DNA from: Paraburkholderia sp. Tr-20389
Lineage (GTDB): Bacteria > Pseudomonadota > Gammaproteobacteria > Burkholderiales > Burkholderiaceae
Length of the DNA stretch: 64,000 nt
Direction of reading: 5' to 3'
Assembly (NCBI RefSeq): GCF_017104565.1
Contig: NZ_JAAGPD010000007.1
Span: forward strand, 124,001-188,000
Below the pieces are notes generated by a model, which searched no databases, was not told where the DNA came from, and was given only the letters and a program-made list of their open reading frames with translations. Shown piece by piece: positions 1 to 64,000 of this stretch. The position numbers were made by a program, and so were the translations under genes. The first letter of the stretch is position 1; every line of letters starts with the position of its first letter.

Positions 1-366
1 GAGCCGGTCAGGCGGCAGCAGCTCGGTGAGAATGCCGTACTTGGCGGGTGAATAAGCGGCGGCGCCAAAGCCGACGATGCCGTACGCAAGCAGCGGATGC
101 GCACCGATCAGCATCGTGAGGCAACCGACCACCTTGATCGTATTGGTCACGAACATCACACGGCCCTTCGGACGGGAGTCCGCGAAGGCGCCGACAAAAG
201 CCGCGAGCACGACGTACGACAGCACAAAAAACAGCTTGAGCAGCGGCGTCATCCAGTTCGGGGCGTGAAGATCTTTCAGCAGTGCAATAGCAGCGATCAG
301 AAGCGCATTGTCGGCCAGCGAGGAGAAAAACTGCGCGGCCATGATGGTGTAAAAACCTTTTTTCAT
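1..366 (-). CDS. lplT: Lysophospholipid transporter LplT, N-terminal part (cut by window edge)
   Basis: The reading frame is open from an ATG at 366 to the window edge, giving the first 122 residues. The protein starts MKKGFYTIMAAQFFSSLADN, which matches the N-terminus of the LplT major-facilitator family. LplT flips lysophospholipids across the inner membrane for reacylation. Hydrophobic segments at about residues 8-30, 45-65 and 75-105 fit the first helices of a 12-helix MFS protein, and the sequence ADSRPKGRV between the second and third resembles the MFS loop 2-3 motif. It is divergent from alr, the usual neighbour in Burkholderia. The C-terminal two thirds lie outside the window, so completeness cannot be judged. 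Confidence 0.85.
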   Translation of the reverse strand, partial: MKKGFYTIMAAQFFSSLADNALLIAAIALLKDLHAPNWMTPLLKLFFVLSYVVLAAFVGAFADSRPKGRVMFVTNTIKVVGCLTMLIGAHPLLAYGIVGFGAAAYSPAKYGILTELLPPDRL

Positions 367-585
367 CTGATGCGATGCTTTCCTCGCTGCGGTCTGTCCG
401 CCCCGGCCGTAAGGTGTGCGTCCGGGCTTATTCCGTTCGAAATGGGTTGTGCGCACGGCTTTATATCACGAAAATAGTCGAATCCCGACTAGCAGAATCC
501 TTGATCGCATTGTCGAGCTTGCCAATGGCGCGTTGCAAACGCGCTGTAAGCTACTGATTCGACAATACCTTTATGAAAATATCCC

Positions 586-1656
586 ATGCCGCGCCCAGTC
601 TCAGCCACGATTCATACTGCCGCTCTCGCCAATAATCTCGCAGTCGCCCGTCGCTACGCGCCGAAGTCCAAGATCTGGGCTGTCGTCAAGGCCAATGCGT
701 ACGGTCACGGACTCGCGCGGGCGTTCCCCGGTTTGCGCGCAACCGACGGCTTTGGTTTGCTCGACCTCGAAGAAGCGGTGAAGTTGCGTGAATTGGGCTG
801 GGCTGGGCCGATTTTGTTGCTCGAGGGCTTTTTCCGGCCCACGGATATCGACGTGATCGACCGTTATAGTCTGACCACGGCGCTGCATTCGGACGAACAG
901 TTGCGGATGCTGGAAATGGCGCGTCTGTCCAAGCCCGTCAATATCCAGCTGAAGATGAACAGCGGCATGAACCGGCTCGGCTACACGCCTGAAAAGTTCC
1001 GGGCCGCGTGGGAACGGGCGCGGGCCTGCCAGGGTGTCGGCCAGATCACGTTGATGACCCATTTCTCGGATGCCGACAGCGAGCGCGGCATCACGCATCA
1101 GATGGAAGCGTTCGAGCGCGGCGCGCAGGGCATCGCGGGCGCGCGCAGCCTCGCCAACTCGGCCGCCACGTTGTGGTATCCGGAAGCGCATTTCGACTGG
1201 GTGCGCCCGGGCGTGATGCTGTACGGTGCGTCGCCGTCGGGCATGAGCTCGGCGATCAAGGACACGGGCCTGCAGCCCGCCATGACGCTCGCCTCCGAAC
1301 TCATCGCCGTGCAGACGCTCACGGCAGGCCACACGATCGGCTACGGCTCGACCTACACGGCGCGCGAAGGCTTGCGCATCGGCGTGGTCGCATGCGGTTA
1401 CGCGGACGGCTATCCGCGTGTCGCGCCGGAGGGCACGCCCATCATCGTCGACGGCATTCGCACGCGGATCGTCGGGCGCGTGTCGATGGACATGATCACC
1501 GTCGATCTCACGCCGTGCCCGCAGGCGAGCGTCGGCTCGCGCGTCGAGCTGTGGGGCGCGCAACTGCCCGTCGACGACGTCGCGCAGTCGTGCGGCACGA
1601 TCGGCTACGAGCTGGTGTGCGCCGTCGCGCCGCGCGTGCCCGTACGCGCCGAGTGA
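586..1656 (+). CDS. alr: Alanine racemase
   Basis: PLP-dependent interconversion of L- and D-alanine, supplying D-Ala for peptidoglycan in the cytoplasm. The 356-residue length is normal. The PLP-binding lysine is K35 in [11 protein letters not shown], and the second catalytic base is probably Y253 in IGYGSTY, within the C-terminal beta domain. The motif [11 protein letters not shown] near the C-terminus is also typical. The ATG at 586 has no strong ribosome binding site, but the family N-terminus (substrate barrel starting about residue 5) supports it. It is divergent from lplT and followed 74 bp later by radA, so the two may be cotranscribed. Confidence 0.97.
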
Positions 1657-1730
1657 CGGAGTCTCGATCGCACTTCCCCTGGCGCACCTCGCTCCACGAC
1701 ATAACGAACAACGACGCGTGACGAAACAAG

Positions 1731-3107
1731 TTGGCTAAACAGAAAACGTTGTACACCTGTACGGAATGCGGCGGGCAGGCGCCGAAATGGCAGGGCCAGT
1801 GCCCTGCGTGTCACGCGTGGAACACGCTCGTCGAAACGGTTGCGGAGTCGCCTTCCGCGCACCGCTTCCAGTCGCTTGCGAAGAACCAGCCGGTGCAGCG
1901 GCTCGCCGATATCCAGGCATCGGACGTGCCGCGCTTTACGACGGGCGTCGGCGAGTTCGATCGCGTGCTCGGCGGCGGGCTGGTGGCGGGCGGCGTGGTG
2001 CTGATCGGCGGCGATCCCGGCATCGGCAAGTCGACGCTGCTGCTGCAGTCGCTCGCGGAGATCGCCAGCGAGCGCCGCGCGCTCTACGTGAGCGGCGAAG
2101 AATCGGCGGCCCAGATTGCGTTGCGCGCGCAACGGTTGTCGCTGCTCGAACCGGGCTCGCATGCCACCGACCTGAAGCTGCTCGCCGAAATCCAGCTGGA
2201 AAAGATCCAGGCGACGATTGCCGAAGAAAAGCCCGACGTCGCCGTCATCGACTCGATCCAGACCATCTATTCAGAGGCGCTGACCTCCGCGCCGGGCTCG
2301 GTCGCGCAGGTGCGCGAGTGCGCGGCGCAACTGACGCGCGTCGCCAAACAGTCGGGCACGGCCATCATCATGGTCGGCCACGTGACGAAAGAGGGCGCCC
2401 TCGCGGGCCCGCGCGTGCTCGAGCATATCGTCGATACCGTGCTGTATTTCGAAGGCGACACACATTCGTCGTTCCGCCTCGTGCGCGCGTTCAAGAACCG
2501 CTTTGGGGCGGTCAACGAGCTGGGCGTGTTCGCGATGACGGAACGCGGCTTGCGCGGCGTTGCGAATCCGTCGGCGCTATTCCTGTCGCAGCACGAGCAG
2601 ATCGTGCCGGGTTCATGCGTGCTGGTCACGCAGGAGGGTACGCGGCCGCTGCTCGTCGAAGTACAGGCGCTCGTGGACGCCGCGAACGTGCCCAATCCGC
2701 GCCGGCTGGCCGTCGGTCTCGAACAGAACCGGCTCGCGATGCTGCTCGCCGTGCTGCACCGGCACGCGGGCATCGCGTGTTTCGATCAGGACGTGTTCCT
2801 GAATGCCGTGGGCGGCGTGAAGATCACGGAACCCGCCGCCGACCTCGCCGTGCTGCTCGCGATTCATTCGTCGATGCGCAACAAGCCGCTGCCGAAGGGT
2901 CTGATCGTATTCGGCGAAGTGGGCCTCGCGGGCGAAATCCGGCCGTCGCCGCGCGGCCAGGAGCGCCTGAAGGAAGCCGCCAAGCTCGGCTTTTCGATTG
3001 CGCTGATTCCGAAGGCAAACGCGCCGAAGCAAGCCATCGACGGCTTGCAGGTGATCGCGGTCGAGCGCATCGAGCAGGCGATCGACCGTGTCCGCACGCT
3101 CGAATAG
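1731..3107 (+). CDS. radA: DNA repair protein RadA
   Basis: RecA-like, hexameric, DnaB-like helicase that promotes branch migration in recombinational repair. Order of domains: zinc finger with C10, C13, C24 and C27; RecA-type ATPase with Walker A GGDPGIGKST at about residues 93-102; the RadA signature KNRFG at about 255-259; and a C-terminal Lon-protease-like domain from about residue 280, which lacks proteolytic activity in this family. Length (458 aa) is normal. The start is TTG at 1731, because MAKQKTLYTCTECG is the invariant family start and no ATG lies between it and the upstream stop. The Shine-Dalgarno sequence is weak. Confidence 0.97.
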   Translation: MAKQKTLYTCTECGGQAPKWQGQCPACHAWNTLVETVAESPSAHRFQSLAKNQPVQRLADIQASDVPRFTTGVGEFDRVLGGGLVAGGVVLIGGDPGIGKSTLLLQSLAEIASERRALYVSGEESAAQIALRAQRLSLLEPGSHATDLKLLAEIQLEKIQATIAEEKPDVAVIDSIQTIYSEALTSAPGSVAQVRECAAQLTRVAKQSGTAIIMVGHVTKEGALAGPRVLEHIVDTVLYFEGDTHSSFRLVRAFKNRFGAVNELGVFAMTERGLRGVANPSALFLSQHEQIVPGSCVLVTQEGTRPLLVEVQALVDAANVPNPRRLAVGLEQNRLAMLLAVLHRHAGIACFDQDVFLNAVGGVKITEPAADLAVLLAIHSSMRNKPLPKGLIVFGEVGLAGEIRPSPRGQERLKEAAKLGFSIALIPKANAPKQAIDGLQVIAVERIEQAIDRVRTLE

Positions 3108-3247
3108 CCGGGTTCGGACAACAGCGGATCGCACCGGCTTTCTGGCGTAATCCGCTGTAAATTTCCAAACCTTGGCTGTAACCCAGGTGACTTTCGTTTT
3201 CCCTATCCTCGTGAAATGCAATGTCACGAGTGGAAAAGGAAGACGTC

Positions 3248-3511
3248 TTGAAACAGTCTCATCAATCCTCGGGCGAATTTCTGTCGAATCTGCGCGGCTG
3301 CCGTGTGTCGGCACCCATTCAGGGGCCGTGGGGCGGCGGCTGCCGGATCGTCGAGTGGATCGATACGACCGGTCAGATTTCGCGGCGGGTCGTAGCGGAA
3401 AACGTGACGGCTGATGAAGTGCGGGAAACCATCCGGCATCACGTGGAGGGTCGCAAGCACCGCCTGATCGATGACGAACGGGAGCCTCGGCAGACCTTGC
3501 CGCGCCGCTGA
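3248..3511 (+). CDS. Small conserved Burkholderia protein (DUF2866-like), unknown function
   Basis: A short protein of 87 residues from TTG 3248, or 96 from ATG 3221. I prefer TTG 3248 because AAAGGAAG lies 5-6 bases upstream, while ATG 3221 has no ribosome binding site. It contains a compact segment (GCRVSAPIQGPWGGGCRIVEWID) followed by a charged tail rich in Arg, Glu and His. There is no signal peptide or membrane helix. I recall a small family (DUF2866) beside radA in Burkholderia, and this protein fits that description, but the assignment is from memory. Function unknown. It lies 140 bp after radA on the same strand and converges on the CoA-transferase gene. Confidence 0.6.
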   Translation: MKQSHQSSGEFLSNLRGCRVSAPIQGPWGGGCRIVEWIDTTGQISRRVVAENVTADEVRETIRHHVEGRKHRLIDDEREPRQTLPRR

Positions 3512-3547
3512 GCCGGGCGCGATCCCATCTGCGAGGCGATCACAGGC

Positions 3548-4621
3548 CTACTCGGATTCGGGCGTCTCGTCGCCAGCCTGCGCCATCAATGCTTCTCGCA
3601 CGGCTTCGTTGAACAGCGGGTGCTGGGCGGCCTCCGCCGGCGTCAGCACGGGCGCGACGCAACAATCCAGCGGCACGAACAGCGCCACCCATTCGTCGAG
3701 GGGCCGTGTGGCGATCACATCGGCCATATCCTTGATCAACTGCACGGCATCCGGTCCGGCGATCGACTGACCGAGACTCCAGTGGCGCGTCGCCCAGTCC
3801 GGGCGGTCCAGCGCCATGCACAGCGTTTCCCAGAATTTAAGTTCGAGTGCGCCGACGGCGAGCCACCGTCCGTCGAGTGTGCGGTACAGGTTGTAGCAGG
3901 GCACGCCGCCGTTCAGCAGACTGCTTCCTGCGACGGGCGCCGTGCCGTCGTTGGCGAGCGCCACCTGCGCGACGACGTTGTTCGCATACGTGCAATGCGC
4001 CATCGATACATCGACGAAGCGGCCGTCGCCGCCGCGCGCGACGGCCCACAGCGCCGCGAGTATCTGATTGACGGCGGACAGCGCGCCGCCCAGCAGATCC
4101 GCAATCTGGAAGTTCGGCAGGATGGGCGCCCCATCGCGCGATGCCAACTGGTCGAGCACGCCCGCATACGCGATGTAGTTCAGGTCGTGCCCGGCGAGTT
4201 GGGCAAACGGGCCGTCCGTGCCATAGCCGGAAATCGCGCAATAGACGAGTTTCGGGTTGATCACACGCAGCACGTCATAGCCCACGCCGAGCCTGTCCAT
4301 CACGCCGGGCCGGAAGCTTTCGACCAGCACGTCCGCTTCGCGCGCCAGCGCCATCAGCACCGTGCGTCCTCCTTCGGACTTCAGATCGAGCCGCGTCTCG
4401 CGCTTGCCGCGATTCACCAGCCGGTAGAACGCGCCGGGGCGTCCCGCCACCCGGTCGGCCGTGCTCTGCATCATCGTGCGCGTCGCGTCGCCGGCGCCGG
4501 GTGCTTCGATCTTCAACACGTCGGCGCCCATTTCCGCGAGCCGGAGCGTCGCGACGGGACCGGGCAACAGGCGCGTCAGATCGAGCACGCGCAAGCCCTT
4601 CAGTGCGGCAGTAGACGACAA
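3548..4621 (-). CDS. CaiB/BaiF family CoA-transferase, alpha-methylacyl-CoA racemase-like
   Basis: Class III CoA-transferase fold. The N-terminus LKGLRVLDLTRLLPGPVAT and the segment ADVLKIEAPGAGDATR bind CoA. The motif GHDLNYIAYAG matches the alpha-methylacyl-CoA racemase subgroup, where His of this motif and an Asp further on (probably in FQIADLLGG) catalyse epimerisation of 2-methylacyl-CoA. It therefore probably acts in branched or sterol side-chain fatty acid breakdown rather than CoA transfer. I chose TTG at 4621 because GGAGGG lies 7 bases upstream and the protein then begins MSSTAALKGLRV. An ATG at 4636 is in frame but overlaps that ribosome binding site. Substrate unknown. Confidence 0.85.
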   Translation of the reverse strand: MSSTAALKGLRVLDLTRLLPGPVATLRLAEMGADVLKIEAPGAGDATRTMMQSTADRVAGRPGAFYRLVNRGKRETRLDLKSEGGRTVLMALAREADVLVESFRPGVMDRLGVGYDVLRVINPKLVYCAISGYGTDGPFAQLAGHDLNYIAYAGVLDQLASRDGAPILPNFQIADLLGGALSAVNQILAALWAVARGGDGRFVDVSMAHCTYANNVVAQVALANDGTAPVAGSSLLNGGVPCYNLYRTLDGRWLAVGALELKFWETLCMALDRPDWATRHWSLGQSIAGPDAVQLIKDMADVIATRPLDEWVALFVPLDCCVAPVLTPAEAAQHPLFNEAVREALMAQAGDETPESE

Positions 4622-4693
4622 TGCCCAGCCCTCCATCGATTGCTGGCGCGGCCTTGCTTCCCTGTTGGTTCCTCCGCCGTGGCGAAGGGGCCG

Positions 4694-6634
<1,941 letters not shown>

Positions 6635-6692
6635 AACGAGGCCGACTGAAAGAAAAACGCTATTTTAGACTGCGCGGCGCAAGCTCAGGCAT

Positions 6693-6706
6693 TGGCCGTT
6701 CGGCCA
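6693..6706. repeat. Palindrome TGGCCGTTCGGCCA upstream of the glutathione peroxidase gene
   Basis: Short inverted repeat in the 126-bp gap between the divergent yheS-like and glutathione peroxidase genes. Very similar sites occur upstream of ligA at 21181-21196 and 21241. It could be an operator, or a chance GC-rich palindrome. Confidence 0.35.
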
Positions 6707-6760
6707 GGTGGCGAGCGGCCTCGGAGCCATTAGACTAACGACATTCCTGGAGGGCGACAC

Positions 6761-7249
6761 ATGGCGGACAAGTCTTCGATTTATTCCTTCTCGGCACGCA
6801 CGCTGGACGGCGAGCCGGTCAGCCTCGAACGTTACGACGGCAAGGTGATGCTGATCGTCAACACGGCGAGCGAGTGCGGTTTCACGCCGCAATATGCGGG
6901 GTTGCAGAAGCTGCACGAGCAATACGCGGCGCGCGGACTGCAGGTGCTGGGTTTTCCGTGCAACCAGTTCGGCAAGCAGGAGCCCGGCGACGCGGCACAG
7001 ATCGGCGCGTTCTGCGAGAAGAACTATGGCGTGACGTTCCAGATGTTCGACAAGATCGACGTCAACGGCTCGGATGCGCATCCGCTCTTCAGGTTTCTGA
7101 AGGACGAGGCGCCCGGCGTGCTCGGACTCGAAGCGATCAAATGGAATTTCACGAAGTTTCTGGTCGACCGCAACGGCAAGGTCGTCAAGCGCTACGCGCC
7201 CACCACGAAGCCTGAAACGATTACGGACGACATCGAAGCGCTTCTTTAA
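6761..7249 (+). CDS. Glutathione peroxidase family thiol peroxidase (BtuE-like, Cys type)
   Basis: Thioredoxin-fold peroxidase of 162 residues that reduces hydroperoxides. The peroxidatic residue is C39 in NTASECGFTPQY, a Cys rather than selenocysteine. The other catalytic residues are visible as Q in FPCNQFG and W in KWNFTKF. Bacterial members usually use thioredoxin rather than glutathione, so the family name may mislead on the reductant. The start is supported by GGAGG 9 bases upstream. It is divergent from the ABC-F gene and convergent with cls, with 6 bp between stop codons. Confidence 0.93.
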   Translation: MADKSSIYSFSARTLDGEPVSLERYDGKVMLIVNTASECGFTPQYAGLQKLHEQYAARGLQVLGFPCNQFGKQEPGDAAQIGAFCEKNYGVTFQMFDKIDVNGSDAHPLFRFLKDEAPGVLGLEAIKWNFTKFLVDRNGKVVKRYAPTTKPETITDDIEALL

Positions 7250-7255
7250 CGTGCT

Positions 7256-8692
7256 CTAAAGGATCGGCGCGAACAGACGCGCAACGTGCATCAGCATGCG
7301 CCTCAGCGCCGGCGCGTTGCGATACTCGCTGCGGTCTATCTCGTACGATTCGGCGAAGTCGCGTAGCAGCATGTCTTCGACTTCGGCGGCGAACGCGTGA
7401 TCCACCGTCAGCACCATGATCTCGAAGTTCAGGCGGAACGACCGGTTGTCGAGATTCGCGCTGCCGACGGCGGCCGCGACGTCGTCGATCAGCACCACCT
7501 TCTGATGCAGGAAACCCGGCCGGTAGCGGAAGATGCGCACGCCTGCGCGGATCGAGTCGAACGCGTAGAGCTTCGACGCTTCGAACACGACACGATGATC
7601 GCGCCGGCTCGGAATCAGGATGCGCACGTCGACGCCGCGCAGCGCCGCGAGCCGCAGCGCGGCGAACACGGCTTCGTCGGGCACGAGATAAGGCGTCGTG
7701 ATCCAGATGCGCTCGCGCGCCGCATTGATCGCTTCGACGAAGAACAGCGAGCAGGTTTCCTGCTTGTCGGCGGGGCCCGTCGGCACGACGAGGCAGTGCA
7801 TGTCGTCGTGGGAATCGACGGCCGGCGACTCGAGCTGCGGCAGATCCTGCGTGGCCCAGTACCAGTCTTCCGTGAACACGAACTGGATGCTGGCAACGGC
7901 GGGACCGCGCACCTCGATGTGCGTATCGCGCCACGGCGACAGAGGCGGCTTGCCGCCCAGATACTCGACGCCGACATTGTGTCCGCCGACAAACGCGCGC
8001 TGGCCGTCCACCACGACGATCTTGCGGTGATTGCGAAAGTTGAGCTGGAAACGGTTGACGAACTTCCGGTTGGTCGCGAACGGATGCATCTGCACGCCGC
8101 CTGCCAGCAGCGACGCGACATAGCGATGCGGCAGATCGAAGCTGCCGATGCTGTCGTACAGCACGTACACGCGCACGCCTTGCGCGGCCTTCGCGAGCAG
8201 CGCGTCCTTGAGCATCTCGCCGAGCGCATCGGCGCGCACGATGAAGAACTGCACGACGATGTAGCTTTGCGCGTGTTCGATCGCATCGAGAATCGCCGCG
8301 AACGTCGCTTCGCCGTTCACGAGCGTGCGCACGCTGTTGCCCGGCAGGAACGGCATGCCGGAAAGGCGCGTGAGCGAACGCACGAAGTGATGTCCGAGCG
8401 CTTCCGTCGGACGGCCTTGCGACGAGGCTTCCGTGTCCCATTCGGGCGGATGCGCGCGCGTGCGCAGCGTTTCGTTTTCGAGGCGGCGCGCGTCGGCGTA
8501 ACCGGCGAACTTGCTGCGCCCGAGGAACAGATAGGGGACGAGCGTCAGATACGGCATCGCGACGAGCGACACCGCCCACGCGATCGCGCCTTGCGACGTG
8601 CGGGTATGCAGGATGGCATGGCACGCCGCGATCACGCCCAGCGCATGGGCGAGGAATACGAGCGTGCCGACGTGGAGCAGATCGAATTGCAT
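7256..8692 (-). CDS. cls: Cardiolipin synthase
   Basis: Phospholipase D superfamily enzyme of 478 residues that condenses two phosphatidylglycerols into cardiolipin at the inner membrane. Two N-terminal membrane helices (about residues 5-25 and 38-60) precede two HKD motifs, NHRKIVVVDG and HQKVVLIDD, the second followed by GSANLDNRSF. The start MQFDLLHVGTLVFL at 8692 places the first helix correctly. The frame is open further upstream to 8797, but those 35 residues are Ala/Thr/Arg-rich and unlike the family. The ClsA-like length supports the chosen start. Confidence 0.93.
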   Translation of the reverse strand: MQFDLLHVGTLVFLAHALGVIAACHAILHTRTSQGAIAWAVSLVAMPYLTLVPYLFLGRSKFAGYADARRLENETLRTRAHPPEWDTEASSQGRPTEALGHHFVRSLTRLSGMPFLPGNSVRTLVNGEATFAAILDAIEHAQSYIVVQFFIVRADALGEMLKDALLAKAAQGVRVYVLYDSIGSFDLPHRYVASLLAGGVQMHPFATNRKFVNRFQLNFRNHRKIVVVDGQRAFVGGHNVGVEYLGGKPPLSPWRDTHIEVRGPAVASIQFVFTEDWYWATQDLPQLESPAVDSHDDMHCLVVPTGPADKQETCSLFFVEAINAARERIWITTPYLVPDEAVFAALRLAALRGVDVRILIPSRRDHRVVFEASKLYAFDSIRAGVRIFRYRPGFLHQKVVLIDDVAAAVGSANLDNRSFRLNFEIMVLTVDHAFAAEVEDMLLRDFAESYEIDRSEYRNAPALRRMLMHVARLFAPIL

Positions 8693-8886
8693 AAGCGTGC
8701 GTGCGATGGCCGTCGCGCTGCGCGTGGTTGACTTCGTGGTTGTACTTCGCGGCGCCGGATGCAGGCGTCCAGTTCCAGCAGCGCTGGTCGCGCCCATCTT
8801 ACCGAAAGCGCCCGCGTCGCGGTCGGCAGGCTGTCTGTATCCGCGGACCTACGCCGATGCATGTCGAATGTACACGCCCAAAAGCA

Positions 8887-8924
8887 CACGACGCACGGCG
8901 CCCGGACAGGCAGCGTGCGTCGTG
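8887..8924 (-). terminator. Hairpin downstream of prmB, possible terminator
   Basis: An 11-bp stem (8887-8897 with 8914-8924) and a 16-base loop lie just past the prmB stop codon. In the minus direction it is followed by a weak T-rich tract (GCTTTTGG), so it may end the dapC-prmB transcript. The rest of the 8693-8952 gap shows no gene. Confidence 0.45.
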
Positions 8925-8952
8925 CGAGGCAGCGATCAGCCGCGTGCCGGCA

Positions 8953-9840
8953 TCAGTTGGCGGGAAGGTCGCTGGCCTGGATCAGGAACACGTTGTCGTC
9001 GCCCGCGCTCGTCGACATCCACACGAGGTCGAGGCCGCCGAACGCCGCTTCGACATGCGCGCGCTCGTTGCCGATCTCGACGACCAGCACGCCGTCCTCG
9101 GTCAGCCAGTTGCGCGCGCTGGCGATGATGCGGCGCACGATGTCCATTCCGTCTTCGCCGCCCGCCAGCGCCATCTCGGGCTCGTGCTTGTACTCGGGCG
9201 GCAGCGCCTTCATCGATTCCGCGTTGACGTACGGCGGATTCGTGACGATCACGTCGTAGCGGCGCTCCGGCAGCGGCGTGAACAGGTCGCCTTCGAACAG
9301 CGCAATGCGCTCGTCGAGTTCGTACTCGTGGACATTGCGGGTCGCGACTTCGAGTGCGGCGGGCGACAGGTCGACGGCATCGATATCGGCATTCGGGAAC
9401 GCGTACGCCGCGAGAATCGCGAGACAGCCGGAGCCGGTGCACAGTTCGAGCACCGCGCCGACCTGTTCGGGATCCTCGACATACGGCTGCAGACCATCCT
9501 GCAGCAGTTCGCCGATGAACGAACGCGGCACGATCACGCGCTCGTCGACATGAAAGCGATGGCCGTGCATCCACGCTTCCTGCGTGATGTAGGCGGCGGG
9601 CACGCGGTCTGTCGCGCGCCGTTCGACTACCTTCAGCACCGACTCGATTTCTTCGGGCGTCAGGCGCGCGTCGAGAAACGGTTCGAGTAGATCGATGGGC
9701 AGATGCAGCGTATGCAGCACGAGATACGCGGCTTCGTCATAAGCGTTCGACGAGCCGTGGCCGAACGCGAGTCCGGCCTGGTTGAAGCGCGACACCGCGT
9801 AGCGCAGCACGTCGCGAACCGTGGAAAACGGATGAGTCAT
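8953..9840 (-). CDS. prmB: Ribosomal protein L3 N5-glutamine methyltransferase
   Basis: SAM-dependent methyltransferase of 295 residues that methylates a glutamine side chain of ribosomal protein L3. The Rossmann motif LELCTGSGCLAI binds SAM, and VTNPPYV is the NPPY motif that positions the glutamine amide. The N-terminal helical domain (about 1-110) has FGHGSSNAYDEAAYL, typical of PrmB rather than the release-factor enzyme PrmC. It is the last gene of the minus-strand dap cluster, 15 bp after dapE. Confidence 0.95.
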   Translation of the reverse strand: MTHPFSTVRDVLRYAVSRFNQAGLAFGHGSSNAYDEAAYLVLHTLHLPIDLLEPFLDARLTPEEIESVLKVVERRATDRVPAAYITQEAWMHGHRFHVDERVIVPRSFIGELLQDGLQPYVEDPEQVGAVLELCTGSGCLAILAAYAFPNADIDAVDLSPAALEVATRNVHEYELDERIALFEGDLFTPLPERRYDVIVTNPPYVNAESMKALPPEYKHEPEMALAGGEDGMDIVRRIIASARNWLTEDGVLVVEIGNERAHVEAAFGGLDLVWMSTSAGDDNVFLIQASDLPAN

Positions 9841-9855
9841 GGTCGAGGCCCTCCG

Positions 9856-11082
<1,227 letters not shown>

Positions 11083-11094
11083 TCAGACGAGCAT

Positions 11095-11466
11095 TCAGGC
11101 GAACAGCGTCTCGTATTGCTCTGCGGAAAAGCCCAGCGTTTTCACGCGGCCGTTCACGACCAGTACGGGCCGCTTGATGATCGACGGCTTGTGGATCATC
11201 AGCGCGATCGCCCCGGCGGTGGTGTCGGCTTCCGCCTTGTGCACGTCCGACAGGCCGCGCCACGTCGTGCCGCGCTTGTTGATGAGCTGCTCCAGCGACA
11301 CGTCCTTCAGCCAGTCTTGCACCAGCGCATTCGACACGCCCGCTTTCTTGAAGTCGTGAAACTCGAACTCGACGCCGTGCTCTTCGAGCCACACGCGGGC
11401 CTTCTTCACGGAGTCGCAGTTCGGAATGCCGTAGACGACGGTCGTCTTCGACGAAGCGCGCGCCAT
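11095..11466 (-). CDS. YffB-like ArsC/Spx family thioredoxin-fold protein
   Basis: A 123-residue protein of the arsenate-reductase/Spx fold. It resembles E. coli YffB: the N-terminus reads YGIPNCDSVKKARVWLEEH, followed by INKRGTTWRGL and PSIIKRPVLVVNG. There is a single N-terminal cysteine (C18) and no CxxC, so it is neither Spx nor a proven arsenate reductase. The annotation arsenate reductase, often given to this family, is doubtful. The start codon overlaps the dapD stop by one base (TGATG), so translation is probably coupled. In E. coli the homologue also precedes dapE, which suggests a conserved link with lysine synthesis. Role unknown. Confidence 0.85.
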   Translation of the reverse strand: MARASSKTTVVYGIPNCDSVKKARVWLEEHGVEFEFHDFKKAGVSNALVQDWLKDVSLEQLINKRGTTWRGLSDVHKAEADTTAGAIALMIHKPSIIKRPVLVVNGRVKTLGFSAEQYETLFA

Positions 11467-12293
11467 CAGTCGCCTCGCAGCAGTTCGTTCAAACCGACCT
11501 TCGCACGCGTCTTCGCGTCGACCTTCTTGACGATCACCGCGCAGTACAGGCTGTGCGAACCGTCCTTCGACGGCAGGTTGCCCGCGACCACCACCGAGCC
11601 CGCCGGAATGCGGCCGTACGACACTTCGCCCGTTTCGCGGTCGTAAATCTTCGTGCTCTGGCCGAGGTACACGCCCATCGAGATCACCGAGTTCTCTTCG
11701 ACGATCACGCCTTCCACGACTTCCGAACGCGCGCCGATGAAGCAGTTGTCTTCGATGATGACGGGGTTGGCCTGCAGCGGCTCCAGCACGCCGCCGATGC
11801 CCACGCCGCCCGACAGGTGAACGTTCTTGCCGATCTGCGCGCACGAGCCGACGGTGGCCCACGTGTCGACCATCGTGCCTTCGTCGACGTAAGCGCCGAT
11901 GTTGGTGTACGACGGCATCAGCACGACGTTCTTCGCGATGTACGAGCCGCGGCGCGCGATGGCGGGCGGCACGACGCGGAAGCCGCCTGCGGCGAAGTCT
12001 TCGGCCGTGTAGTTGGCGAACTTCGACGGCACCTTGTCGTAGAACTGGGAGTAGCCGCCGGCGGGCATCGGTGCGTTGTCTTCCAGGCGGAACGACAACA
12101 GCACGGCCTTCTTCAGCCACTGGTTGACGACCCAGTCGCCATCCTTCTTTTCCGCGACGCGCAGTGCGCCCTTGTCGAGCTGTTCGATTGCGTGCGCGAC
12201 GGCATCGCGCACTTCGGCGGGCGCGGCCTTCGGCGACAGGTCGGCACGGTTGTCCCAGGCGGTATCGATGATCTGCTGAAGTTGTTGCGACAT
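11466..12293 (-). CDS. dapD: 2,3,4,5-tetrahydropyridine-2,6-dicarboxylate N-succinyltransferase
   Basis: Succinylates tetrahydrodipicolinate using succinyl-CoA, the entry to the succinylase branch of diaminopimelate synthesis. The 275-residue length is the family norm. A helical N-terminal domain is followed by a left-handed beta-helix of hexapeptide repeats (about 105-230), including [19 protein letters not shown] and [20 protein letters not shown]. The start [19 protein letters not shown] at 12293 is the conserved one; the frame is open further upstream but without family similarity. Confidence 0.97.
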
Positions 12294-12385
12294 GTTCGTG
12301 GTGATCTTTCGAGAGAGTTGAAATCGGAAAGCGGATGAGAGCGGAGCGCTGCGGCGGCGCTCCTGCAGCGTATGACTCTGCCGGT

Positions 12386-13603
12386 TCAGCCTTGCAGCGA
12401 GCGGCAGAAATCGACGATGCGCTGCACGCCCTCCGTGCATTCGTCGACGCCCGCGACCAGCGCGAGGCGGACGAAATCGCGGCCGGGGTTCGTGTCGTGC
12501 GCGGTGCGCGCGAGATACGAACCGGGCAGAACCGTCACATTATAGTCGGCGTACAGGCGCTGGGCGAACGCGGTATCCGAGAGCCCCGTGCGCGCGACGT
12601 TCGCCCATAGATAGAACGCGGCGTCGGGCAGCTTGACGTCGAGCACACCGGCGAGCATCGGCGTCACCGTCGAAAACTTCTGCACGTACATCGCGCGGTT
12701 TTCGCGCACGTGCGTTTCGTCGTTCCAGGCGGCGATGCTGGCCGTCTGATAGACGGTCGACAGCGCCGCGCCGTGATAGGTGCGGTACAGCAGGAACTGC
12801 TTGAGGATCGACGCATCGCCCGCGACGAAGCCCGAGCGCATGCCCGGCACGTTCGAGCGCTTCGACAGGCTCGACAGCATCACGAGCCGCTCGAAGCCGC
12901 GGCCGAGCTTGTGCGCCGCTTCCAGCCCGCCGAGGGGCGGCCGCGATTCGTCGAAATAGATCTCGGAGTAGCATTCATCGGACGCGATCACGAAGCCGTG
13001 ACGGTCCGACAGATCGAACAGTTCGCGCCAGTCGTCGAGCGTCAGCACGGCGCCCGTCGGGTTGCCGGGCGAACAGACGTACAGCAGCTGCGTGCGTGCC
13101 CAGACGTCGCCGGGGATGGCCGAGTAGTCGCAGGCGAAGTTGCGCTTCGGGTCGCTGTTGGCGAAGTACGGCTGCGCGCCCGCCAGCAGCGCCGCGCCTT
13201 CGTAGATTTGATAGAACGGGTTCGGACAGAGTACGATCGCAGGCTCGCCGCCGGCGTTTTTCTTCGGGTCGATCACCGTCTGCGCAAGCGCGAACAGCGC
13301 CTCGCGCGAGCCTGCCACGGGCAGCACCTGCGTGGCGGCGTCGACGGGCGGCAGGTTGTAGCGCGTCGTGACCCACTTCGCGATCGCCTCGCGCAGCGCC
13401 GGTGCGCCGACGGTGGCCGGATAGGCCGCGAGACCGCCGAGCGAATCGATCACCGCGTTGCGGATCAGTTCGGGCGTCGGATGTTTCGGTTCGCCGATCC
13501 CGAAGCTGATGTGCGGGAGGTGCGCAGGCGGCGTGACGTCCTTGAAGAGCAGGCGCAGCTTTTCGAAGGGATAAGGCTGAAGGGAGTCGAGTAGCGGGTT
13601 CAC
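12386..13603 (-). CDS. dapC: Succinyldiaminopimelate transaminase
   Basis: Class I/II PLP aminotransferase of 405 residues that makes N-succinyl-LL-diaminopimelate from the keto acid using glutamate. Visible features are the nucleotide-like pocket [11 protein letters not shown], the substrate-binding [11 protein letters not shown], the PLP-contacting [11 protein letters not shown], and the Schiff-base lysine in [16 protein letters not shown]. The start is GTG at 13603 ([16 protein letters not shown]), since upstream in-frame sequence is low-complexity and unlike the family. It is the first gene of the dapC-dapD-yffB-dapE-prmB cluster, with 92 bp to dapD. Confidence 0.94.
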
Positions 13604-14006
13604 TTGGCGGTTCGGGCGTGGGTTCGGCGTGACTGACGCAGGTGAAGGCGGCGCGCGGCGGCCATCAGCGCGAAGGCCGGATGCGTTGGCATCCCGGCGG
13701 CTGACGGCACGGGCGACGAGTGACCGATTATAGCGTGTCGGGCAGCCACGGCACGGCGCATCGTCCGATTGGACAAGGCTTTGCGGTGCCGATGGCACGC
13801 ACGCCGCGATGGCGCGAAGGACATGAACGGCGCGATGCGCGCGTCGCGTCGAAAATAACTGGAGACGCAATGCGGGCGGTATCCCGACGTAACGATAAAG
13901 CATTCAGCGGCAACGGCCGGCAGCGACTACGCGCCGCCGTTCTCAGCAACACACGAGGCAGACAGGCAATGCAACACAGGCTGGACATCGGCGGGAGCGC
14001 CGCACG
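13604..14006. other. Divergent intergenic region between dapC and the EamA transporter
   Basis: A 403-bp gap. It holds a TATAAT hexamer on the minus strand (13727-13732), a candidate -10 for dapC although no good -35 lies at the right distance. On the plus strand it contains a possible leader reading frame from 13870. Nothing else was recognised. Confidence 0.4.
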
Positions 14007-14010
14007 ATGA
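13870..14010 (+). CDS. Possible 46-residue leader ORF coupled to the EamA transporter
   Basis: ATG at 13870 is preceded by GGAG at a spacing of 5 bases, and the frame ends in a TGA that overlaps the transporter ATG (ATGA, 14007-14010). The predicted peptide is Arg-rich and starts MRAVSRRNDKAF. It has no recognisable domain. The good ribosome binding site and stop-start overlap are the only support. It may be a translational-coupling leader or chance. Confidence 0.25.
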   Translation: MRAVSRRNDKAFSGNGRQRLRAAVLSNTRGRQAMQHRLDIGGSAAR

Positions 14011-14996
14011 ATCTCTCGCTTCGCAATGCGTGGCCCACGCTCGCCATCATGATGGGCGCGTCCGTATGGGGCATGGTCTGGTATCCGCTGCGCATGCTCA
14101 ACGCGCTCGGCGTGACGGGCACGGCAGCGAGCGCGCTGACGAGCGGCGCCGGCTGCCTGTTCGTGCTGCTGGTGCGGCGCAGTGCGATCAAAACGGTGCG
14201 CTGGCACTGGCTGCTGCCCGCGCTCGCGCTGTTCGCCGGTATCACGAACCTCGGCTTCGTATGGGGCGCGATTCACGGCCAGGTGATGCGCGTGCTGCTG
14301 CTGTTCTATCTGACGCCCGCCTGGACCGCGTTGTTCGCGCATTTCATCCTGCACGAACGGCTGACGTGGTCGGGCGCCGGGCTCGCGGCGCTGTCGCTGG
14401 CGGGCGCGATGATGATGCTGTGGTCGCCGCAACTGGGGCTGCCCGTGCCCGGCAGCCTGGCCGAATGGGCGGGGCTCGCGGCGGGGATGTCGTTCGCAAT
14501 GAGCAACGTGCTGATCCTCAAGACGAGCCGCGAGTTGCCGGACATGCGCGCCGAGATGCGCACGGCCGTGATTTTCGGCGGCGCGGCGATCTTCGGCGCG
14601 TGCGCATCGTTCTTCGAATCGATGCCGGCTGCGCCCGCGGGCGCGCACGTCGGCGAGGTCATGCTGCTCGTGCTCGGGATCGGCTTCGTGCTCGCGACCA
14701 ACAACATGCTCGTGCAGTACGGGCTCGCGCGCGTGCCGGCGAATCGCGCGTCGATCATCATGCTGTTCGAGATCGTCGTGACGGCGCTCACGGCGTGGCT
14801 GTTCGCCGGCGAAGTGCCCGGCCCGCGCGAATGGGCGGGCGGCGCGTGCATCGTGCTGGCCTCGGCGCTGTCGAGTTGGGTGCATCGCGCGAAGCCCGGC
14901 GCAGCGGCGGGCGCCGAAGGAACTGGCAACCCGGAGGACAACCCCGACGCAAACCGGGATGGCAACGGTAAGAATCGCCCACGCGCGATGGTATGA
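14007..14996 (+). CDS. EamA/DMT family transporter
   Basis: A 329-residue inner-membrane protein with about ten hydrophobic helices in two EamA repeats (roughly residues 8-140 and 150-290). Features include the segment ASVWGMVWYPLRML in helix 1 and ERLTWSGAGLAALSLAGAMMMLW at the end of repeat 1. The C-terminal 40 residues are hydrophilic and Asn/Gly-rich, probably cytoplasmic. Drug/metabolite exporters of this kind carry amino acids, nucleosides or similar; the substrate cannot be read from sequence. It precedes smc by 166 bp. Confidence 0.85.
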   Translation: MNLSLRNAWPTLAIMMGASVWGMVWYPLRMLNALGVTGTAASALTSGAGCLFVLLVRRSAIKTVRWHWLLPALALFAGITNLGFVWGAIHGQVMRVLLLFYLTPAWTALFAHFILHERLTWSGAGLAALSLAGAMMMLWSPQLGLPVPGSLAEWAGLAAGMSFAMSNVLILKTSRELPDMRAEMRTAVIFGGAAIFGACASFFESMPAAPAGAHVGEVMLLVLGIGFVLATNNMLVQYGLARVPANRASIIMLFEIVVTALTAWLFAGEVPGPREWAGGACIVLASALSSWVHRAKPGAAAGAEGTGNPEDNPDANRDGNGKNRPRAMV

Positions 14997-15162
14997 TTGC
15001 CCCTCATTGGCCAGCGGTGCAGCGTAGGGCGCGCCGCGGCGCCGGAATCGCAGCGGGCTCGCGCCACGTTGTGCCGCTTGACGGGCAGGGAGCCGCAGGC
15101 GGTTCGCACATCGAACCCGCGCGTTCCGTTTCCATAAATTATTTTCAAACAGCGATATCGCC

Positions 15163-18100
15163 GTGCGTCTGACCTCGATCAAACTCGCTGGCTTCAAGTC
15201 ATTCGTCGATCCCACGCATTTCCAGGTTCCGGGCCAGCTTGTCGGCGTGGTCGGTCCCAACGGTTGCGGCAAGTCCAACATCATCGATGCCGTGCGCTGG
15301 GTGCTCGGCGAATCGCGCGCCTCGGAGCTGCGCGGCGAGTCGATGCAGGACGTGATCTTCAACGGCTCGACGGCCCGCAAGCCGGGTAGCCGCGCCAGCG
15401 TCGAACTCGTATTCGACAACGCCGACGGCCGTGCCGCCGGCCAGTGGGGCCAGTATGCCGAAATCGCCGTCAAACGCGTGCTCACGCGCGACGGCACCTC
15501 GAGCTACTACATCAACAATCTTCCGGCACGCCGCCGCGACATCCAGGACATCTTCCTCGGCACGGGCCTCGGGCCGCGCGCCTACGCGATCATCGGACAG
15601 GGCATGATCTCGCGGATCATCGAGGCGAAGCCCGAAGAGCTGCGCGTGTTCCTCGAAGAAGCCGCGGGCGTGTCGAAGTACAAGGAACGTCGCCGCGAAA
15701 CCGAGAACCGTCTGCACGACACGCGCGAGAATCTGACGCGCGTCGAAGATATCGTCCGCGAACTCACGACGAATCTGGAAAAGCTCGAAGCGCAGGCCGT
15801 CGTCGCAACGAAGTTCAAGGATCTGCAGGCCGAAGGCGAAGAGAAGCAGCGTCTGTTGTGGCTGCTGCGCAGGAACGAAGCGGGCACCGAGCAGGACAAG
15901 CAGAAGCGCGCGATCGAACAGGCGCAGATCGACCTCGAAGCGCACACCGCGAAACTGCGCGAAGTCGAAGCGCAACTGGAAACGCTGCGCGTCGCGCACT
16001 ATTCGGCCAGCGACGCGATGCAGGGCGCGCAAGGCGCGCTCTACGAAGCGAACGCCGAGGTGAGCCGCCTCGAAGCCGAAATCAAGTTCATCGTCGAGTC
16101 GCGCAACCGTGTGCAGGCGCAGATCGCCGCGTTGACGGCGCAGCGCGAGCAGTGGCTCGTGCAGGCGCAGAAAGCGCAGGACGATCTCGAAGACGCGGAA
16201 ATCCAGCTCGGCGAAGGCGAAGAGAAGGCCGTCATCGCCGAAGAGGCGGCGGCCGCGAAGCACGACGCGATGCCCGCGCTCGAAGCGCGTTGGCGCGATG
16301 CGCAGTCGCAGCTGAACGAGGAACGCGCCGGCATCGCGCAGACCGAGCAGTCGATCAAGCTCGAAGCCGCGCATCAGCGCAACGCCGACCAGCAATTGCA
16401 GCAGTTGCAGCAGCGCCAGGAGCGTCTGAAGACGGAAGCGGGCGGCCTCGATGCGCCGGACGAAGCGCAGCTCGAAGAACTGCGCATGCAGCTCGCCGAG
16501 CACGAAGAAATTCTGCGCGAAGCACAGGAACGCCTCGCCGACGCGCAGGACACGCTGCCGCGTCTCGACGGCGAGCGCCGCGCCGCGCAGGAGCGCGTGC
16601 AGGCCGAAAGCGCGCAGATCCATCAGCTCGAAGCGCGCCTCGCCGCATTGCGCCAGTTGCAGGAGAACGTGCAGACGGAAGGCAAGATCCAGCCATGGCT
16701 CGACAAGCACGAGCTGGGCGCGCTGCCGCGTCTGTGGAAGAAGCTGCATGTCGAAGCCGGTTGGGAAACCGCGCTCGAATCGGTGCTGCGCGAGCGCCTT
16801 GCCGCGCTGGAAGTGTCGAACCTCGACTGGGTGAAACACTTCGTCAGCGACGCGCCGCCCGCGAAGCTGGCGTTCTACGCGCCGCCGGCGGCAGGGCAGC
16901 CCGTCGCGGCGCCGGCGTCGCTGCGGCCGCTGCTGTCGCTGGTGCGAATCGACGATGCCGGCATCCGCGCCGTGCTCAACGACTGGCTCGGTAACGCATT
17001 CGTCGCTGACGATCTGCCGCAGGCACTGTCGATGCGCGCGCAATTGCCGGAAGGCGGCGCGTTCGTCGTCAAGGCGGGCCACGTGGTGACGCGCGTCGGC
17101 GTGCAGTTGTACGCGGCGGATTCCGAGCAGGCGGGCATGCTCGCGCGCCAGCAGGAAATCGAAAACCTCACGCGTCAGGTGCGCGCGCAGGCGTTGCTCG
17201 CCGAAGAGGCGAAGGCAGCGGCGATTCGCGCGGAAGCCGCGCATACGCAGGCTTCGAATGCGTTGGCCGAAGTGCGCCAGCAAGCCGAACGCGCGACCCA
17301 GCGCGTTCACGCGCTGCAAATGGACGTGCTCAAGCTCACGCAGGCGCACGAGCGCTACACGCAGCGCAGCACGCAGATCAGCGAGGAACTCGAAGAGATC
17401 ACCGCGCAGGTCGACGAGCAGCGTGCGTTGCGCGCGGAGTCGGAAGCGAACTTCGAGCGGCACGATGCCGAACTCGCCGAATTGCAGGCGCGTTTCGAAG
17501 ACAATCAGCTCGCGTTCGAATCGCTCGACGAAGAACTGAGCAACGCGCGCAACGGCGCGCGCGATCTCGACCGCGCCGCCACCGATGCGCGCTTCGCCGC
17601 ACGCAACATGGCGAACCGGATCGACGAACTGAAGCGCAGCATTCAGGTCGCGCACGAGCAGAGCGAACGCGTGGCCGGCTCGCTCGAAGACGCGCGCGCG
17701 GAACTCGAAACGATCAACGAGCAGACGGCGCATACAGGCCTGCAGGACGCGCTGGATATTCGCCGTGTGAAGGAAGAAGCGCTGCACGCTGCGCGTCTCG
17801 AACTTGACGATCTGACCGCGAAGCTGCGTGCATCGGACGAACTGCGTCTGACGACGGAGCGCTCGTTGCAGCCGCTGCGTGACCGCATCACCGAGTTGCA
17901 ACTGAAAGAGCAGGCCGCGCGCCTGAACGCCGAGCAGTTCATCGAACAACTGACGGCCGCGGGCGTCGACGAAGCCGAACTTCAGGCGAAGCTCACGCCG
18001 GACATGAAGCCGTCGTACCTGCAGGGCGAAGTGACGCGCATCAACAACGCGATCGCGGCGCTCGGTCCCGTCAACATGGCCGCGCTCGACGAGCTGAAGG

Positions 18101-18681
18101 CGGCGAAGGAACGCAAGACGTTCCTCGACGCACAATCGGCCGACCTGACGAACGCAATCGAAACGCTCGAAGACGCGATCCGCAAGATCGACCAGGAAAC
18201 GCGCACGCTGCTGCAAGGCACGTTCGACCAGGTGAATCACCATTTCGGCGAGCTGTTCCCGCGTCTGTTCGGCGGCGGCCAGGCGAAGCTGATCATGACG
18301 GGCGACGAGATTCTCGATGCCGGCGTGCAGGTAATGGCACAGCCGCCGGGCAAGAAGAACTCGACGATTCACCTGCTGTCGGGCGGCGAAAAGGCGCTCA
18401 CGGCGACGGCTCTCGTGTTCGCGATGTTCCAGCTGAATCCGGCGCCGTTCTGTCTGCTGGACGAGGTGGACGCGCCGCTCGACGACGCGAACACCGAGCG
18501 TTTCGCGAACCTTGTGCGCGCGATGTCGGACAAAACACAGTTCCTGTTCATTTCCCACAACAAGATCGCGATGGAAATGGCGCAGCAACTGATCGGGGTG
18601 ACGATGCAGGAGCAGGGCGTCTCGCGGATCGTGGCTGTCGACATGGAAACGGCTGCGGGATTTGCCCAGAATATCGTTTAA
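15163..18681 (+). CDS. smc: Chromosome segregation protein SMC
   Basis: Structural-maintenance-of-chromosomes ATPase of 1172 residues, the core of bacterial condensin that compacts and resolves the nucleoid with ScpA and ScpB. The N-terminal Walker A is GPNGCGKS at 31-38. Long coiled coils of Glu/Gln/Ala-rich heptads span about 170-490 and 650-1000. The hinge domain lies near 510-640. The C-terminal signature LLSGGEKALTATAL and Walker B PFCLLDEVDAPLDD complete the ATPase. The start is GTG 15163, giving the family start MRLTSIKLAGFKSFVDPT. It is followed by zipA. Confidence 0.98.
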   Translation: MRLTSIKLAGFKSFVDPTHFQVPGQLVGVVGPNGCGKSNIIDAVRWVLGESRASELRGESMQDVIFNGSTARKPGSRASVELVFDNADGRAAGQWGQYAEIAVKRVLTRDGTSSYYINNLPARRRDIQDIFLGTGLGPRAYAIIGQGMISRIIEAKPEELRVFLEEAAGVSKYKERRRETENRLHDTRENLTRVEDIVRELTTNLEKLEAQAVVATKFKDLQAEGEEKQRLLWLLRRNEAGTEQDKQKRAIEQAQIDLEAHTAKLREVEAQLETLRVAHYSASDAMQGAQGALYEANAEVSRLEAEIKFIVESRNRVQAQIAALTAQREQWLVQAQKAQDDLEDAEIQLGEGEEKAVIAEEAAAAKHDAMPALEARWRDAQSQLNEERAGIAQTEQSIKLEAAHQRNADQQLQQLQQRQERLKTEAGGLDAPDEAQLEELRMQLAEHEEILREAQERLADAQDTLPRLDGERRAAQERVQAESAQIHQLEARLAALRQLQENVQTEGKIQPWLDKHELGALPRLWKKLHVEAGWETALESVLRERLAALEVSNLDWVKHFVSDAPPAKLAFYAPPAAGQPVAAPASLRPLLSLVRIDDAGIRAVLNDWLGNAFVADDLPQALSMRAQLPEGGAFVVKAGHVVTRVGVQLYAADSEQAGMLARQQEIENLTRQVRAQALLAEEAKAAAIRAEAAHTQASNALAEVRQQAERATQRVHALQMDVLKLTQAHERYTQRSTQISEELEEITAQVDEQRALRAESEANFERHDAELAELQARFEDNQLAFESLDEELSNARNGARDLDRAATDARFAARNMANRIDELKRSIQVAHEQSERVAGSLEDARAELETINEQTAHTGLQDALDIRRVKEEALHAARLELDDLTAKLRASDELRLTTERSLQPLRDRITELQLKEQAARLNAEQFIEQLTAAGVDEAELQAKLTPDMKPSYLQGEVTRINNAIAALGPVNMAALDELKAAKERKTFLDAQSADLTNAIETLEDAIRKIDQETRTLLQGTFDQVNHHFGELFPRLFGGGQAKLIMTGDEILDAGVQVMAQPPGKKNSTIHLLSGGEKALTATALVFAMFQLNPAPFCLLDEVDAPLDDANTERFANLVRAMSDKTQFLFISHNKIAMEMAQQLIGVTMQEQGVSRIVAVDMETAAGFAQNIV

Positions 18682-18862
18682 ACGTCCACCCGTGCGTCGT
18701 CCGGCGTGATGCCGGGCCGCGTGCGGGTGTTGCTGAAACAGAATTGATCTCGCTGCGCGCCTTCGCCCGCAGCGGCGGCGCGTGTCACCTTGGGTGCCGC
18801 CTGCCAGCCGCGCGAACCCGGCACGATGCGCAACGACAAAAAGAATTGCAGATGGAGCGTGC

Positions 18863-20098
18863 ATGGATGAGTTGACACTCGGTTTGATCGGCGCGGGCGC
18901 CGTGGTGGTCGGGGGTGTGGTGGTCTACAACGCGTGGCAGGGCGCCAAGGTGCGCCGCAAGATGCCGCGTCCGATGCCCGCCGATGCGGCAGAACCGCTC
19001 GCCCGGGAAGACCCGGACGAGCAGAGCCCCTTTATCGAGCCGGCGCGTCCGACGACGCGCCGCGAGTCCGCGCCGGGCGAGCAGGCTGAAGTCGCGCGGG
19101 TCGAGCCGACCTTCGGCGGCGCCGCGCCACTCGATACGCCGGCCGACATCCAGGCCGAGAACACCTCGCCCAACGGCTTCCCGGAAGAGGAAGAGGCCGT
19201 GCAGCCCGCAGGCGAACAGGTCGCGGAGGACGAGCGCAGCGAGCCGATCCTGCCCGCGGCAACGACCATTTCTTCCGCGCCGCCCGCCATCGTCGATCGC
19301 CGGATCGACTGCATCGTGCCCGTCAGGCTGTCTGCATCCGTCATGGGCGACAAGGTGCTGCCGCTCGCGCAGCGTCTGCGTCGTGCGGGCAGCAAGCCGG
19401 TGCATATCGAAGGCAAGCCGGAAGGCGGCGCATGGGAGCTGCTGCAAAACGGCGTGCGCTACGAAGAGCTGCGCGCGGCCGCGCAGCTCGCGAATCGCAG
19501 CGGTCCGCTCAACGAACTGGAGTTCTCCGAGTTCGTGACGGGTGTCCAGCAGTTCGCGGATGCGCTCGACGCCTCGCCCGAGTTTCCGGACATGATGGAA
19601 ACGGTGTCGATGGCGCGCGAACTGGACGGCTTTGCTGCGCAGTGCGACGCGCAGTTGTCGATCAACGTGCTGTCCGACGGCGCGCCATGGTCGGCGAACT
19701 ACGTGCAGGCGGTCGCGTCGCAGGACGGACTGCTGCTGTCGCGCGACGGCACCCGCTTCGTCAAGCTCGATGGGAAGCAAAGCCCCGTCTTCATGCTGCA
19801 GTTCGGCGACACCAACTTCCTGCGCGATGACCTCACGTACAAGGGCGGCCAGATGATCACGCTGGTACTCGACGTGCCCGTTGCCGATGAAGACATTCTG
19901 CCGTTCCGTCTGATGTGCGATTACGCGAAGTCGCTGGCCGAGCGCATTGGCGGGCGAGTGGTCGACGACGGACGCCGGCCGCTGCCCGAGAGCGCGTTGC
20001 TCGCCATCGAAAAGCAGTTGATGACGCTGTATGCGAAGCTCGAGCAGGCAGGCATTCCGGCCGGCTCGCCCGCGACGCGGCGATTGTTCAGCCAGTAA
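18863..20098 (+). CDS. zipA: Cell division protein ZipA-like, C-terminal FtsZ-binding domain
   Basis: A 411-residue protein with the ZipA layout: an N-terminal membrane anchor (MDELTLGLIGAGAVVVGGVV, about residues 1-25), a long Pro/Glu/Ala-rich flexible linker (about 35-150), and a C-terminal globular domain (about 150-405) that binds the FtsZ tail and tethers the Z ring to the membrane. The start at 18863 has GGAG 8 bases upstream and directly begins the anchor. It lies between smc and ligA, as zipA lies beside ligA in E. coli. The linker sequence is poorly conserved, so the call rests on architecture and context. Confidence 0.85.
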   Translation: MDELTLGLIGAGAVVVGGVVVYNAWQGAKVRRKMPRPMPADAAEPLAREDPDEQSPFIEPARPTTRRESAPGEQAEVARVEPTFGGAAPLDTPADIQAENTSPNGFPEEEEAVQPAGEQVAEDERSEPILPAATTISSAPPAIVDRRIDCIVPVRLSASVMGDKVLPLAQRLRRAGSKPVHIEGKPEGGAWELLQNGVRYEELRAAAQLANRSGPLNELEFSEFVTGVQQFADALDASPEFPDMMETVSMARELDGFAAQCDAQLSINVLSDGAPWSANYVQAVASQDGLLLSRDGTRFVKLDGKQSPVFMLQFGDTNFLRDDLTYKGGQMITLVLDVPVADEDILPFRLMCDYAKSLAERIGGRVVDDGRRPLPESALLAIEKQLMTLYAKLEQAGIPAGSPATRRLFSQ

Positions 20099-20143
20099 GC
20101 GCAGCCAGCAAGCTGCCTGGCGCTGCTTCTGCCGCCACCGATG

Positions 20144-20183
20144 AACCGCCTGATGCATGTCGTTGCTTCAGGCGGTTTTCATT
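20144..20183 (+). terminator. Rho-independent terminator after zipA
   Basis: A 10-bp stem AACCGCCTGA / TCAGGCGGTT (20144-20153 with 20168-20177), a 14-base loop and a T-rich tail TTTTCATTT. It ends the smc-zipA transcript and separates it from the convergent hydrolase gene. Confidence 0.75.
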
Positions 20184-20237
20184 TGAGCCTTCCTGTTCGC
20201 GATCGCGCCGTGCCGTGTAGTGCGGCCCGCATCGACC

Positions 20238-21068
20238 TCATCCCACATCGTCCTGCCACGGCTGACCGCTGATCCACGCCTTGATCGCGGTGACCACGGC
20301 CTCATCCCTTCCATAGAAACCGTGATGCGACAGCGCCTCGCAGGGTTCGCCGCGCGCGTCGCCGCCATGCACGGTGATCAACGCGTACTGGCTGCTCTCG
20401 GCAATGCGTCTGAGCGCTTCGTATGAACAGAGGAAGCAGCCGTCGTCGGCGTGATGCACGAAGAGCTGACGCGCATGGATCGCGCCGTAGTCGAACCCGA
20501 TCAGCGGCGTGGCCTGGCCGCGTGCCGGGCTGCTGAGCGTCGACGTATGCACGACGGCGTCCCATACGTCGGGCAACGCGCGGCCCGCATAGGCCGTGGA
20601 GATCGTGCCGCGACTGGTGCCGACCAGCACGAGCTTCGCCTGCGGAAAGCGCTTGCGCAGATCCGCTGCAATCTGCGCGAGATCCTGAGCGGCGCGCGGC
20701 GACGCGCGGAACGCATCCGAGTAACCGCCGGGTTGATCGGACGGCGCATCGACGATGGCCGTCGCGAACTGGTCATCGACAAACAGGTGCCGTGCGCGAA
20801 TCAGAAAGTTGTTCTTCTCGCGCAGACGGATCGCGCCGTCGGGCTGTTGCGACAGTTCGAGATTGCCCTTGCTGCCCGGCAGCATCACCAGTACCCAGTG
20901 CGGCTGGCTGCCATCCTGTTGCGTCAGCAGATAGGCGATGGACGCGCCTTGCGCGAGCGGCACGTCGATCACCTGTTCGCCGGCGATTGCGTCGGCTGGC
21001 CGCAAGACGGCGAGCACGGCCAGCAGCCAGAACAGGCGGCACATGAAACGGAGAGCGGAGGCGGACAT
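20238..21068 (-). CDS. Secreted alpha/beta hydrolase, unknown substrate
   Basis: A 276-residue protein with an N-terminal signal peptide (positive start, hydrophobic FWLLAVLAVL, Ala-rich cleavage near residue 28), so probably periplasmic. The nucleophile elbow is LVGTSRGTIS (G-x-S-x-G). Likely acid and histidine residues are in LFVHHADDGCFLCSYE and ALSHHGFYG. A pair of cysteines (CFLC) could form a disulfide. The start was placed at 21068 because it begins the signal peptide. The gene is inverted between zipA and ligA, unlike its neighbours. I do not recognise a specific function. Confidence 0.75.
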   Translation of the reverse strand: MSASALRFMCRLFWLLAVLAVLRPADAIAGEQVIDVPLAQGASIAYLLTQQDGSQPHWVLVMLPGSKGNLELSQQPDGAIRLREKNNFLIRARHLFVDDQFATAIVDAPSDQPGGYSDAFRASPRAAQDLAQIAADLRKRFPQAKLVLVGTSRGTISTAYAGRALPDVWDAVVHTSTLSSPARGQATPLIGFDYGAIHARQLFVHHADDGCFLCSYEALRRIAESSQYALITVHGGDARGEPCEALSHHGFYGRDEAVVTAIKAWISGQPWQDDVG

Positions 21069-21180
21069 AACGATGGATTCTCCCGGTCGATGCGTGCCCG
21101 TGTGGGTGGTCGGCACGCGATGGACGGCAGACCACACGGTCGCATTGCGGGTCGCGCGCTGTCAACGATTTGCACGTGAA

Positions 21181-21196
21181 CTGGCCGATCGGCCAG
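21181..21196. repeat. Palindrome CTGGCCGATCGGCCAG upstream of ligA
   Basis: A perfect 16-bp inverted repeat between the divergent hydrolase and ligA genes. A related half-degenerate copy (CTGGCCATCCGGCCGA) starts exactly 60 bp downstream at 21241, and another similar site lies upstream of the glutathione peroxidase gene. Possible operator; no regulator is identified. Confidence 0.4.
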
Positions 21197-21278
21197 GACG
21201 TGTAGGAATGCGTGGCGGTTGGGTTTGCGCGCGTACGAAACTGGCCATCCGGCCGATGCGACAGAAAGCGCTTCCTGA

Positions 21279-23902
<2,624 letters not shown>

Positions 23903-23917
23903 GCTTCAGATGCCGAT

Positions 23918-23957
23918 AAAAAAGCCCGCAACCAGTCGGTTCGCGGGCTTTTTCTTT
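23918..23957. terminator. Bidirectional terminator between def and rluB
   Basis: A GCCCGC / GCGGGC stem flanked by an A-run upstream and a T-run downstream (GGGCTTTTTCTTTT). It lies between the convergent def and rluB genes and reads as a terminator in both directions. Confidence 0.85.
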
Positions 23958-23982
23958 TGCCTGGCACAGCACGCAGTCGCGC

Positions 23983-25944
23983 TTAGAACGACTCGTCCGG
24001 GCCGAGGTAGCGCCACTGTCCGGGCGGTAAGGCGCCGAGCATCACATTGCCCATCCGCACGCGCTTGAGGCCCACCACCTGCAAGCCGACTAGTTCGCAC
24101 ATGCGGCGAATCTGGCGCTTCTTGCCTTCACGCAGTACAAAGCGCAATTGCTCGCCGTTTTGCCAGCTGACCATCGCGGGCTTGAGCGGCACGCCGTCGA
24201 GTTCGAGACCATGGCGCAGTTGCGCCAGACCCTCGGCCGGAAACTGATGCTCGACATCCGTTTCGACGTCGCCGTAGCTGACGCGCACCAGATACTCCTT
24301 GTCGATCTCCGAATGCCCGCCGATCAGTTGCTTCGCGATGCGGCCGTCTTGCGTCAGCACGAGCAGCCCCGTCGAATCGATATCGAGGCGGCCAGCGGGC
24401 GCCAGTTGCCGCAAGTGGACGGCCGTGAAACGGATGTCGGTGCGGTCGCCGTCCCAGCGGTTCTCGGGTTTGACGAGGGTCACGGCCGGCTCGTAGCCGT
24501 CTTCCGCCTGACCCGACACGTAGCCGACCGGCTTGTGCACGAGTATCGTCACCTGCTTCTGCTGAGCGGCCTGAGCGGCCGGGTCGATCTGGATATCGGC
24601 GTCGGGGCGGACCTTCGTGCCGAGCATATCGACGACGACGCCGTCGACCGTGACCCAACCCTTTTCGATCCATTCGTCCGCTTCGCGGCGCGAGCACAGG
24701 CCGAGTTCGGACATCAACTTTGACAGGCGCAGATTGCCGGGCGCGTCGTTGAATTCGCCTTCGTCGCGCTGACGCGGCGCGGTGGCCGGACGGGGCTTGC
24801 GTGCCGTCTTTTCAGCGGGGCGGTCGAAGCGCGCCGGACGGTCGAAGCTGTCTTCGACCGAGCGTGCGTCGCGTTTGGCCTTCGTGGCGCGCGGCGCGGC
24901 CTTGGGCGGTGCGTCGCTGGCGCGGTCCGCGTAGCTCGACTTCACTTGCTTTGCGTAAGTGCGTTCGCTACGACCTTCTGCATCGTCGCTGCGGCCGGGG
25001 CGCGGTGCGCCCTCGCCGCGTGGACGGCGTTCCGGTGCCGCACCGCGATCTTCGTAGGCAGCCTTGGGCGGGCGTGCGTAAGTGCGTTCGCTACGACCTT
25101 CTGCGTCGTCGCTGCGGCCGCGGCGCGGTGCGCCTTCGCCGCGTGGGCGGCGTTCCGGTGCCGCGCCGCGATCTTCGTAGGCAGCCCTGGCTGGGCGCGC
25201 ATAACTGCGTTCGCCGCGTGCTTCCGATCGTTCGCCGCGAGGAGCGCGCGTCGTGCGGCCTTCGGGGGCGTCGTCGCGGTAACGTCGTTCCGTGCGTTCG
25301 CGCGGCGGTGCACCTTCAGGGCGCGCGGTACGCGGAGCACGGCGGCCATCATCGTTCTCGCGCGGTGTGCGTCGTGCACCGCGTGCATCGTCCTCGCGCG
25401 AGAAACGCGGCGCGCGTTCGCCCGCACCCGCCGACGCTCCGCTGCGCGGCGGACGATCGGAGGAGGTGCGTCGGTCGGTTCGGGCGTCGGCGTCGCGACG
25501 GAACCCCGCACCGGCGGAAGCGCCTTCCTTGCGCGCCGGGCGATCGGCCGACGGACGGCGCTCGAACGAAGCGGAATTGCCGCGCTCGGAATCGCCGCGC
25601 TCGCGTGAACCAGCGCCCGCAGCACGCGCCGGACGGTCGCCGGAGCGAGCGGGTGCGCCGTTGCGAGCACCCGTTGACGGACCACGCCGTTCTCCCGGCG
25701 CCCCGGCCGCGTTGCTCCTCGTGGACGGGCGCTTAGCCGCTTCGCCGGAAGTGCTCGTGCTTCGACGCGCAGCGGGTGCGCCCGCCGACGAACCGGCGTC
25801 GCTGCGCGGCTTCCTTGGCGCGGCGGGTTTGTCTGCCGGGGCGGACGCCCGGGTCGACTTGCGGGCAGTTGTGCTGCCCGAACGCACAGGGGCGCGTTCG
25901 GACGAAGCCGGCCGCGGATGCTTGGCTGTCAGTTTGACTCGCAT
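23983..25944 (-). CDS. rluB: 23S rRNA pseudouridine synthase RluB-like with long disordered N-terminal extension
   Basis: The C-terminal 260 residues form a normal RsuA/RluB enzyme: an S4 RNA-binding domain ([22 protein letters not shown]) and a catalytic domain with the Asp motif [14 protein letters not shown], then [15 protein letters not shown]. RluB makes a pseudouridine in helix 89-90 of 23S rRNA. The first 390 residues are extraordinary: Arg, Gly, Ala, Ser, Asp and Glu rich, predicted disordered, with tandem repeats of 41 residues. At 653 residues it is about twice the usual length. It starts 6 bp after the glnD stop. The extension probably binds RNA or ribosomes, but that is inference. 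Confidence 0.9.
24953..25215. repeat. Tandem 123-bp repeat inside rluB
   Basis: Two nearly identical 123-bp units (24953-25075 and 25076-25198), each coding 41 residues, followed by the start of a third unit. The consensus includes [26 protein letters not shown] and GRSDDAEG. The period is a multiple of three, so copy number can change without breaking the frame. Confidence 0.85.
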
Positions 25945-25950
25945 GAAATC

Positions 25951-28530
25951 TCACACTGCGATCGCGCGCAGCAGCTCCGTTTCGACCTGGATTTGTCGTC
26001 GGTTGTCCGAGAGGCCGTGTCCGTCGAGTAGGAACACGTCCTCGACACGTTCGCCGAGCGTATTGATCCGCGCCGCATGGACGCCGACCCGGTGCTCGGC
26101 CAGCACGCGCGCGATCGAATAAAGAAGGCCCGGCCGGTCGTTGGCCGACACGGACAGGATGTAATACTGGCCGCGCTCGTCGGCCCGCAGGTCGACGCGC
26201 GGCGTCACGGGGAACGTGCGCGACAGGCGCGACAAACGGCCCTTCGACGGCTCCGGCAGCAGCGTGCCTTCCGCTCTCAGGCGTTCCGCCAGTTCCTGTT
26301 CGACGAGGTTGGCGATGTCGCGATAGTGCACATCACGCTCCGTGTGCTGGACGAGGAAGTTGTCGAGCGCGTAACCGTGTTTGGTCGTGCTGACGCGTGC
26401 ATCGAGCACGGACAGCGAATTGCGGTCGAAATACGCGCAGATGCCCGCGAACAGGTCGGGGCGATCTTTCACGTAGACGAGCACCTGCAGCGCTTCGCCG
26501 ATGGGCGACGGCCGCGCACGCACGATCGGCGTCACCGTCTCGACATGGCGATACAGCACACGCGTCTGCCACGCGATATCGGCGGCGTCATGGCGCAGGA
26601 AATAGCCGACGTCGAGCTTGTCCCACAGTGCTCGATGTGCGTTTTCGGGCACCGTTTCGAGTCGTAGCAATGCCAGAGCTTCTTCCTGGCGCTGCTTCAG
26701 TTCCGAGTGCGCATCGGGACGCGCGCCGCCGAGCACAGCGAGCGTCGCGCGGTACAGGTCCTCGAGCAGCTTGCCTTTCCACGTGTTCCAGACCTTCGGA
26801 CTGGTGCCGCGAATATCCGCGACCGTCAGCAGGTACAGCCCCGTCAGGTGCCGCTCGGTGCCGACCAGATCGGCGAAACGCTTGATCACTTCCGGATCGC
26901 TCGTGTCCTGCTTCTGCGCGACCTGGCTCATCGTCAGGTGATGCTGCACGAGCCAGACGACCAGTGCCGTGTCGTCGGCCGACATGTTGTGATCGCGGCA
27001 GAAACGGCGCGCGTCGGCCATACCGAGCGTCGAGTGATCGCCGCCGCGCCCCTTCGCGATGTCGTGGAACAGCGCGGCTACGTACAGCACGTACGGCCGG
27101 TCGAAATTCGCAATCAGCTGGCTGCAGAACGGATATTCGTGCGCGTGCTCCGCGACTGCGAAGCGCCGCATGTTCCTAAGCACCATCAGAATATGCTGAT
27201 CGACCGTATAGACGTGATACAGATCGTGCTGCATCTGTCCGACGATGCGTCGGAAGTTCAGCAGATAGCGCCCCAACACGCTGGTCTGGTTCATCAGACG
27301 CATCGCATGCGTGATGCCCTGCGGCTGCTTGAGGATTTCCATGAACAGGCGGCGATTTTCGGGGTCGCGCCGCCAGTGCTGATCCATCTTGTCGCGCGCG
27401 TTGTACAGCGCGCGCAGCGTGCGTGCCGACAGGCCTTTGACGCCGGGCGTTTCTTCGTACAGCAGGAAGGCTTCGAGGATAGCGTTCGGCTCGCGCTCGA
27501 AAACGTCGTCGCTGGCGATTTCCAGCATGCCCTGTTTCTCGACGAAACGATCGGACAGAACGCGCGTGATACCGCTCGTGCTGGGAAAAAGCTGCGCTTC
27601 GATGTTCTGGATCAGAATGGTCGAGAGCTGCGTGACGGCTTTCGCGGCCCAGTAGTAGCGGCGCATCAGCTGCTCGCTGGCGCGCCGTGCGGACGTGGCC
27701 TTGAAGCCGAAGCTCTCGGCGAGCGGCGTCTGCAGATCGAACACCAGAATGTCCTGGCGGCGGCCCGCCAGCACGTGCAGACGGGCGCGCAGCGTCTTCA
27801 GAAAACCTTCGTTGCGGCGCAGTTCGCGCGCTTCGCGCTCGGTGATCAGACCGCGCGCGTCGAGTTCGCGCCAACTGCTGCCGAAGCCCGCCGCCTGCGT
27901 GATCCACAGAATCAGCTGAAGATCGCGCAAGCCGCCTGGGCTTTCCTTGATGTTCGGCTCGAGCGCGTAGGGCGTGTCCTGGAATTTCGCATGGCGCTGG
28001 CGCATCTCCAGCACTTTTGCCTGGAAGAATGCGCGTGGATCGAGCGCGTCGCGATAACGCAGCGAAAAACTCTCAAACAGCGTCGTGCTGCCGACGATAC
28101 GCCGCGCCTCGAGCAATGAGGTCTGCACGGTAACGTCGTTGGCCGCTTCCTCGATGCATTGCGAGACTGTACGCACGCTGCTGCCCAGTTCCAGCCCCAG
28201 GTCCCACGCAAGGCCGATGAAGCGCTCGATACGCGCATCGAGATGCGGCATCGGCTCGTCGGGCAGCAGCACGAGAATGTCGATGTCGGAATGCGGCGCC
28301 AGTTCGCCGCGCCCATATCCGCCGACCGCCAGCAGTGCCAGCGAGGCGGGGAGGTCGCACGCCGTCCAGGCGCCGCGCAGCGCATCGTCGGTGATGCGAG
28401 CGAGCGAGCGCATCAACGTGTCGACGTTGGACGCGGTCTTGAAGCGGTCGAGCAGCGGGGTCTTGGCCACCTTGTAATCCGCCTTGAGAGACGTGGCATC
28501 GGAATGGGCGACAGCGTGAACGCTACTCAT
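25951..28530 (-). CDS. glnD: [Protein-PII] uridylyltransferase / uridylyl-removing enzyme
   Basis: Bifunctional nitrogen sensor of 859 residues. At low glutamine it uridylylates PII proteins; at high glutamine it removes UMP. The nucleotidyltransferase domain has [20 protein letters not shown] near residue 70. The HD phosphohydrolase domain has [13 protein letters not shown] near 480. Two ACT domains at the C-terminus (about 690-770 and 795-859, with [14 protein letters not shown]) bind glutamine. Complete. It lies 25 bp after map and 6 bp before rluB, so the three are probably one transcript. Confidence 0.97.
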
Positions 28531-28555
28531 AGGCGGCGGGTGGCGACGAAGATGA

Positions 28556-29365
28556 TCAGGCCGTGGCGGCGGCGATTTGCGGACGCGCGGGCGTGCCTTC
28601 CGAAACGGTCAGCACTTCGTAGCCCGTCGGCGTGACGAGGATCGTGTGCTCCCATTGCGCGGACAGGCTGCGGTCCTTGGTCTTGACCGTCCACTGGTCG
28701 GGCATTGTGCGGATTTCGCGGCGGCCGGCGTTGATCATCGGCTCGATCGTGAAAATCATGCCCGCCTGCAGTTCGATGCCCGTGCCGGGGCGGCCGTAAT
28801 GCAGGATCTGCGGATCGTCGTGGAACACCTGGCCGATGCCGTGCCCGCAATATTCGCGCACGACGCTGTAGCCGAGGCCCTCCGCGTGTTTCTGGATCGC
28901 ATGGCCGATGTCGCCGAGATGCGCGCCCGGGCGTACCTGTTCGATGCCGAGCCACATGCATTCATATGTGGTCTGGACGAGGCGCTTCGCCATGATCGAG
29001 CCCTCGCCGACGATGAACATGCGGCTCGTGTCGCCGAAATAGCCGTTCTTGATCACGGTGACGTCGATATTCAGCGCGTCGCCGTTCTTCAGCGCCTTGT
29101 CGCCGGGGATGCCGTGGCAGATCACGTCGTTGACCGACGTGCAGACGGCCTTCGGGAACGGCGGATAGCCGGGCGGCTGGTAATTCAGCGGCGCCGGAAC
29201 CGTGCCTTGCACGTTCGTCATGTATTCGTGGCACAGACGGTCGAGTTCTCCCGTCGTGATGCCTGGTTTGACGAACGGCGTGATGTAGTCGAGCACCTCG
29301 CTCGCGAGCCGTCCGGCGATGCGCATCTGCGCGATATCGTCTTCGTTTTTGAGCGTAATAGCCAT
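28556..29365 (-). CDS. map: Methionine aminopeptidase type I
   Basis: Removes N-terminal methionine from new proteins, after deformylase. The 269-residue pita-bread fold shows metal ligands in [21 protein letters not shown] (two Asp), [12 protein letters not shown] (His) and [10 protein letters not shown] plus EHTILVT (Glu). It is divergent from rpsB across 413 bp, a very common bacterial arrangement, and heads the map-glnD-rluB run. Confidence 0.97.
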
Positions 29366-29545
29366 GAGTCGGGCCTGAAATGCGGTTTATCGCGGAATTA
29401 TCGCACCTTATTCGCGTGATCGCTGGGGTTTGCTGGGCGATCCCGTTTGGCGGGGTGCATGCGGCGCGGCCTCGCCGATGCGCCGGTGCCCCGCGGTGCC
29501 GCATGGCGGCGCAACCGGCGGCATCAGCTTGGGCAACCGGGCAGG

Positions 29546-29575
29546 TTGAGTCCGGCAATGCTCGCGTGCTATACT
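29546..29575 (+). promoter_or_regulatory. Predicted sigma-70 promoter for rpsB
   Basis: TTGAGT at 29546-29551, an 18-base spacer, and TATACT at 29570-29575. Transcription should start near 29582, leaving an untranslated leader of about 197 bases before rpsB. Leaders of this kind often carry ribosomal protein S2 autoregulatory structures; I cannot fold it here. The rest of the 29366-29778 gap holds no recognised gene. Confidence 0.6.
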
Positions 29576-29778
29576 CTTTGGCTAAGTCAATCGTCAGTTT
29601 GAATGCTTGTTCATTCTGGCGGCGGGCTTCCTTGCGAGCAGTGCAGTAACGTGAGTTCGCAAGATTCGCGAGCCGGCGCACCCAGGGTGTTTGCGGCGTC
29701 AGGTCTTCCCGAAATGCGGCGAAGACGGCGCGGCGGATACGGCAGCCGGCTTAAGACCCAACCCTAGCGGAGATTTTC

Positions 29779-30531
29779 ATGGCAGTTACCATGCGTCAGA
29801 TGCTGGAAGCCGGTGTCCACTTCGGTCACCAGACGCGCTTCTGGAACCCCAAGATGGCCCCCTTCATTTTCGGCCATCGCAACAAGATTCACATCATCAA
29901 CCTCGAAAAGACGCTGCCGATGTACAACGACGCGCTGAAGTACGTGCGTCAACTGGCAGCGAACCGCGGCACGATCCTGTTCGTCGGCACGAAGCGCCAG
30001 TCGCGCGACACGATCGCCGAAGCAGCGCAGCGCGCAGGCATGCCGTACGTCAACGCACGCTGGCTGGGCGGCATGCTGACCAACTTCAAGACGCTGAAGG
30101 TTTCGATCAAGCGCCTGAAGGACATGGAAGCGGCTGTCGAAGCGGGCGAGCTCGAGAAGATGAGCAAGAAGGAAGCGCTGCTGTTCGAACGCGAAATCGC
30201 CAAGCTGCAAAAGTCGATCGGCGGCGTGAAGGACATGGGCGGCATTCCTGACGCGATTTTCGTCGTCGACGTCGGCTATCACAAGATTGCCGTGACGGAA
30301 GCGAACAAGCTGGGCGTGCCCGTCATCGCTGTGGTCGACACGAACCACTCGCCGGAAGGTGTGGATTACGTGATCCCGGGCAACGACGACGCAAGCAAGG
30401 CTGTCGCGCTGTACACGCAAGGCGTGGCTGACGCGATCCTCGAAGGCCGTGCCAACGCGGTCAACGAAGTCGTGCAGGCAGTCCGCGGCACCGACGGCGA
30501 CGAGTTCGTCGAGGTCAACGGGGAAGCGTAA
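29779..30531 (+). CDS. rpsB: 30S ribosomal protein S2
   Basis: Small-subunit protein that binds late to 16S rRNA together with S1. The 250 residues begin [26 protein letters not shown], the classic S2 start, and contain [12 protein letters not shown] and the [11 protein letters not shown] segment. GGAG lies 9 bases upstream of the ATG. It is the first gene of the rpsB-tsf-pyrH-frr series. Confidence 0.99.
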
Positions 30532-30548
30532 AGCACCCTGTGTCCGGC

Positions 30549-30582
30549 AAAAAAGGGGGCTCTCTATAGTCCCCTTTTTTTT
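30549..30582 (+). terminator. Terminator/attenuator between rpsB and tsf
   Basis: AAAAAAGGGG (30549-30558) pairs with CCCCTTTTTT (30571-30580), followed by more T. It is a strong intrinsic terminator 18 bp after rpsB. In E. coli a similar site partly separates rpsB from tsf, so it probably attenuates rather than blocks. Confidence 0.8.
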
Positions 30583-30723
30583 AGTCGCGACGATCTGAAT
30601 GTGCGTGCCGAAAAAGGCACGTTGCAGCGCCCGAAGAAATAATTGTGCGCTGCGCGGAAACGAAATGCTGTCGCCGGCATCGAATGCGGGCGGCGTGTGA
30701 CAGACAGACTCAAGGAGCGAATG

Positions 30724-32563
<1,840 letters not shown>

Positions 32564-32656
32564 ACTCTCTTGCATTCTGTGGGCTTGAACGCGGGCTCTG
32601 GCTGCGCCTCGCGCGCTGGCGGGCCCGCATCGTTTTGAAGGTTCGGAGGTTTAATC

Positions 32657-33217
32657 ATGTCTGTGGCTGACACCAAGAAAGGCGCTGAGCAGAAGATGCA
32701 GCGCTCGCTCGACGCGTTCAAGAACGATCTGTCGAAGATCCGTACGGGCCGTGCCCACACGGGTCTGCTCGATCACATCCAGGTCGATTACTACGGTTCG
32801 CCCGTGCCGATCTCGCAGGTCGCGAACCTGACGCTCGTCGACGCCCGCACGATCGGCGTGCAGCCGTGGGAAAAGAAGATGGTCTCCGTCGTCGAAAAGG
32901 CGATCCGCGAATCGGATCTGGGCCTGAACCCGGCTTCACACGGCGACGTAATCCGCGTTCCGATGCCTCCGCTGACGGAAGAGCGCCGCAAGGAACTCAC
33001 CAAGGTCGTCAAGAGCGAAGGCGAAACGGCCAAGGTGGCCGTGCGCAATCTGCGCCGCGATGCCAACGAGCAGCTCAAGAAGCTCGTGAAGGACAAGGAA
33101 ATCTCGGAAGACGACGAGCGCCGCGCCAGCGACGACGTCCAGAAGCTGACGGACAAGTTCGTGGCCGAGATCGACAAGCTCGTGCAGACCAAGGAAGGCG
33201 AGATCATGACGGTTTGA
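32657..33217 (+). CDS. frr: Ribosome recycling factor
   Basis: With EF-G, splits post-termination ribosomes. Length of 186 residues is standard. Visible motifs are [22 protein letters not shown] at the hinge and [21 protein letters not shown] in the long helical domain. A consensus GGAGG lies 8 bases upstream of the ATG. Confidence 0.99.
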
Positions 33218-33288
33218 CGGTCTGGCGCAAACCAGACACGCAAATTTTCACTGATCATCGTTTCTTTCTTTAGCTTTACCCGACGGCC

Positions 33289-34071
33289 ATGACCTATACA
33301 AGCTCAACCGTTCGCGTACCTGACGTGTCAGCCGTACCGCGTCACATCGCGATCATCATGGACGGCAATGGCCGTTGGGCGACTCAACGCCGTCTCCCGC
33401 GCGTTGCGGGCCATACCCGCGGTGTCGACGCCGTGCGCGCGGCTGTCGAAGCCTGCGCGCGCCAGGGCGTCGAATACCTGACGCTGTTCGCGTTCAGTTC
33501 CGAAAACTGGCGCCGTCCGACCGACGAAGTGTCGTTCCTGATGCGTCTGTTCGTCACTGCGCTCGAGCGCGAAATCGGCAAGCTGCACGCCAACGGCATC
33601 CGCTTGCGCGTCGTGGGCGATCTGTCGATGTTCGACAAGAAGATCCAGGATCTGATCACCCGCGCCGAAACCAAGACCGCGAAGAACACGCGTCTCACGC
33701 TGACCATCGCCGCGAACTACGGCGGCCGCTGGGACATCATGCAGGCCACGCGCAAGCTGGTCGAGCAGTCGGTGGCGGCGGGCCGTTCCGTCGAGATCAG
33801 CGAGGAAGCCTTCGCGGAACACCTCGCGATGGCCTACGCACCCGAGCCGGACCTGTTCGTCCGCACGGGCGGCGAGCAGCGCATCAGCAACTTCCTGCTG
33901 TGGCAGCTGGCCTACACCGAGTTCTATTTCACCGATACCTACTGGCCGGATTTCGACGCCGACGCGCTTGGCCGCGCAATGGCCTCGTACACCGGTCGCG
34001 AGCGCCGCTTTGGCCGGACCAGCGCGCAGCTCGAGCCGCAATCGCAAAACGTCGATTCGCTTCCATGCTAA
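33289..34071 (+). CDS. uppS: Undecaprenyl diphosphate synthase
   Basis: Cis-prenyltransferase that adds eight isoprenes to farnesyl diphosphate to form the C55 lipid carrier for peptidoglycan and O-antigen. The 260 residues show the signature [13 protein letters not shown] with catalytic D25, and the C-terminal substrate-binding [20 protein letters not shown]. The stop overlaps the cdsA start by 7 bases, so translation is probably coupled. Confidence 0.98.
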
Positions 34072-34886
34072 AAACCCGTGTCATCACGGCGATCGTCCTG
34101 CTGGCCATTCTTCTGCCTGTCACGCTGTGGGCGCCGATCGGCGGCTTCGGCGCGCTGATCGCCTTCGTCGTCGTGTTCGCCGCATGGGAATGGGCGCGGC
34201 TTCTGAAGCTGCCGGGCGCCGGGCCTGTGATCTACGCGATCGTCGCAGCGCTCGCGCTCGTCGTCAGCACGAAGCTCGGCACGGGTGTCACGGCGCCGCG
34301 GCCGCTCTTCCAGGCGTCGTCAATCTTCTGGATATTCGCCGGGCCGTTCGTGCTGCTGCGCAAGCCGACGCTCGCGCAGGGCGCATGGCGGCCGTTCCTG
34401 CTGCTGGCTGGTGTCGTCGTGTTCGCCGCCTGCTGGCATGCGCTCGTCGCGGCGCGGATGGCGGGCGTGCCATTCGTGCTTTCCCTGCTGCTGGTGGTCT
34501 GGCTGGCCGATATCGGCGCATACTTTGCCGGAAAGGCATTCGGCAAGCATAAGCTCGCGCCGTCGATCAGCCCTGGCAAGACCTGGGAAGGGGCGATCGG
34601 CGGATGGCTGGCCGTGATGATCGTCGCCGCCGTAACCGTCGCCACCCATGCCTTCGCGCCGACCCTGTTTTCCGCGCTGCTCGACCATCTGGGCACCGCT
34701 CGTGCGTTTGCCACGCTGACCTTGCTGGTCGTGTTCAGCGTGGTGGGCGATCTGTTCGAATCGATGCTCAAGCGCCAGGCCGGCGTGAAGGATTCGAGCA
34801 ATCTGCTGCCGGGTCACGGCGGCGTGCTCGACCGCATCGACGCTTTGTTGCCGGTGCTGCCGCTCGCGATGCTCGTATTGTCGTAG
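34065..34886 (+). CDS. cdsA: Phosphatidate cytidylyltransferase (CDP-diacylglycerol synthase)
   Basis: Inner-membrane enzyme of 273 residues that makes CDP-diacylglycerol from phosphatidate and CTP, the precursor of all major phospholipids. Eight or so hydrophobic helices are visible. The catalytic signature near the C-terminus is [21 protein letters not shown], and [12 protein letters not shown] is the second conserved block. The start [16 protein letters not shown] inside the uppS 3' end is chosen because it gives the normal first helix; extending the frame further upstream gives arginine-rich nonsense. Confidence 0.96.
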
Positions 34887-34908
34887 CCCATTGGCTAGAG
34901 AAAGAGAT

Positions 34909-36114
34909 ATGCAAAAACGACTTACTTTGCTCGGTTCCACGGGCTCGATCGGAGACAGCACGCTCGACGTCGTCGCGCGTCATCCTGACCGCTTCTCGGT
35001 GTACGCGTTGACGGCACACCGCAACGGCGACAAGCTCGTCGAGCAATGCCTGCGCTTCCAGCCCGAAGTGGCCGTGGTCGGCGATGCCGACACGGCGGCA
35101 AGCGTGGCCGCGAAACTGCGCGCAGCGGGCTGCAAGACGGAAGTCGCGTACGGTCCGCAGGCATTGGTCGACGTGTCGAAGAGCGACGGCTGCGATACCG
35201 TGGTCGCCGCGATCGTCGGGGCGGCCGGTCTGGAGCCGAGTCTCGCGGCGGCGCGCGCCGGCAAGCGCATTCTGCTCGCGAACAAGGAAGCGCTCGTGAT
35301 GTCGGGCTCGATCTTCATGGACGCGGTGCGCGACAACGGCGCGATCCTCCTGCCCGTCGACAGCGAACACAACGCCATCTTCCAATGCCTGCCGCGCGAA
35401 TCGGCGCTGCATGGCGGCGTGTCGAAGATCATTCTCACGGCGTCGGGCGGCCCGTTCCGCACGCGCGAACCGTCCTCGCTCGTCGACGTGACGCCGGAAG
35501 AGGCGTGCAAGCACCCGAACTGGGTGATGGGCCGCAAGATTTCCGTCGATTCGGCGACGATGATGAACAAGGGCCTCGAAGTGATCGAGGCACATTGGCT
35601 CTTCAATCTGCCGGGCGACCGTATCGACGTCCTGATCCATCCGCAGAGCGTGATCCATTCGCTCGTGTCGTACGCGGACGGTTCGGTGCTCGCGCAACTG
35701 GGTAACCCGGACATGCGCACGCCCATCGCGCACGCGCTCGCGTTTCCCGATCGCGTGGACTCCGGCGTCGCGCAACTCGATCTCGTGCAGATTGCGCAAC
35801 TGTCGTTCGAAAAGCCCGATTACACGCGCTTCCCGTGCCTCGCGCTGGCCATGAAGGCGCTGGCCGAAGGCGGCGTCGCGAGCGCGGCGCTGAATGCGGC
35901 GAACGAGATCGCGGTCGAAGCGTTCCTGACGCGCCGCATCGGCTTCATGGCGATCGCGCAAGTGGTCGACGCCGTGCTGAATACCTTGCCCAACCGCGAG
36001 GCAACGAGCCTCGCTGACGTGGTCGATGCCGACGCCGCCGCGCGCCGCGCCGCCCACGCGTACATCGACGGTCTGCCGGCGGGCGCTCGCCTTACGGAAC
36101 GCGCCGTCCAGTGA
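34909..36114 (+). CDS. dxr: 1-deoxy-D-xylulose 5-phosphate reductoisomerase
   Basis: Second step of the MEP isoprenoid pathway: NADPH-dependent rearrangement and reduction of DXP to MEP. The N-terminal Rossmann motif [16 protein letters not shown], the loop [12 protein letters not shown], and the metal/substrate-binding [13 protein letters not shown] and [18 protein letters not shown] are present. At 401 residues it is normal length. ATG 34909, after AGAAAGAG, is preferred to an in-frame TTG at 34891. It lies 22 bp after cdsA. Confidence 0.97.
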
Positions 36115-36121
36115 GGCGTTT

Positions 36122-37510
36122 ATGAACCTGCTGATCGAACTGGTCGCCTTCGCAGTCGCGATTGGCGTACTGGTGGTCGTCCATGAGTATGGCCACTACA
36201 GCATCGCGCGCCTGTGCGGCGTCAAAGTGCTGCGTTTTTCGATCGGCTTCGGCAAGCCGCTCGCGCGTTGGGTCAGCAAGAAGACGGGTACCGAGTGGAC
36301 CATCGCGGCGTTGCCGTTGGGCGGCTACGTCAAGATGCTCGACGAGCGCGAAGAGGGCGTGCTCATCGCACCGGACGACCTGCCGCGCGCATTCAACCGT
36401 CAATCGGTGGGCAAGCGTATCGCGATCGTGGCGGCCGGCCCGGTCGCCAACTTCATCCTGGCTATCGTGCTGTTCGCTGCGGTGTTCGCGACGGGCGTCA
36501 CGGAACCCGCTGCAATCGTCGCGGCGCCCGCAGCCGAAACGGCGGCGGCGCGCGCGGGCTTCGACGGCGGCGAGACCGTGGTGGCCGTGCGCGACGCGAA
36601 TGCGGGCGAATCCGAGTCGGTTCGCTCGTGGTCCGATCTGCGCTGGAAGCTGCTGGGTGCCGCATTCGATCACAAGCGTGTAGTGCTGACCGCGAAGGAC
36701 GCGCACGGCACCTTCGACTTCCCGCTCGACTTGCAGAACCTTACCGAGAAGGAGGTCGATGACGAATTCATGTCGCGTCTCGGCTTCGAGCCGGGCGGGG
36801 GCACGCTGTCGGTGGCGGGTGTGCAGTCCGGCAGCGCGGCACTGCAGGCGGGCCTGCGCGCAGGCGACCGGATTCGCGCGATCGACGGTCATCCCGCTGA
36901 CAACGCAACGACCTTCATCAACTACATCAAGTCGCATGCGGGTACGCCGATCGTGCTGCAGATCGAACGCGGCGCGAAGAATCAGCAAGCGGGTGCATTA
37001 CAGAATCTAACCATCGTACCCGGCACGCAGCGCGATGAAACGACGGGTCAGCCGATCGGCCGGATCGGTGCGGAACTCGCGACCCAGGTGCCTTCCATCG
37101 ACGTGCGCTATGGTCCTGTGGAAAGCCTGCGGCTGGGCGTGCATCGCACGTGGGACCTTGCTGTGTACTCGGTGCGGATGTTCGGCCGGATGATCGTCGG
37201 CGAAGCATCGCTGAAGAACCTGTCGGGTCCCGTTACCATCGCGGACTACGCAGGCAAGAGCGCAAGACTCGGTCCTTCAGCATTCCTTTCGTTCCTCGCG
37301 CTAGTCAGCATAAGCCTCGGCGTGCTCAACCTTTTACCAATACCGGTATTGGACGGGGGGCATCTGTTATATTATCTGGTTGAAGCTGTTACCGGCAAAG
37401 CCGTATCGGATCGCTGGCAGCTCGTTCTTCAAAGAGCGGGACTGGCTTGTATCGTCGCCTTGTCGGCGATCGCGCTGTTCAACGATCTTGCTCGTTTAAT
37501 CCATTTTTAA
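36122..37510 (+). CDS. rseP: Site-2 intramembrane zinc metalloprotease RseP
   Basis: Cleaves anti-sigma factor RseA (sigma-E envelope stress response) and remnant signal peptides within the membrane. The zinc site is HEYGH at residues 21-25 in the first helix, and the third ligand Asp is in LLPIPVLDGGHLLYY near the C-terminus. One clear PDZ domain (about 225-300, AGVQSGSAALQAGLRAGDRI) and a degenerate one before it lie in the periplasm. Length is 462 residues. The start at 36122 directly begins the first membrane helix, 7 bp after dxr. Confidence 0.97.
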   Translation: MNLLIELVAFAVAIGVLVVVHEYGHYSIARLCGVKVLRFSIGFGKPLARWVSKKTGTEWTIAALPLGGYVKMLDEREEGVLIAPDDLPRAFNRQSVGKRIAIVAAGPVANFILAIVLFAAVFATGVTEPAAIVAAPAAETAAARAGFDGGETVVAVRDANAGESESVRSWSDLRWKLLGAAFDHKRVVLTAKDAHGTFDFPLDLQNLTEKEVDDEFMSRLGFEPGGGTLSVAGVQSGSAALQAGLRAGDRIRAIDGHPADNATTFINYIKSHAGTPIVLQIERGAKNQQAGALQNLTIVPGTQRDETTGQPIGRIGAELATQVPSIDVRYGPVESLRLGVHRTWDLAVYSVRMFGRMIVGEASLKNLSGPVTIADYAGKSARLGPSAFLSFLALVSISLGVLNLLPIPVLDGGHLLYYLVEAVTGKAVSDRWQLVLQRAGLACIVALSAIALFNDLARLIHF

Positions 37511-37575
37511 AGTGTCTGGCGGCGTACGATGGCGCCCGCCTGACCTGATGCAGCTATACACACTGGGGAAGCACG

Positions 37576-39888
37576 TTGTTTAAACCTCATCGCTTTGTTC
37601 CAAAGACGGTTGTAGCCGCGGCAATCGCCGCGCATGGGCTGGCGGCCCACGCGACGACACCCTTCGTGGTGAAAGACATTCGGATCGAGGGGCTGCAGCG
37701 GGTCGAACCCGGCACGGTGTTCTCCTACCTCCCCATCAAGCAAGGCGACACGTTTACCGACGAGAAGGCTTCCGAAGCCATCCGCGCGCTGTACGCAACG
37801 GGCTTCTTCAACGACGTGAAGATCGCCACGGAAGGCGAGGTCGTGGTCGTGCAGGTGCTCGAACGTCCCGCCATCGGCACGATCGATTTCTCCGGTCTGC
37901 ATGAATTCGAAAAGGACAACCTGGTCAAGGCGCTGCGCGCCGTCGGTCTGTCGCAGGGCCGCTACTACGACAAGGCGCTCGTCGACAAGGCCGAGCAGGA
38001 ACTGAAGCGCCAGTATCTGACGCGCGGTTTTTACGCAGCTGAAGTCACGACTACGATCACGCCGATCGATCGCAACCGTGTTGCGGTCCTGTTCGCCGTG
38101 ATCGAAGGTCCTAGCGCGAAGATCCGCCAGATCAACTTCATCGGCAACAAGTCGTTCAGCACGGGCACGCTGCGCGACGAAATGCAGCTGTCCACGCCGA
38201 ACTGGTTCTCGTGGTACACGAAGAACGACTTGTATTCGAAAGAGAAGCTCACCGGCGACCTCGAGAACGTCCGCTCGTACTACCTGAATCGCGGCTATCT
38301 CGAGTTCAACATCGAGTCGACGCAGGTATCGATCACGCCGGACAAGAAGGACATGTATCTGACGGTGACGCTGCACGAAGGCGAGCCGTACACCATCAAC
38401 AGCATCAAGCTCGCGGGCAATCTGCTCGACCGCGAAGCCGAGCTGAACAAGCTGATCAAGATCAAACCGGGCGACCGTTTCTCGGCGGAAAAGCTGCAGG
38501 CCACGACGAAGGCGATCGTCGACAAGCTCGGTGAATACGGCTATGCGTTCGCCACGGTGAACGCGCTGCCGCAGATCGACCAGGAACATCACAAGGTCGA
38601 CCTCACGCTGCAGGTCGATCCGAGCCGCCGTGTCTACGTGCGCCGCATCAACGTGGTCGGCAACACGCGTACACGCGACGAAGTCGTGCGTCGCGAAATG
38701 CGCCAGCTCGAAAGCTCGTGGTTCGATTCGAACCGCCTCGCGCTGTCGAAGGATCGTATCAACCGTCTCGGCTACTTCACGGACGTCGACGTGACGACCG
38801 TGCCTGTGGAAGGTACGCCGGACCAGGTGGACGTCGACGTCAAGGTCGCTGAAAAGCCGACGGGCGCGATCACCCTGGGTGCCGGCTTCTCGTCGACGGA
38901 CAAGGTGGTCTTGTCGGCAGGCGTGTCGCAGGACAACGTGTTCGGTTCGGGTACGAGCCTCTCGGTGAACGTGAATACCGCGAAAACGTACCGCACGCTG
39001 ACGGTGACCCAGGTCGACCCGTACTTCACGGTCGACGGCATCAAGCGCATCACGGACGTCTACTACCGCACGTACGAGCCGCTGTACTACTCGACGGACT
39101 CGAGCTTCCGCATCGTCACGATGGGTGGCGACCTGAAGTTCGGCATCCCGTTCTCGGAAGTGGACACGGTGTACTTCGGCGCAGGCTTCGAGCAGAACAC
39201 GCTCGACGTCGACGCGAACACGCCGCAGGCCTACAAGAACTACGTGCAGGACTTCGGCCGCGTGTCGAACAACGTGCCGCTGACGGTCGGCTGGTCGCGC
39301 GACGCACGTGACAGCGCGCTGGTGCCGAGCCGCGGCTACTTCACGCAGGCGAACGCCGAATACGGCACGCCGATCGGCGGCACCGAGTATTACAAGGCCG
39401 ACTTGCAGGCGCAGTACTATTACTCGTTCTCGCGCGGCTTCGTGATCGGCTTCAACGTGCAGGGCGGCTACGGCAACGGCATCGGCAACGCGTACCCGAT
39501 CTTCAAGAACTACTACGCAGGCGGTATCGGCTCGGTCCGCGGCTATGAACCGAGCTCGCTGGGTCCGCGCGACAAGGTCACGAACGACCCGATCGGCGGC
39601 AACAAGATGTTCGTGTCGAACGTCGAACTGACGTTCCCGCTGCCGGGTACGGGTTATGACCGCACGCTGCGTGTGTTCACGTTCCTCGACGCCGGTAACG
39701 TCTGGGGCGATTCGCGTCAGGGCGGCGACACGACGGTCGGTTCGAACGGCCTGCGCTACGGTTACGGTGTGGGTCTCGCGTGGATTTCGCCGATCGGGCC
39801 GCTCAAGCTGTCGCTGGGCTTCCCGCTCCAGAAACATACGGGCGACCAGTATCAGAAGTTCCAGTTCCAGATCGGTACGGCGTTCTGA
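37576..39888 (+). CDS. bamA: Outer membrane protein assembly factor BamA
   Basis: Central subunit of the BAM complex, which folds and inserts beta-barrel proteins into the outer membrane. The 770 residues contain a signal peptide (cleavage about residue 28, LAAHA), five POTRA domains (about 30-425, starting FVVKDIRIEGLQRVEPGTVF), and a 16-strand barrel. The conserved loop-6 VRGYE motif lies in GGIGSVRGYEPSSLGPRD. The C-terminus ends in Phe (QIGTAF), the outer-membrane sorting signal. The start is TTG 37576 after GGGGAA. It precedes skp, its chaperone. Confidence 0.98.
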   Translation: MFKPHRFVPKTVVAAAIAAHGLAAHATTPFVVKDIRIEGLQRVEPGTVFSYLPIKQGDTFTDEKASEAIRALYATGFFNDVKIATEGEVVVVQVLERPAIGTIDFSGLHEFEKDNLVKALRAVGLSQGRYYDKALVDKAEQELKRQYLTRGFYAAEVTTTITPIDRNRVAVLFAVIEGPSAKIRQINFIGNKSFSTGTLRDEMQLSTPNWFSWYTKNDLYSKEKLTGDLENVRSYYLNRGYLEFNIESTQVSITPDKKDMYLTVTLHEGEPYTINSIKLAGNLLDREAELNKLIKIKPGDRFSAEKLQATTKAIVDKLGEYGYAFATVNALPQIDQEHHKVDLTLQVDPSRRVYVRRINVVGNTRTRDEVVRREMRQLESSWFDSNRLALSKDRINRLGYFTDVDVTTVPVEGTPDQVDVDVKVAEKPTGAITLGAGFSSTDKVVLSAGVSQDNVFGSGTSLSVNVNTAKTYRTLTVTQVDPYFTVDGIKRITDVYYRTYEPLYYSTDSSFRIVTMGGDLKFGIPFSEVDTVYFGAGFEQNTLDVDANTPQAYKNYVQDFGRVSNNVPLTVGWSRDARDSALVPSRGYFTQANAEYGTPIGGTEYYKADLQAQYYYSFSRGFVIGFNVQGGYGNGIGNAYPIFKNYYAGGIGSVRGYEPSSLGPRDKVTNDPIGGNKMFVSNVELTFPLPGTGYDRTLRVFTFLDAGNVWGDSRQGGDTTVGSNGLRYGYGVGLAWISPIGPLKLSLGFPLQKHTGDQYQKFQFQIGTAF

Positions 39889-39929
39889 TCGCGCGCACCG
39901 GAACTGGAACCCCTTACAGCATCGAGAGG

Positions 39930-40466
39930 ATGACTTTGCTAACTGGTATGTTTTCGAAACGTGCGGCGTGTGCAATGGCTCTGGCCATGACGCTCGGCGT
40001 GGGCGCCGCCAACGCGGCGCAGGCGCAGGAAGCGCGAATCGCCGCGGTGAATTCGGATCGCATCCTGCGTGAGTCGACGTTGGCGAAAGCGGCGCAGACC
40101 AAGCTCGAAGCGGAGTTCGCGAAGCGCGACAAGGACCTGCAGGACATGGCGCAGCGTCTGAAGTCGATGTCCGACTCGCTGGACAAGAACGGCGCGTCGC
40201 TGGCGCCCGCCGACCGCGCGCAGAAGCAACGCGATCTGTCGCAACTCGACACGGATTTCCAGCGCAAGCAGCGTGAATTCCGCGAAGACCTGAACCAGCG
40301 CCGTAACGAAGAGCTGGCGTCCGTGCTCGACCGCGCGAACAAGGTGATCAAGCAGATCGCCGAGCAGCAGCACTACGATCTGATCGTGCAGGAAGCGGTC
40401 TACGTCAGCCCGCGCATCGACATCACCGATCAGGTGCTCAAGGCGCTGGCATCGAGCAGCAATTAA
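39930..40466 (+). CDS. skp: Periplasmic chaperone Skp/OmpH
   Basis: Trimeric periplasmic chaperone for unfolded outer-membrane proteins on the way to BamA. The 178 residues have a signal peptide (hydrophobic CAMALAMTLGVGAANAAQAQ), then a charged helical coiled coil rich in Lys, Arg, Gln and Glu (about 55-145) that forms the tentacles. ATG 39930 overlaps GAGAGG closely; ATG 39948 is an alternative start but lacks a ribosome binding site. It lies between bamA and lpxD, the universal arrangement. Confidence 0.93.
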   Translation: MTLLTGMFSKRAACAMALAMTLGVGAANAAQAQEARIAAVNSDRILRESTLAKAAQTKLEAEFAKRDKDLQDMAQRLKSMSDSLDKNGASLAPADRAQKQRDLSQLDTDFQRKQREFREDLNQRRNEELASVLDRANKVIKQIAEQQHYDLIVQEAVYVSPRIDITDQVLKALASSSN

Positions 40467-40566
40467 AGCCGGACCGGACGGCGCGTACAGCGGCCGCCCG
40501 GCGCAACACCTCCGGCGCGCGGAATCCGCGCCGCTTGGGTAACTGAACAGCAGGAGCAGTACACGC

Positions 40567-41643
40567 ATGGCATTCACGCTCGAGGAGATCGTCCAGCGGT
40601 TCGGCGGAGAGGTCGTCGGCGATCGCGCGCACCGCGTCGGCAATCTGGCGCCGCTCGATCAGGCTGGCCCCGATCAACTGGCGTTTCTCGCCAATCCGAA
40701 GTACCTGGCGCAAGTCGAAACGACGCGCGCAGGCGCTGTGCTGATCAATGCAGCCGATCTCGCGAAGCTTGCGTCGCGCGATGGCCGCAATTTCATCGTC
40801 ACGCCGAATCCCTACGCGTACTTCGCTCGTCTTGCGCAGGCCTTCATCGACATGGCTGCGCCCAAGGCGAAGCCGGGCGTGCATCCGGGCGCAACCGTCG
40901 ACCCGTCTGCGCAGATTGCAGCAACGGCTGTCGTCGGCCCGAACGTGACGGTCGAAGCGGGCGCGGTGATCGGCGAGAACGTGCGGCTCGACGCAAATGT
41001 GTTCGTCGGGCGCGGCACGAGCATCGGCGCGGGTTCGCACCTGTACCCGAACGTTGCCGTGTATCACGGCTGCAAGCTCGGCGAACGCGCAATCGTGCAC
41101 GCGGGGGCTGTAATCGGCTCGGATGGCTTCGGCTTCGCGCCGGACTTCGTCGGCGACGGCGATGCGCGCACGGGCAGCTGGGTGAAGATTCCACAGGTCG
41201 GTGGCGTATCGATCGGACCGGACGTCGAAATCGGTGCAAATACCACGATCGACCGCGGCGCGATGGCCGATACTGTCATCGAAGAATGCGTGAAGATCGA
41301 TAACCTCGTGCAGATCGGACATAACTGCAAGATAGGCGCCTATACGGTGATCGCGGGTTGCGCAGGCGTCGCGGGCAGCACGACGATCGGCCGTCACTGC
41401 ATGATCGGCGGCGCGGTCGGCATAGCCGGCCACGTCACCTTGGGCGATTACGTGATCGTCACGGCGAAGTCGGGTGTATCGAAATCGCTTCCGAAAGCGG
41501 GCATCTACACGAGCGCATTCCCGGCCGTGGATCATGCCGACTGGAACAGGAGCGCCGCGTTGATGCGCAATCTCGACAAATTGCGCGATCGCATCAAGGC
41601 GCTCGAAGCAGCAGTCGCCAGCGCCTCCGGAGACAAGGCGTAA
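40567..41643 (+). CDS. lpxD: UDP-3-O-(3-hydroxyacyl)glucosamine N-acyltransferase
   Basis: Third step of lipid A synthesis: adds the second hydroxyacyl chain from acyl-ACP to UDP-3-O-acyl-glucosamine. The 358 residues comprise an N-terminal uridine-binding domain (about 1-100), a left-handed beta-helix of hexapeptide repeats (about 105-310), and a C-terminal helix. The catalytic His is most likely H252 in [15 protein letters not shown] lies 9 bases upstream of the ATG. Confidence 0.97.
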
Positions 41644-41812
41644 GCACCTCGGGCACCATAAGCACGACGGAAGAAAAGCGCTGGCGCGCGCGGCCGATGG
41701 GCGGCGGGCCGCCGGCACAGGAACGGGCGGCAGGGCGCGTCGTCATCGATCGGACCCTTGCCCCCAGCATTCGCAGTCATCATCGCGCAACCCTTGCGTG
41801 AGCAGAAACACC

Positions 41813-42274
41813 ATGAGCACCGAAAAAATCAATCTCGACATTCACAAGATTCTCACGCTGCTGCCGCATCGCTATCCGATCCTGCTCGTCGATCGGGTAC
41901 TCGAACTCGAGCCGCACAAGAGCATCAAAGCGCTGAAGAATGTGTCGATCAACGAACCGTACTTCATGGGTCACTTCCCGAAGCGCCCCGTGATGCCGGG
42001 TGTGCTGATTCTGGAAGCGCTCGCGCAGACGGCTGCGCTGCTGACGTTCGCGGAAGAGCCGCACGATCCGGACAACACGCTGTACCTGTTCGTCGGCATC
42101 GACAATGCGCGCTTCAAGCGCGTGGTCGAACCGGGCGACCAGCTGATCCTGAACGTCACGTTCGAGCGTCATATGCGCGGCATCTGGAAGTTCAAGGCGC
42201 GCGCCGAAGTGGACGGCCAGGTCGCAGCCGAAGCCGACCTGATGTGCGCGGTGCGCCAGACGGACAGCGAGTAA
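41813..42274 (+). CDS. fabZ: 3-hydroxyacyl-ACP dehydratase FabZ
   Basis: Dehydrates 3-hydroxyacyl-ACP in fatty acid elongation. It competes with LpxA for hydroxyacyl-ACP, which explains its place in the lipid A cluster. The hot-dog fold of 153 residues has catalytic H54 in [13 protein letters not shown] and E68 in LILEAL, numbered as in E. coli. ATG 41813 gives the family length; an in-frame GTG at 41798 is possible. The ribosome binding site is weak for both. Confidence 0.97.
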
Positions 42275-42442
42275 GCGCTGGATCGGTAGGAACACCGGGC
42301 TTGTCGGAGAGCTCGCTGCAGCGAAAACAGACAATCGAAACATCGGGGCGGTCACACTCACGCTTTCACAGGTGACCGCGTCGGCGCGCCGGGTGATGCG
42401 ACAGCGTCATCCGCGCAAGCAACGCAATTCAAGCGAGGGCGC

Positions 42443-43231
42443 ATGAGCAGGATTCATCCCACTGCGATCATCGAGTCGGGCGCTCAGCTCGACGAATCGG
42501 TCGAAATCGGACCGTACGCCATCGTCGGCGCGAACGTCACAATCGGGGCGCGCACGACCATCGGTTCGCATAGCGTGATCGAAGGCTACACGACGATCGG
42601 CGAAGACAACCGCATCGGCCATTACGCGTCGGTCGGCGGTCGTCCGCAGGACATGAAGTACCGCGACGAGCCGACGAAGCTCGTCATCGGCAGTCGCAAC
42701 ACGATCCGTGAATTCACGACGATCCACACGGGCACCGTGCAGGACAAGGGCATCACCACGCTCGGCGACGACAACTGGATCATGGCCTACGTGCATATCG
42801 GCCACGACTGCCAGATCGGCAACAACGTGATCCTGTCGAGCAACGCGCAGATGGCGGGCCACGTGATCATCGGCGATCACGCGATCGTCGGCGGCATGTC
42901 GGGCGTGCACCAGTTCGTGCGCATCGGCGCGCATTCGATGCTGGGTGGCGCGTCGGCGCTCGTGCAGGACATTCCGCCGTTCGTGATCGCGGCGGGCAAC
43001 AAGGCCGAGCCGCACGGCATCAATGTCGAAGGGCTGCGCCGCCGCGGCTTTTCGGCCGATGCGATTTCGGCGCTGCGTTCTGCCTACCGCCTGCTGTACA
43101 AGAACGGTCTGTCGCTCGAAGAGGCGAAGGTGCAATTGCGCGAACTCGCGACGGCGGGCGGCGACGGCGACGAGCCGGTGCGCGCGCTCGTCGACTTCGT
43201 CGAGCAGTCGCAGCGCGGCATCATCCGCTAA
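42443..43231 (+). CDS. lpxA: UDP-N-acetylglucosamine O-acyltransferase
   Basis: First step of lipid A synthesis: transfers a hydroxyacyl chain from ACP to the 3-OH of UDP-GlcNAc. The 262 residues form a left-handed beta-helix with short hexapeptide repeats, then a C-terminal helical domain from about 190. The catalytic base is H121 in [12 protein letters not shown], equivalent to E. coli H125. It is preceded by GAGGGCG. Confidence 0.97.
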
Positions 43232-43234
43232 CCG

Positions 43235-44404
43235 ATGCCGTTGCCTACCAGTCCGCTACGGCTCGCAATGGTGGCCGGCGAGCCGTCGGGCGACCTGCTG
43301 GCGGCTTCGATGCTGGACGGGCTCGCGGCCCGTCTGCCAGACGCGACGCAGTACTTCGGTATCGGCGGCCCGCGCATGATCGCGAAGGGTTTCGATGCGC
43401 ATTTCCCGATGGAAAAGCTGTCGGTGCGCGGTTATGTCGAAGCGCTGAAGCACATTCCCGAGATCCTCGGCATCCGCAACGAGCTGAAGCGCCAGTTGCT
43501 GGCCGAGCCGCCGTCGGCGTTCATCGGCGTCGACGCGCCCGACTTCAACTTCGGCCTCGAGCATCCGCTGCGCGACGCGGGTATTCCGACTATCCATTTC
43601 GTCTGTCCGTCCATCTGGGCATGGCGCGGTGGCCGCATCAAGAAGATCGTCAAGGCCGTCGATCACATGCTGTGCGTGTTCCCGTTCGAAAAGGCGCTGC
43701 TCGAGAAGTCGGGGGTGACGGCGACCTATGTCGGGCATCCGCTCGCCGACGAGATTCCGCTCGAACCGGACACGGCAGGCGCGCGCCGCGAACTCGGCCT
43801 GCCAGAAAGCGGTCCGGTGATCGCCGTGCTGCCGGGCAGCCGGCGCTCGGAGATTGCGCTGATCGGCCCGACGTTCTTCGACGCGATGGAGCTGATGTTG
43901 CAGCGCGAGCCGGGCGTGCGTTTCGTGATGCCGGCCGCGACGCCGGCGCTGCGCGAACTGCTGAAGCCGCTCGTCGACGCACACCCGAAGCTGCCGCTCA
44001 CGCTGACGGACGGCAACGCGCAACGCGCGATGACGGCCGCCGACGCGATCCTCGTGAAGAGCGGCACGGTGACGCTGGAAGCGGCGCTGCTGAAAAAGCC
44101 GATGGTGATCTCGTACAAGGTGCCCTGGCTGACGGGGCAGATCATGCGCCGACAAGGCTATCTGCCGTACGTCGGTCTGCCGAACATTCTGGCTGGGCGT
44201 TTCGTCGTGCCGGAAATCCTGCAGCACTTCGCGACACCGGAAGCGCTGGCCGATGCCACGCTGACCCAGTTGCGCGACGACGCGAACCGGCGCACGCTGA
44301 CGGAAATCTTCACCGAGATGCATCACGTGCTCAAGCAGAACACAGCGCAGCGCGCCGCCGAAGCCGTCGTCAGCGTGATCGAGACGCGCCGGGGGCGTCC
44401 ATGA
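43235..44404 (+). CDS. lpxB: Lipid-A-disaccharide synthase
   Basis: GT19 glycosyltransferase that joins UDP-diacylglucosamine and lipid X at the inner membrane. The 389 residues show [11 protein letters not shown] at the N-terminus, [13 protein letters not shown] mid-protein, and the nucleotide-binding LPGSRRSEI and [18 protein letters not shown] in the C-terminal half. It starts 3 bp after lpxA, and its stop overlaps the rnhB start by 4 bases. Confidence 0.97.
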
Positions 44405-45147
44405 CCCGCGCGGCGGGCACGGCTGCGCCGCGCCGCAAGACGTCGGCGAAGGCCACCGCGCAGGCCGGACTCGATTTCTCGTCGCCGCACGACGTCATTT
44501 GCGGCGTCGACGAAGCGGGGCGCGGTCCGCTCGCCGGGCCGGTGGTTGCGGCAGCCGTGATTCTCGATCCGGCGAAGCCGCGCATCCGCGGACTCACCGA
44601 TTCGAAAGCGCTGACGGCGAAAAAGCGTGATGAACTGTACGAGAAGATCATCGAGCGCTCGCTGGCGTATTGCATTGCGTCGGCGTCCGTCGAAGAAATC
44701 GACTCGCTGAACATCCTGCACGCGACGATGCTCGCGATGAAGCGCGCCGTCGAAGGCCTGCACATTGCGCCGACGCTCGCGAAGATCGACGGCAACCGTT
44801 GCCCGTCGTTGAGCATTCGCAGCGAGGCGATCGTCAGCGGCGATCTGCTCGTGCCGTGCATTTCGGCGGCTTCGATTCTCGCGAAGGTCACGCGTGACCG
44901 CATGTTGCTCGAATTGCATCAGATGTTCCCGGTCTACGGTTTCGACGCGCACGCCGGCTACGGCACGCCGCAGCATCTGACGGCGCTGCGCGAGCATGGT
45001 CCGTGCGAGCATCACCGGCGCTCGTTCGCGCCCGTGCGTGAGGCGCACCTGCGCCTCGGCAAGGCCGTCGATCTGCCGAAGGGCGTCGTCGTCGCACCGG
45101 TTGCGACCGACGACGCGTTTCTCGCCGACGACAGCGCGCCGTTCTGA
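44401..45147 (+). CDS. rnhB: Ribonuclease HII
   Basis: Cleaves RNA in RNA-DNA hybrids and at single misincorporated ribonucleotides, starting ribonucleotide excision repair. The 248 residues carry the type 2 motif [20 protein letters not shown] with catalytic Asp and Glu, plus the later catalytic Asp in AKIDGN. A 30-residue Ala/Arg/Thr-rich N-terminal extension precedes the domain. ATG 44401 overlaps the lpxB stop (ATGA). Confidence 0.96.
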
Positions 45148-45216
45148 TCCGGCAGTCAGCCATCAAGCGCCTGCGGGCGCTATTCTTTTCACCGCTTTTT
45201 ATCTCGCTCGTCGCCT

Positions 45217-46017
45217 GTGAAAGCCATCACCTCGCGGGACAATCCGCTCTACAAGCGTCTGAAGGCTCTGGCCGGATCGACGCATCAACAGCGCAAGAGC
45301 GGCCATGCGCTGCTCGAAGGGTTTCACCTCGCGAGCGCTTACCTGGATGTCGCCGGGCAGCCGGAAACGTGCGTCGTCACGGAAGGCGCGCTGCGTCACG
45401 ACGAGGCGCAGGCGATCGTCGCACGTATCGACGAACGGCGCATCGTCACGCTGCCGGATGCGCTGTTCGGGCAGCTGTCGAACGTGGTCAACGGCGTCGG
45501 TATGCTGCTGCTGGTCGAGAAGCTCGATCTGCCGTTGCCCGAGCGCGTGACGCACGGCTGCGTCGTGCTCGACGGTGTGCAGGATGCGGGCAATGTGGGT
45601 TCGATCCTGCGCAGCGCGGCGGCGGCGGGCATCGGCCATGTGTTCTGCGCACCGGGCACCGCGTACGCGTGGTCGTCGAAGGTGCTGCGTTCGGCGATGG
45701 GCGCGCATTTCCTGCTGCAGATTCACGAGGACATCGAGCCGCACACGCTGATCGAACGGCTCGACGTGCCCGTCGCGATCACGGATTCGCACGGCGCCGA
45801 GGCGATCTACGACACTAATCTGTCGGGGCCTGTCGCGTGGGTGTTCGGCAATGAAGGGGCGGGCGTATCGCAGGCGTGGCGCGACGCCGTCACGTATCGC
45901 GTGACGATTCCACAGCCGGGCGGGATGGAGTCGCTGAATGTGGCGGCGGCCGCCGCCGTGTGTCTGTTCGAGCAGTGCCGGCAGCAGCGCGGTAATCACG
46001 GTAGCGGCCCGCGCTAA
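45217..46017 (+). CDS. SpoU/TrmH-family RNA 2'-O-methyltransferase
   Basis: SPOUT-fold enzyme of 266 residues. An N-terminal substrate-binding domain (about 1-105, KSGHALLEGFHLA) is followed by the knotted catalytic domain with LDGVQDAGNVGSILRSAAAAG (motif 1), VFGNEGAGVS (motif 2) and IPQPGGMESLNVAAAAAV (motif 3). The fold and N-terminus match rRNA 2'-O-ribose methyltransferases such as RlmB, but the target nucleotide cannot be told from sequence. The start is GTG 45217. It closes the long plus-strand run and converges on ppsR. Confidence 0.88.
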   Translation: MKAITSRDNPLYKRLKALAGSTHQQRKSGHALLEGFHLASAYLDVAGQPETCVVTEGALRHDEAQAIVARIDERRIVTLPDALFGQLSNVVNGVGMLLLVEKLDLPLPERVTHGCVVLDGVQDAGNVGSILRSAAAAGIGHVFCAPGTAYAWSSKVLRSAMGAHFLLQIHEDIEPHTLIERLDVPVAITDSHGAEAIYDTNLSGPVAWVFGNEGAGVSQAWRDAVTYRVTIPQPGGMESLNVAAAAAVCLFEQCRQQRGNHGSGPR

Positions 46018-46038
46018 GCGAGCCACCACGCCTCACAG

Positions 46039-46854
46039 TCAATACGACGACCGGTCCAGCCTGATTTCCTGCAGGATGGTCGTCGCGATTTCCTCGATCG
46101 ACTTGTGTGTCGACGAGAGCCACTTGATCCCTTCACGCCGCATCATCGTCTCGGCTTCGTTGATCTCGTAGCGGCAGTTTTCCAGCGCCGCGTACTTGCT
46201 GCCGGGGCGCCGTTCATTGCGGATCTCCGACAGGCGCTGCGGATCGATCGACAGCCCGAACATCTTCGCGCGATGCGCATACAGCGGCGTCGGCAGCTTG
46301 CCGCGCTCGAAGTCTTCCGGAATCAGCGGGTAGTTTGCTGCCTTCACGCCGTACTGCATCGCCAGATACAGGCTCGTCGGCGTCTTGCCGCTGCGCGACA
46401 CGCCGACGAGAATCACGTCGGCTTCTTCCAGATTGCGATTCGACTGGCCGTCGTCGTGGGCGAGCGAGAAGTTGATTGCCTCGATCCGGTTCTTGTATTC
46501 CTCAGTGTCCGCGTTCTGGTGGCCGCGGCCCATCGCGTGGCTCGACTTCAGCTCCAGCTCCTGTTCGAGCGGCTCGACGAAGGTCTGGAACATGTCCAGC
46601 ACGAGCGCGTTCGAGTCCTTCACGATCTGGTTCGACGCGCTGTTCACGAGCGTCGTGAAGACGATCGGGCGGCGGCCCTCGTGATGGGCGGCTTCGTTGA
46701 TTTTTTCGAGCGTGGCGTAGGCTTTTTCCGTCGAATCGACGAACGGCACGCGGACCAGGCGGAATTTCTGGTCGAACTGGGAGAGGATCGAGTGCGCGAA
46801 GGTTTCGGCAGTAATCCCGGTACCGTCGGAGACGATGAATACGGTGGGCGGCAT
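46039..46854 (-). CDS. ppsR: PEP synthase regulatory protein (bifunctional kinase/pyrophosphorylase, DUF299)
   Basis: Controls PEP synthase by ADP-dependent phosphorylation and Pi-dependent dephosphorylation of an active-site Thr. The 271 residues begin [20 protein letters not shown] and hold the nucleotide-binding [15 protein letters not shown] motif (P-loop-like) near residue 155. The start at 46854 is the family start; the longer frame upstream lacks similarity. It is divergent from its own target gene ppsA, a common arrangement. Confidence 0.95.
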
Positions 46855-46970
46855 CAGTGGGCAGGGAACATGAGCGTCAAAATCCGCTCGAATCAGACAG
46901 TGCGGCAAGCCGCGCGCGCCGTCACGGCGCATTTCTCGCCCGACAGTCACATTTCGAGAGTCGGCACGGT

Positions 46971-46999
46971 AGAATAGCGGCAACCTGTTCGATAAGCAA
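46971..46999 (-). promoter_or_regulatory. Predicted sigma-70 promoter for ppsR
   Basis: On the minus strand, TTGCTT (46994-46999), a 17-base spacer, and TATTCT (46971-46976). It is well spaced, about 115 bases upstream of the ppsR start. Confidence 0.5.
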
Positions 47000-47037
47000 T
47001 TGCAGCCAAATCGCGTGTAACTATCCGTTATCGCTCT

Positions 47038-47066
47038 TTGATTGCGTCGCGATTTGTTCGTATCTT
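47038..47066 (+). promoter_or_regulatory. Predicted sigma-70 promoter for ppsA
   Basis: TTGATT (47038-47043), a 17-base spacer and TATCTT (47061-47066), about 180 bases upstream of the ppsA start. With the divergent ppsR promoter, it accounts for the 392-bp gap, which holds no gene. Confidence 0.5.
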
Positions 47067-47246
47067 GCACGGCAACGCTGCAAATTCGTTCAATCTCCTG
47101 CTTCCTCGGGCTTCGTGTCGAACATGAAGCCTGCCGCGATTGCTTCTCCAACAGGTTGCGTAAGGCACGGGTCACGCTTCCAATGAGCGCCCCGTGTTCG
47201 AGCCCACTTGCGCAATCGAGCATTTTTTTCACACTTAGGGGCTTGT

Positions 47247-49652
47247 ATGACTAACGCAGTTAACGTTGCTAAGGATCAGGCGTATGTAGTTCCATTCGAG
47301 CAGTTGCGGATGACCGACGTGGAAATCGTCGGCGGCAAGAATGCTTCGCTCGGCGAGATGATCAGTCAGCTCGCTGAAGCCGGCGTGCGCGTGCCCACGG
47401 GTTTCGCCACGACGGCGCTCGCATTCCGCGACTTCCTGCATCACAACAACCTGACCGAACGCATCGCCCAACGTCTCGAGACGCTCGACGTCGACGACGT
47501 GAAGGCACTCGCCGCTGCGGGCAAGGAAATCCGTCAATGGATCGTCGACGCCCCGATGCAGTCGCGTCTCGAACAGGAAATCCGCGCTGCGTTCGAAGTC
47601 CTCTCCAACAGCTCGCCTGAAGAGCTGTCGTTCGCCGTCCGTTCGTCGGCCACGGCGGAAGACCTGCCCGACGCATCGTTCGCCGGTCAGCAGGAAAGCT
47701 ATCTGAACGTCGTCGGCATCGAGGACGTGCTCGATCGCATGAAGCACGTCTTCGCGTCGCTCTACAACGACCGCGCCATCTCCTATCGCGTCCACAAGGG
47801 CTTCACGCATGCTGAAGTCGCGTTGTCGGCGGGCGTGCAACGCATGGTGCGCTCGGACGTCGGCGCAGCGGGCGTGATGTTCACGCTCGATACCGAATCG
47901 GGCTTCAAGGACGCCGTCTTCATTACGTCGAGCTATGGCCTCGGTGAAACCGTCGTGCAAGGCGCGGTGAATCCGGACGAGTTCTATGTCTTCAAGACCA
48001 CGCTCGCGCAGAACAAATACCCGATCATCCGCCGCTCGATCGGCTCGAAGCTGATCAAGATGGAATTCACGAAGGCAGGCGAGGAAGGCCGCGTGAAGAC
48101 CGTCGATGTCGCGCACGAGCAGCGCAACCGTTACTCGATCACCGACGAAGACGTGATCGAACTGGCGAAGTACGCGGTCATCATCGAGAAGCACTACCAG
48201 CGTCCGATGGACATCGAGTGGGGCAAGGACGGCCGCGACGGCAAGATCTTCATCCTGCAGGCGCGCCCGGAAACGGTGAAGAGCCAGGGCGGCAACAAGG
48301 CCGAGCAGCGCTTCAAGCTGAAGGGGCAGTCGCAGGTGCTGGCGACGGGCCGTGCAATCGGCCAGAAGATCGGCGCAGGCCCCGTGCGCGTGATTCACGA
48401 TCCGTCGGAAATGGAGCGTGTGCAGCCGGGCGACGTGCTGGTCGCGGACATGACCGACCCGAACTGGGAACCGGTGATGAAGCGCGCGTCGGCCATCGTC
48501 ACGAATCGTGGCGGCCGGACCTGCCATGCGGCGATCATCGCGCGTGAACTGGGCGTGCCCGCCGTGGTCGGCTGCGGCGACGCGACGGACGTGCTGAAGG
48601 ACGGCGCACTCGTCACGGTGTCGTGCTCGGAAGGCGACGAAGGCAAGATCTACGACGGTTTGCTCGAAACGGAAGTGACGGAAGTCCAGCGCGGCGAACT
48701 GCCCGAGATCGCGACGAAGATCATGATGAACGTCGGCAATCCGCAGCTCGCGTTCGACTTCGCGCAACTGCCGAACAAGGGCGTGGGTCTCGCGCGTCTC
48801 GAGTTCATCATCAACAACAACATCGGCGTTCACCCGAAGGCGATTCTCGAGTACCCGAACATCGATCAGGACCTGAAGAAGGCTGTCGAAAGCGTCGCGC
48901 GCGGTCATGCATCGCCGCGTGCGTTCTACGTCGACAAGCTGACGGAAGGTATCGCCACGATCGGTGCGGCGTTCTATCCGAAGCCCGTGATCGTGCGTCT
49001 GTCGGACTTCAAGTCGAACGAGTACAAGAAGCTGATCGGCGGTTCGCGCTACGAGCCGGACGAGGAAAACCCGATGCTGGGCTTCCGCGGCGCGTCGCGT
49101 TACATCGCTGAAGACTTCGCGCAGGCGTTCGAGATGGAGTGCCTGGCGCTCAAGCGCGTGCGCGAAGAGATGGGCCTGACGAACGTCGAGATCATGGTGC
49201 CGTTCGTGCGCACGCTGAAGCAGGCGGAGCGTGTGGTCGGCCTGCTCGCGAAGTACGGTCTGAAGCGTGGCGAGAACGGCCTGCGCCTGATCATGATGTG
49301 CGAAGTGCCGTCGAACGCGATCCTCGCCGAAGAGTTCCTGCAGTACTTCGACGGCTTCTCGATCGGCTCGAACGACTTGACGCAGCTCACGCTGGGCCTC
49401 GATCGCGACTCGGGCATGGAACTGCTCGCCGTCGACTTCGACGAGCGCGACCCGGCCGTCAAGTTCATGCTCAAGCGTGCGATCGAAACGTGCCTGCGCC
49501 TGAACAAGTACGTCGGTATCTGCGGCCAGGGCCCGTCGGACCATCCGGACTTCGCCGAGTGGCTGGTTCAGGAAGGCATCGCGTCGATTTCGCTGAACCC
49601 TGACACGATCATCGATACGTGGCAGGCGCTCGCCAAGCTGACGGCCAGGTAA
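47247..49652 (+). CDS. ppsA: Phosphoenolpyruvate synthase
   Basis: Converts pyruvate, ATP and water to PEP, AMP and Pi, the gluconeogenic step from pyruvate or lactate. The 801 residues have an N-terminal ATP-grasp domain ([11 protein letters not shown], then [19 protein letters not shown]), a central swivelling domain with phospho-accepting H427 in [15 protein letters not shown], whose neighbouring Thr is the likely PpsR target, and a C-terminal PEP barrel ending with [23 protein letters not shown] lies 8 bases upstream of ATG 47247. Confidence 0.98.
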
Positions 49653-49726
49653 GCATTGCGCATCGATTTGTAGAGGTGCGTAAAACGTGCCTCTGCGAAC
49701 GATAAAACGCAGACGCTTCATGCTAT

Positions 49727-49757
49727 AAACACCCCGGTAGCTCCGGGGTGTTTTGCT
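49727..49757 (+). terminator. Rho-independent terminator after ppsA
   Basis: A perfect 11-bp stem AAACACCCCGG / CCGGGGTGTTT (49727-49737, 49743-49753), TAGCT loop, then a T-run. It ends the ppsA transcript before the nfeD-like gene. Confidence 0.9.
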
Positions 49758-49771
49758 TTGTGGAGGCGCAG

Positions 49772-50224
49772 ATGTTGCACAGCGGCTTGTTCTGGTGGAT
49801 CGGCGCGGGCGTGCTGATCGTGCTCGAACTGATGCACGGCACGTTCTATCTGCTGATGGTGGCGCTCGGATTCATCGCGGCGGCGATTGCACATCTCGCC
49901 GGCCTCGATCTCTCGCTGCAACTCGGTATTGCGGCTGCCGTCGCGCTCGTGGCGGTGCTTCTGCTTCGCAACTCCCGCTTCGGGCGCAAGACCCGAAACC
50001 GCGCCGAGGCTGCGCACAATCCCGACGTGTACCTCGATATCGGTTCGACGCTGACGGTCTCCGGGTGGCACGACGGGCACGCGCGTACGAACTATCGCGG
50101 CGCGTCATGGGAGGTCGAACTCGCGCCGGGCGAGCGGGAGGACGCGAATCTCTACGAAATCACCGCGTTGCGGGGCAATTGCCTGGTCGTCGTCGCCAGC
50201 CGGCACGCGGCGGCGAGGGCCTGA
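49772..50224 (+). CDS. NfeD-family membrane protein
   Basis: A 150-residue protein with three hydrophobic helices (about 5-25, 28-48 and 50-68) followed by a soluble OB-fold domain (about 85-145), the short form of NfeD. These proteins pair with SPFH/stomatin proteins and are thought to help organise membrane microdomains. GGAGG lies 7 bases before ATG 49772; an earlier in-frame ATG at 49748 lies inside the terminator and is rejected. The SPFH partner starts 99 bp downstream. Confidence 0.88.
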   Translation: MLHSGLFWWIGAGVLIVLELMHGTFYLLMVALGFIAAAIAHLAGLDLSLQLGIAAAVALVAVLLLRNSRFGRKTRNRAEAAHNPDVYLDIGSTLTVSGWHDGHARTNYRGASWEVELAPGEREDANLYEITALRGNCLVVVASRHAAARA

Positions 50225-50323
50225 GTCGTTGCAGTTGCCTGAACGGATTCATGCGTCGGCAGGACGCGACCTGAGCGCATCCGCATGCGCACAACAACTC
50301 GAAAACAGATTGGGGGTGCAGGA

Positions 50324-51256
50324 ATGATGGAACCGTCGAGCATCGTTGGGCTGGTTTTGCTGATCGTCGTTATCGTGGTGGCCGCGCAGACGATCAAGAT
50401 CGTGCCGCAGCAACATGCATGGGTGATGGAGCGGCTCGGGCGTTATCACGCGACGCTCACGCCGGGGTTGAACTTCGTGCTGCCGTTCATCGACCGGATC
50501 GCTTACAAGCACGTGCTCAAGGAGATTCCGCTCGACGTGCCGAGCCAGGTTTGCATTACGCGCGACAACACGCAGTTGCAGGTGGACGGCGTGCTGTACT
50601 TTCAGGTGACCGATCCGATGAAGGCGTCGTACGGGTCGAGCAATTTCGTGTTTGCGATCACGCAGTTGTCGCAGACGACGCTGCGCTCGGTGATCGGCAA
50701 GCTGGAACTCGACAAGACCTTCGAGGAGCGCGACTTCATCAATCATTCGATCGTCTCGGCGCTCGACGAAGCGGCGTCGAACTGGGGCGTCAAGGTGTTG
50801 CGCTACGAGATCAAGGATCTGACGCCGCCGAAGGAGATTCTGCATGCGATGCAGGCGCAGATTACGGCCGAGCGTGAGAAGCGCGCACTGATCGCGGCGT
50901 CGGAAGGACGTAAGCAGGAGCAGATCAATATCGCGTCGGGCGGACGCGAGGCGGCGATCCAGAAGTCGGAAGGCGAGCGCCAGGCCGCGATCAACCAGGC
51001 GCAGGGCCAGGCGGCTGCGATTCTTGCTGTTGCGGAGGCTAATTCTCAGGCCATTCAGAAGATCGCTGCGGCGATCCAGTCGACGGGTGGGATGGAGGCC
51101 GTGAATCTTAAGGTTGCCGAACAGTATGTAGGCGCGTTTGCGAATCTGGCGAAGACGGGGAATACCTTGATCGTGCCGGGGAACATGGCCGATATGAGTT
51201 CGATGATCTCTGCCGCGCTGGCTATTGTTAAGTCTGGTGGCAAGACTGTGAGCTGA
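50324..51256 (+). CDS. SPFH/band 7 (stomatin/paraslipin-like) protein
   Basis: A 310-residue membrane-associated scaffold protein. One N-terminal membrane helix (about 5-23, IVGLVLLIVVIVVAAQTI) precedes the SPFH domain (about 25-180; RLGRYHATLTPGLNFVLPFID, KEIPLDVPSQVCITRDN) and an Ala/Glu/Gln-rich coiled coil (about 185-260, with AEREKRALIAASEGRKQ), which drives oligomerisation. It is not HflK or HflC by context, as hflX and purA are not nearby. It pairs with the upstream NfeD gene. The stop codon lies 9 bp before the repeat element. Confidence 0.9.
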   Translation: MMEPSSIVGLVLLIVVIVVAAQTIKIVPQQHAWVMERLGRYHATLTPGLNFVLPFIDRIAYKHVLKEIPLDVPSQVCITRDNTQLQVDGVLYFQVTDPMKASYGSSNFVFAITQLSQTTLRSVIGKLELDKTFEERDFINHSIVSALDEAASNWGVKVLRYEIKDLTPPKEILHAMQAQITAEREKRALIAASEGRKQEQINIASGGREAAIQKSEGERQAAINQAQGQAAAILAVAEANSQAIQKIAAAIQSTGGMEAVNLKVAEQYVGAFANLAKTGNTLIVPGNMADMSSMISAALAIVKSGGKTVS

Positions 51257-51265
51257 AGTTTTTTG

Positions 51266-51406
51266 GTCTGCGACGCAGTCGCCGGTTTGGTTTTTTTGCT
51301 GGCGAGCGCCTTTTTCTCGCCGGCATCCGCGTTTTGTTTCTGGTTTGCTAGCGTTGCCCCTGTGCGGGGCGGCACTTACTTTCTTTGCCGCCGCAAAGAA
51401 AGTAAG
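51266..51406 (+). repeat. Left arm, part 1, of inverted intergenic repeat pair (interrupted by IS)
   Basis: Begins with GTCTGCGACGCAGTCG, also found inverted at the far end (53205-53220). It contains hairpin GCCCC-TGTGC-GGGGC (51356-51370) and a perfect 14-bp hairpin, CTTACTTTCTTTGC / GCAAAGAAAGTAAG (51375-51388, 51393-51406). The IS sits exactly at the base of that hairpin; TAAG at 51403-51406 is the left target duplication. Confidence 0.85.
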
Positions 51407-52582
51407 GGAATCTCTGCAAAAGTCCTGGCGTTAGCGCGCGCGTGGAGTATCCTGGGGTCAGTCGAATTCAAGGAGTGGCGCGATGACACAGCTCGGTCTT
51501 GGTCTGGATCTGTCAACGAAGCGCACGCGCAAGCGCGAGTTTCTCGATGAGATGAACCGCGTGGTGCCGTGGCAGAAACTGATTGCACTCATCGAGCCAC
51601 ACTACCCCAAAGGCAAGACCGGGCGCCCGCCGTTTCCAGTCGCGACGATGTTGCGCATTCACTTCATGCAACAGTGGTTCAGCCTCTCGGACCCGGCGAT
51701 GGAGGAGGCGCTGCACGATATCCCGCTGTATCGCGAGTTCGCGCTGCTGGGCACGGGCATGACGCGGCTGCCCGACGAGAGCACGATCCTGCGCTTCCGG
51801 CACCTGCTCGAGGCCCATGAGTTGTCCGCCAGCATGCTGGCGACGGTCAACAGGCTCCTGCAGGACAAGGGCTTGACGCTCAAGGTGGGCTCGGCGGTCG
51901 ACGCGACGCTGATTTCGGCGCCCAGTTCGACGAAGAAGGCTGGCACGCGAGACCCGGAGATGCGCCAGACGCAAAAAGGCGGCAACTGGTACTTCGGCAT
52001 GAAGGCACACATTGGAGTCGATGTGGAGTCGGGGCTGGTGCACACCGTGAAATGCACGCCAGCGAACGTCCATGACATCACGGTGGCGCATGCGCTGTTG
52101 CACGGCAAAGAAGAGATTGCGTTTGCCGATGCGGGCTATGTCGGCATTGAGAAGCGGGAGGAAGCGGGCGCGGTCCAGTGGCATGTCGCGATGAGGCCCA
52201 GCAAGCGCAGAAAGCTGGATAAAAGCAAGCGGCTCGACCGGATCTACGACAAGATCGAGCGACTCAAGGCGGGCGTGAGAGCGAAGGTAGAGCACCCGTT
52301 CCGGGTGCTCAAATGTCAGTTTGGATATGTGAAGGCGAGGTATCGGGGACTGGCGAAGAACACGGCTCAGATCGAAACGCAGTTCGCGCTGGTCAATCTC
52401 TGGCTGGCGCGCAAGGCGCTGTGCAAAGCGAAATGAAGGACGAAAATGCAACGTATGAATGCAGCGCCGGTGGCCAGGACGTCACCGGTCGCGGCTCAAT
52501 ACGGTGCGAGTGACGCCGCGCCCTTCACTCTGAGCGCCCAACTTCGGTATCCAAAGCAGAAAACGGGTTGTTCAGACCTTCC
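51407..52582 (+). mobile_element. Intact IS5-family insertion sequence, 1176 bp
   Basis: Left end GGAATCTCTGCAAAAGTCC and right end, read inward, GGAAGGTCTGAACAACCC form imperfect terminal inverted repeats of the IS5 type (GGAA..TCTG.A.AA). Both flanks carry TAAG (51403-51406 and 52583-52586), a 4-bp target duplication as expected for IS5. The single transposase gene is full length, so the element is probably recent and potentially active. Confidence 0.9.
51483..52436 (+). CDS. IS5-family transposase
   Basis: A 317-residue DDE transposase. The catalytic triad is readable: D140 in SAVDATLISAPSS, D216 in IAFADAGYVGIEKRE, and E270 in KVEHPFRVLKCQFG, the last in the IS5-type YREK-like context. 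The N-terminal part (about 20-120) holds the DUF772-like DNA-binding domain (GRPPFPVATMLRIHFMQQWF). AAGGAG lies 9 bases upstream of the ATG. No frameshift or stop, so it should be functional. Confidence 0.95.
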   Translation: MTQLGLGLDLSTKRTRKREFLDEMNRVVPWQKLIALIEPHYPKGKTGRPPFPVATMLRIHFMQQWFSLSDPAMEEALHDIPLYREFALLGTGMTRLPDESTILRFRHLLEAHELSASMLATVNRLLQDKGLTLKVGSAVDATLISAPSSTKKAGTRDPEMRQTQKGGNWYFGMKAHIGVDVESGLVHTVKCTPANVHDITVAHALLHGKEEIAFADAGYVGIEKREEAGAVQWHVAMRPSKRRKLDKSKRLDRIYDKIERLKAGVRAKVEHPFRVLKCQFGYVKARYRGLAKNTAQIETQFALVNLWLARKALCKAK

Positions 52583-52782
52583 TAAGCAAAGAAAGCGGGC
52601 TCACACCGCCAGCCCGTGTTATTGCCTGCGGGCCCCCAACAGTTCTTACGCCTCATGCGGCAACGAGCTAATCCTCGCTCGTTGCCAGCGCCCCTGGATT
52701 CGCCTAACCCACTTCACGCCCCCGCGTCACAAACTGCGGTACCAGACGTCGACTGCCGCCCAGGTGGCAAACTGTGTGTAGG
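52583..52782 (+). repeat. Left arm, part 2, of inverted intergenic repeat pair
   Basis: Continues the left arm after the IS (the first four bases TAAG are the duplicated target). It shares with the inverted right arm blocks such as GCTCACACCGC, TTGCCTGCGGGCCCCCAAC and GTTGCCAGCGC, with diverged stretches between. It ends in the perfect 27-bp inverted core at 52756-52782. Confidence 0.8.
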
Positions 52783-52889
52783 CCGTCGCGATGGAAGTGC
52801 ACCACTCCGGACTGAAAAGCGGGATCGGTGTCGTAGGAGCGCGAATGTGTCCGGCGCGACAACCTACACACAGTTTGCCACCTGGGCGG
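52756..52889. repeat. Perfect 27-bp inverted repeat with 80-base loop at the centre of the repeat pair
   Basis: 52756-52782 is exactly complementary to 52863-52889. The stem extends inward after a 2-base mismatch by GTCGCG pairing. The loop shows no gene or recognised motif. Confidence 0.9.
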
Positions 52890-53220
52890 CGCGGACGGGT
52901 CGCTGCCGCTGGCTGCGCTACGGGTGATTGGAGTGGGTGATGCGCCTGTTCGAAGCGCTGGCAACGGGCGCAAAACAAAGTGTTGCCGAGTGGAGTGCGG
53001 GACCCGTTGGGGGCCCGCAGGCAAGTACAAAAGCTAGCGGTGTGAGCGGCTTTCTTTTGCCTACTTTTCTTTGCCGCTGCAAAGAAAAGTAGGTGCCGCC
53101 CCGCACAGGGGCAACGCATGAAGCACGAGGGCATAACGCGGATGCCAGCGAAAGCGCAGAGCGGAAACCGAAAGGCAAAGCCCGCGCCGAGAAGCCAGGA
53201 ATGTCGACTGCGTCGCAGAC
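52863..53220 (-). repeat. Right arm of inverted intergenic repeat pair
   Basis: Inverted copy of the left arm, not interrupted. It contains a perfect 15-bp hairpin (53060-53074 with 53079-53093), hairpin GCCCC-GCACA-GGGGC (53098-53112), and ends with CGACTGCGTCGCAGAC (53205-53220), 16 bp before the smpB stop. Short ORFs here that read like APVRGGTYF are repeat artefacts, not genes. Confidence 0.85.
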
Positions 53221-53236
53221 AGAAAGACAAGAACCT

Positions 53237-53683
53237 TTACGTCGGCGTCCGCATCAAGCGGGCTTTCTCCCGCTCCCAATCCCGCTTCTTCTCGGTCTCA
53301 CGCTTGTCGTGCAGCTTCTTCCCCTTGGCAAGCCCGATCTCACACTTCACGCGCCCATTCTTGTAGTGGAAATTCAACGGCACGAGCGTATACCCACGCT
53401 GCTCGACCTTGCCAATCAGCTTGCTGATTTCTTCCGCGTGCAAAAGCAGCTTGCGCGTGCGCACCGGATCCAGATTGGCGAATTTCGATGCCTCCGGCAG
53501 AGGACTGATATGCGTGCCGATCAGAAACAGCTCCGCGTTCTTGATCACGACGTAGCCTTCCTTGATCTGCCCGCGCCCGGCGCGCAGCGCCTTGACTTCC
53601 CAGCCCTCCAGCACGAGCCCCGCCTCGTAACGTTCCTCGACCGAGTAGTCGAAGAACGCTTTTCTGTTGTCGATGATGCTCAT
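53237..53683 (-). CDS. smpB: SsrA-binding protein SmpB
   Basis: Binds tmRNA and delivers it to stalled ribosomes in trans-translation. The 148 residues form an OB-fold ([32 protein letters not shown] near the N-terminus; [13 protein letters not shown]) and a basic C-terminal tail ([21 protein letters not shown]) that enters the mRNA channel. It is divergent from ratA, an arrangement also found in E. coli. Confidence 0.98.
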
Positions 53684-53706
53684 GAATGGAAACCGGCCAA
53701 CTCGTT

Positions 53707-53722
53707 TAAAATCACGATTTTA
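53707..53722. promoter_or_regulatory. AT-rich palindrome between smpB and ratA, possible overlapping -10 boxes
   Basis: TAAAATCACGATTTTA, a 16-base near-perfect palindrome giving TAAAAT on both strands. It could supply -10 hexamers to both divergent genes. No convincing -35 is seen on either side. Confidence 0.3.
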
Positions 53723-53814
53723 GCAAAGCGGGCCGCCGAAAACCCGCCGCGGTGTCATTCAGTTGTCACCCGTTCGCTATTTCCCAATCACCGTTGCCAC
53801 GCGCTGTTCAATCT

Positions 53815-54252
53815 ATGGCAGATGTCCAGAAAACCGTGTTGATACGCCATTCGGCGGAACAGATGTTCGACCTCGTCACCGATGTCGCCGATTACCCCAA
53901 TTTTCTTCCGTGGTGCGGGGGCGTGGAAATCCGCCGCCAGGAGGAAAACCTGATGGAGGCGAAGATCGACATCAACTTCAAAGGCATCAAGCAGCACTTC
54001 GCGACGCACAACACGCAGGAACGGCCCACCCGCATCGACATGAACTTCGCCGACGGCCCGTTCAAGAAGTTCACCGGCTACTGGCGCTTCACGCCGCTGC
54101 GCGCGGACGCGTGCAAGATCGAGTTCGCGCTGCACTACGAGTTTTCGAACATCCTGCTGGAGAAGATCATCGGGCCCGTGTTCAGCCATATCGCCAACAC
54201 CTTCGTCGAATCGTTCGTGAAGCGCGCCGACCAGCGCTACGGCAAGCCATGA
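53815..54252 (+). CDS. RatA-like START/coenzyme Q-binding protein
   Basis: A 145-residue START-like (polyketide cyclase/Coq10) protein. It begins MADVQKTVLIRHSAEQMFDLVTDVADYPNFLPWCGGVEI, the hallmark of the RatA/YfjG family. E. coli RatA was described as inhibiting ribosome subunit association, while Coq10 homologues bind ubiquinone, so the true role is unsettled. ATG 53815 is chosen as the family start; the frame is open to 53752. The stop overlaps the next gene's start (ATGA), as ratA-ratB in E. coli. Confidence 0.88.
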   Translation: MADVQKTVLIRHSAEQMFDLVTDVADYPNFLPWCGGVEIRRQEENLMEAKIDINFKGIKQHFATHNTQERPTRIDMNFADGPFKKFTGYWRFTPLRADACKIEFALHYEFSNILLEKIIGPVFSHIANTFVESFVKRADQRYGKP

Positions 54253-54581
54253 GCGCCAATCTGACCATCGAGGTCTGCTATGCGCTGCCGCAGGAACAGA
54301 CGCTGATCGAACTGCAACTGCCGCAAGGCGCGACGCTGCGTCAGGCGATCGACGCGAGCGGCGTGCTCGCGCGGCATCCCGAGATTGATCTGACGAAGCA
54401 GAAGACAGGCGTGTTCGGCAAGCTCAAGCCGCTGGATGCCGTGCTGGCCAACCTTGATCGTGTCGAGATCTACCGGCCGCTGATCGTCGATCCGAAGCTC
54501 GCGCGGCAGCGGCGCGTCGAGAAATCGCGTCAGGAAGGATCCGTCGAAGGGCGCAAGTGGCTGCCCAAGGATTCGCGCTGA
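54249..54581 (+). CDS. RnfH/RatB (UPF0125) family protein
   Basis: A 110-residue ubiquitin-like beta-grasp protein (about residues 3-85, LTIEVCYALPQEQTLIELQLPQG; VGEVEIYRPL-type end seen as DRVEIYRPLIVDPK) with a basic C-terminal tail. The family is known as RnfH near rnf operons and as RatB beside ratA. It is translationally coupled to ratA by a 4-base overlap. Function not established. Confidence 0.88.
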   Translation: MSANLTIEVCYALPQEQTLIELQLPQGATLRQAIDASGVLARHPEIDLTKQKTGVFGKLKPLDAVLANLDRVEIYRPLIVDPKLARQRRVEKSRQEGSVEGRKWLPKDSR

Positions 54582-54610
54582 CGTCTCGCCGACGCGCAGT
54601 GCCAAATGAC

Positions 54611-54650
54611 AAACGGCGCACCGTATCACGCGGTGCGCCGTTTCTTTTGG
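54611..54650. terminator. Terminator after ratA-rnfH
   Basis: Perfect 13-bp stem AAACGGCGCACCG / CGGTGCGCCGTTT (54611-54623, 54631-54643) and TATCACG loop, followed by TCTTTTGG. It lies between convergent transcripts and may work both ways. Confidence 0.85.
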
Positions 54651-54685
54651 GCGCTTGAACTACGCTGCCACGGCGCAGCATAGGC

Positions 54686-55660
54686 TCAGTGCACGGCCGC
54701 TTGCGCCTTTTCTTCGAGCGTCGAGCGGTCGGAATCGTCGTCGGCATGCTGGCGCACCGACCAGCTGACGCCCGCCACCAGCAGCACGATGGCCGCCAGT
54801 TCGAGCGGACGGGGCAGACGGTGGTCGTAGATGAACGCGTAGAGCAGCGCGAACAGCGTCTCGAAGACGATCAACTGGCCCGATAACGTGAGCGGCAGAC
54901 GCTTGGACGCCGCGTTCCACAAGCCGTTGCCGAGCCACGACGCGCCGATCGCGAGCCCCAGGTTCAGCATCCAGAACAGATGCCAGCGGATGTCGACATG
55001 CGACGTATCGACGGCCGACGACGGCAGCACTGCGACCACGAGCCACAATAGCGCCCCGAGCAGTCCCGTCACGACGCCCCACAGCACCGACCACTCATTG
55101 CCGCTGAAATGCGTATGACGCTGCAGATAGCGGGCATTTTCGACGGCGAACCATGTCCAGCAGGCGAGTGCGCCGACCGCGCAGGCAATCCCCATCAGCT
55201 TCGTTGCGATCGTGCCGGACGTTTCGCCCGCCGTGCCGAATACGTCGACGTTGATGCAAGCGATGCCCGCCACCACGAGCGCGAGCGGCCACGCGAGACG
55301 CGCGAGCGGCACGGCGCCGTGATCGCGCCGCCCGAGCAGTGTCACCGTCACGGGCAGCACGCCGACGATCAGCGAGGACGGCGCGATGCCGACCAGATGC
55401 ACGGCGCCCGTCAGCAGGAGGTAGTAGAGCAGGTTGCCCGCGAGCGCGAGCTTGACGAGCGCATGCAGGTCTTCGCGAGTGAGCCGGCGCAGCAGCGAGC
55501 GCGCCGACGGCAGCGCGGCGACCAGCGACACGACGCCGTACATCGCGTAGCGGCCGGCGCTCAGCAGCACTGGCGAAAAATCGGGCAACAGGCGCGGCAC
55601 CAGAAACACCATGCCCCATAACGCTCCCGCCAACATCCCGTACACCACACCGCGCTGCAT
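54686..55660 (-). CDS. EamA/DMT family transporter
   Basis: A 324-residue inner-membrane protein with about ten helices and two EamA repeats. The start MQRGVVYGMLAGALWGMVFLVPRLLPDF at 55660 begins the first helix; 26 further residues upstream in frame are Arg-rich and hydrophilic, so rejected. The C-terminus (EEKAQAAVH) is charged. Substrate unknown. It is divergent from guaB. Confidence 0.85.
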   Translation of the reverse strand: MQRGVVYGMLAGALWGMVFLVPRLLPDFSPVLLSAGRYAMYGVVSLVAALPSARSLLRRLTREDLHALVKLALAGNLLYYLLLTGAVHLVGIAPSSLIVGVLPVTVTLLGRRDHGAVPLARLAWPLALVVAGIACINVDVFGTAGETSGTIATKLMGIACAVGALACWTWFAVENARYLQRHTHFSGNEWSVLWGVVTGLLGALLWLVVAVLPSSAVDTSHVDIRWHLFWMLNLGLAIGASWLGNGLWNAASKRLPLTLSGQLIVFETLFALLYAFIYDHRLPRPLELAAIVLLVAGVSWSVRQHADDDSDRSTLEEKAQAAVH

Positions 55661-55900
55661 TGCCTTGCCCCGATCGAAAACTGAAAGTGCGCGAAGCATA
55701 GCCGGTCGGATGGGTGGGCGTCTTGTTCGATTCTGCACTTTGGCTCGCGTCGTCTATGCTGGGAAGCGTTCCCTGGACGCGCGCACGTTCGAATGGATAA
55801 ACGAAACCCGTTCGAACCCGAGCCGAACGCAGAAGCGAAATCGGACGATCGTTCGACGCGAAAAAACATTGAAGAATTTCGCTAACTGACTGTTCGCGCA

Positions 55901-55929
55901 GTGAAAACCGGGGAGGTATCGCGTATAAT
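55901..55929 (+). promoter_or_regulatory. Predicted sigma-70 promoter for guaB
   Basis: GTGAAA (55901-55906), 17-base spacer, and a consensus TATAAT (55924-55929), 26 bases before the guaB ATG, so the leader is short. Confidence 0.6.
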
Positions 55930-55955
55930 TCGCTTTTGCGCCTATAGGATTTGCC

Positions 55956-57416
55956 ATGCGTCTGATCCAAAAAGCACTCACGTTCGATGACGTGCTCCTC
56001 GTCCCGGCTTTCTCCGACGTTCTGCCGCGCGACACCAGCCTCAAAACCCGGCTGACCCGCAACATTTCCCTGAATATGCCGCTCGTGTCCGCCGCCATGG
56101 ACACCGTCACGGAAGCTCGCCTTGCCATCGCGATGGCGCAGATGGGTGGCGTCGGCATCATCCACAAGAATCTCACGCCGGCCGAGCAGGCTCGCGAAGT
56201 CGCGAAGGTCAAGCGTTTCGAATCGGGCGTCGTGCGCGATCCGATCACCGTTCCGCCGCAAATGAAGGTGAGCGACGTGATCGCGCTGTCGCGCCAGCAT
56301 GGCATTTCGGGCTTCCCTGTCGTCGAAGGCGTCCAGTTGATCGGCATCGTCACGAATCGCGACCTGCGCTTCGAAACGCGTCTGGACGAGCCCGTGCGCA
56401 CGATCATGACGCCGCGCGAGCGCCTCGTCACCGTCAAGGAAGGCACGCCGCTCGCCGAAGCGAAGGCGCTGATGCACAGCCACCGCCTCGAACGCGTGCT
56501 GGTCGTCAACGACGCATTCGAACTGCGCGGCCTGATGACGGTGAAGGACATCACGAAGCAGACGGAACACCCGGACGCCTGTAAGGACGAGCATGGCAAG
56601 CTGCGCGCAGGCGCCGCTGTCGGCGTCGGCCCGGACAACGAAGAGCGCGTGTCGCTGCTGGTGCAGGCGGGCGTCGACGTGATCGTCGTCGATACGGCGC
56701 ACGGCCACAGCAAGGGCGTGCTGGAGCGCGTCCAGTGGGTCAAGAAGAACTTCCCGCACGTCGAGGTGATCGGCGGCAACATCGCCACGGCCGACGCGGC
56801 CAAGGCGCTCGTCGAATACGGCGCGGACGGCGTGAAGGTCGGTATCGGCCCCGGTTCGATCTGCACGACGCGTATTGTCGCGGGCGTGGGCGTGCCGCAA
56901 ATCTCGGCAATCGCGAATGTGTCGGCGGCGCTCAAGGGCACGGGCATCCCCGTGATCGCGGACGGCGGCGTGCGCTTCTCGGGCGACGTCAGCAAGGCGC
57001 TGGCGGCCGGCGCCAATGCGGTGATGATGGGCAGCATGTTCGCCGGCACGGAAGAAGCGCCGGGCGACGTGTTCCTGTATCAGGGTCGCCAGTACAAGTC
57101 GTACCGCGGCATGGGTTCCGTCGGCGCGATGAAGGACGGCGCGGCTGATCGCTACTTCCAGGACAACTCCGCGAACATCGACAAACTGGTGCCGGAAGGC
57201 ATCGAAGGCCGCGTCGCGTACAAGGGTTCGGTCGGCGCGATCCTGTTCCAGCTGATCGGCGGCGTGCGCGCGTCGATGGGCTACTGCGGCTGCCGCACGA
57301 TCGACGAAATGCACGAGAAGGCCTCGTTCGTCGAAATCACGGCGGCGGGCATGCGCGAATCGCACGTGCACGACGTGCAGATCACGAAGGAAGCCCCCAA
57401 CTACCACGTGGACTAA
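55956..57416 (+). CDS. guaB: Inosine-5'-monophosphate dehydrogenase
   Basis: NAD-dependent oxidation of IMP to XMP, the first committed step to GMP. The 486-residue TIM barrel has a pair of CBS domains inserted (about 95-205), the catalytic C303 in [18 protein letters not shown], and the flap region [20 protein letters not shown]. It starts [20 protein letters not shown]. It is followed by an unknown membrane gene and guaA, so GMP synthesis genes share one strand. Confidence 0.98.
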
Positions 57417-57422
57417 TTGCCG

Positions 57423-58238
57423 ATGAAGCCGCTGCTGCGTGCCGTACTGATCATCGATGCCTTGTTGTTGCTGGCGTTCGGGCTGCTGTTCCTGCTCACG
57501 CCGTGGAAATCGTTGTACGACGCGCTGCAGCTGGTGCAGACGGACCCTGTGCTGGTCGGGCAGGGGGCGGGCATTGCGCTGATCGGTCTCGCCTGGCTGG
57601 CGCTGCATGCGTCGATCGACGGTGCGATGACGGCGACCACGGCCAAGGTCGTCGGGCACGTGAACTGGCTGACAGGCGTGCTGATGCTGGTCTGGCTGGT
57701 CGGGCTGCATACGCCGCAGCTGACGGGTTTCGGTCAGCTGGTGGCGGTGCTGACGGGCGTCGTGCTGCTCGTGATCGGTCTGGGCGGTGTGAAGCTTTCG
57801 AGCGCCGTGAAGCGGCGCGAGCGGCTAGCGGGTACGGCTGCTGCCGAACGTGCCGATCGCGTCGCGTCGCGCGAGGCCGAGAACGAAGCGCGCAAGGCCG
57901 AGCGGGAGCGTAATGTCGCGCGTCCGGGTGTCGTCTATCCGGCAACGGGAGCGCACGTCGAGCCGACGCTGGGCGTCACGCCGACGGCGAGCGGTTCGCG
58001 ACCGGTGAGCCCTGCGACGGGCCATCCCGTCGAGCCGGGCCTGACGGCTGCAGCGCCGCGCGCCATGATGCCGGAGGCAGCAGCCGCCGCACGCGAAGAC
58101 GCGCTGGCGCATGAACGCCGGGCCGGCGCCCACGAAGACGCCGCCGCGCGCGAACGTGCCGCGGCCGAGCGTAGCGAAGCCGACGCCCGCGCCGCCGAAG
58201 CGAAGTCCGGCACGCCACGGCCGCCGTTTCATGGCTGA
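57423..58238 (+). CDS. Unknown membrane protein with charged C-terminal tail, between guaB and guaA
   Basis: A 271-residue protein of unknown function. Four hydrophobic helices are visible (about 3-24, 40-62, 72-92 and 97-117), then a long Ala/Glu/Arg-rich hydrophilic tail (about 120-271) with helical, coiled-coil-like runs (REAENEARKAERERN; AAAREDALAHERRAGAHED). Two similar tail segments, VVYPATGAHVEPTLGVT and PVSPATGHPVEPGLTAA, suggest a short repeat. ATG 57423 is 6 bases after the guaB stop, with TTG 57417 as an alternative. No domain was recognised. Confidence 0.75.
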   Translation: MKPLLRAVLIIDALLLLAFGLLFLLTPWKSLYDALQLVQTDPVLVGQGAGIALIGLAWLALHASIDGAMTATTAKVVGHVNWLTGVLMLVWLVGLHTPQLTGFGQLVAVLTGVVLLVIGLGGVKLSSAVKRRERLAGTAAAERADRVASREAENEARKAERERNVARPGVVYPATGAHVEPTLGVTPTASGSRPVSPATGHPVEPGLTAAAPRAMMPEAAAAAREDALAHERRAGAHEDAAARERAAAERSEADARAAEAKSGTPRPPFHG

Positions 58239-58438
58239 CGCGAGCAAGCGCACGCCCACTGCCGACACAACCAGAATCCGTCTGCGCGCAGGTCTTGATC
58301 GAGCGCGGCAACGCTGCGACGCGCTGTTTAGCGTGTTGACGCCGCACCAGCCGGTTCGTTTTGAATACAACGCCGTCCTGTCGCGTTGCGACAAGCGCGG
58401 CTTCCCCTATCCGTTCCTTTTAGATTCCGTCCGCTGCC

Positions 58439-60022
58439 ATGCATGACAAGATCCTGATTCTCGACTTCGGTTCGCAAGTCACCCAACTGATCGCACGCCG
58501 CATCCGTGAAGCGCACGTGCTGTCGGAAATCCATCCGCACGACGTCAGCGACGAATTCATCCGCGAATTCAAACCGACGGGCATCATCCTGTCGGGCGGC
58601 CCGAACTCGGTGACCGAGACCGACACGCCGCGCGCGCCGCAAGCCGTGTTCGAAGCGGGCGTGCCCGTGCTCGGCATTTGCTACGGCATGCAGACGATGG
58701 CCGAGCAGCTCGGCGGCAAGGTCGACAGCGGCCATCTGCGCGAATTCGGCTACGCGGAAGTGCGCGCGCGCAATCACACGAGCTTCCTCGACGGCATTCA
58801 GGACTTCGCGACGCCCGAAGGCCACGGCATGCTGAAGGTCTGGATGAGCCACGGCGACAAGGTGCTGGAAATGCCGCAAGGCTTCCAGCTGATGGCATCG
58901 ACGGAATCGTGCCCGATCGCCGCGATGGCGGACGAGACGCGCCATTTCTACGGCGTCCAGTGGCACCCGGAAGTCACGCACACTGTGCAGGGTCGCGCGA
59001 TGCTCGAACGTTTCGTGCTGAAGATCTGCGGCGCGAAGCCCGACTGGGAAATGGGCAACTACATCGACGAAGCCGTCGAGAACATCCGCAAGCAGGTCGG
59101 CAACGAGCATGTGATTCTCGGTCTGTCGGGCGGCGTGGATTCGTCGGTGGCGGCGGCGCTGCTGCATCGCGCGATCGGCGACCAGCTGACCTGCGTGTTC
59201 GTCGATCACGGTCTGCTGCGTCTGAATGAAGCCGAGCAGGTGATGTCGATGTTCGCGGACAACCTCGGCGTGAAGGTGATCCATGTCGACGCGAGCGAAG
59301 CGTTCATGTCGAAGCTCAAGGGCGTCACCGATCCGGAAGCGAAGCGCAAGATCATCGGCGCGGAATTCGTCGAAGTGTTCCAGACGGAAGCGGGCAAGCT
59401 CACGGATGCCAGGTGGCTCGCGCAAGGCACGATCTATCCGGACGTGATCGAGTCGGCGGGCAAGGGCAAGAAGGCTGCGCACACGATCAAGAGCCACCAC
59501 AACGTCGGTGGTCTGCCGGAAACCCTGAACCTCAAGCTGCTCGAACCGCTGCGCGAGCTCTTCAAGGACGAAGTGCGCGAACTGGGCGTGAAGCTGGGCT
59601 TGCCGCCTTCGATGGTGTATCGCCATCCGTTCCCTGGCCCTGGCCTCGGCGTGCGGATTCTCGGCGAAGTGAAGCGCGAATACGCCGATCTGCTGCGCCG
59701 CGCGGACGCGATCTTCATCGAATCGCTGCGCACGTTCATCGACAAGGACACGGACAAGTCGTGGTACGACCTGACGAGCCAGGCGTTCGCGGTGTTCCTG
59801 CCTGTGAAGAGCGTCGGTGTGATGGGCGACGGACGCACGTATGAGTATGTCGTTGCGCTGCGCGCTGTGCAGACGCTGGATTTCATGACGGCGCATTGGG
59901 CGCATCTGCCGCATGATCTGCTCGGACATGTGTCGAACCGGATCATTAATGAGGTGCGCGGGATCAATCGTGTCGTGTACGACATTTCGGGGAAGCCGCC
60001 GGCTACAATCGAGTGGGAGTGA
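58439..60022 (+). CDS. guaA: GMP synthase (glutamine-hydrolysing)
   Basis: Amidates XMP to GMP with ATP and glutamine. The 527 residues contain a class I glutamine amidotransferase domain with nucleophile C81 in [16 protein letters not shown] and His/Glu in QWHPEVTHT, an ATP pyrophosphatase domain with P-loop [15 protein letters not shown] (about 222-236), and a C-terminal dimerisation domain ending [10 protein letters not shown]. Complete. The start is 200 bp after the membrane gene; that gap shows nothing clear. Confidence 0.98.
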
Positions 60023-60041
60023 GGTCGGGTTGAAAAGAAGA

Positions 60042-60064
60042 GGGCGCTGCGGCGCCCTTTTTTT
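60042..60064 (+). terminator. Rho-independent terminator after guaA
   Basis: GGGCGC / GCGCCC stem (60042-60047, 60052-60057) with a short loop and a run of seven T. It ends guaA transcription before the convergent acetyltransferase gene. Confidence 0.85.
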
Positions 60065-60075
60065 ATCGCCGGCGC

Positions 60076-60588
60076 CTACGGCCTCTTCAGCACATACGTC
60101 GCCGCCATCGTCCCATAGTAAGGCTGCAAACCGAGACACCGCATCCCCAGCCGCTTCACTACCTTGATCGATCGTTCATTCGACGGATGCGTCGTCGCGT
60201 GGATCGACGCAAGACCAAGAACATCGAAAGCAAACGCGATCATCGCGTGCGCCGCTTCCGTCGCATAGCCGTGGCCCCAGTGATCCCGTTTCAGCCGCCA
60301 GCCGACTTCGACGGGATTGCGCGGTTCGTTCTCGATGTGCTGAACGCAGCCCGCGCCGATGATTTCGCCGTTGTCTTTCCTGATGATCGACCACCACGAA
60401 AAGCCGAACTGGTCCCAGCGTTGTCTCGCGCTATCGATAGTCGCCTGTACTTCCATCGCAGTCGCAATCGAACCGTCACCGAGGTACTGCATGACAACAG
60501 GATCGGAATTGAGCGCGAGAAGTCCGGCGAAATGGGTTTCGTCGAATGGTTCGAGGCGCAGCCGCGCAGTTTCGAGCGGGGTTCGCAT
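60076..60588 (-). CDS. GNAT family N-acetyltransferase (RimJ/RimL-like)
   Basis: A 170-residue GNAT protein starting MRTPLETARLRLEPFDETHF. The acetyl-CoA site is in RDHWGHGYATEAAHAMIAFAF (Q/R-x-x-G-x-G/A type), followed by THPSNERSIKVVKRLGM, both typical of the RimJ/RimL subgroup that acetylates protein N-termini or small amines. Substrate unknown. ATG 60588 is preferred by family alignment over ATG 60615. It lies 51 bp after the UdgX gene on the same strand, so it may be cotranscribed with it. Confidence 0.85.
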   Translation of the reverse strand: MRTPLETARLRLEPFDETHFAGLLALNSDPVVMQYLGDGSIATAMEVQATIDSARQRWDQFGFSWWSIIRKDNGEIIGAGCVQHIENEPRNPVEVGWRLKRDHWGHGYATEAAHAMIAFAFDVLGLASIHATTHPSNERSIKVVKRLGMRCLGLQPYYGTMAATYVLKRP

Positions 60589-60639
60589 GGCGTGTCGTCC
60601 GTGGCTGCCGTCCATGCTCGCGCATTCGCCGACGCAACG

Positions 60640-62112
60640 CTAGTCCGGCGCACGCTGTTGTTCCTTCACCGCATCCGCTAGTTCACGCGCCCGAACCAGC
60701 GCGTCCGCAATCGATGCCAGCACCCGCTGACGGTCCTCGTCATGTTGCTGCCGCAACGCATACGACGGGTGATACGTCGCGATCACCTGCATACCGTTCA
60801 CATCGAGCGTTTCGCCGATGCAATCGCTCAAGCCGACCTTCTCGTGCAGCAACGCTCCCAACGCGGTCGCGCCCAGCGTGACGACGACGGCAGGCCTCAC
60901 GCGTTCGAGTTCTCGTTCCAGCCAATAACCGCACGCGTCGATTTCCTGCTGCGCCGCCGTCTTGTGCAGACGCCGCTTGCCGCGCAGCATCCATTTGAAG
61001 TGCTTGACGGCGTTTGTCAGATATAGACTGTCACGCGCCAGACCCGCGCGCTCGATCGCCACATCGAGCAGCCGGCCTGCCGGGCCGACGAACGGCTTGC
61101 CCGCGAGGTCTTCGAGATCGCCGGGCTGCTCGCCGATCAGCATGATGCCCGCATCGCCGGGACCGATGCCGTCGACGGCCTGCGTCGCGTGCCGCCACAA
61201 TTCGCAGCGCCGGCAAGCGTCGAGCGTCGACGGGTGTTGTCGCGCGGGCTGCGCGCTGTGCGCATCGACGGGCACGCTTTTACCGCCGAGCATGCCGACG
61301 CCGCTCGCCTGCGCGATCCGTCGCGCGCCGCTTTTCGCTTCGCTGATCATCGATGGAATCAGGCTGCCTTCGGGCAAGGCTTTCCAGAAGCGCACGGGCA
61401 TGTGCTGTTCGAGCGCGCTCTCGTTCAGGCGCGCGGGATTGAACGTGCTGCGATAGTAGGCGAGCCAAAGCGCTTCGGCTTCGTCGGCGGTGTGGGCAGC
61501 ATGATCGCCGGATCGTGCGGGGCCACGTTCGAGCCGCAGCGCGCTGCCGTTCCACCATGCCGCGCCGTCGGGTGTCGAGATGAGCCAGGTCGAACGGCCC
61601 ATGCGTCGCGCGAAGTGCTCGGCCGACCACGCGAGCACATCGTGTTCCGGTTCGTACCACGCGACGTATTCGGGCAGATCGGGAGTGGGCGTATCGTCAG
61701 CGGCGTCGCGCAGCCGGAACCGCACGTACGCGATCATGTCGTGTTTCGCGCGCCGCACGGCCTTGGCCATCTTGTAGAGCCGGGCGCCGTCGGTATCGGC
61801 AGGCGACGCGACCGAGCGGTCGCCGCCATGCCATCGCCAGAGTACGCGATAGAGAAACGCCCAGCGGGCCGGCTCGCGATACAGCGCGGCGTCGTTCAGC
61901 AGTTCAGCAAGCTCGCGGGATAGGCGGACTTCAGCGGGCACAGTCGGTGCAAACGGTGTAACAGCTTCATCGTCGAACAGCGTGTGAGCGGCAGCATGAG
62001 CGTCGTCGCGAATGCGCCAGTCGATTTTCTCAGGTACGACGCGCTGCGCCAGCGCCTGTAGCGCCGCTTCCCGCCACGCGGCGAACGTGTCGTCGATCGC
62101 GATCACATGCAT
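60640..62112 (-). CDS. udgX: UdgX-type uracil-DNA glycosylase-superfamily protein with N-terminal DUF4130 domain
   Basis: A 490-residue two-domain protein. The N-terminal half (about 1-250) matches the DUF4130 domain linked to radical SAM proteins. The C-terminal half (about 295-485) is a uracil-DNA glycosylase fold with a family-4-like N-terminal Cys set (CRRCELW), motif GEQPGDLEDLAGKPFVGPAG, and the UdgX-specific loop KRRLHK at 379-384. In Mycobacterium smegmatis UdgX the His of this loop bonds covalently to uracil-site DNA; here it is H383. It begins 16 bp after the radical SAM gene, so the two form an operon. Confidence 0.93.
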   Translation of the reverse strand: MHVIAIDDTFAAWREAALQALAQRVVPEKIDWRIRDDAHAAAHTLFDDEAVTPFAPTVPAEVRLSRELAELLNDAALYREPARWAFLYRVLWRWHGGDRSVASPADTDGARLYKMAKAVRRAKHDMIAYVRFRLRDAADDTPTPDLPEYVAWYEPEHDVLAWSAEHFARRMGRSTWLISTPDGAAWWNGSALRLERGPARSGDHAAHTADEAEALWLAYYRSTFNPARLNESALEQHMPVRFWKALPEGSLIPSMISEAKSGARRIAQASGVGMLGGKSVPVDAHSAQPARQHPSTLDACRRCELWRHATQAVDGIGPGDAGIMLIGEQPGDLEDLAGKPFVGPAGRLLDVAIERAGLARDSLYLTNAVKHFKWMLRGKRRLHKTAAQQEIDACGYWLERELERVRPAVVVTLGATALGALLHEKVGLSDCIGETLDVNGMQVIATYHPSYALRQQHDEDRQRVLASIADALVRARELADAVKEQQRAPD

Positions 62113-62128
62113 ACGCGAACGCCCCGCG

Positions 62129-63340
62129 TCAAAGCAGCGACAACTGCGTGGGCGGTGGCGTCAACGCGTGCCGCAACCGTTCGGTCGATAGATCAGACTG
62201 CGCCGGACGATAGTCGACTGTCACGACGAAGGGCTTCGTCTTCTCCATCGAGCAGCGCAGCTGCACGAGATCTTGATAGCGAATGAGTCGCGAGCGCCGC
62301 AATTCCACCAGCCGCTTCGCGTTGCGCATGCCGATGCCCGGCACGCGCGCGATCATGCGCGCGTGGGCGCGATTCAGATCGACGGGAAAACTGTCGCGAT
62401 GATTGAGCGCCCACGCGAGTTTCGGATCGATATCGAGCGCGAGATTGCCGGGCTTGTCGAACAGTTCGTCGACGCGAAAGCCATAGCCGCGCAGCAGAAA
62501 ATCCGCCTGATACAAACGGTGCTCGCGCAGCAGCGGCGGCGCTTTCGCAGGTAGGGAAGTCGGGCTGTCGGGAATCGGGCTGAACGCGGAGTAATAGACG
62601 CGCTTGAGTCGGTACGAGCCGTACAGCGTCTCCGCCGTTTGCAGGATCGTGCTGTCGCTGGTTTCGTCCGCGCCGACGATCATCTGCGTGCTTTGTCCCG
62701 CTGGCGAGAAGCGGGGCGCTTTCGCGTCGTTCCCGGCTTCTTCGCGCGCGAGACGGATCGAGCCCATCGCGAGGCGGATCGTGCGCGCGCTTTTTTCGGG
62801 TGCGAGCCGTTCCAGACTGATTTCCGTCGGCAGTTCGATATTGACGCTTAAACGGTCCGCGTAACGGCCTGCTTGCGCGATCAGCGCATGATCGGCGTCC
62901 GGAATCGTCTTCAGATGAATGTAGCCGCGAAACTGATGATCTTCTCGCAGCGACTGCGCGACGCGCACCAGTTGCTCCATCGTGTAGTTCGAGGACTGGA
63001 TCACGCCGGAGCTGAGAAACAGCCCGTCGATATAGTTGCGCCGGTAGAAGTCGAGCGTGAGGCTGACGACCTCCTCGGGCGTGAAACGCGCGCGCGGCAC
63101 GTTGCTCGTGCGCCGGTTCACGCAGTACTGGCAGTCGTACAAACAGAAGTTGGTCAACAGGATCTTGAGCAACGAAACACAGCGGCCGTCGGGCGTAAAG
63201 CTGTGGCAGATGCCTGAACCCGTGCTCGCGCCGAGCCCGTCCGTGTCGCGCGAACTGCGCTGCGGCGCACCGCCGCTCGCGCACGATGCGTCGTATTTGG
63301 CCGCGTCGGCGAGTATTTCGAGCTTTTTGAGCAGTTCCAT
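62129..63340 (-). CDS. Putative DNA modification/repair radical SAM protein
   Basis: A 403-residue radical SAM enzyme. The [4Fe-4S] ligands are C66, C70 and C73 in NFCLYDCQYCVNR. A helix-hairpin-helix DNA-binding motif (ARVPGIGMRNAKRLVELRR) lies near residues 335-355, and an early Cys/Ser/Gly-rich segment (KYDASCASGG) and SGICHSFTPDGRC precede the cluster. The family occurs beside UdgX/DUF4130 genes and is annotated as putative DNA repair; its reaction is unknown. The start MELLKKLEILADAAKYD is the family start. A LexA box lies 14 bases upstream. Confidence 0.92.
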   Translation of the reverse strand: MELLKKLEILADAAKYDASCASGGAPQRSSRDTDGLGASTGSGICHSFTPDGRCVSLLKILLTNFCLYDCQYCVNRRTSNVPRARFTPEEVVSLTLDFYRRNYIDGLFLSSGVIQSSNYTMEQLVRVAQSLREDHQFRGYIHLKTIPDADHALIAQAGRYADRLSVNIELPTEISLERLAPEKSARTIRLAMGSIRLAREEAGNDAKAPRFSPAGQSTQMIVGADETSDSTILQTAETLYGSYRLKRVYYSAFSPIPDSPTSLPAKAPPLLREHRLYQADFLLRGYGFRVDELFDKPGNLALDIDPKLAWALNHRDSFPVDLNRAHARMIARVPGIGMRNAKRLVELRRSRLIRYQDLVQLRCSMEKTKPFVVTVDYRPAQSDLSTERLRHALTPPPTQLSLL

Positions 63341-63354
63341 GATGAATGGAGATG

Positions 63355-63370
63355 CTGTATATATGTACAG
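63355..63370 (-). promoter_or_regulatory. LexA (SOS) box upstream of the radical SAM-udgX operon
   Basis: CTGTATATATGTACAG, CTGT-N8-ACAG, matching the E. coli SOS consensus at 18 of 20 positions when flanks are included (TGCTGTATATATGTACAGTA). It lies just downstream of the predicted -10 and 14 bases before the start codon, an ideal place for repression. Confidence 0.9.
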
Positions 63371-63371
63371 T

Positions 63372-63399
63372 ATTCTACGCGGTCACAGAATGCCCACAA
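63372..63399 (-). promoter_or_regulatory. Predicted sigma-70 promoter for the radical SAM-udgX operon
   Basis: On the minus strand, TTGTGG (63394-63399), 16-base spacer, TAGAAT (63372-63377). The LexA box follows at once and would cover the transcription start. Confidence 0.6.
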
Positions 63400-63474
63400 G
63401 GCGCAACGCGGGGGCTGTCCTGGCTTTGTTTCAGTTTTTAGCCAATAGCGCGTACAGCGCTGCGCGAAAAGCAA

Positions 63475-63501
63475 AACGCGGCGCACAAGATGCGCCGCGT
63501 T
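63475..63501 (-). terminator. Terminator after the APC permease
   Basis: Perfect 11-bp stem AACGCGGCGCA / TGCGCCGCGTT with a CAAGA loop. In the minus direction it is followed by TTTTGCTTTT, so it ends the permease transcript and isolates the SOS operon. Confidence 0.75.
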
Positions 63502-63545
63502 CGTTGAACACGGTCCGTAACAACGAACCGTGCTTCATTCAAAGA

Positions 63546-64000
63546 TCAGATCGCCACTTCAGGCGGCGCCTGGCGGAACAGGCGCGTGATCCAGCACAGA
63601 TACACGATGCCCAGCACGAACCACACCGCGCCGAGCACGAGCGCCGTCTTCTCGAGGCTCGCGAGCAGCCAGATATCGGACACCGCGCCGATCAGCGGAA
63701 ACACCAGCCCGCCGAGCACGCCGATCTTGCGATCGCCGTGGTCGCCCGACAGATACACGCGGATCACGCACAGGTTGACGGCCGTGAACGCGAGGAACGC
63801 GCCGAAGTTGATGAACGACGTCGACGTGGCCACATCGAGCTTCAGTGCGATCAGGCCGACAATGCCCGCAATCGCGATGTTGATCGCCGGGGTCTTGAAG
63901 CGCGGGTGAATGAAACCGAAGATGCGTTTCGGCAGAATCTCGTCGCGGCCCATCGCGTAGAGCAGGCGGCCGACGCTCGCCTGCGCGGAGATGCCCGACG
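63546..64000 (-). CDS. APC-family amino acid permease, C-terminal part (cut by window edge)
   Basis: The frame is open to the window edge; about 151 C-terminal residues are visible. ASVGRLLYAMGRDEILPKRIFGFIHPRFKTPAIN is the conserved loop before helix 9 of amino acid-polyamine-organocation permeases. Four hydrophobic helices follow (helices 9-12). The tail ends RQAPPEVAI. Substrate cannot be told from this part. Confidence 0.85.
   Translation of the reverse strand, partial: SGISAQASVGRLLYAMGRDEILPKRIFGFIHPRFKTPAINIAIAGIVGLIALKLDVATSTSFINFGAFLAFTAVNLCVIRVYLSGDHGDRKIGVLGGLVFPLIGAVSDIWLLASLEKTALVLGAVWFVLGIVYLCWITRLFRQAPPEVAI

Follow-up and report, generated by a model that had tools for sequence, protein, structure and literature searches.

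The 64-kb window, that is, the whole stretch of DNA analysed, comes from Paraburkholderia sp. Tr-20389 and carries a small gene unit on its minus strand. The first gene (62129..63340) encodes a radical SAM protein of 403 aa that belongs to TIGR03916 (rSAM_link_UDG) and displays a CX3CX2C motif (C66/C70/C73) and a helix-hairpin-helix (HhH)-like stretch near the C-terminus. After a gap of 16 nt there follows a gene (60640..62112) for a fusion protein of 490 aa, in which profiles recognize DUF4130 (TIGR03915) at residues 6-248 and UdgX (TIGR03914) at residues 251-470. An earlier note on this DNA spoke of a radical SAM-UdgX operon. Both gene names hold, but the label omits DUF4130, which turns out to be the constant partner. 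A third gene, 24 nt beyond the fusion gene (60076..60615, minus strand), matches the profile of a GNAT acetyltransferase (Acetyltransf_3) and is probably cotranscribed with the other two; a terminator-like hairpin found in the hairpin scan (60041..60058, minus strand) would end the three-gene unit. Is the acetyltransferase a constant third member? This was rejected: among 16 genus genomes it is present in 9 of 11 close relatives and in none of five more distant ones, and it is absent in six other genus loci and in L107, L108, L162 and L163, most of these having shorter downstream DNA.

On the upstream side, an intrinsic terminator lies behind a transporter gene (63474..63502, minus strand), with a 13-pair stem, a T-rich tail, a folding energy of -23.5 kcal/mol and a z of -2.9, so that the terminator claimed to isolate the unit is credible; the scan found six such sites in 3.7 kb, versus 3.3 +/- 1.8 in shuffled sequences. 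Between this terminator and the radical SAM gene lies the promoter region. The -35 hexamer TTGTGG (63394..63399) is followed by a 16-nt spacer, the -10 hexamer TAGAAT (63377-63372 on the minus strand) and, 1 nt further downstream, a palindromic LexA (SOS) box at 63355..63370, which reads CTGTACATATATACAG on the coding strand and is recognized by sequence, by matrix and by conservation in orthologues. Read directly, the start codon ATG stands at 63340-63338, leaving 14 nt between box and ATG. Every distance that had been given for this arrangement is correct. A promoter scan with a fixed threshold of 9 of 12 called none at this position, the two hexamers matching at 8/12 by our own count. The arrangement is itself conserved: of 38 genus and family loci inspected, 36 have a strict box, and in 33 of these a TA-N3-T hexamer stands 1 nt ahead of it. 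Transcription would start at about 63365, under the box.

The box, CTGTATATATGTACAG at 63355-63370, is the sole exact CTGT-N8-ACAG in the 64-kb window, and CTGTACATATATACAG differs by one mismatch from CTGTATATATATACAG, which we take to be the E. coli LexA consensus; the likeness to that consensus noticed earlier is therefore real. Does the palindrome exceed chance? The bare pattern CTGT-N8-ACAG does not: with one mismatch allowed, 11 sites were found in the window versus 12.1 expected, and genome-wide there are 61 versus 79 for a reversed control. The bare pattern was accordingly rejected as evidence. Sites within three mismatches of CTGTATATATATACAG number 19 genome-wide, and the reversed control gives none, so it is the AT-rich core that counts. 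With a matrix built from seven other boxes of the host genome, the window box scores 26.2 bits and ranks first, the runner-up having 9.6; a score of 26.2 bits is not reached in any of 60 simulations of a 64-kb sequence.

Eight of the 19 genomic sites near CTGTATATATATACAG are at SOS-type genes or at the radical SAM operon. The host genome has lexA and recA, both with the same kind of box as the operon: lexA is preceded by two boxes and recA by a single one, located 142 nt upstream of the recA match. Two imuA genes have a box each, with an SRAP gene on the far side of one imuA site, and a further box precedes a uvrA-family gene that is cut by the locus end and falls below the model cut-off. The remaining two of the eight are the operon's own box and a near-consensus SOS box that lies 20 nt ahead of a FAN1-like nuclease gene (FAN1_HTH, SAP, VRR_NUC; L008:1540-3015).

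The operon is patchy in the genus: a search with the radical SAM protein finds no match in 105 of 145 genomes. The gene is full length in 36 (one of these in two pieces, with a single open frame) and represented by fragments only in four. The earlier note had proposed looking for the same box before orthologous operons, and it is conserved there. Both box arms were seen in 29 of the first 30 loci checked, and a strict CTGT-N8-ACAG precedes the orthologues in 34/36 genus, 2/2 family, 6/7 order and 12/23 class loci, with shuffle means of 0.10 or less, the class and phylum searches having sampled 321 and 398 genomes from larger groups. The strict box is thus absent in 11 of the 23 class loci; with one mismatch allowed the count is 18/23, the shuffle mean being 1.5. 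The two genus loci that are not strict are L158, with one mismatch, and L044. In the other classes of the phylum the box changes. None of 54 loci there carries a strict CTGT box in the upstream 150 nt, and all 54 carry a strict GAAC-N7-GAAC (shuffle mean 0.33), which we take to be the alphaproteobacterial LexA box and which occurs in none of the 36 genus loci. The 54 loci are presumably alphaproteobacterial. A Caulobacter vibrioides control genome matches both TIGR03916 and TIGR03915.

A second set of relatives, the best 80 of 589 confirmed stretches, gives a similar picture, with class judged from record titles. Among these 80, a strict CTGT box is present in eight of nine betaproteobacterial loci and a strict GAAC box in 48 of 50 alphaproteobacterial ones, and the 17 gammaproteobacterial loci divide into seven with a strict CTGT box, seven with one mismatch and three with another palindrome; three Verrucomicrobiota loci and one Myxococcota locus show no strict box of the CTGT, GAAC or GTCTCA kinds. 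The genome-search set (122 loci) and the best-80 set share two loci, leaving 200 distinct of 202, so that box counts hold per set and are not additive. On a tree of the radical SAM protein (199 rows; minimum change counts, without a shuffled control) the box type switches at least four times. The swap from CTGT to GAAC in step with the clade argues strongly for LexA control, which the earlier note had put forward and which, on this evidence of conserved and exchanged operators, is very likely.

Could the palindrome be bound by another regulator, its likeness to a LexA box being accidental? LexA binding at this site is, after all, predicted from sequence, and the Xanthomonadaceae have a different palindrome at the same operon. 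But in two groups the kind of box goes with the class of the host, and boxes like that of the operon precede lexA and recA in the window's own genome; an accidental likeness is thus very improbable.

Even with one mismatch allowed, both kinds of box are missing from seven of the 122 genome-search loci (L044, L057, L060, L077, L109, L115 and L116). Three of these, L057, L115 and L116, have a GTCTCA palindrome, L044 has an apparent insertion, and L060, L077 and L109 are without explanation. A side observation concerns the insert in L044, which is probably an insertion element. The same sequence is found at L044:85-102 and at L177:2952-2969 (Massilia polaris), behind what by eye appears to be a transposase end, and in L044 it replaces the left half of the box. 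This may reflect two separate insertions of related elements in the box region, one in each of two genera.

The Xanthomonadaceae palindrome is an observation in its own right. GTCTCA-N5-TGAGAC stands 22 nt before the operon start, in strict form in five of six genomes and with one mismatch in G751; loci with the palindrome upstream of the radical SAM gene are L187, L203, L220, L057, L115 and L116, and other loci with it are L244-L254, L256, L267, L269 and L292-L321. The strict form is rare, with one to three copies per genome and 15 sites in the six genomes, against none for the reversed control. Eleven of these 15 were examined: four precede the radical SAM operon, three uvrA, three a helicase gene and one nothing recognized, and in a profile scan one uvrA product and one helicase, both truncated at the end of the locus, came out as UvrA and TIGR03817-like. 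With one mismatch allowed, three genomes contain 25 sites (control 0), and 20 further loci of this kind comprise one SRAP gene, one PA0069-type radical SAM gene, one helicase gene, one radical SAM operon, two mraZ genes (by eye) and fourteen others. The strict palindrome is present in 41 of 60 family genomes, the reversed control in none of the 60; of 30 family loci listed, 11 precede the helicase gene, five the radical SAM gene and one recA, and 13 match no test protein. A related A/GTCTCA-N5-TGAGAC lies upstream of an apparent mraZ (by eye) in L265, L266, L296 and L309. From the genes that follow them, these sites look like a small DNA-repair regulon. No description of such an operator was found in titles and the beginnings of abstracts, a coverage that leaves papers on Xanthomonas LexA outside.

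The radical SAM protein scores 548.3 bits with TIGR03916 (cut-off 343.5), its only NCBIfam match; Pfam adds PF04055 and a sub-threshold HHH_3. The cysteines C66, C70 and C73 of the CX3CX2C motif are invariant in 45 sequences, as are C20, C45 and C54 outside it, which makes a second metal site or cluster possible. The C-terminal part is weakly like HhH proteins, and among solved structures there are weak matches alone, mostly to HydE/HydG-type and HhH proteins. The protein does not match the SplB/SPL-type radical SAM model in NCBIfam or Pfam. Its closest relatives among the matches listed are from Caballeronia and Cupriavidus.

Which partner accompanies the radical SAM gene most faithfully? When up to 2.7 kb downstream was searched with profiles, DUF4130 was found adjoining it in 191 of 193 distinct loci, these being the loci with at least 1.5 kb of downstream DNA and including relatives from the best 80 of 589. 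The 193 consist of 153 DUF4130-UDG fusions, 36 with DUF4130 alone, two with both domains apart and two with neither, and thus the UDG domain is missing in 38, although loci with just 1.5 kb downstream may hide a separate UDG gene further on. Six DUF4130-only proteins that were scanned score over the TIGR03915 cut-off. On the tree of 199 rows described above, the UDG state switches at least 15 times, again as a minimum count. Since 38 of 193 loci have no adjoining UDG, the domain is not essential to the core function, and since DUF4130 is near-constant and UDG variable, the SOS core consists of the radical SAM protein and DUF4130, with UdgX as a module that comes and goes. DUF4130 has no solved relative beyond the UDG part of the fusion.

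The UdgX domain of the fusion scores 232.4 bits with TIGR03914 (cut-off 189.95), and the same domain also passes TIGR00758 UDG_fam4 (129.7 versus 125.3 bits). Motif A, GEQPG, and an R-loop, KRRLH, are present, the published R-loop being KRRIH; motif B is HPSYALR, compared with the published HPS(S/A)(L/V)(L/V)R, and HPSYLLR is the form most common in relatives (70/156). By our own matching, E52, Q53, H109, H178 and R184 of UdgX would correspond to E328, Q329, H383, H448 and R454 here, all five invariant in an alignment of 41 sequences that were preselected by length and by the presence of a G[EQ].PG motif, and not by the histidine. Of 158 UDG-bearing loci, a loose motif script picked out 153 with both GEQPG and the R-loop histidine; among its five misses, L089, L095 and L237 show the R-loop histidine, in L123 the loop is longer but includes a histidine, and L120 has none. 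Mycobacterium smegmatis UdgX (PDB 6AIL, 6AJO, 6IO9), which matches residues 285-474, is like the window protein in GEQPG and in the cross-linking R-loop histidine; unlike the window fusion, its solved chains (205-229 aa) are without a DUF4130 part. In UdgX, H109 bonds the abasic sugar, helped by E52, and histidine substitutions turn the protein into one with ordinary UDG activity, according to the accessible part of the source (PMC10359453). Because substitution of that histidine has this effect, the conservation of H383 speaks for cross-linking. By these residues, the window protein should excise uracil and bond covalently to the abasic site through His383.

A reading as a phage or defence gene set was also considered. 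None of the three proteins has a PADLOC match, and the defence-system reading was set aside; in PHROG there is no match for the radical SAM protein and there are weak ones for the UDG domain. In viral collections one IMG/VR locus and 10 phage records match. L323, a record of 240 kb labelled Acinetobacter phage, has glyS, glyQ and aidB as neighbours of the radical SAM gene and so looks like a bacterial contig, and with the one phage record examined looking bacterial, a phage origin was rejected. Matches are found in 158 of 72,556 plasmid records, and the annotation of one of them already names both proteins. E. coli genomes have no DNA match.

We consider it highly probable that the unit is a LexA-repressed SOS operon, in which a putative repair core of radical SAM protein and DUF4130 is joined by a UdgX module. 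Box, promoter geometry, conservation, gene families and active-site residues, all of them read from sequence, support this model. LexA, which we infer to bind the box, would cover the transcription start at about 63365 and block the promoter. RecA filaments formed on damaged DNA would lead to self-cleavage of LexA, and the operon would be induced and expressed. Its product would be a set of proteins for the repair of DNA lesions, the constant core being the radical SAM enzyme, with its HhH-like stretch, and the DUF4130 protein. The fused UdgX domain would excise uracil and become cross-linked to the abasic site through His383; it may park the complex at uracils or abasic sites, or shield these, during the SOS response. 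The pair of radical SAM enzyme and DUF4130 protein would carry out radical chemistry on what is presumably a different substrate, another damaged base.

Two other functions for the pair of genes have to be weighed against this. The radical SAM enzyme might act on the covalent UdgX-DNA adduct, resolving or processing it, and the operon would then encode a suicide lock together with its key. This reading draws on the encoding of UDG and radical SAM together in most loci (154 fused and two separate of 200 distinct) and on the HhH-like stretch, which suggests DNA binding by the radical SAM protein. But 36 of the 193 distinct loci have radical SAM and DUF4130 with no adjoining UDG domain. Nor is the lock found elsewhere in such genomes: in 20 of the 23 DUF4130-only genomes from the genome search, no TIGR03914 match anywhere exceeds the cut-off of 189.95 bits, although weaker matches exist in 11 of them, reaching 154.2 bits in G808. 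The radical SAM tree also shows 15 or more switches of the UDG state, and resolution of the adduct is an unlikely function. Alternatively, the operon may serve plain base excision repair, with a family-4 glycosylase that turns over and is induced against the uracil of the SOS period. A UDG base excision repair system is what the related operon is called in PMC8565304, and the domain does pass the family-4 model; against this stand its higher UdgX score, the GEQPG motif and KRRLH loop, and a loop histidine that is invariant in the 41 sequences and whose substitution gives UdgX ordinary UDG activity (PMC10359453). Simple turnover is accordingly improbable, and the model of a radical SAM-DUF4130 core with an accessory UdgX cross-linker is preferred.

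The earlier note had supposed the SOS link of these genes to be little described. This is not so: a link has been published for Bacteroidetes and predicted for Clostridium. In the accessible text of PMC8565304, the SOS network of Bacteroidetes includes a two-gene COG1573-COG4277 operon, taken as a putative UDG system for base excision repair, and work on Verrucomicrobia and on Alphaproteobacteria (Caulobacter) is cited there for the same SOS-regulated operon. By our own assignment, from COG labels there and NCBIfam models here, these are the same two gene families under an SOS box; that operon differs in having another SOS motif and a UDG taken as a base excision repair enzyme, and the text seen does not mention Burkholderiaceae. 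LexA control has also been predicted for the Clostridium acetobutylicum pair CAC3343-CAC3344, the part of the source available listing the partner of the radical SAM gene as a protein of unknown function (PMC3828012). SplB-type photolyase genes of alpha- and betaproteobacteria are likewise radical SAM repair genes with a LexA box (PMC3323433, as far as accessible), but they represent another family, the window protein matching TIGR03916 alone in NCBIfam. The accessible text of that same 2012 analysis of the betaproteobacterial LexA regulon does not name the operon and contains neither 'uracil' nor 'radical SAM'; it lists 'hypothetical' genes hypA and hypB. A gene with the same annotation is up in desiccated Acinetobacter, as the available part of PMC13130816 reports.

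As the two genes already figure among the SOS genes of other bacteria, the novelty is moderate. What was not found in print is the occurrence of members in Burkholderiaceae and Pseudomonas, the optional nature of UdgX and a union of the UdgX and SOS literatures; among the papers searched, none joins UdgX with LexA, or UdgX with radical SAM. More tentatively, the SOS response of many Proteobacteria may induce a deliberate cross-linker of uracil or abasic sites, along with a radical SAM-DUF4130 pair that works with or without it, a tie that would have been rebuilt with at least three operators, including the GTCTCA-N5-TGAGAC of a small Xanthomonadaceae repair regulon; this wider proposal is a possibility to which we give less than even weight.

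The present case adds a Burkholderia-like host to those in which these genes come under an SOS box and identifies the uracil-binding part as an optional one. The physiological role of UdgX is described as largely unknown in the accessible text of PMC10359453, and joining the UdgX and SOS literatures offers a testable role for this covalent uracil binder. DUF4130, as the constant partner, points biochemistry to the radical SAM-DUF4130 pair.
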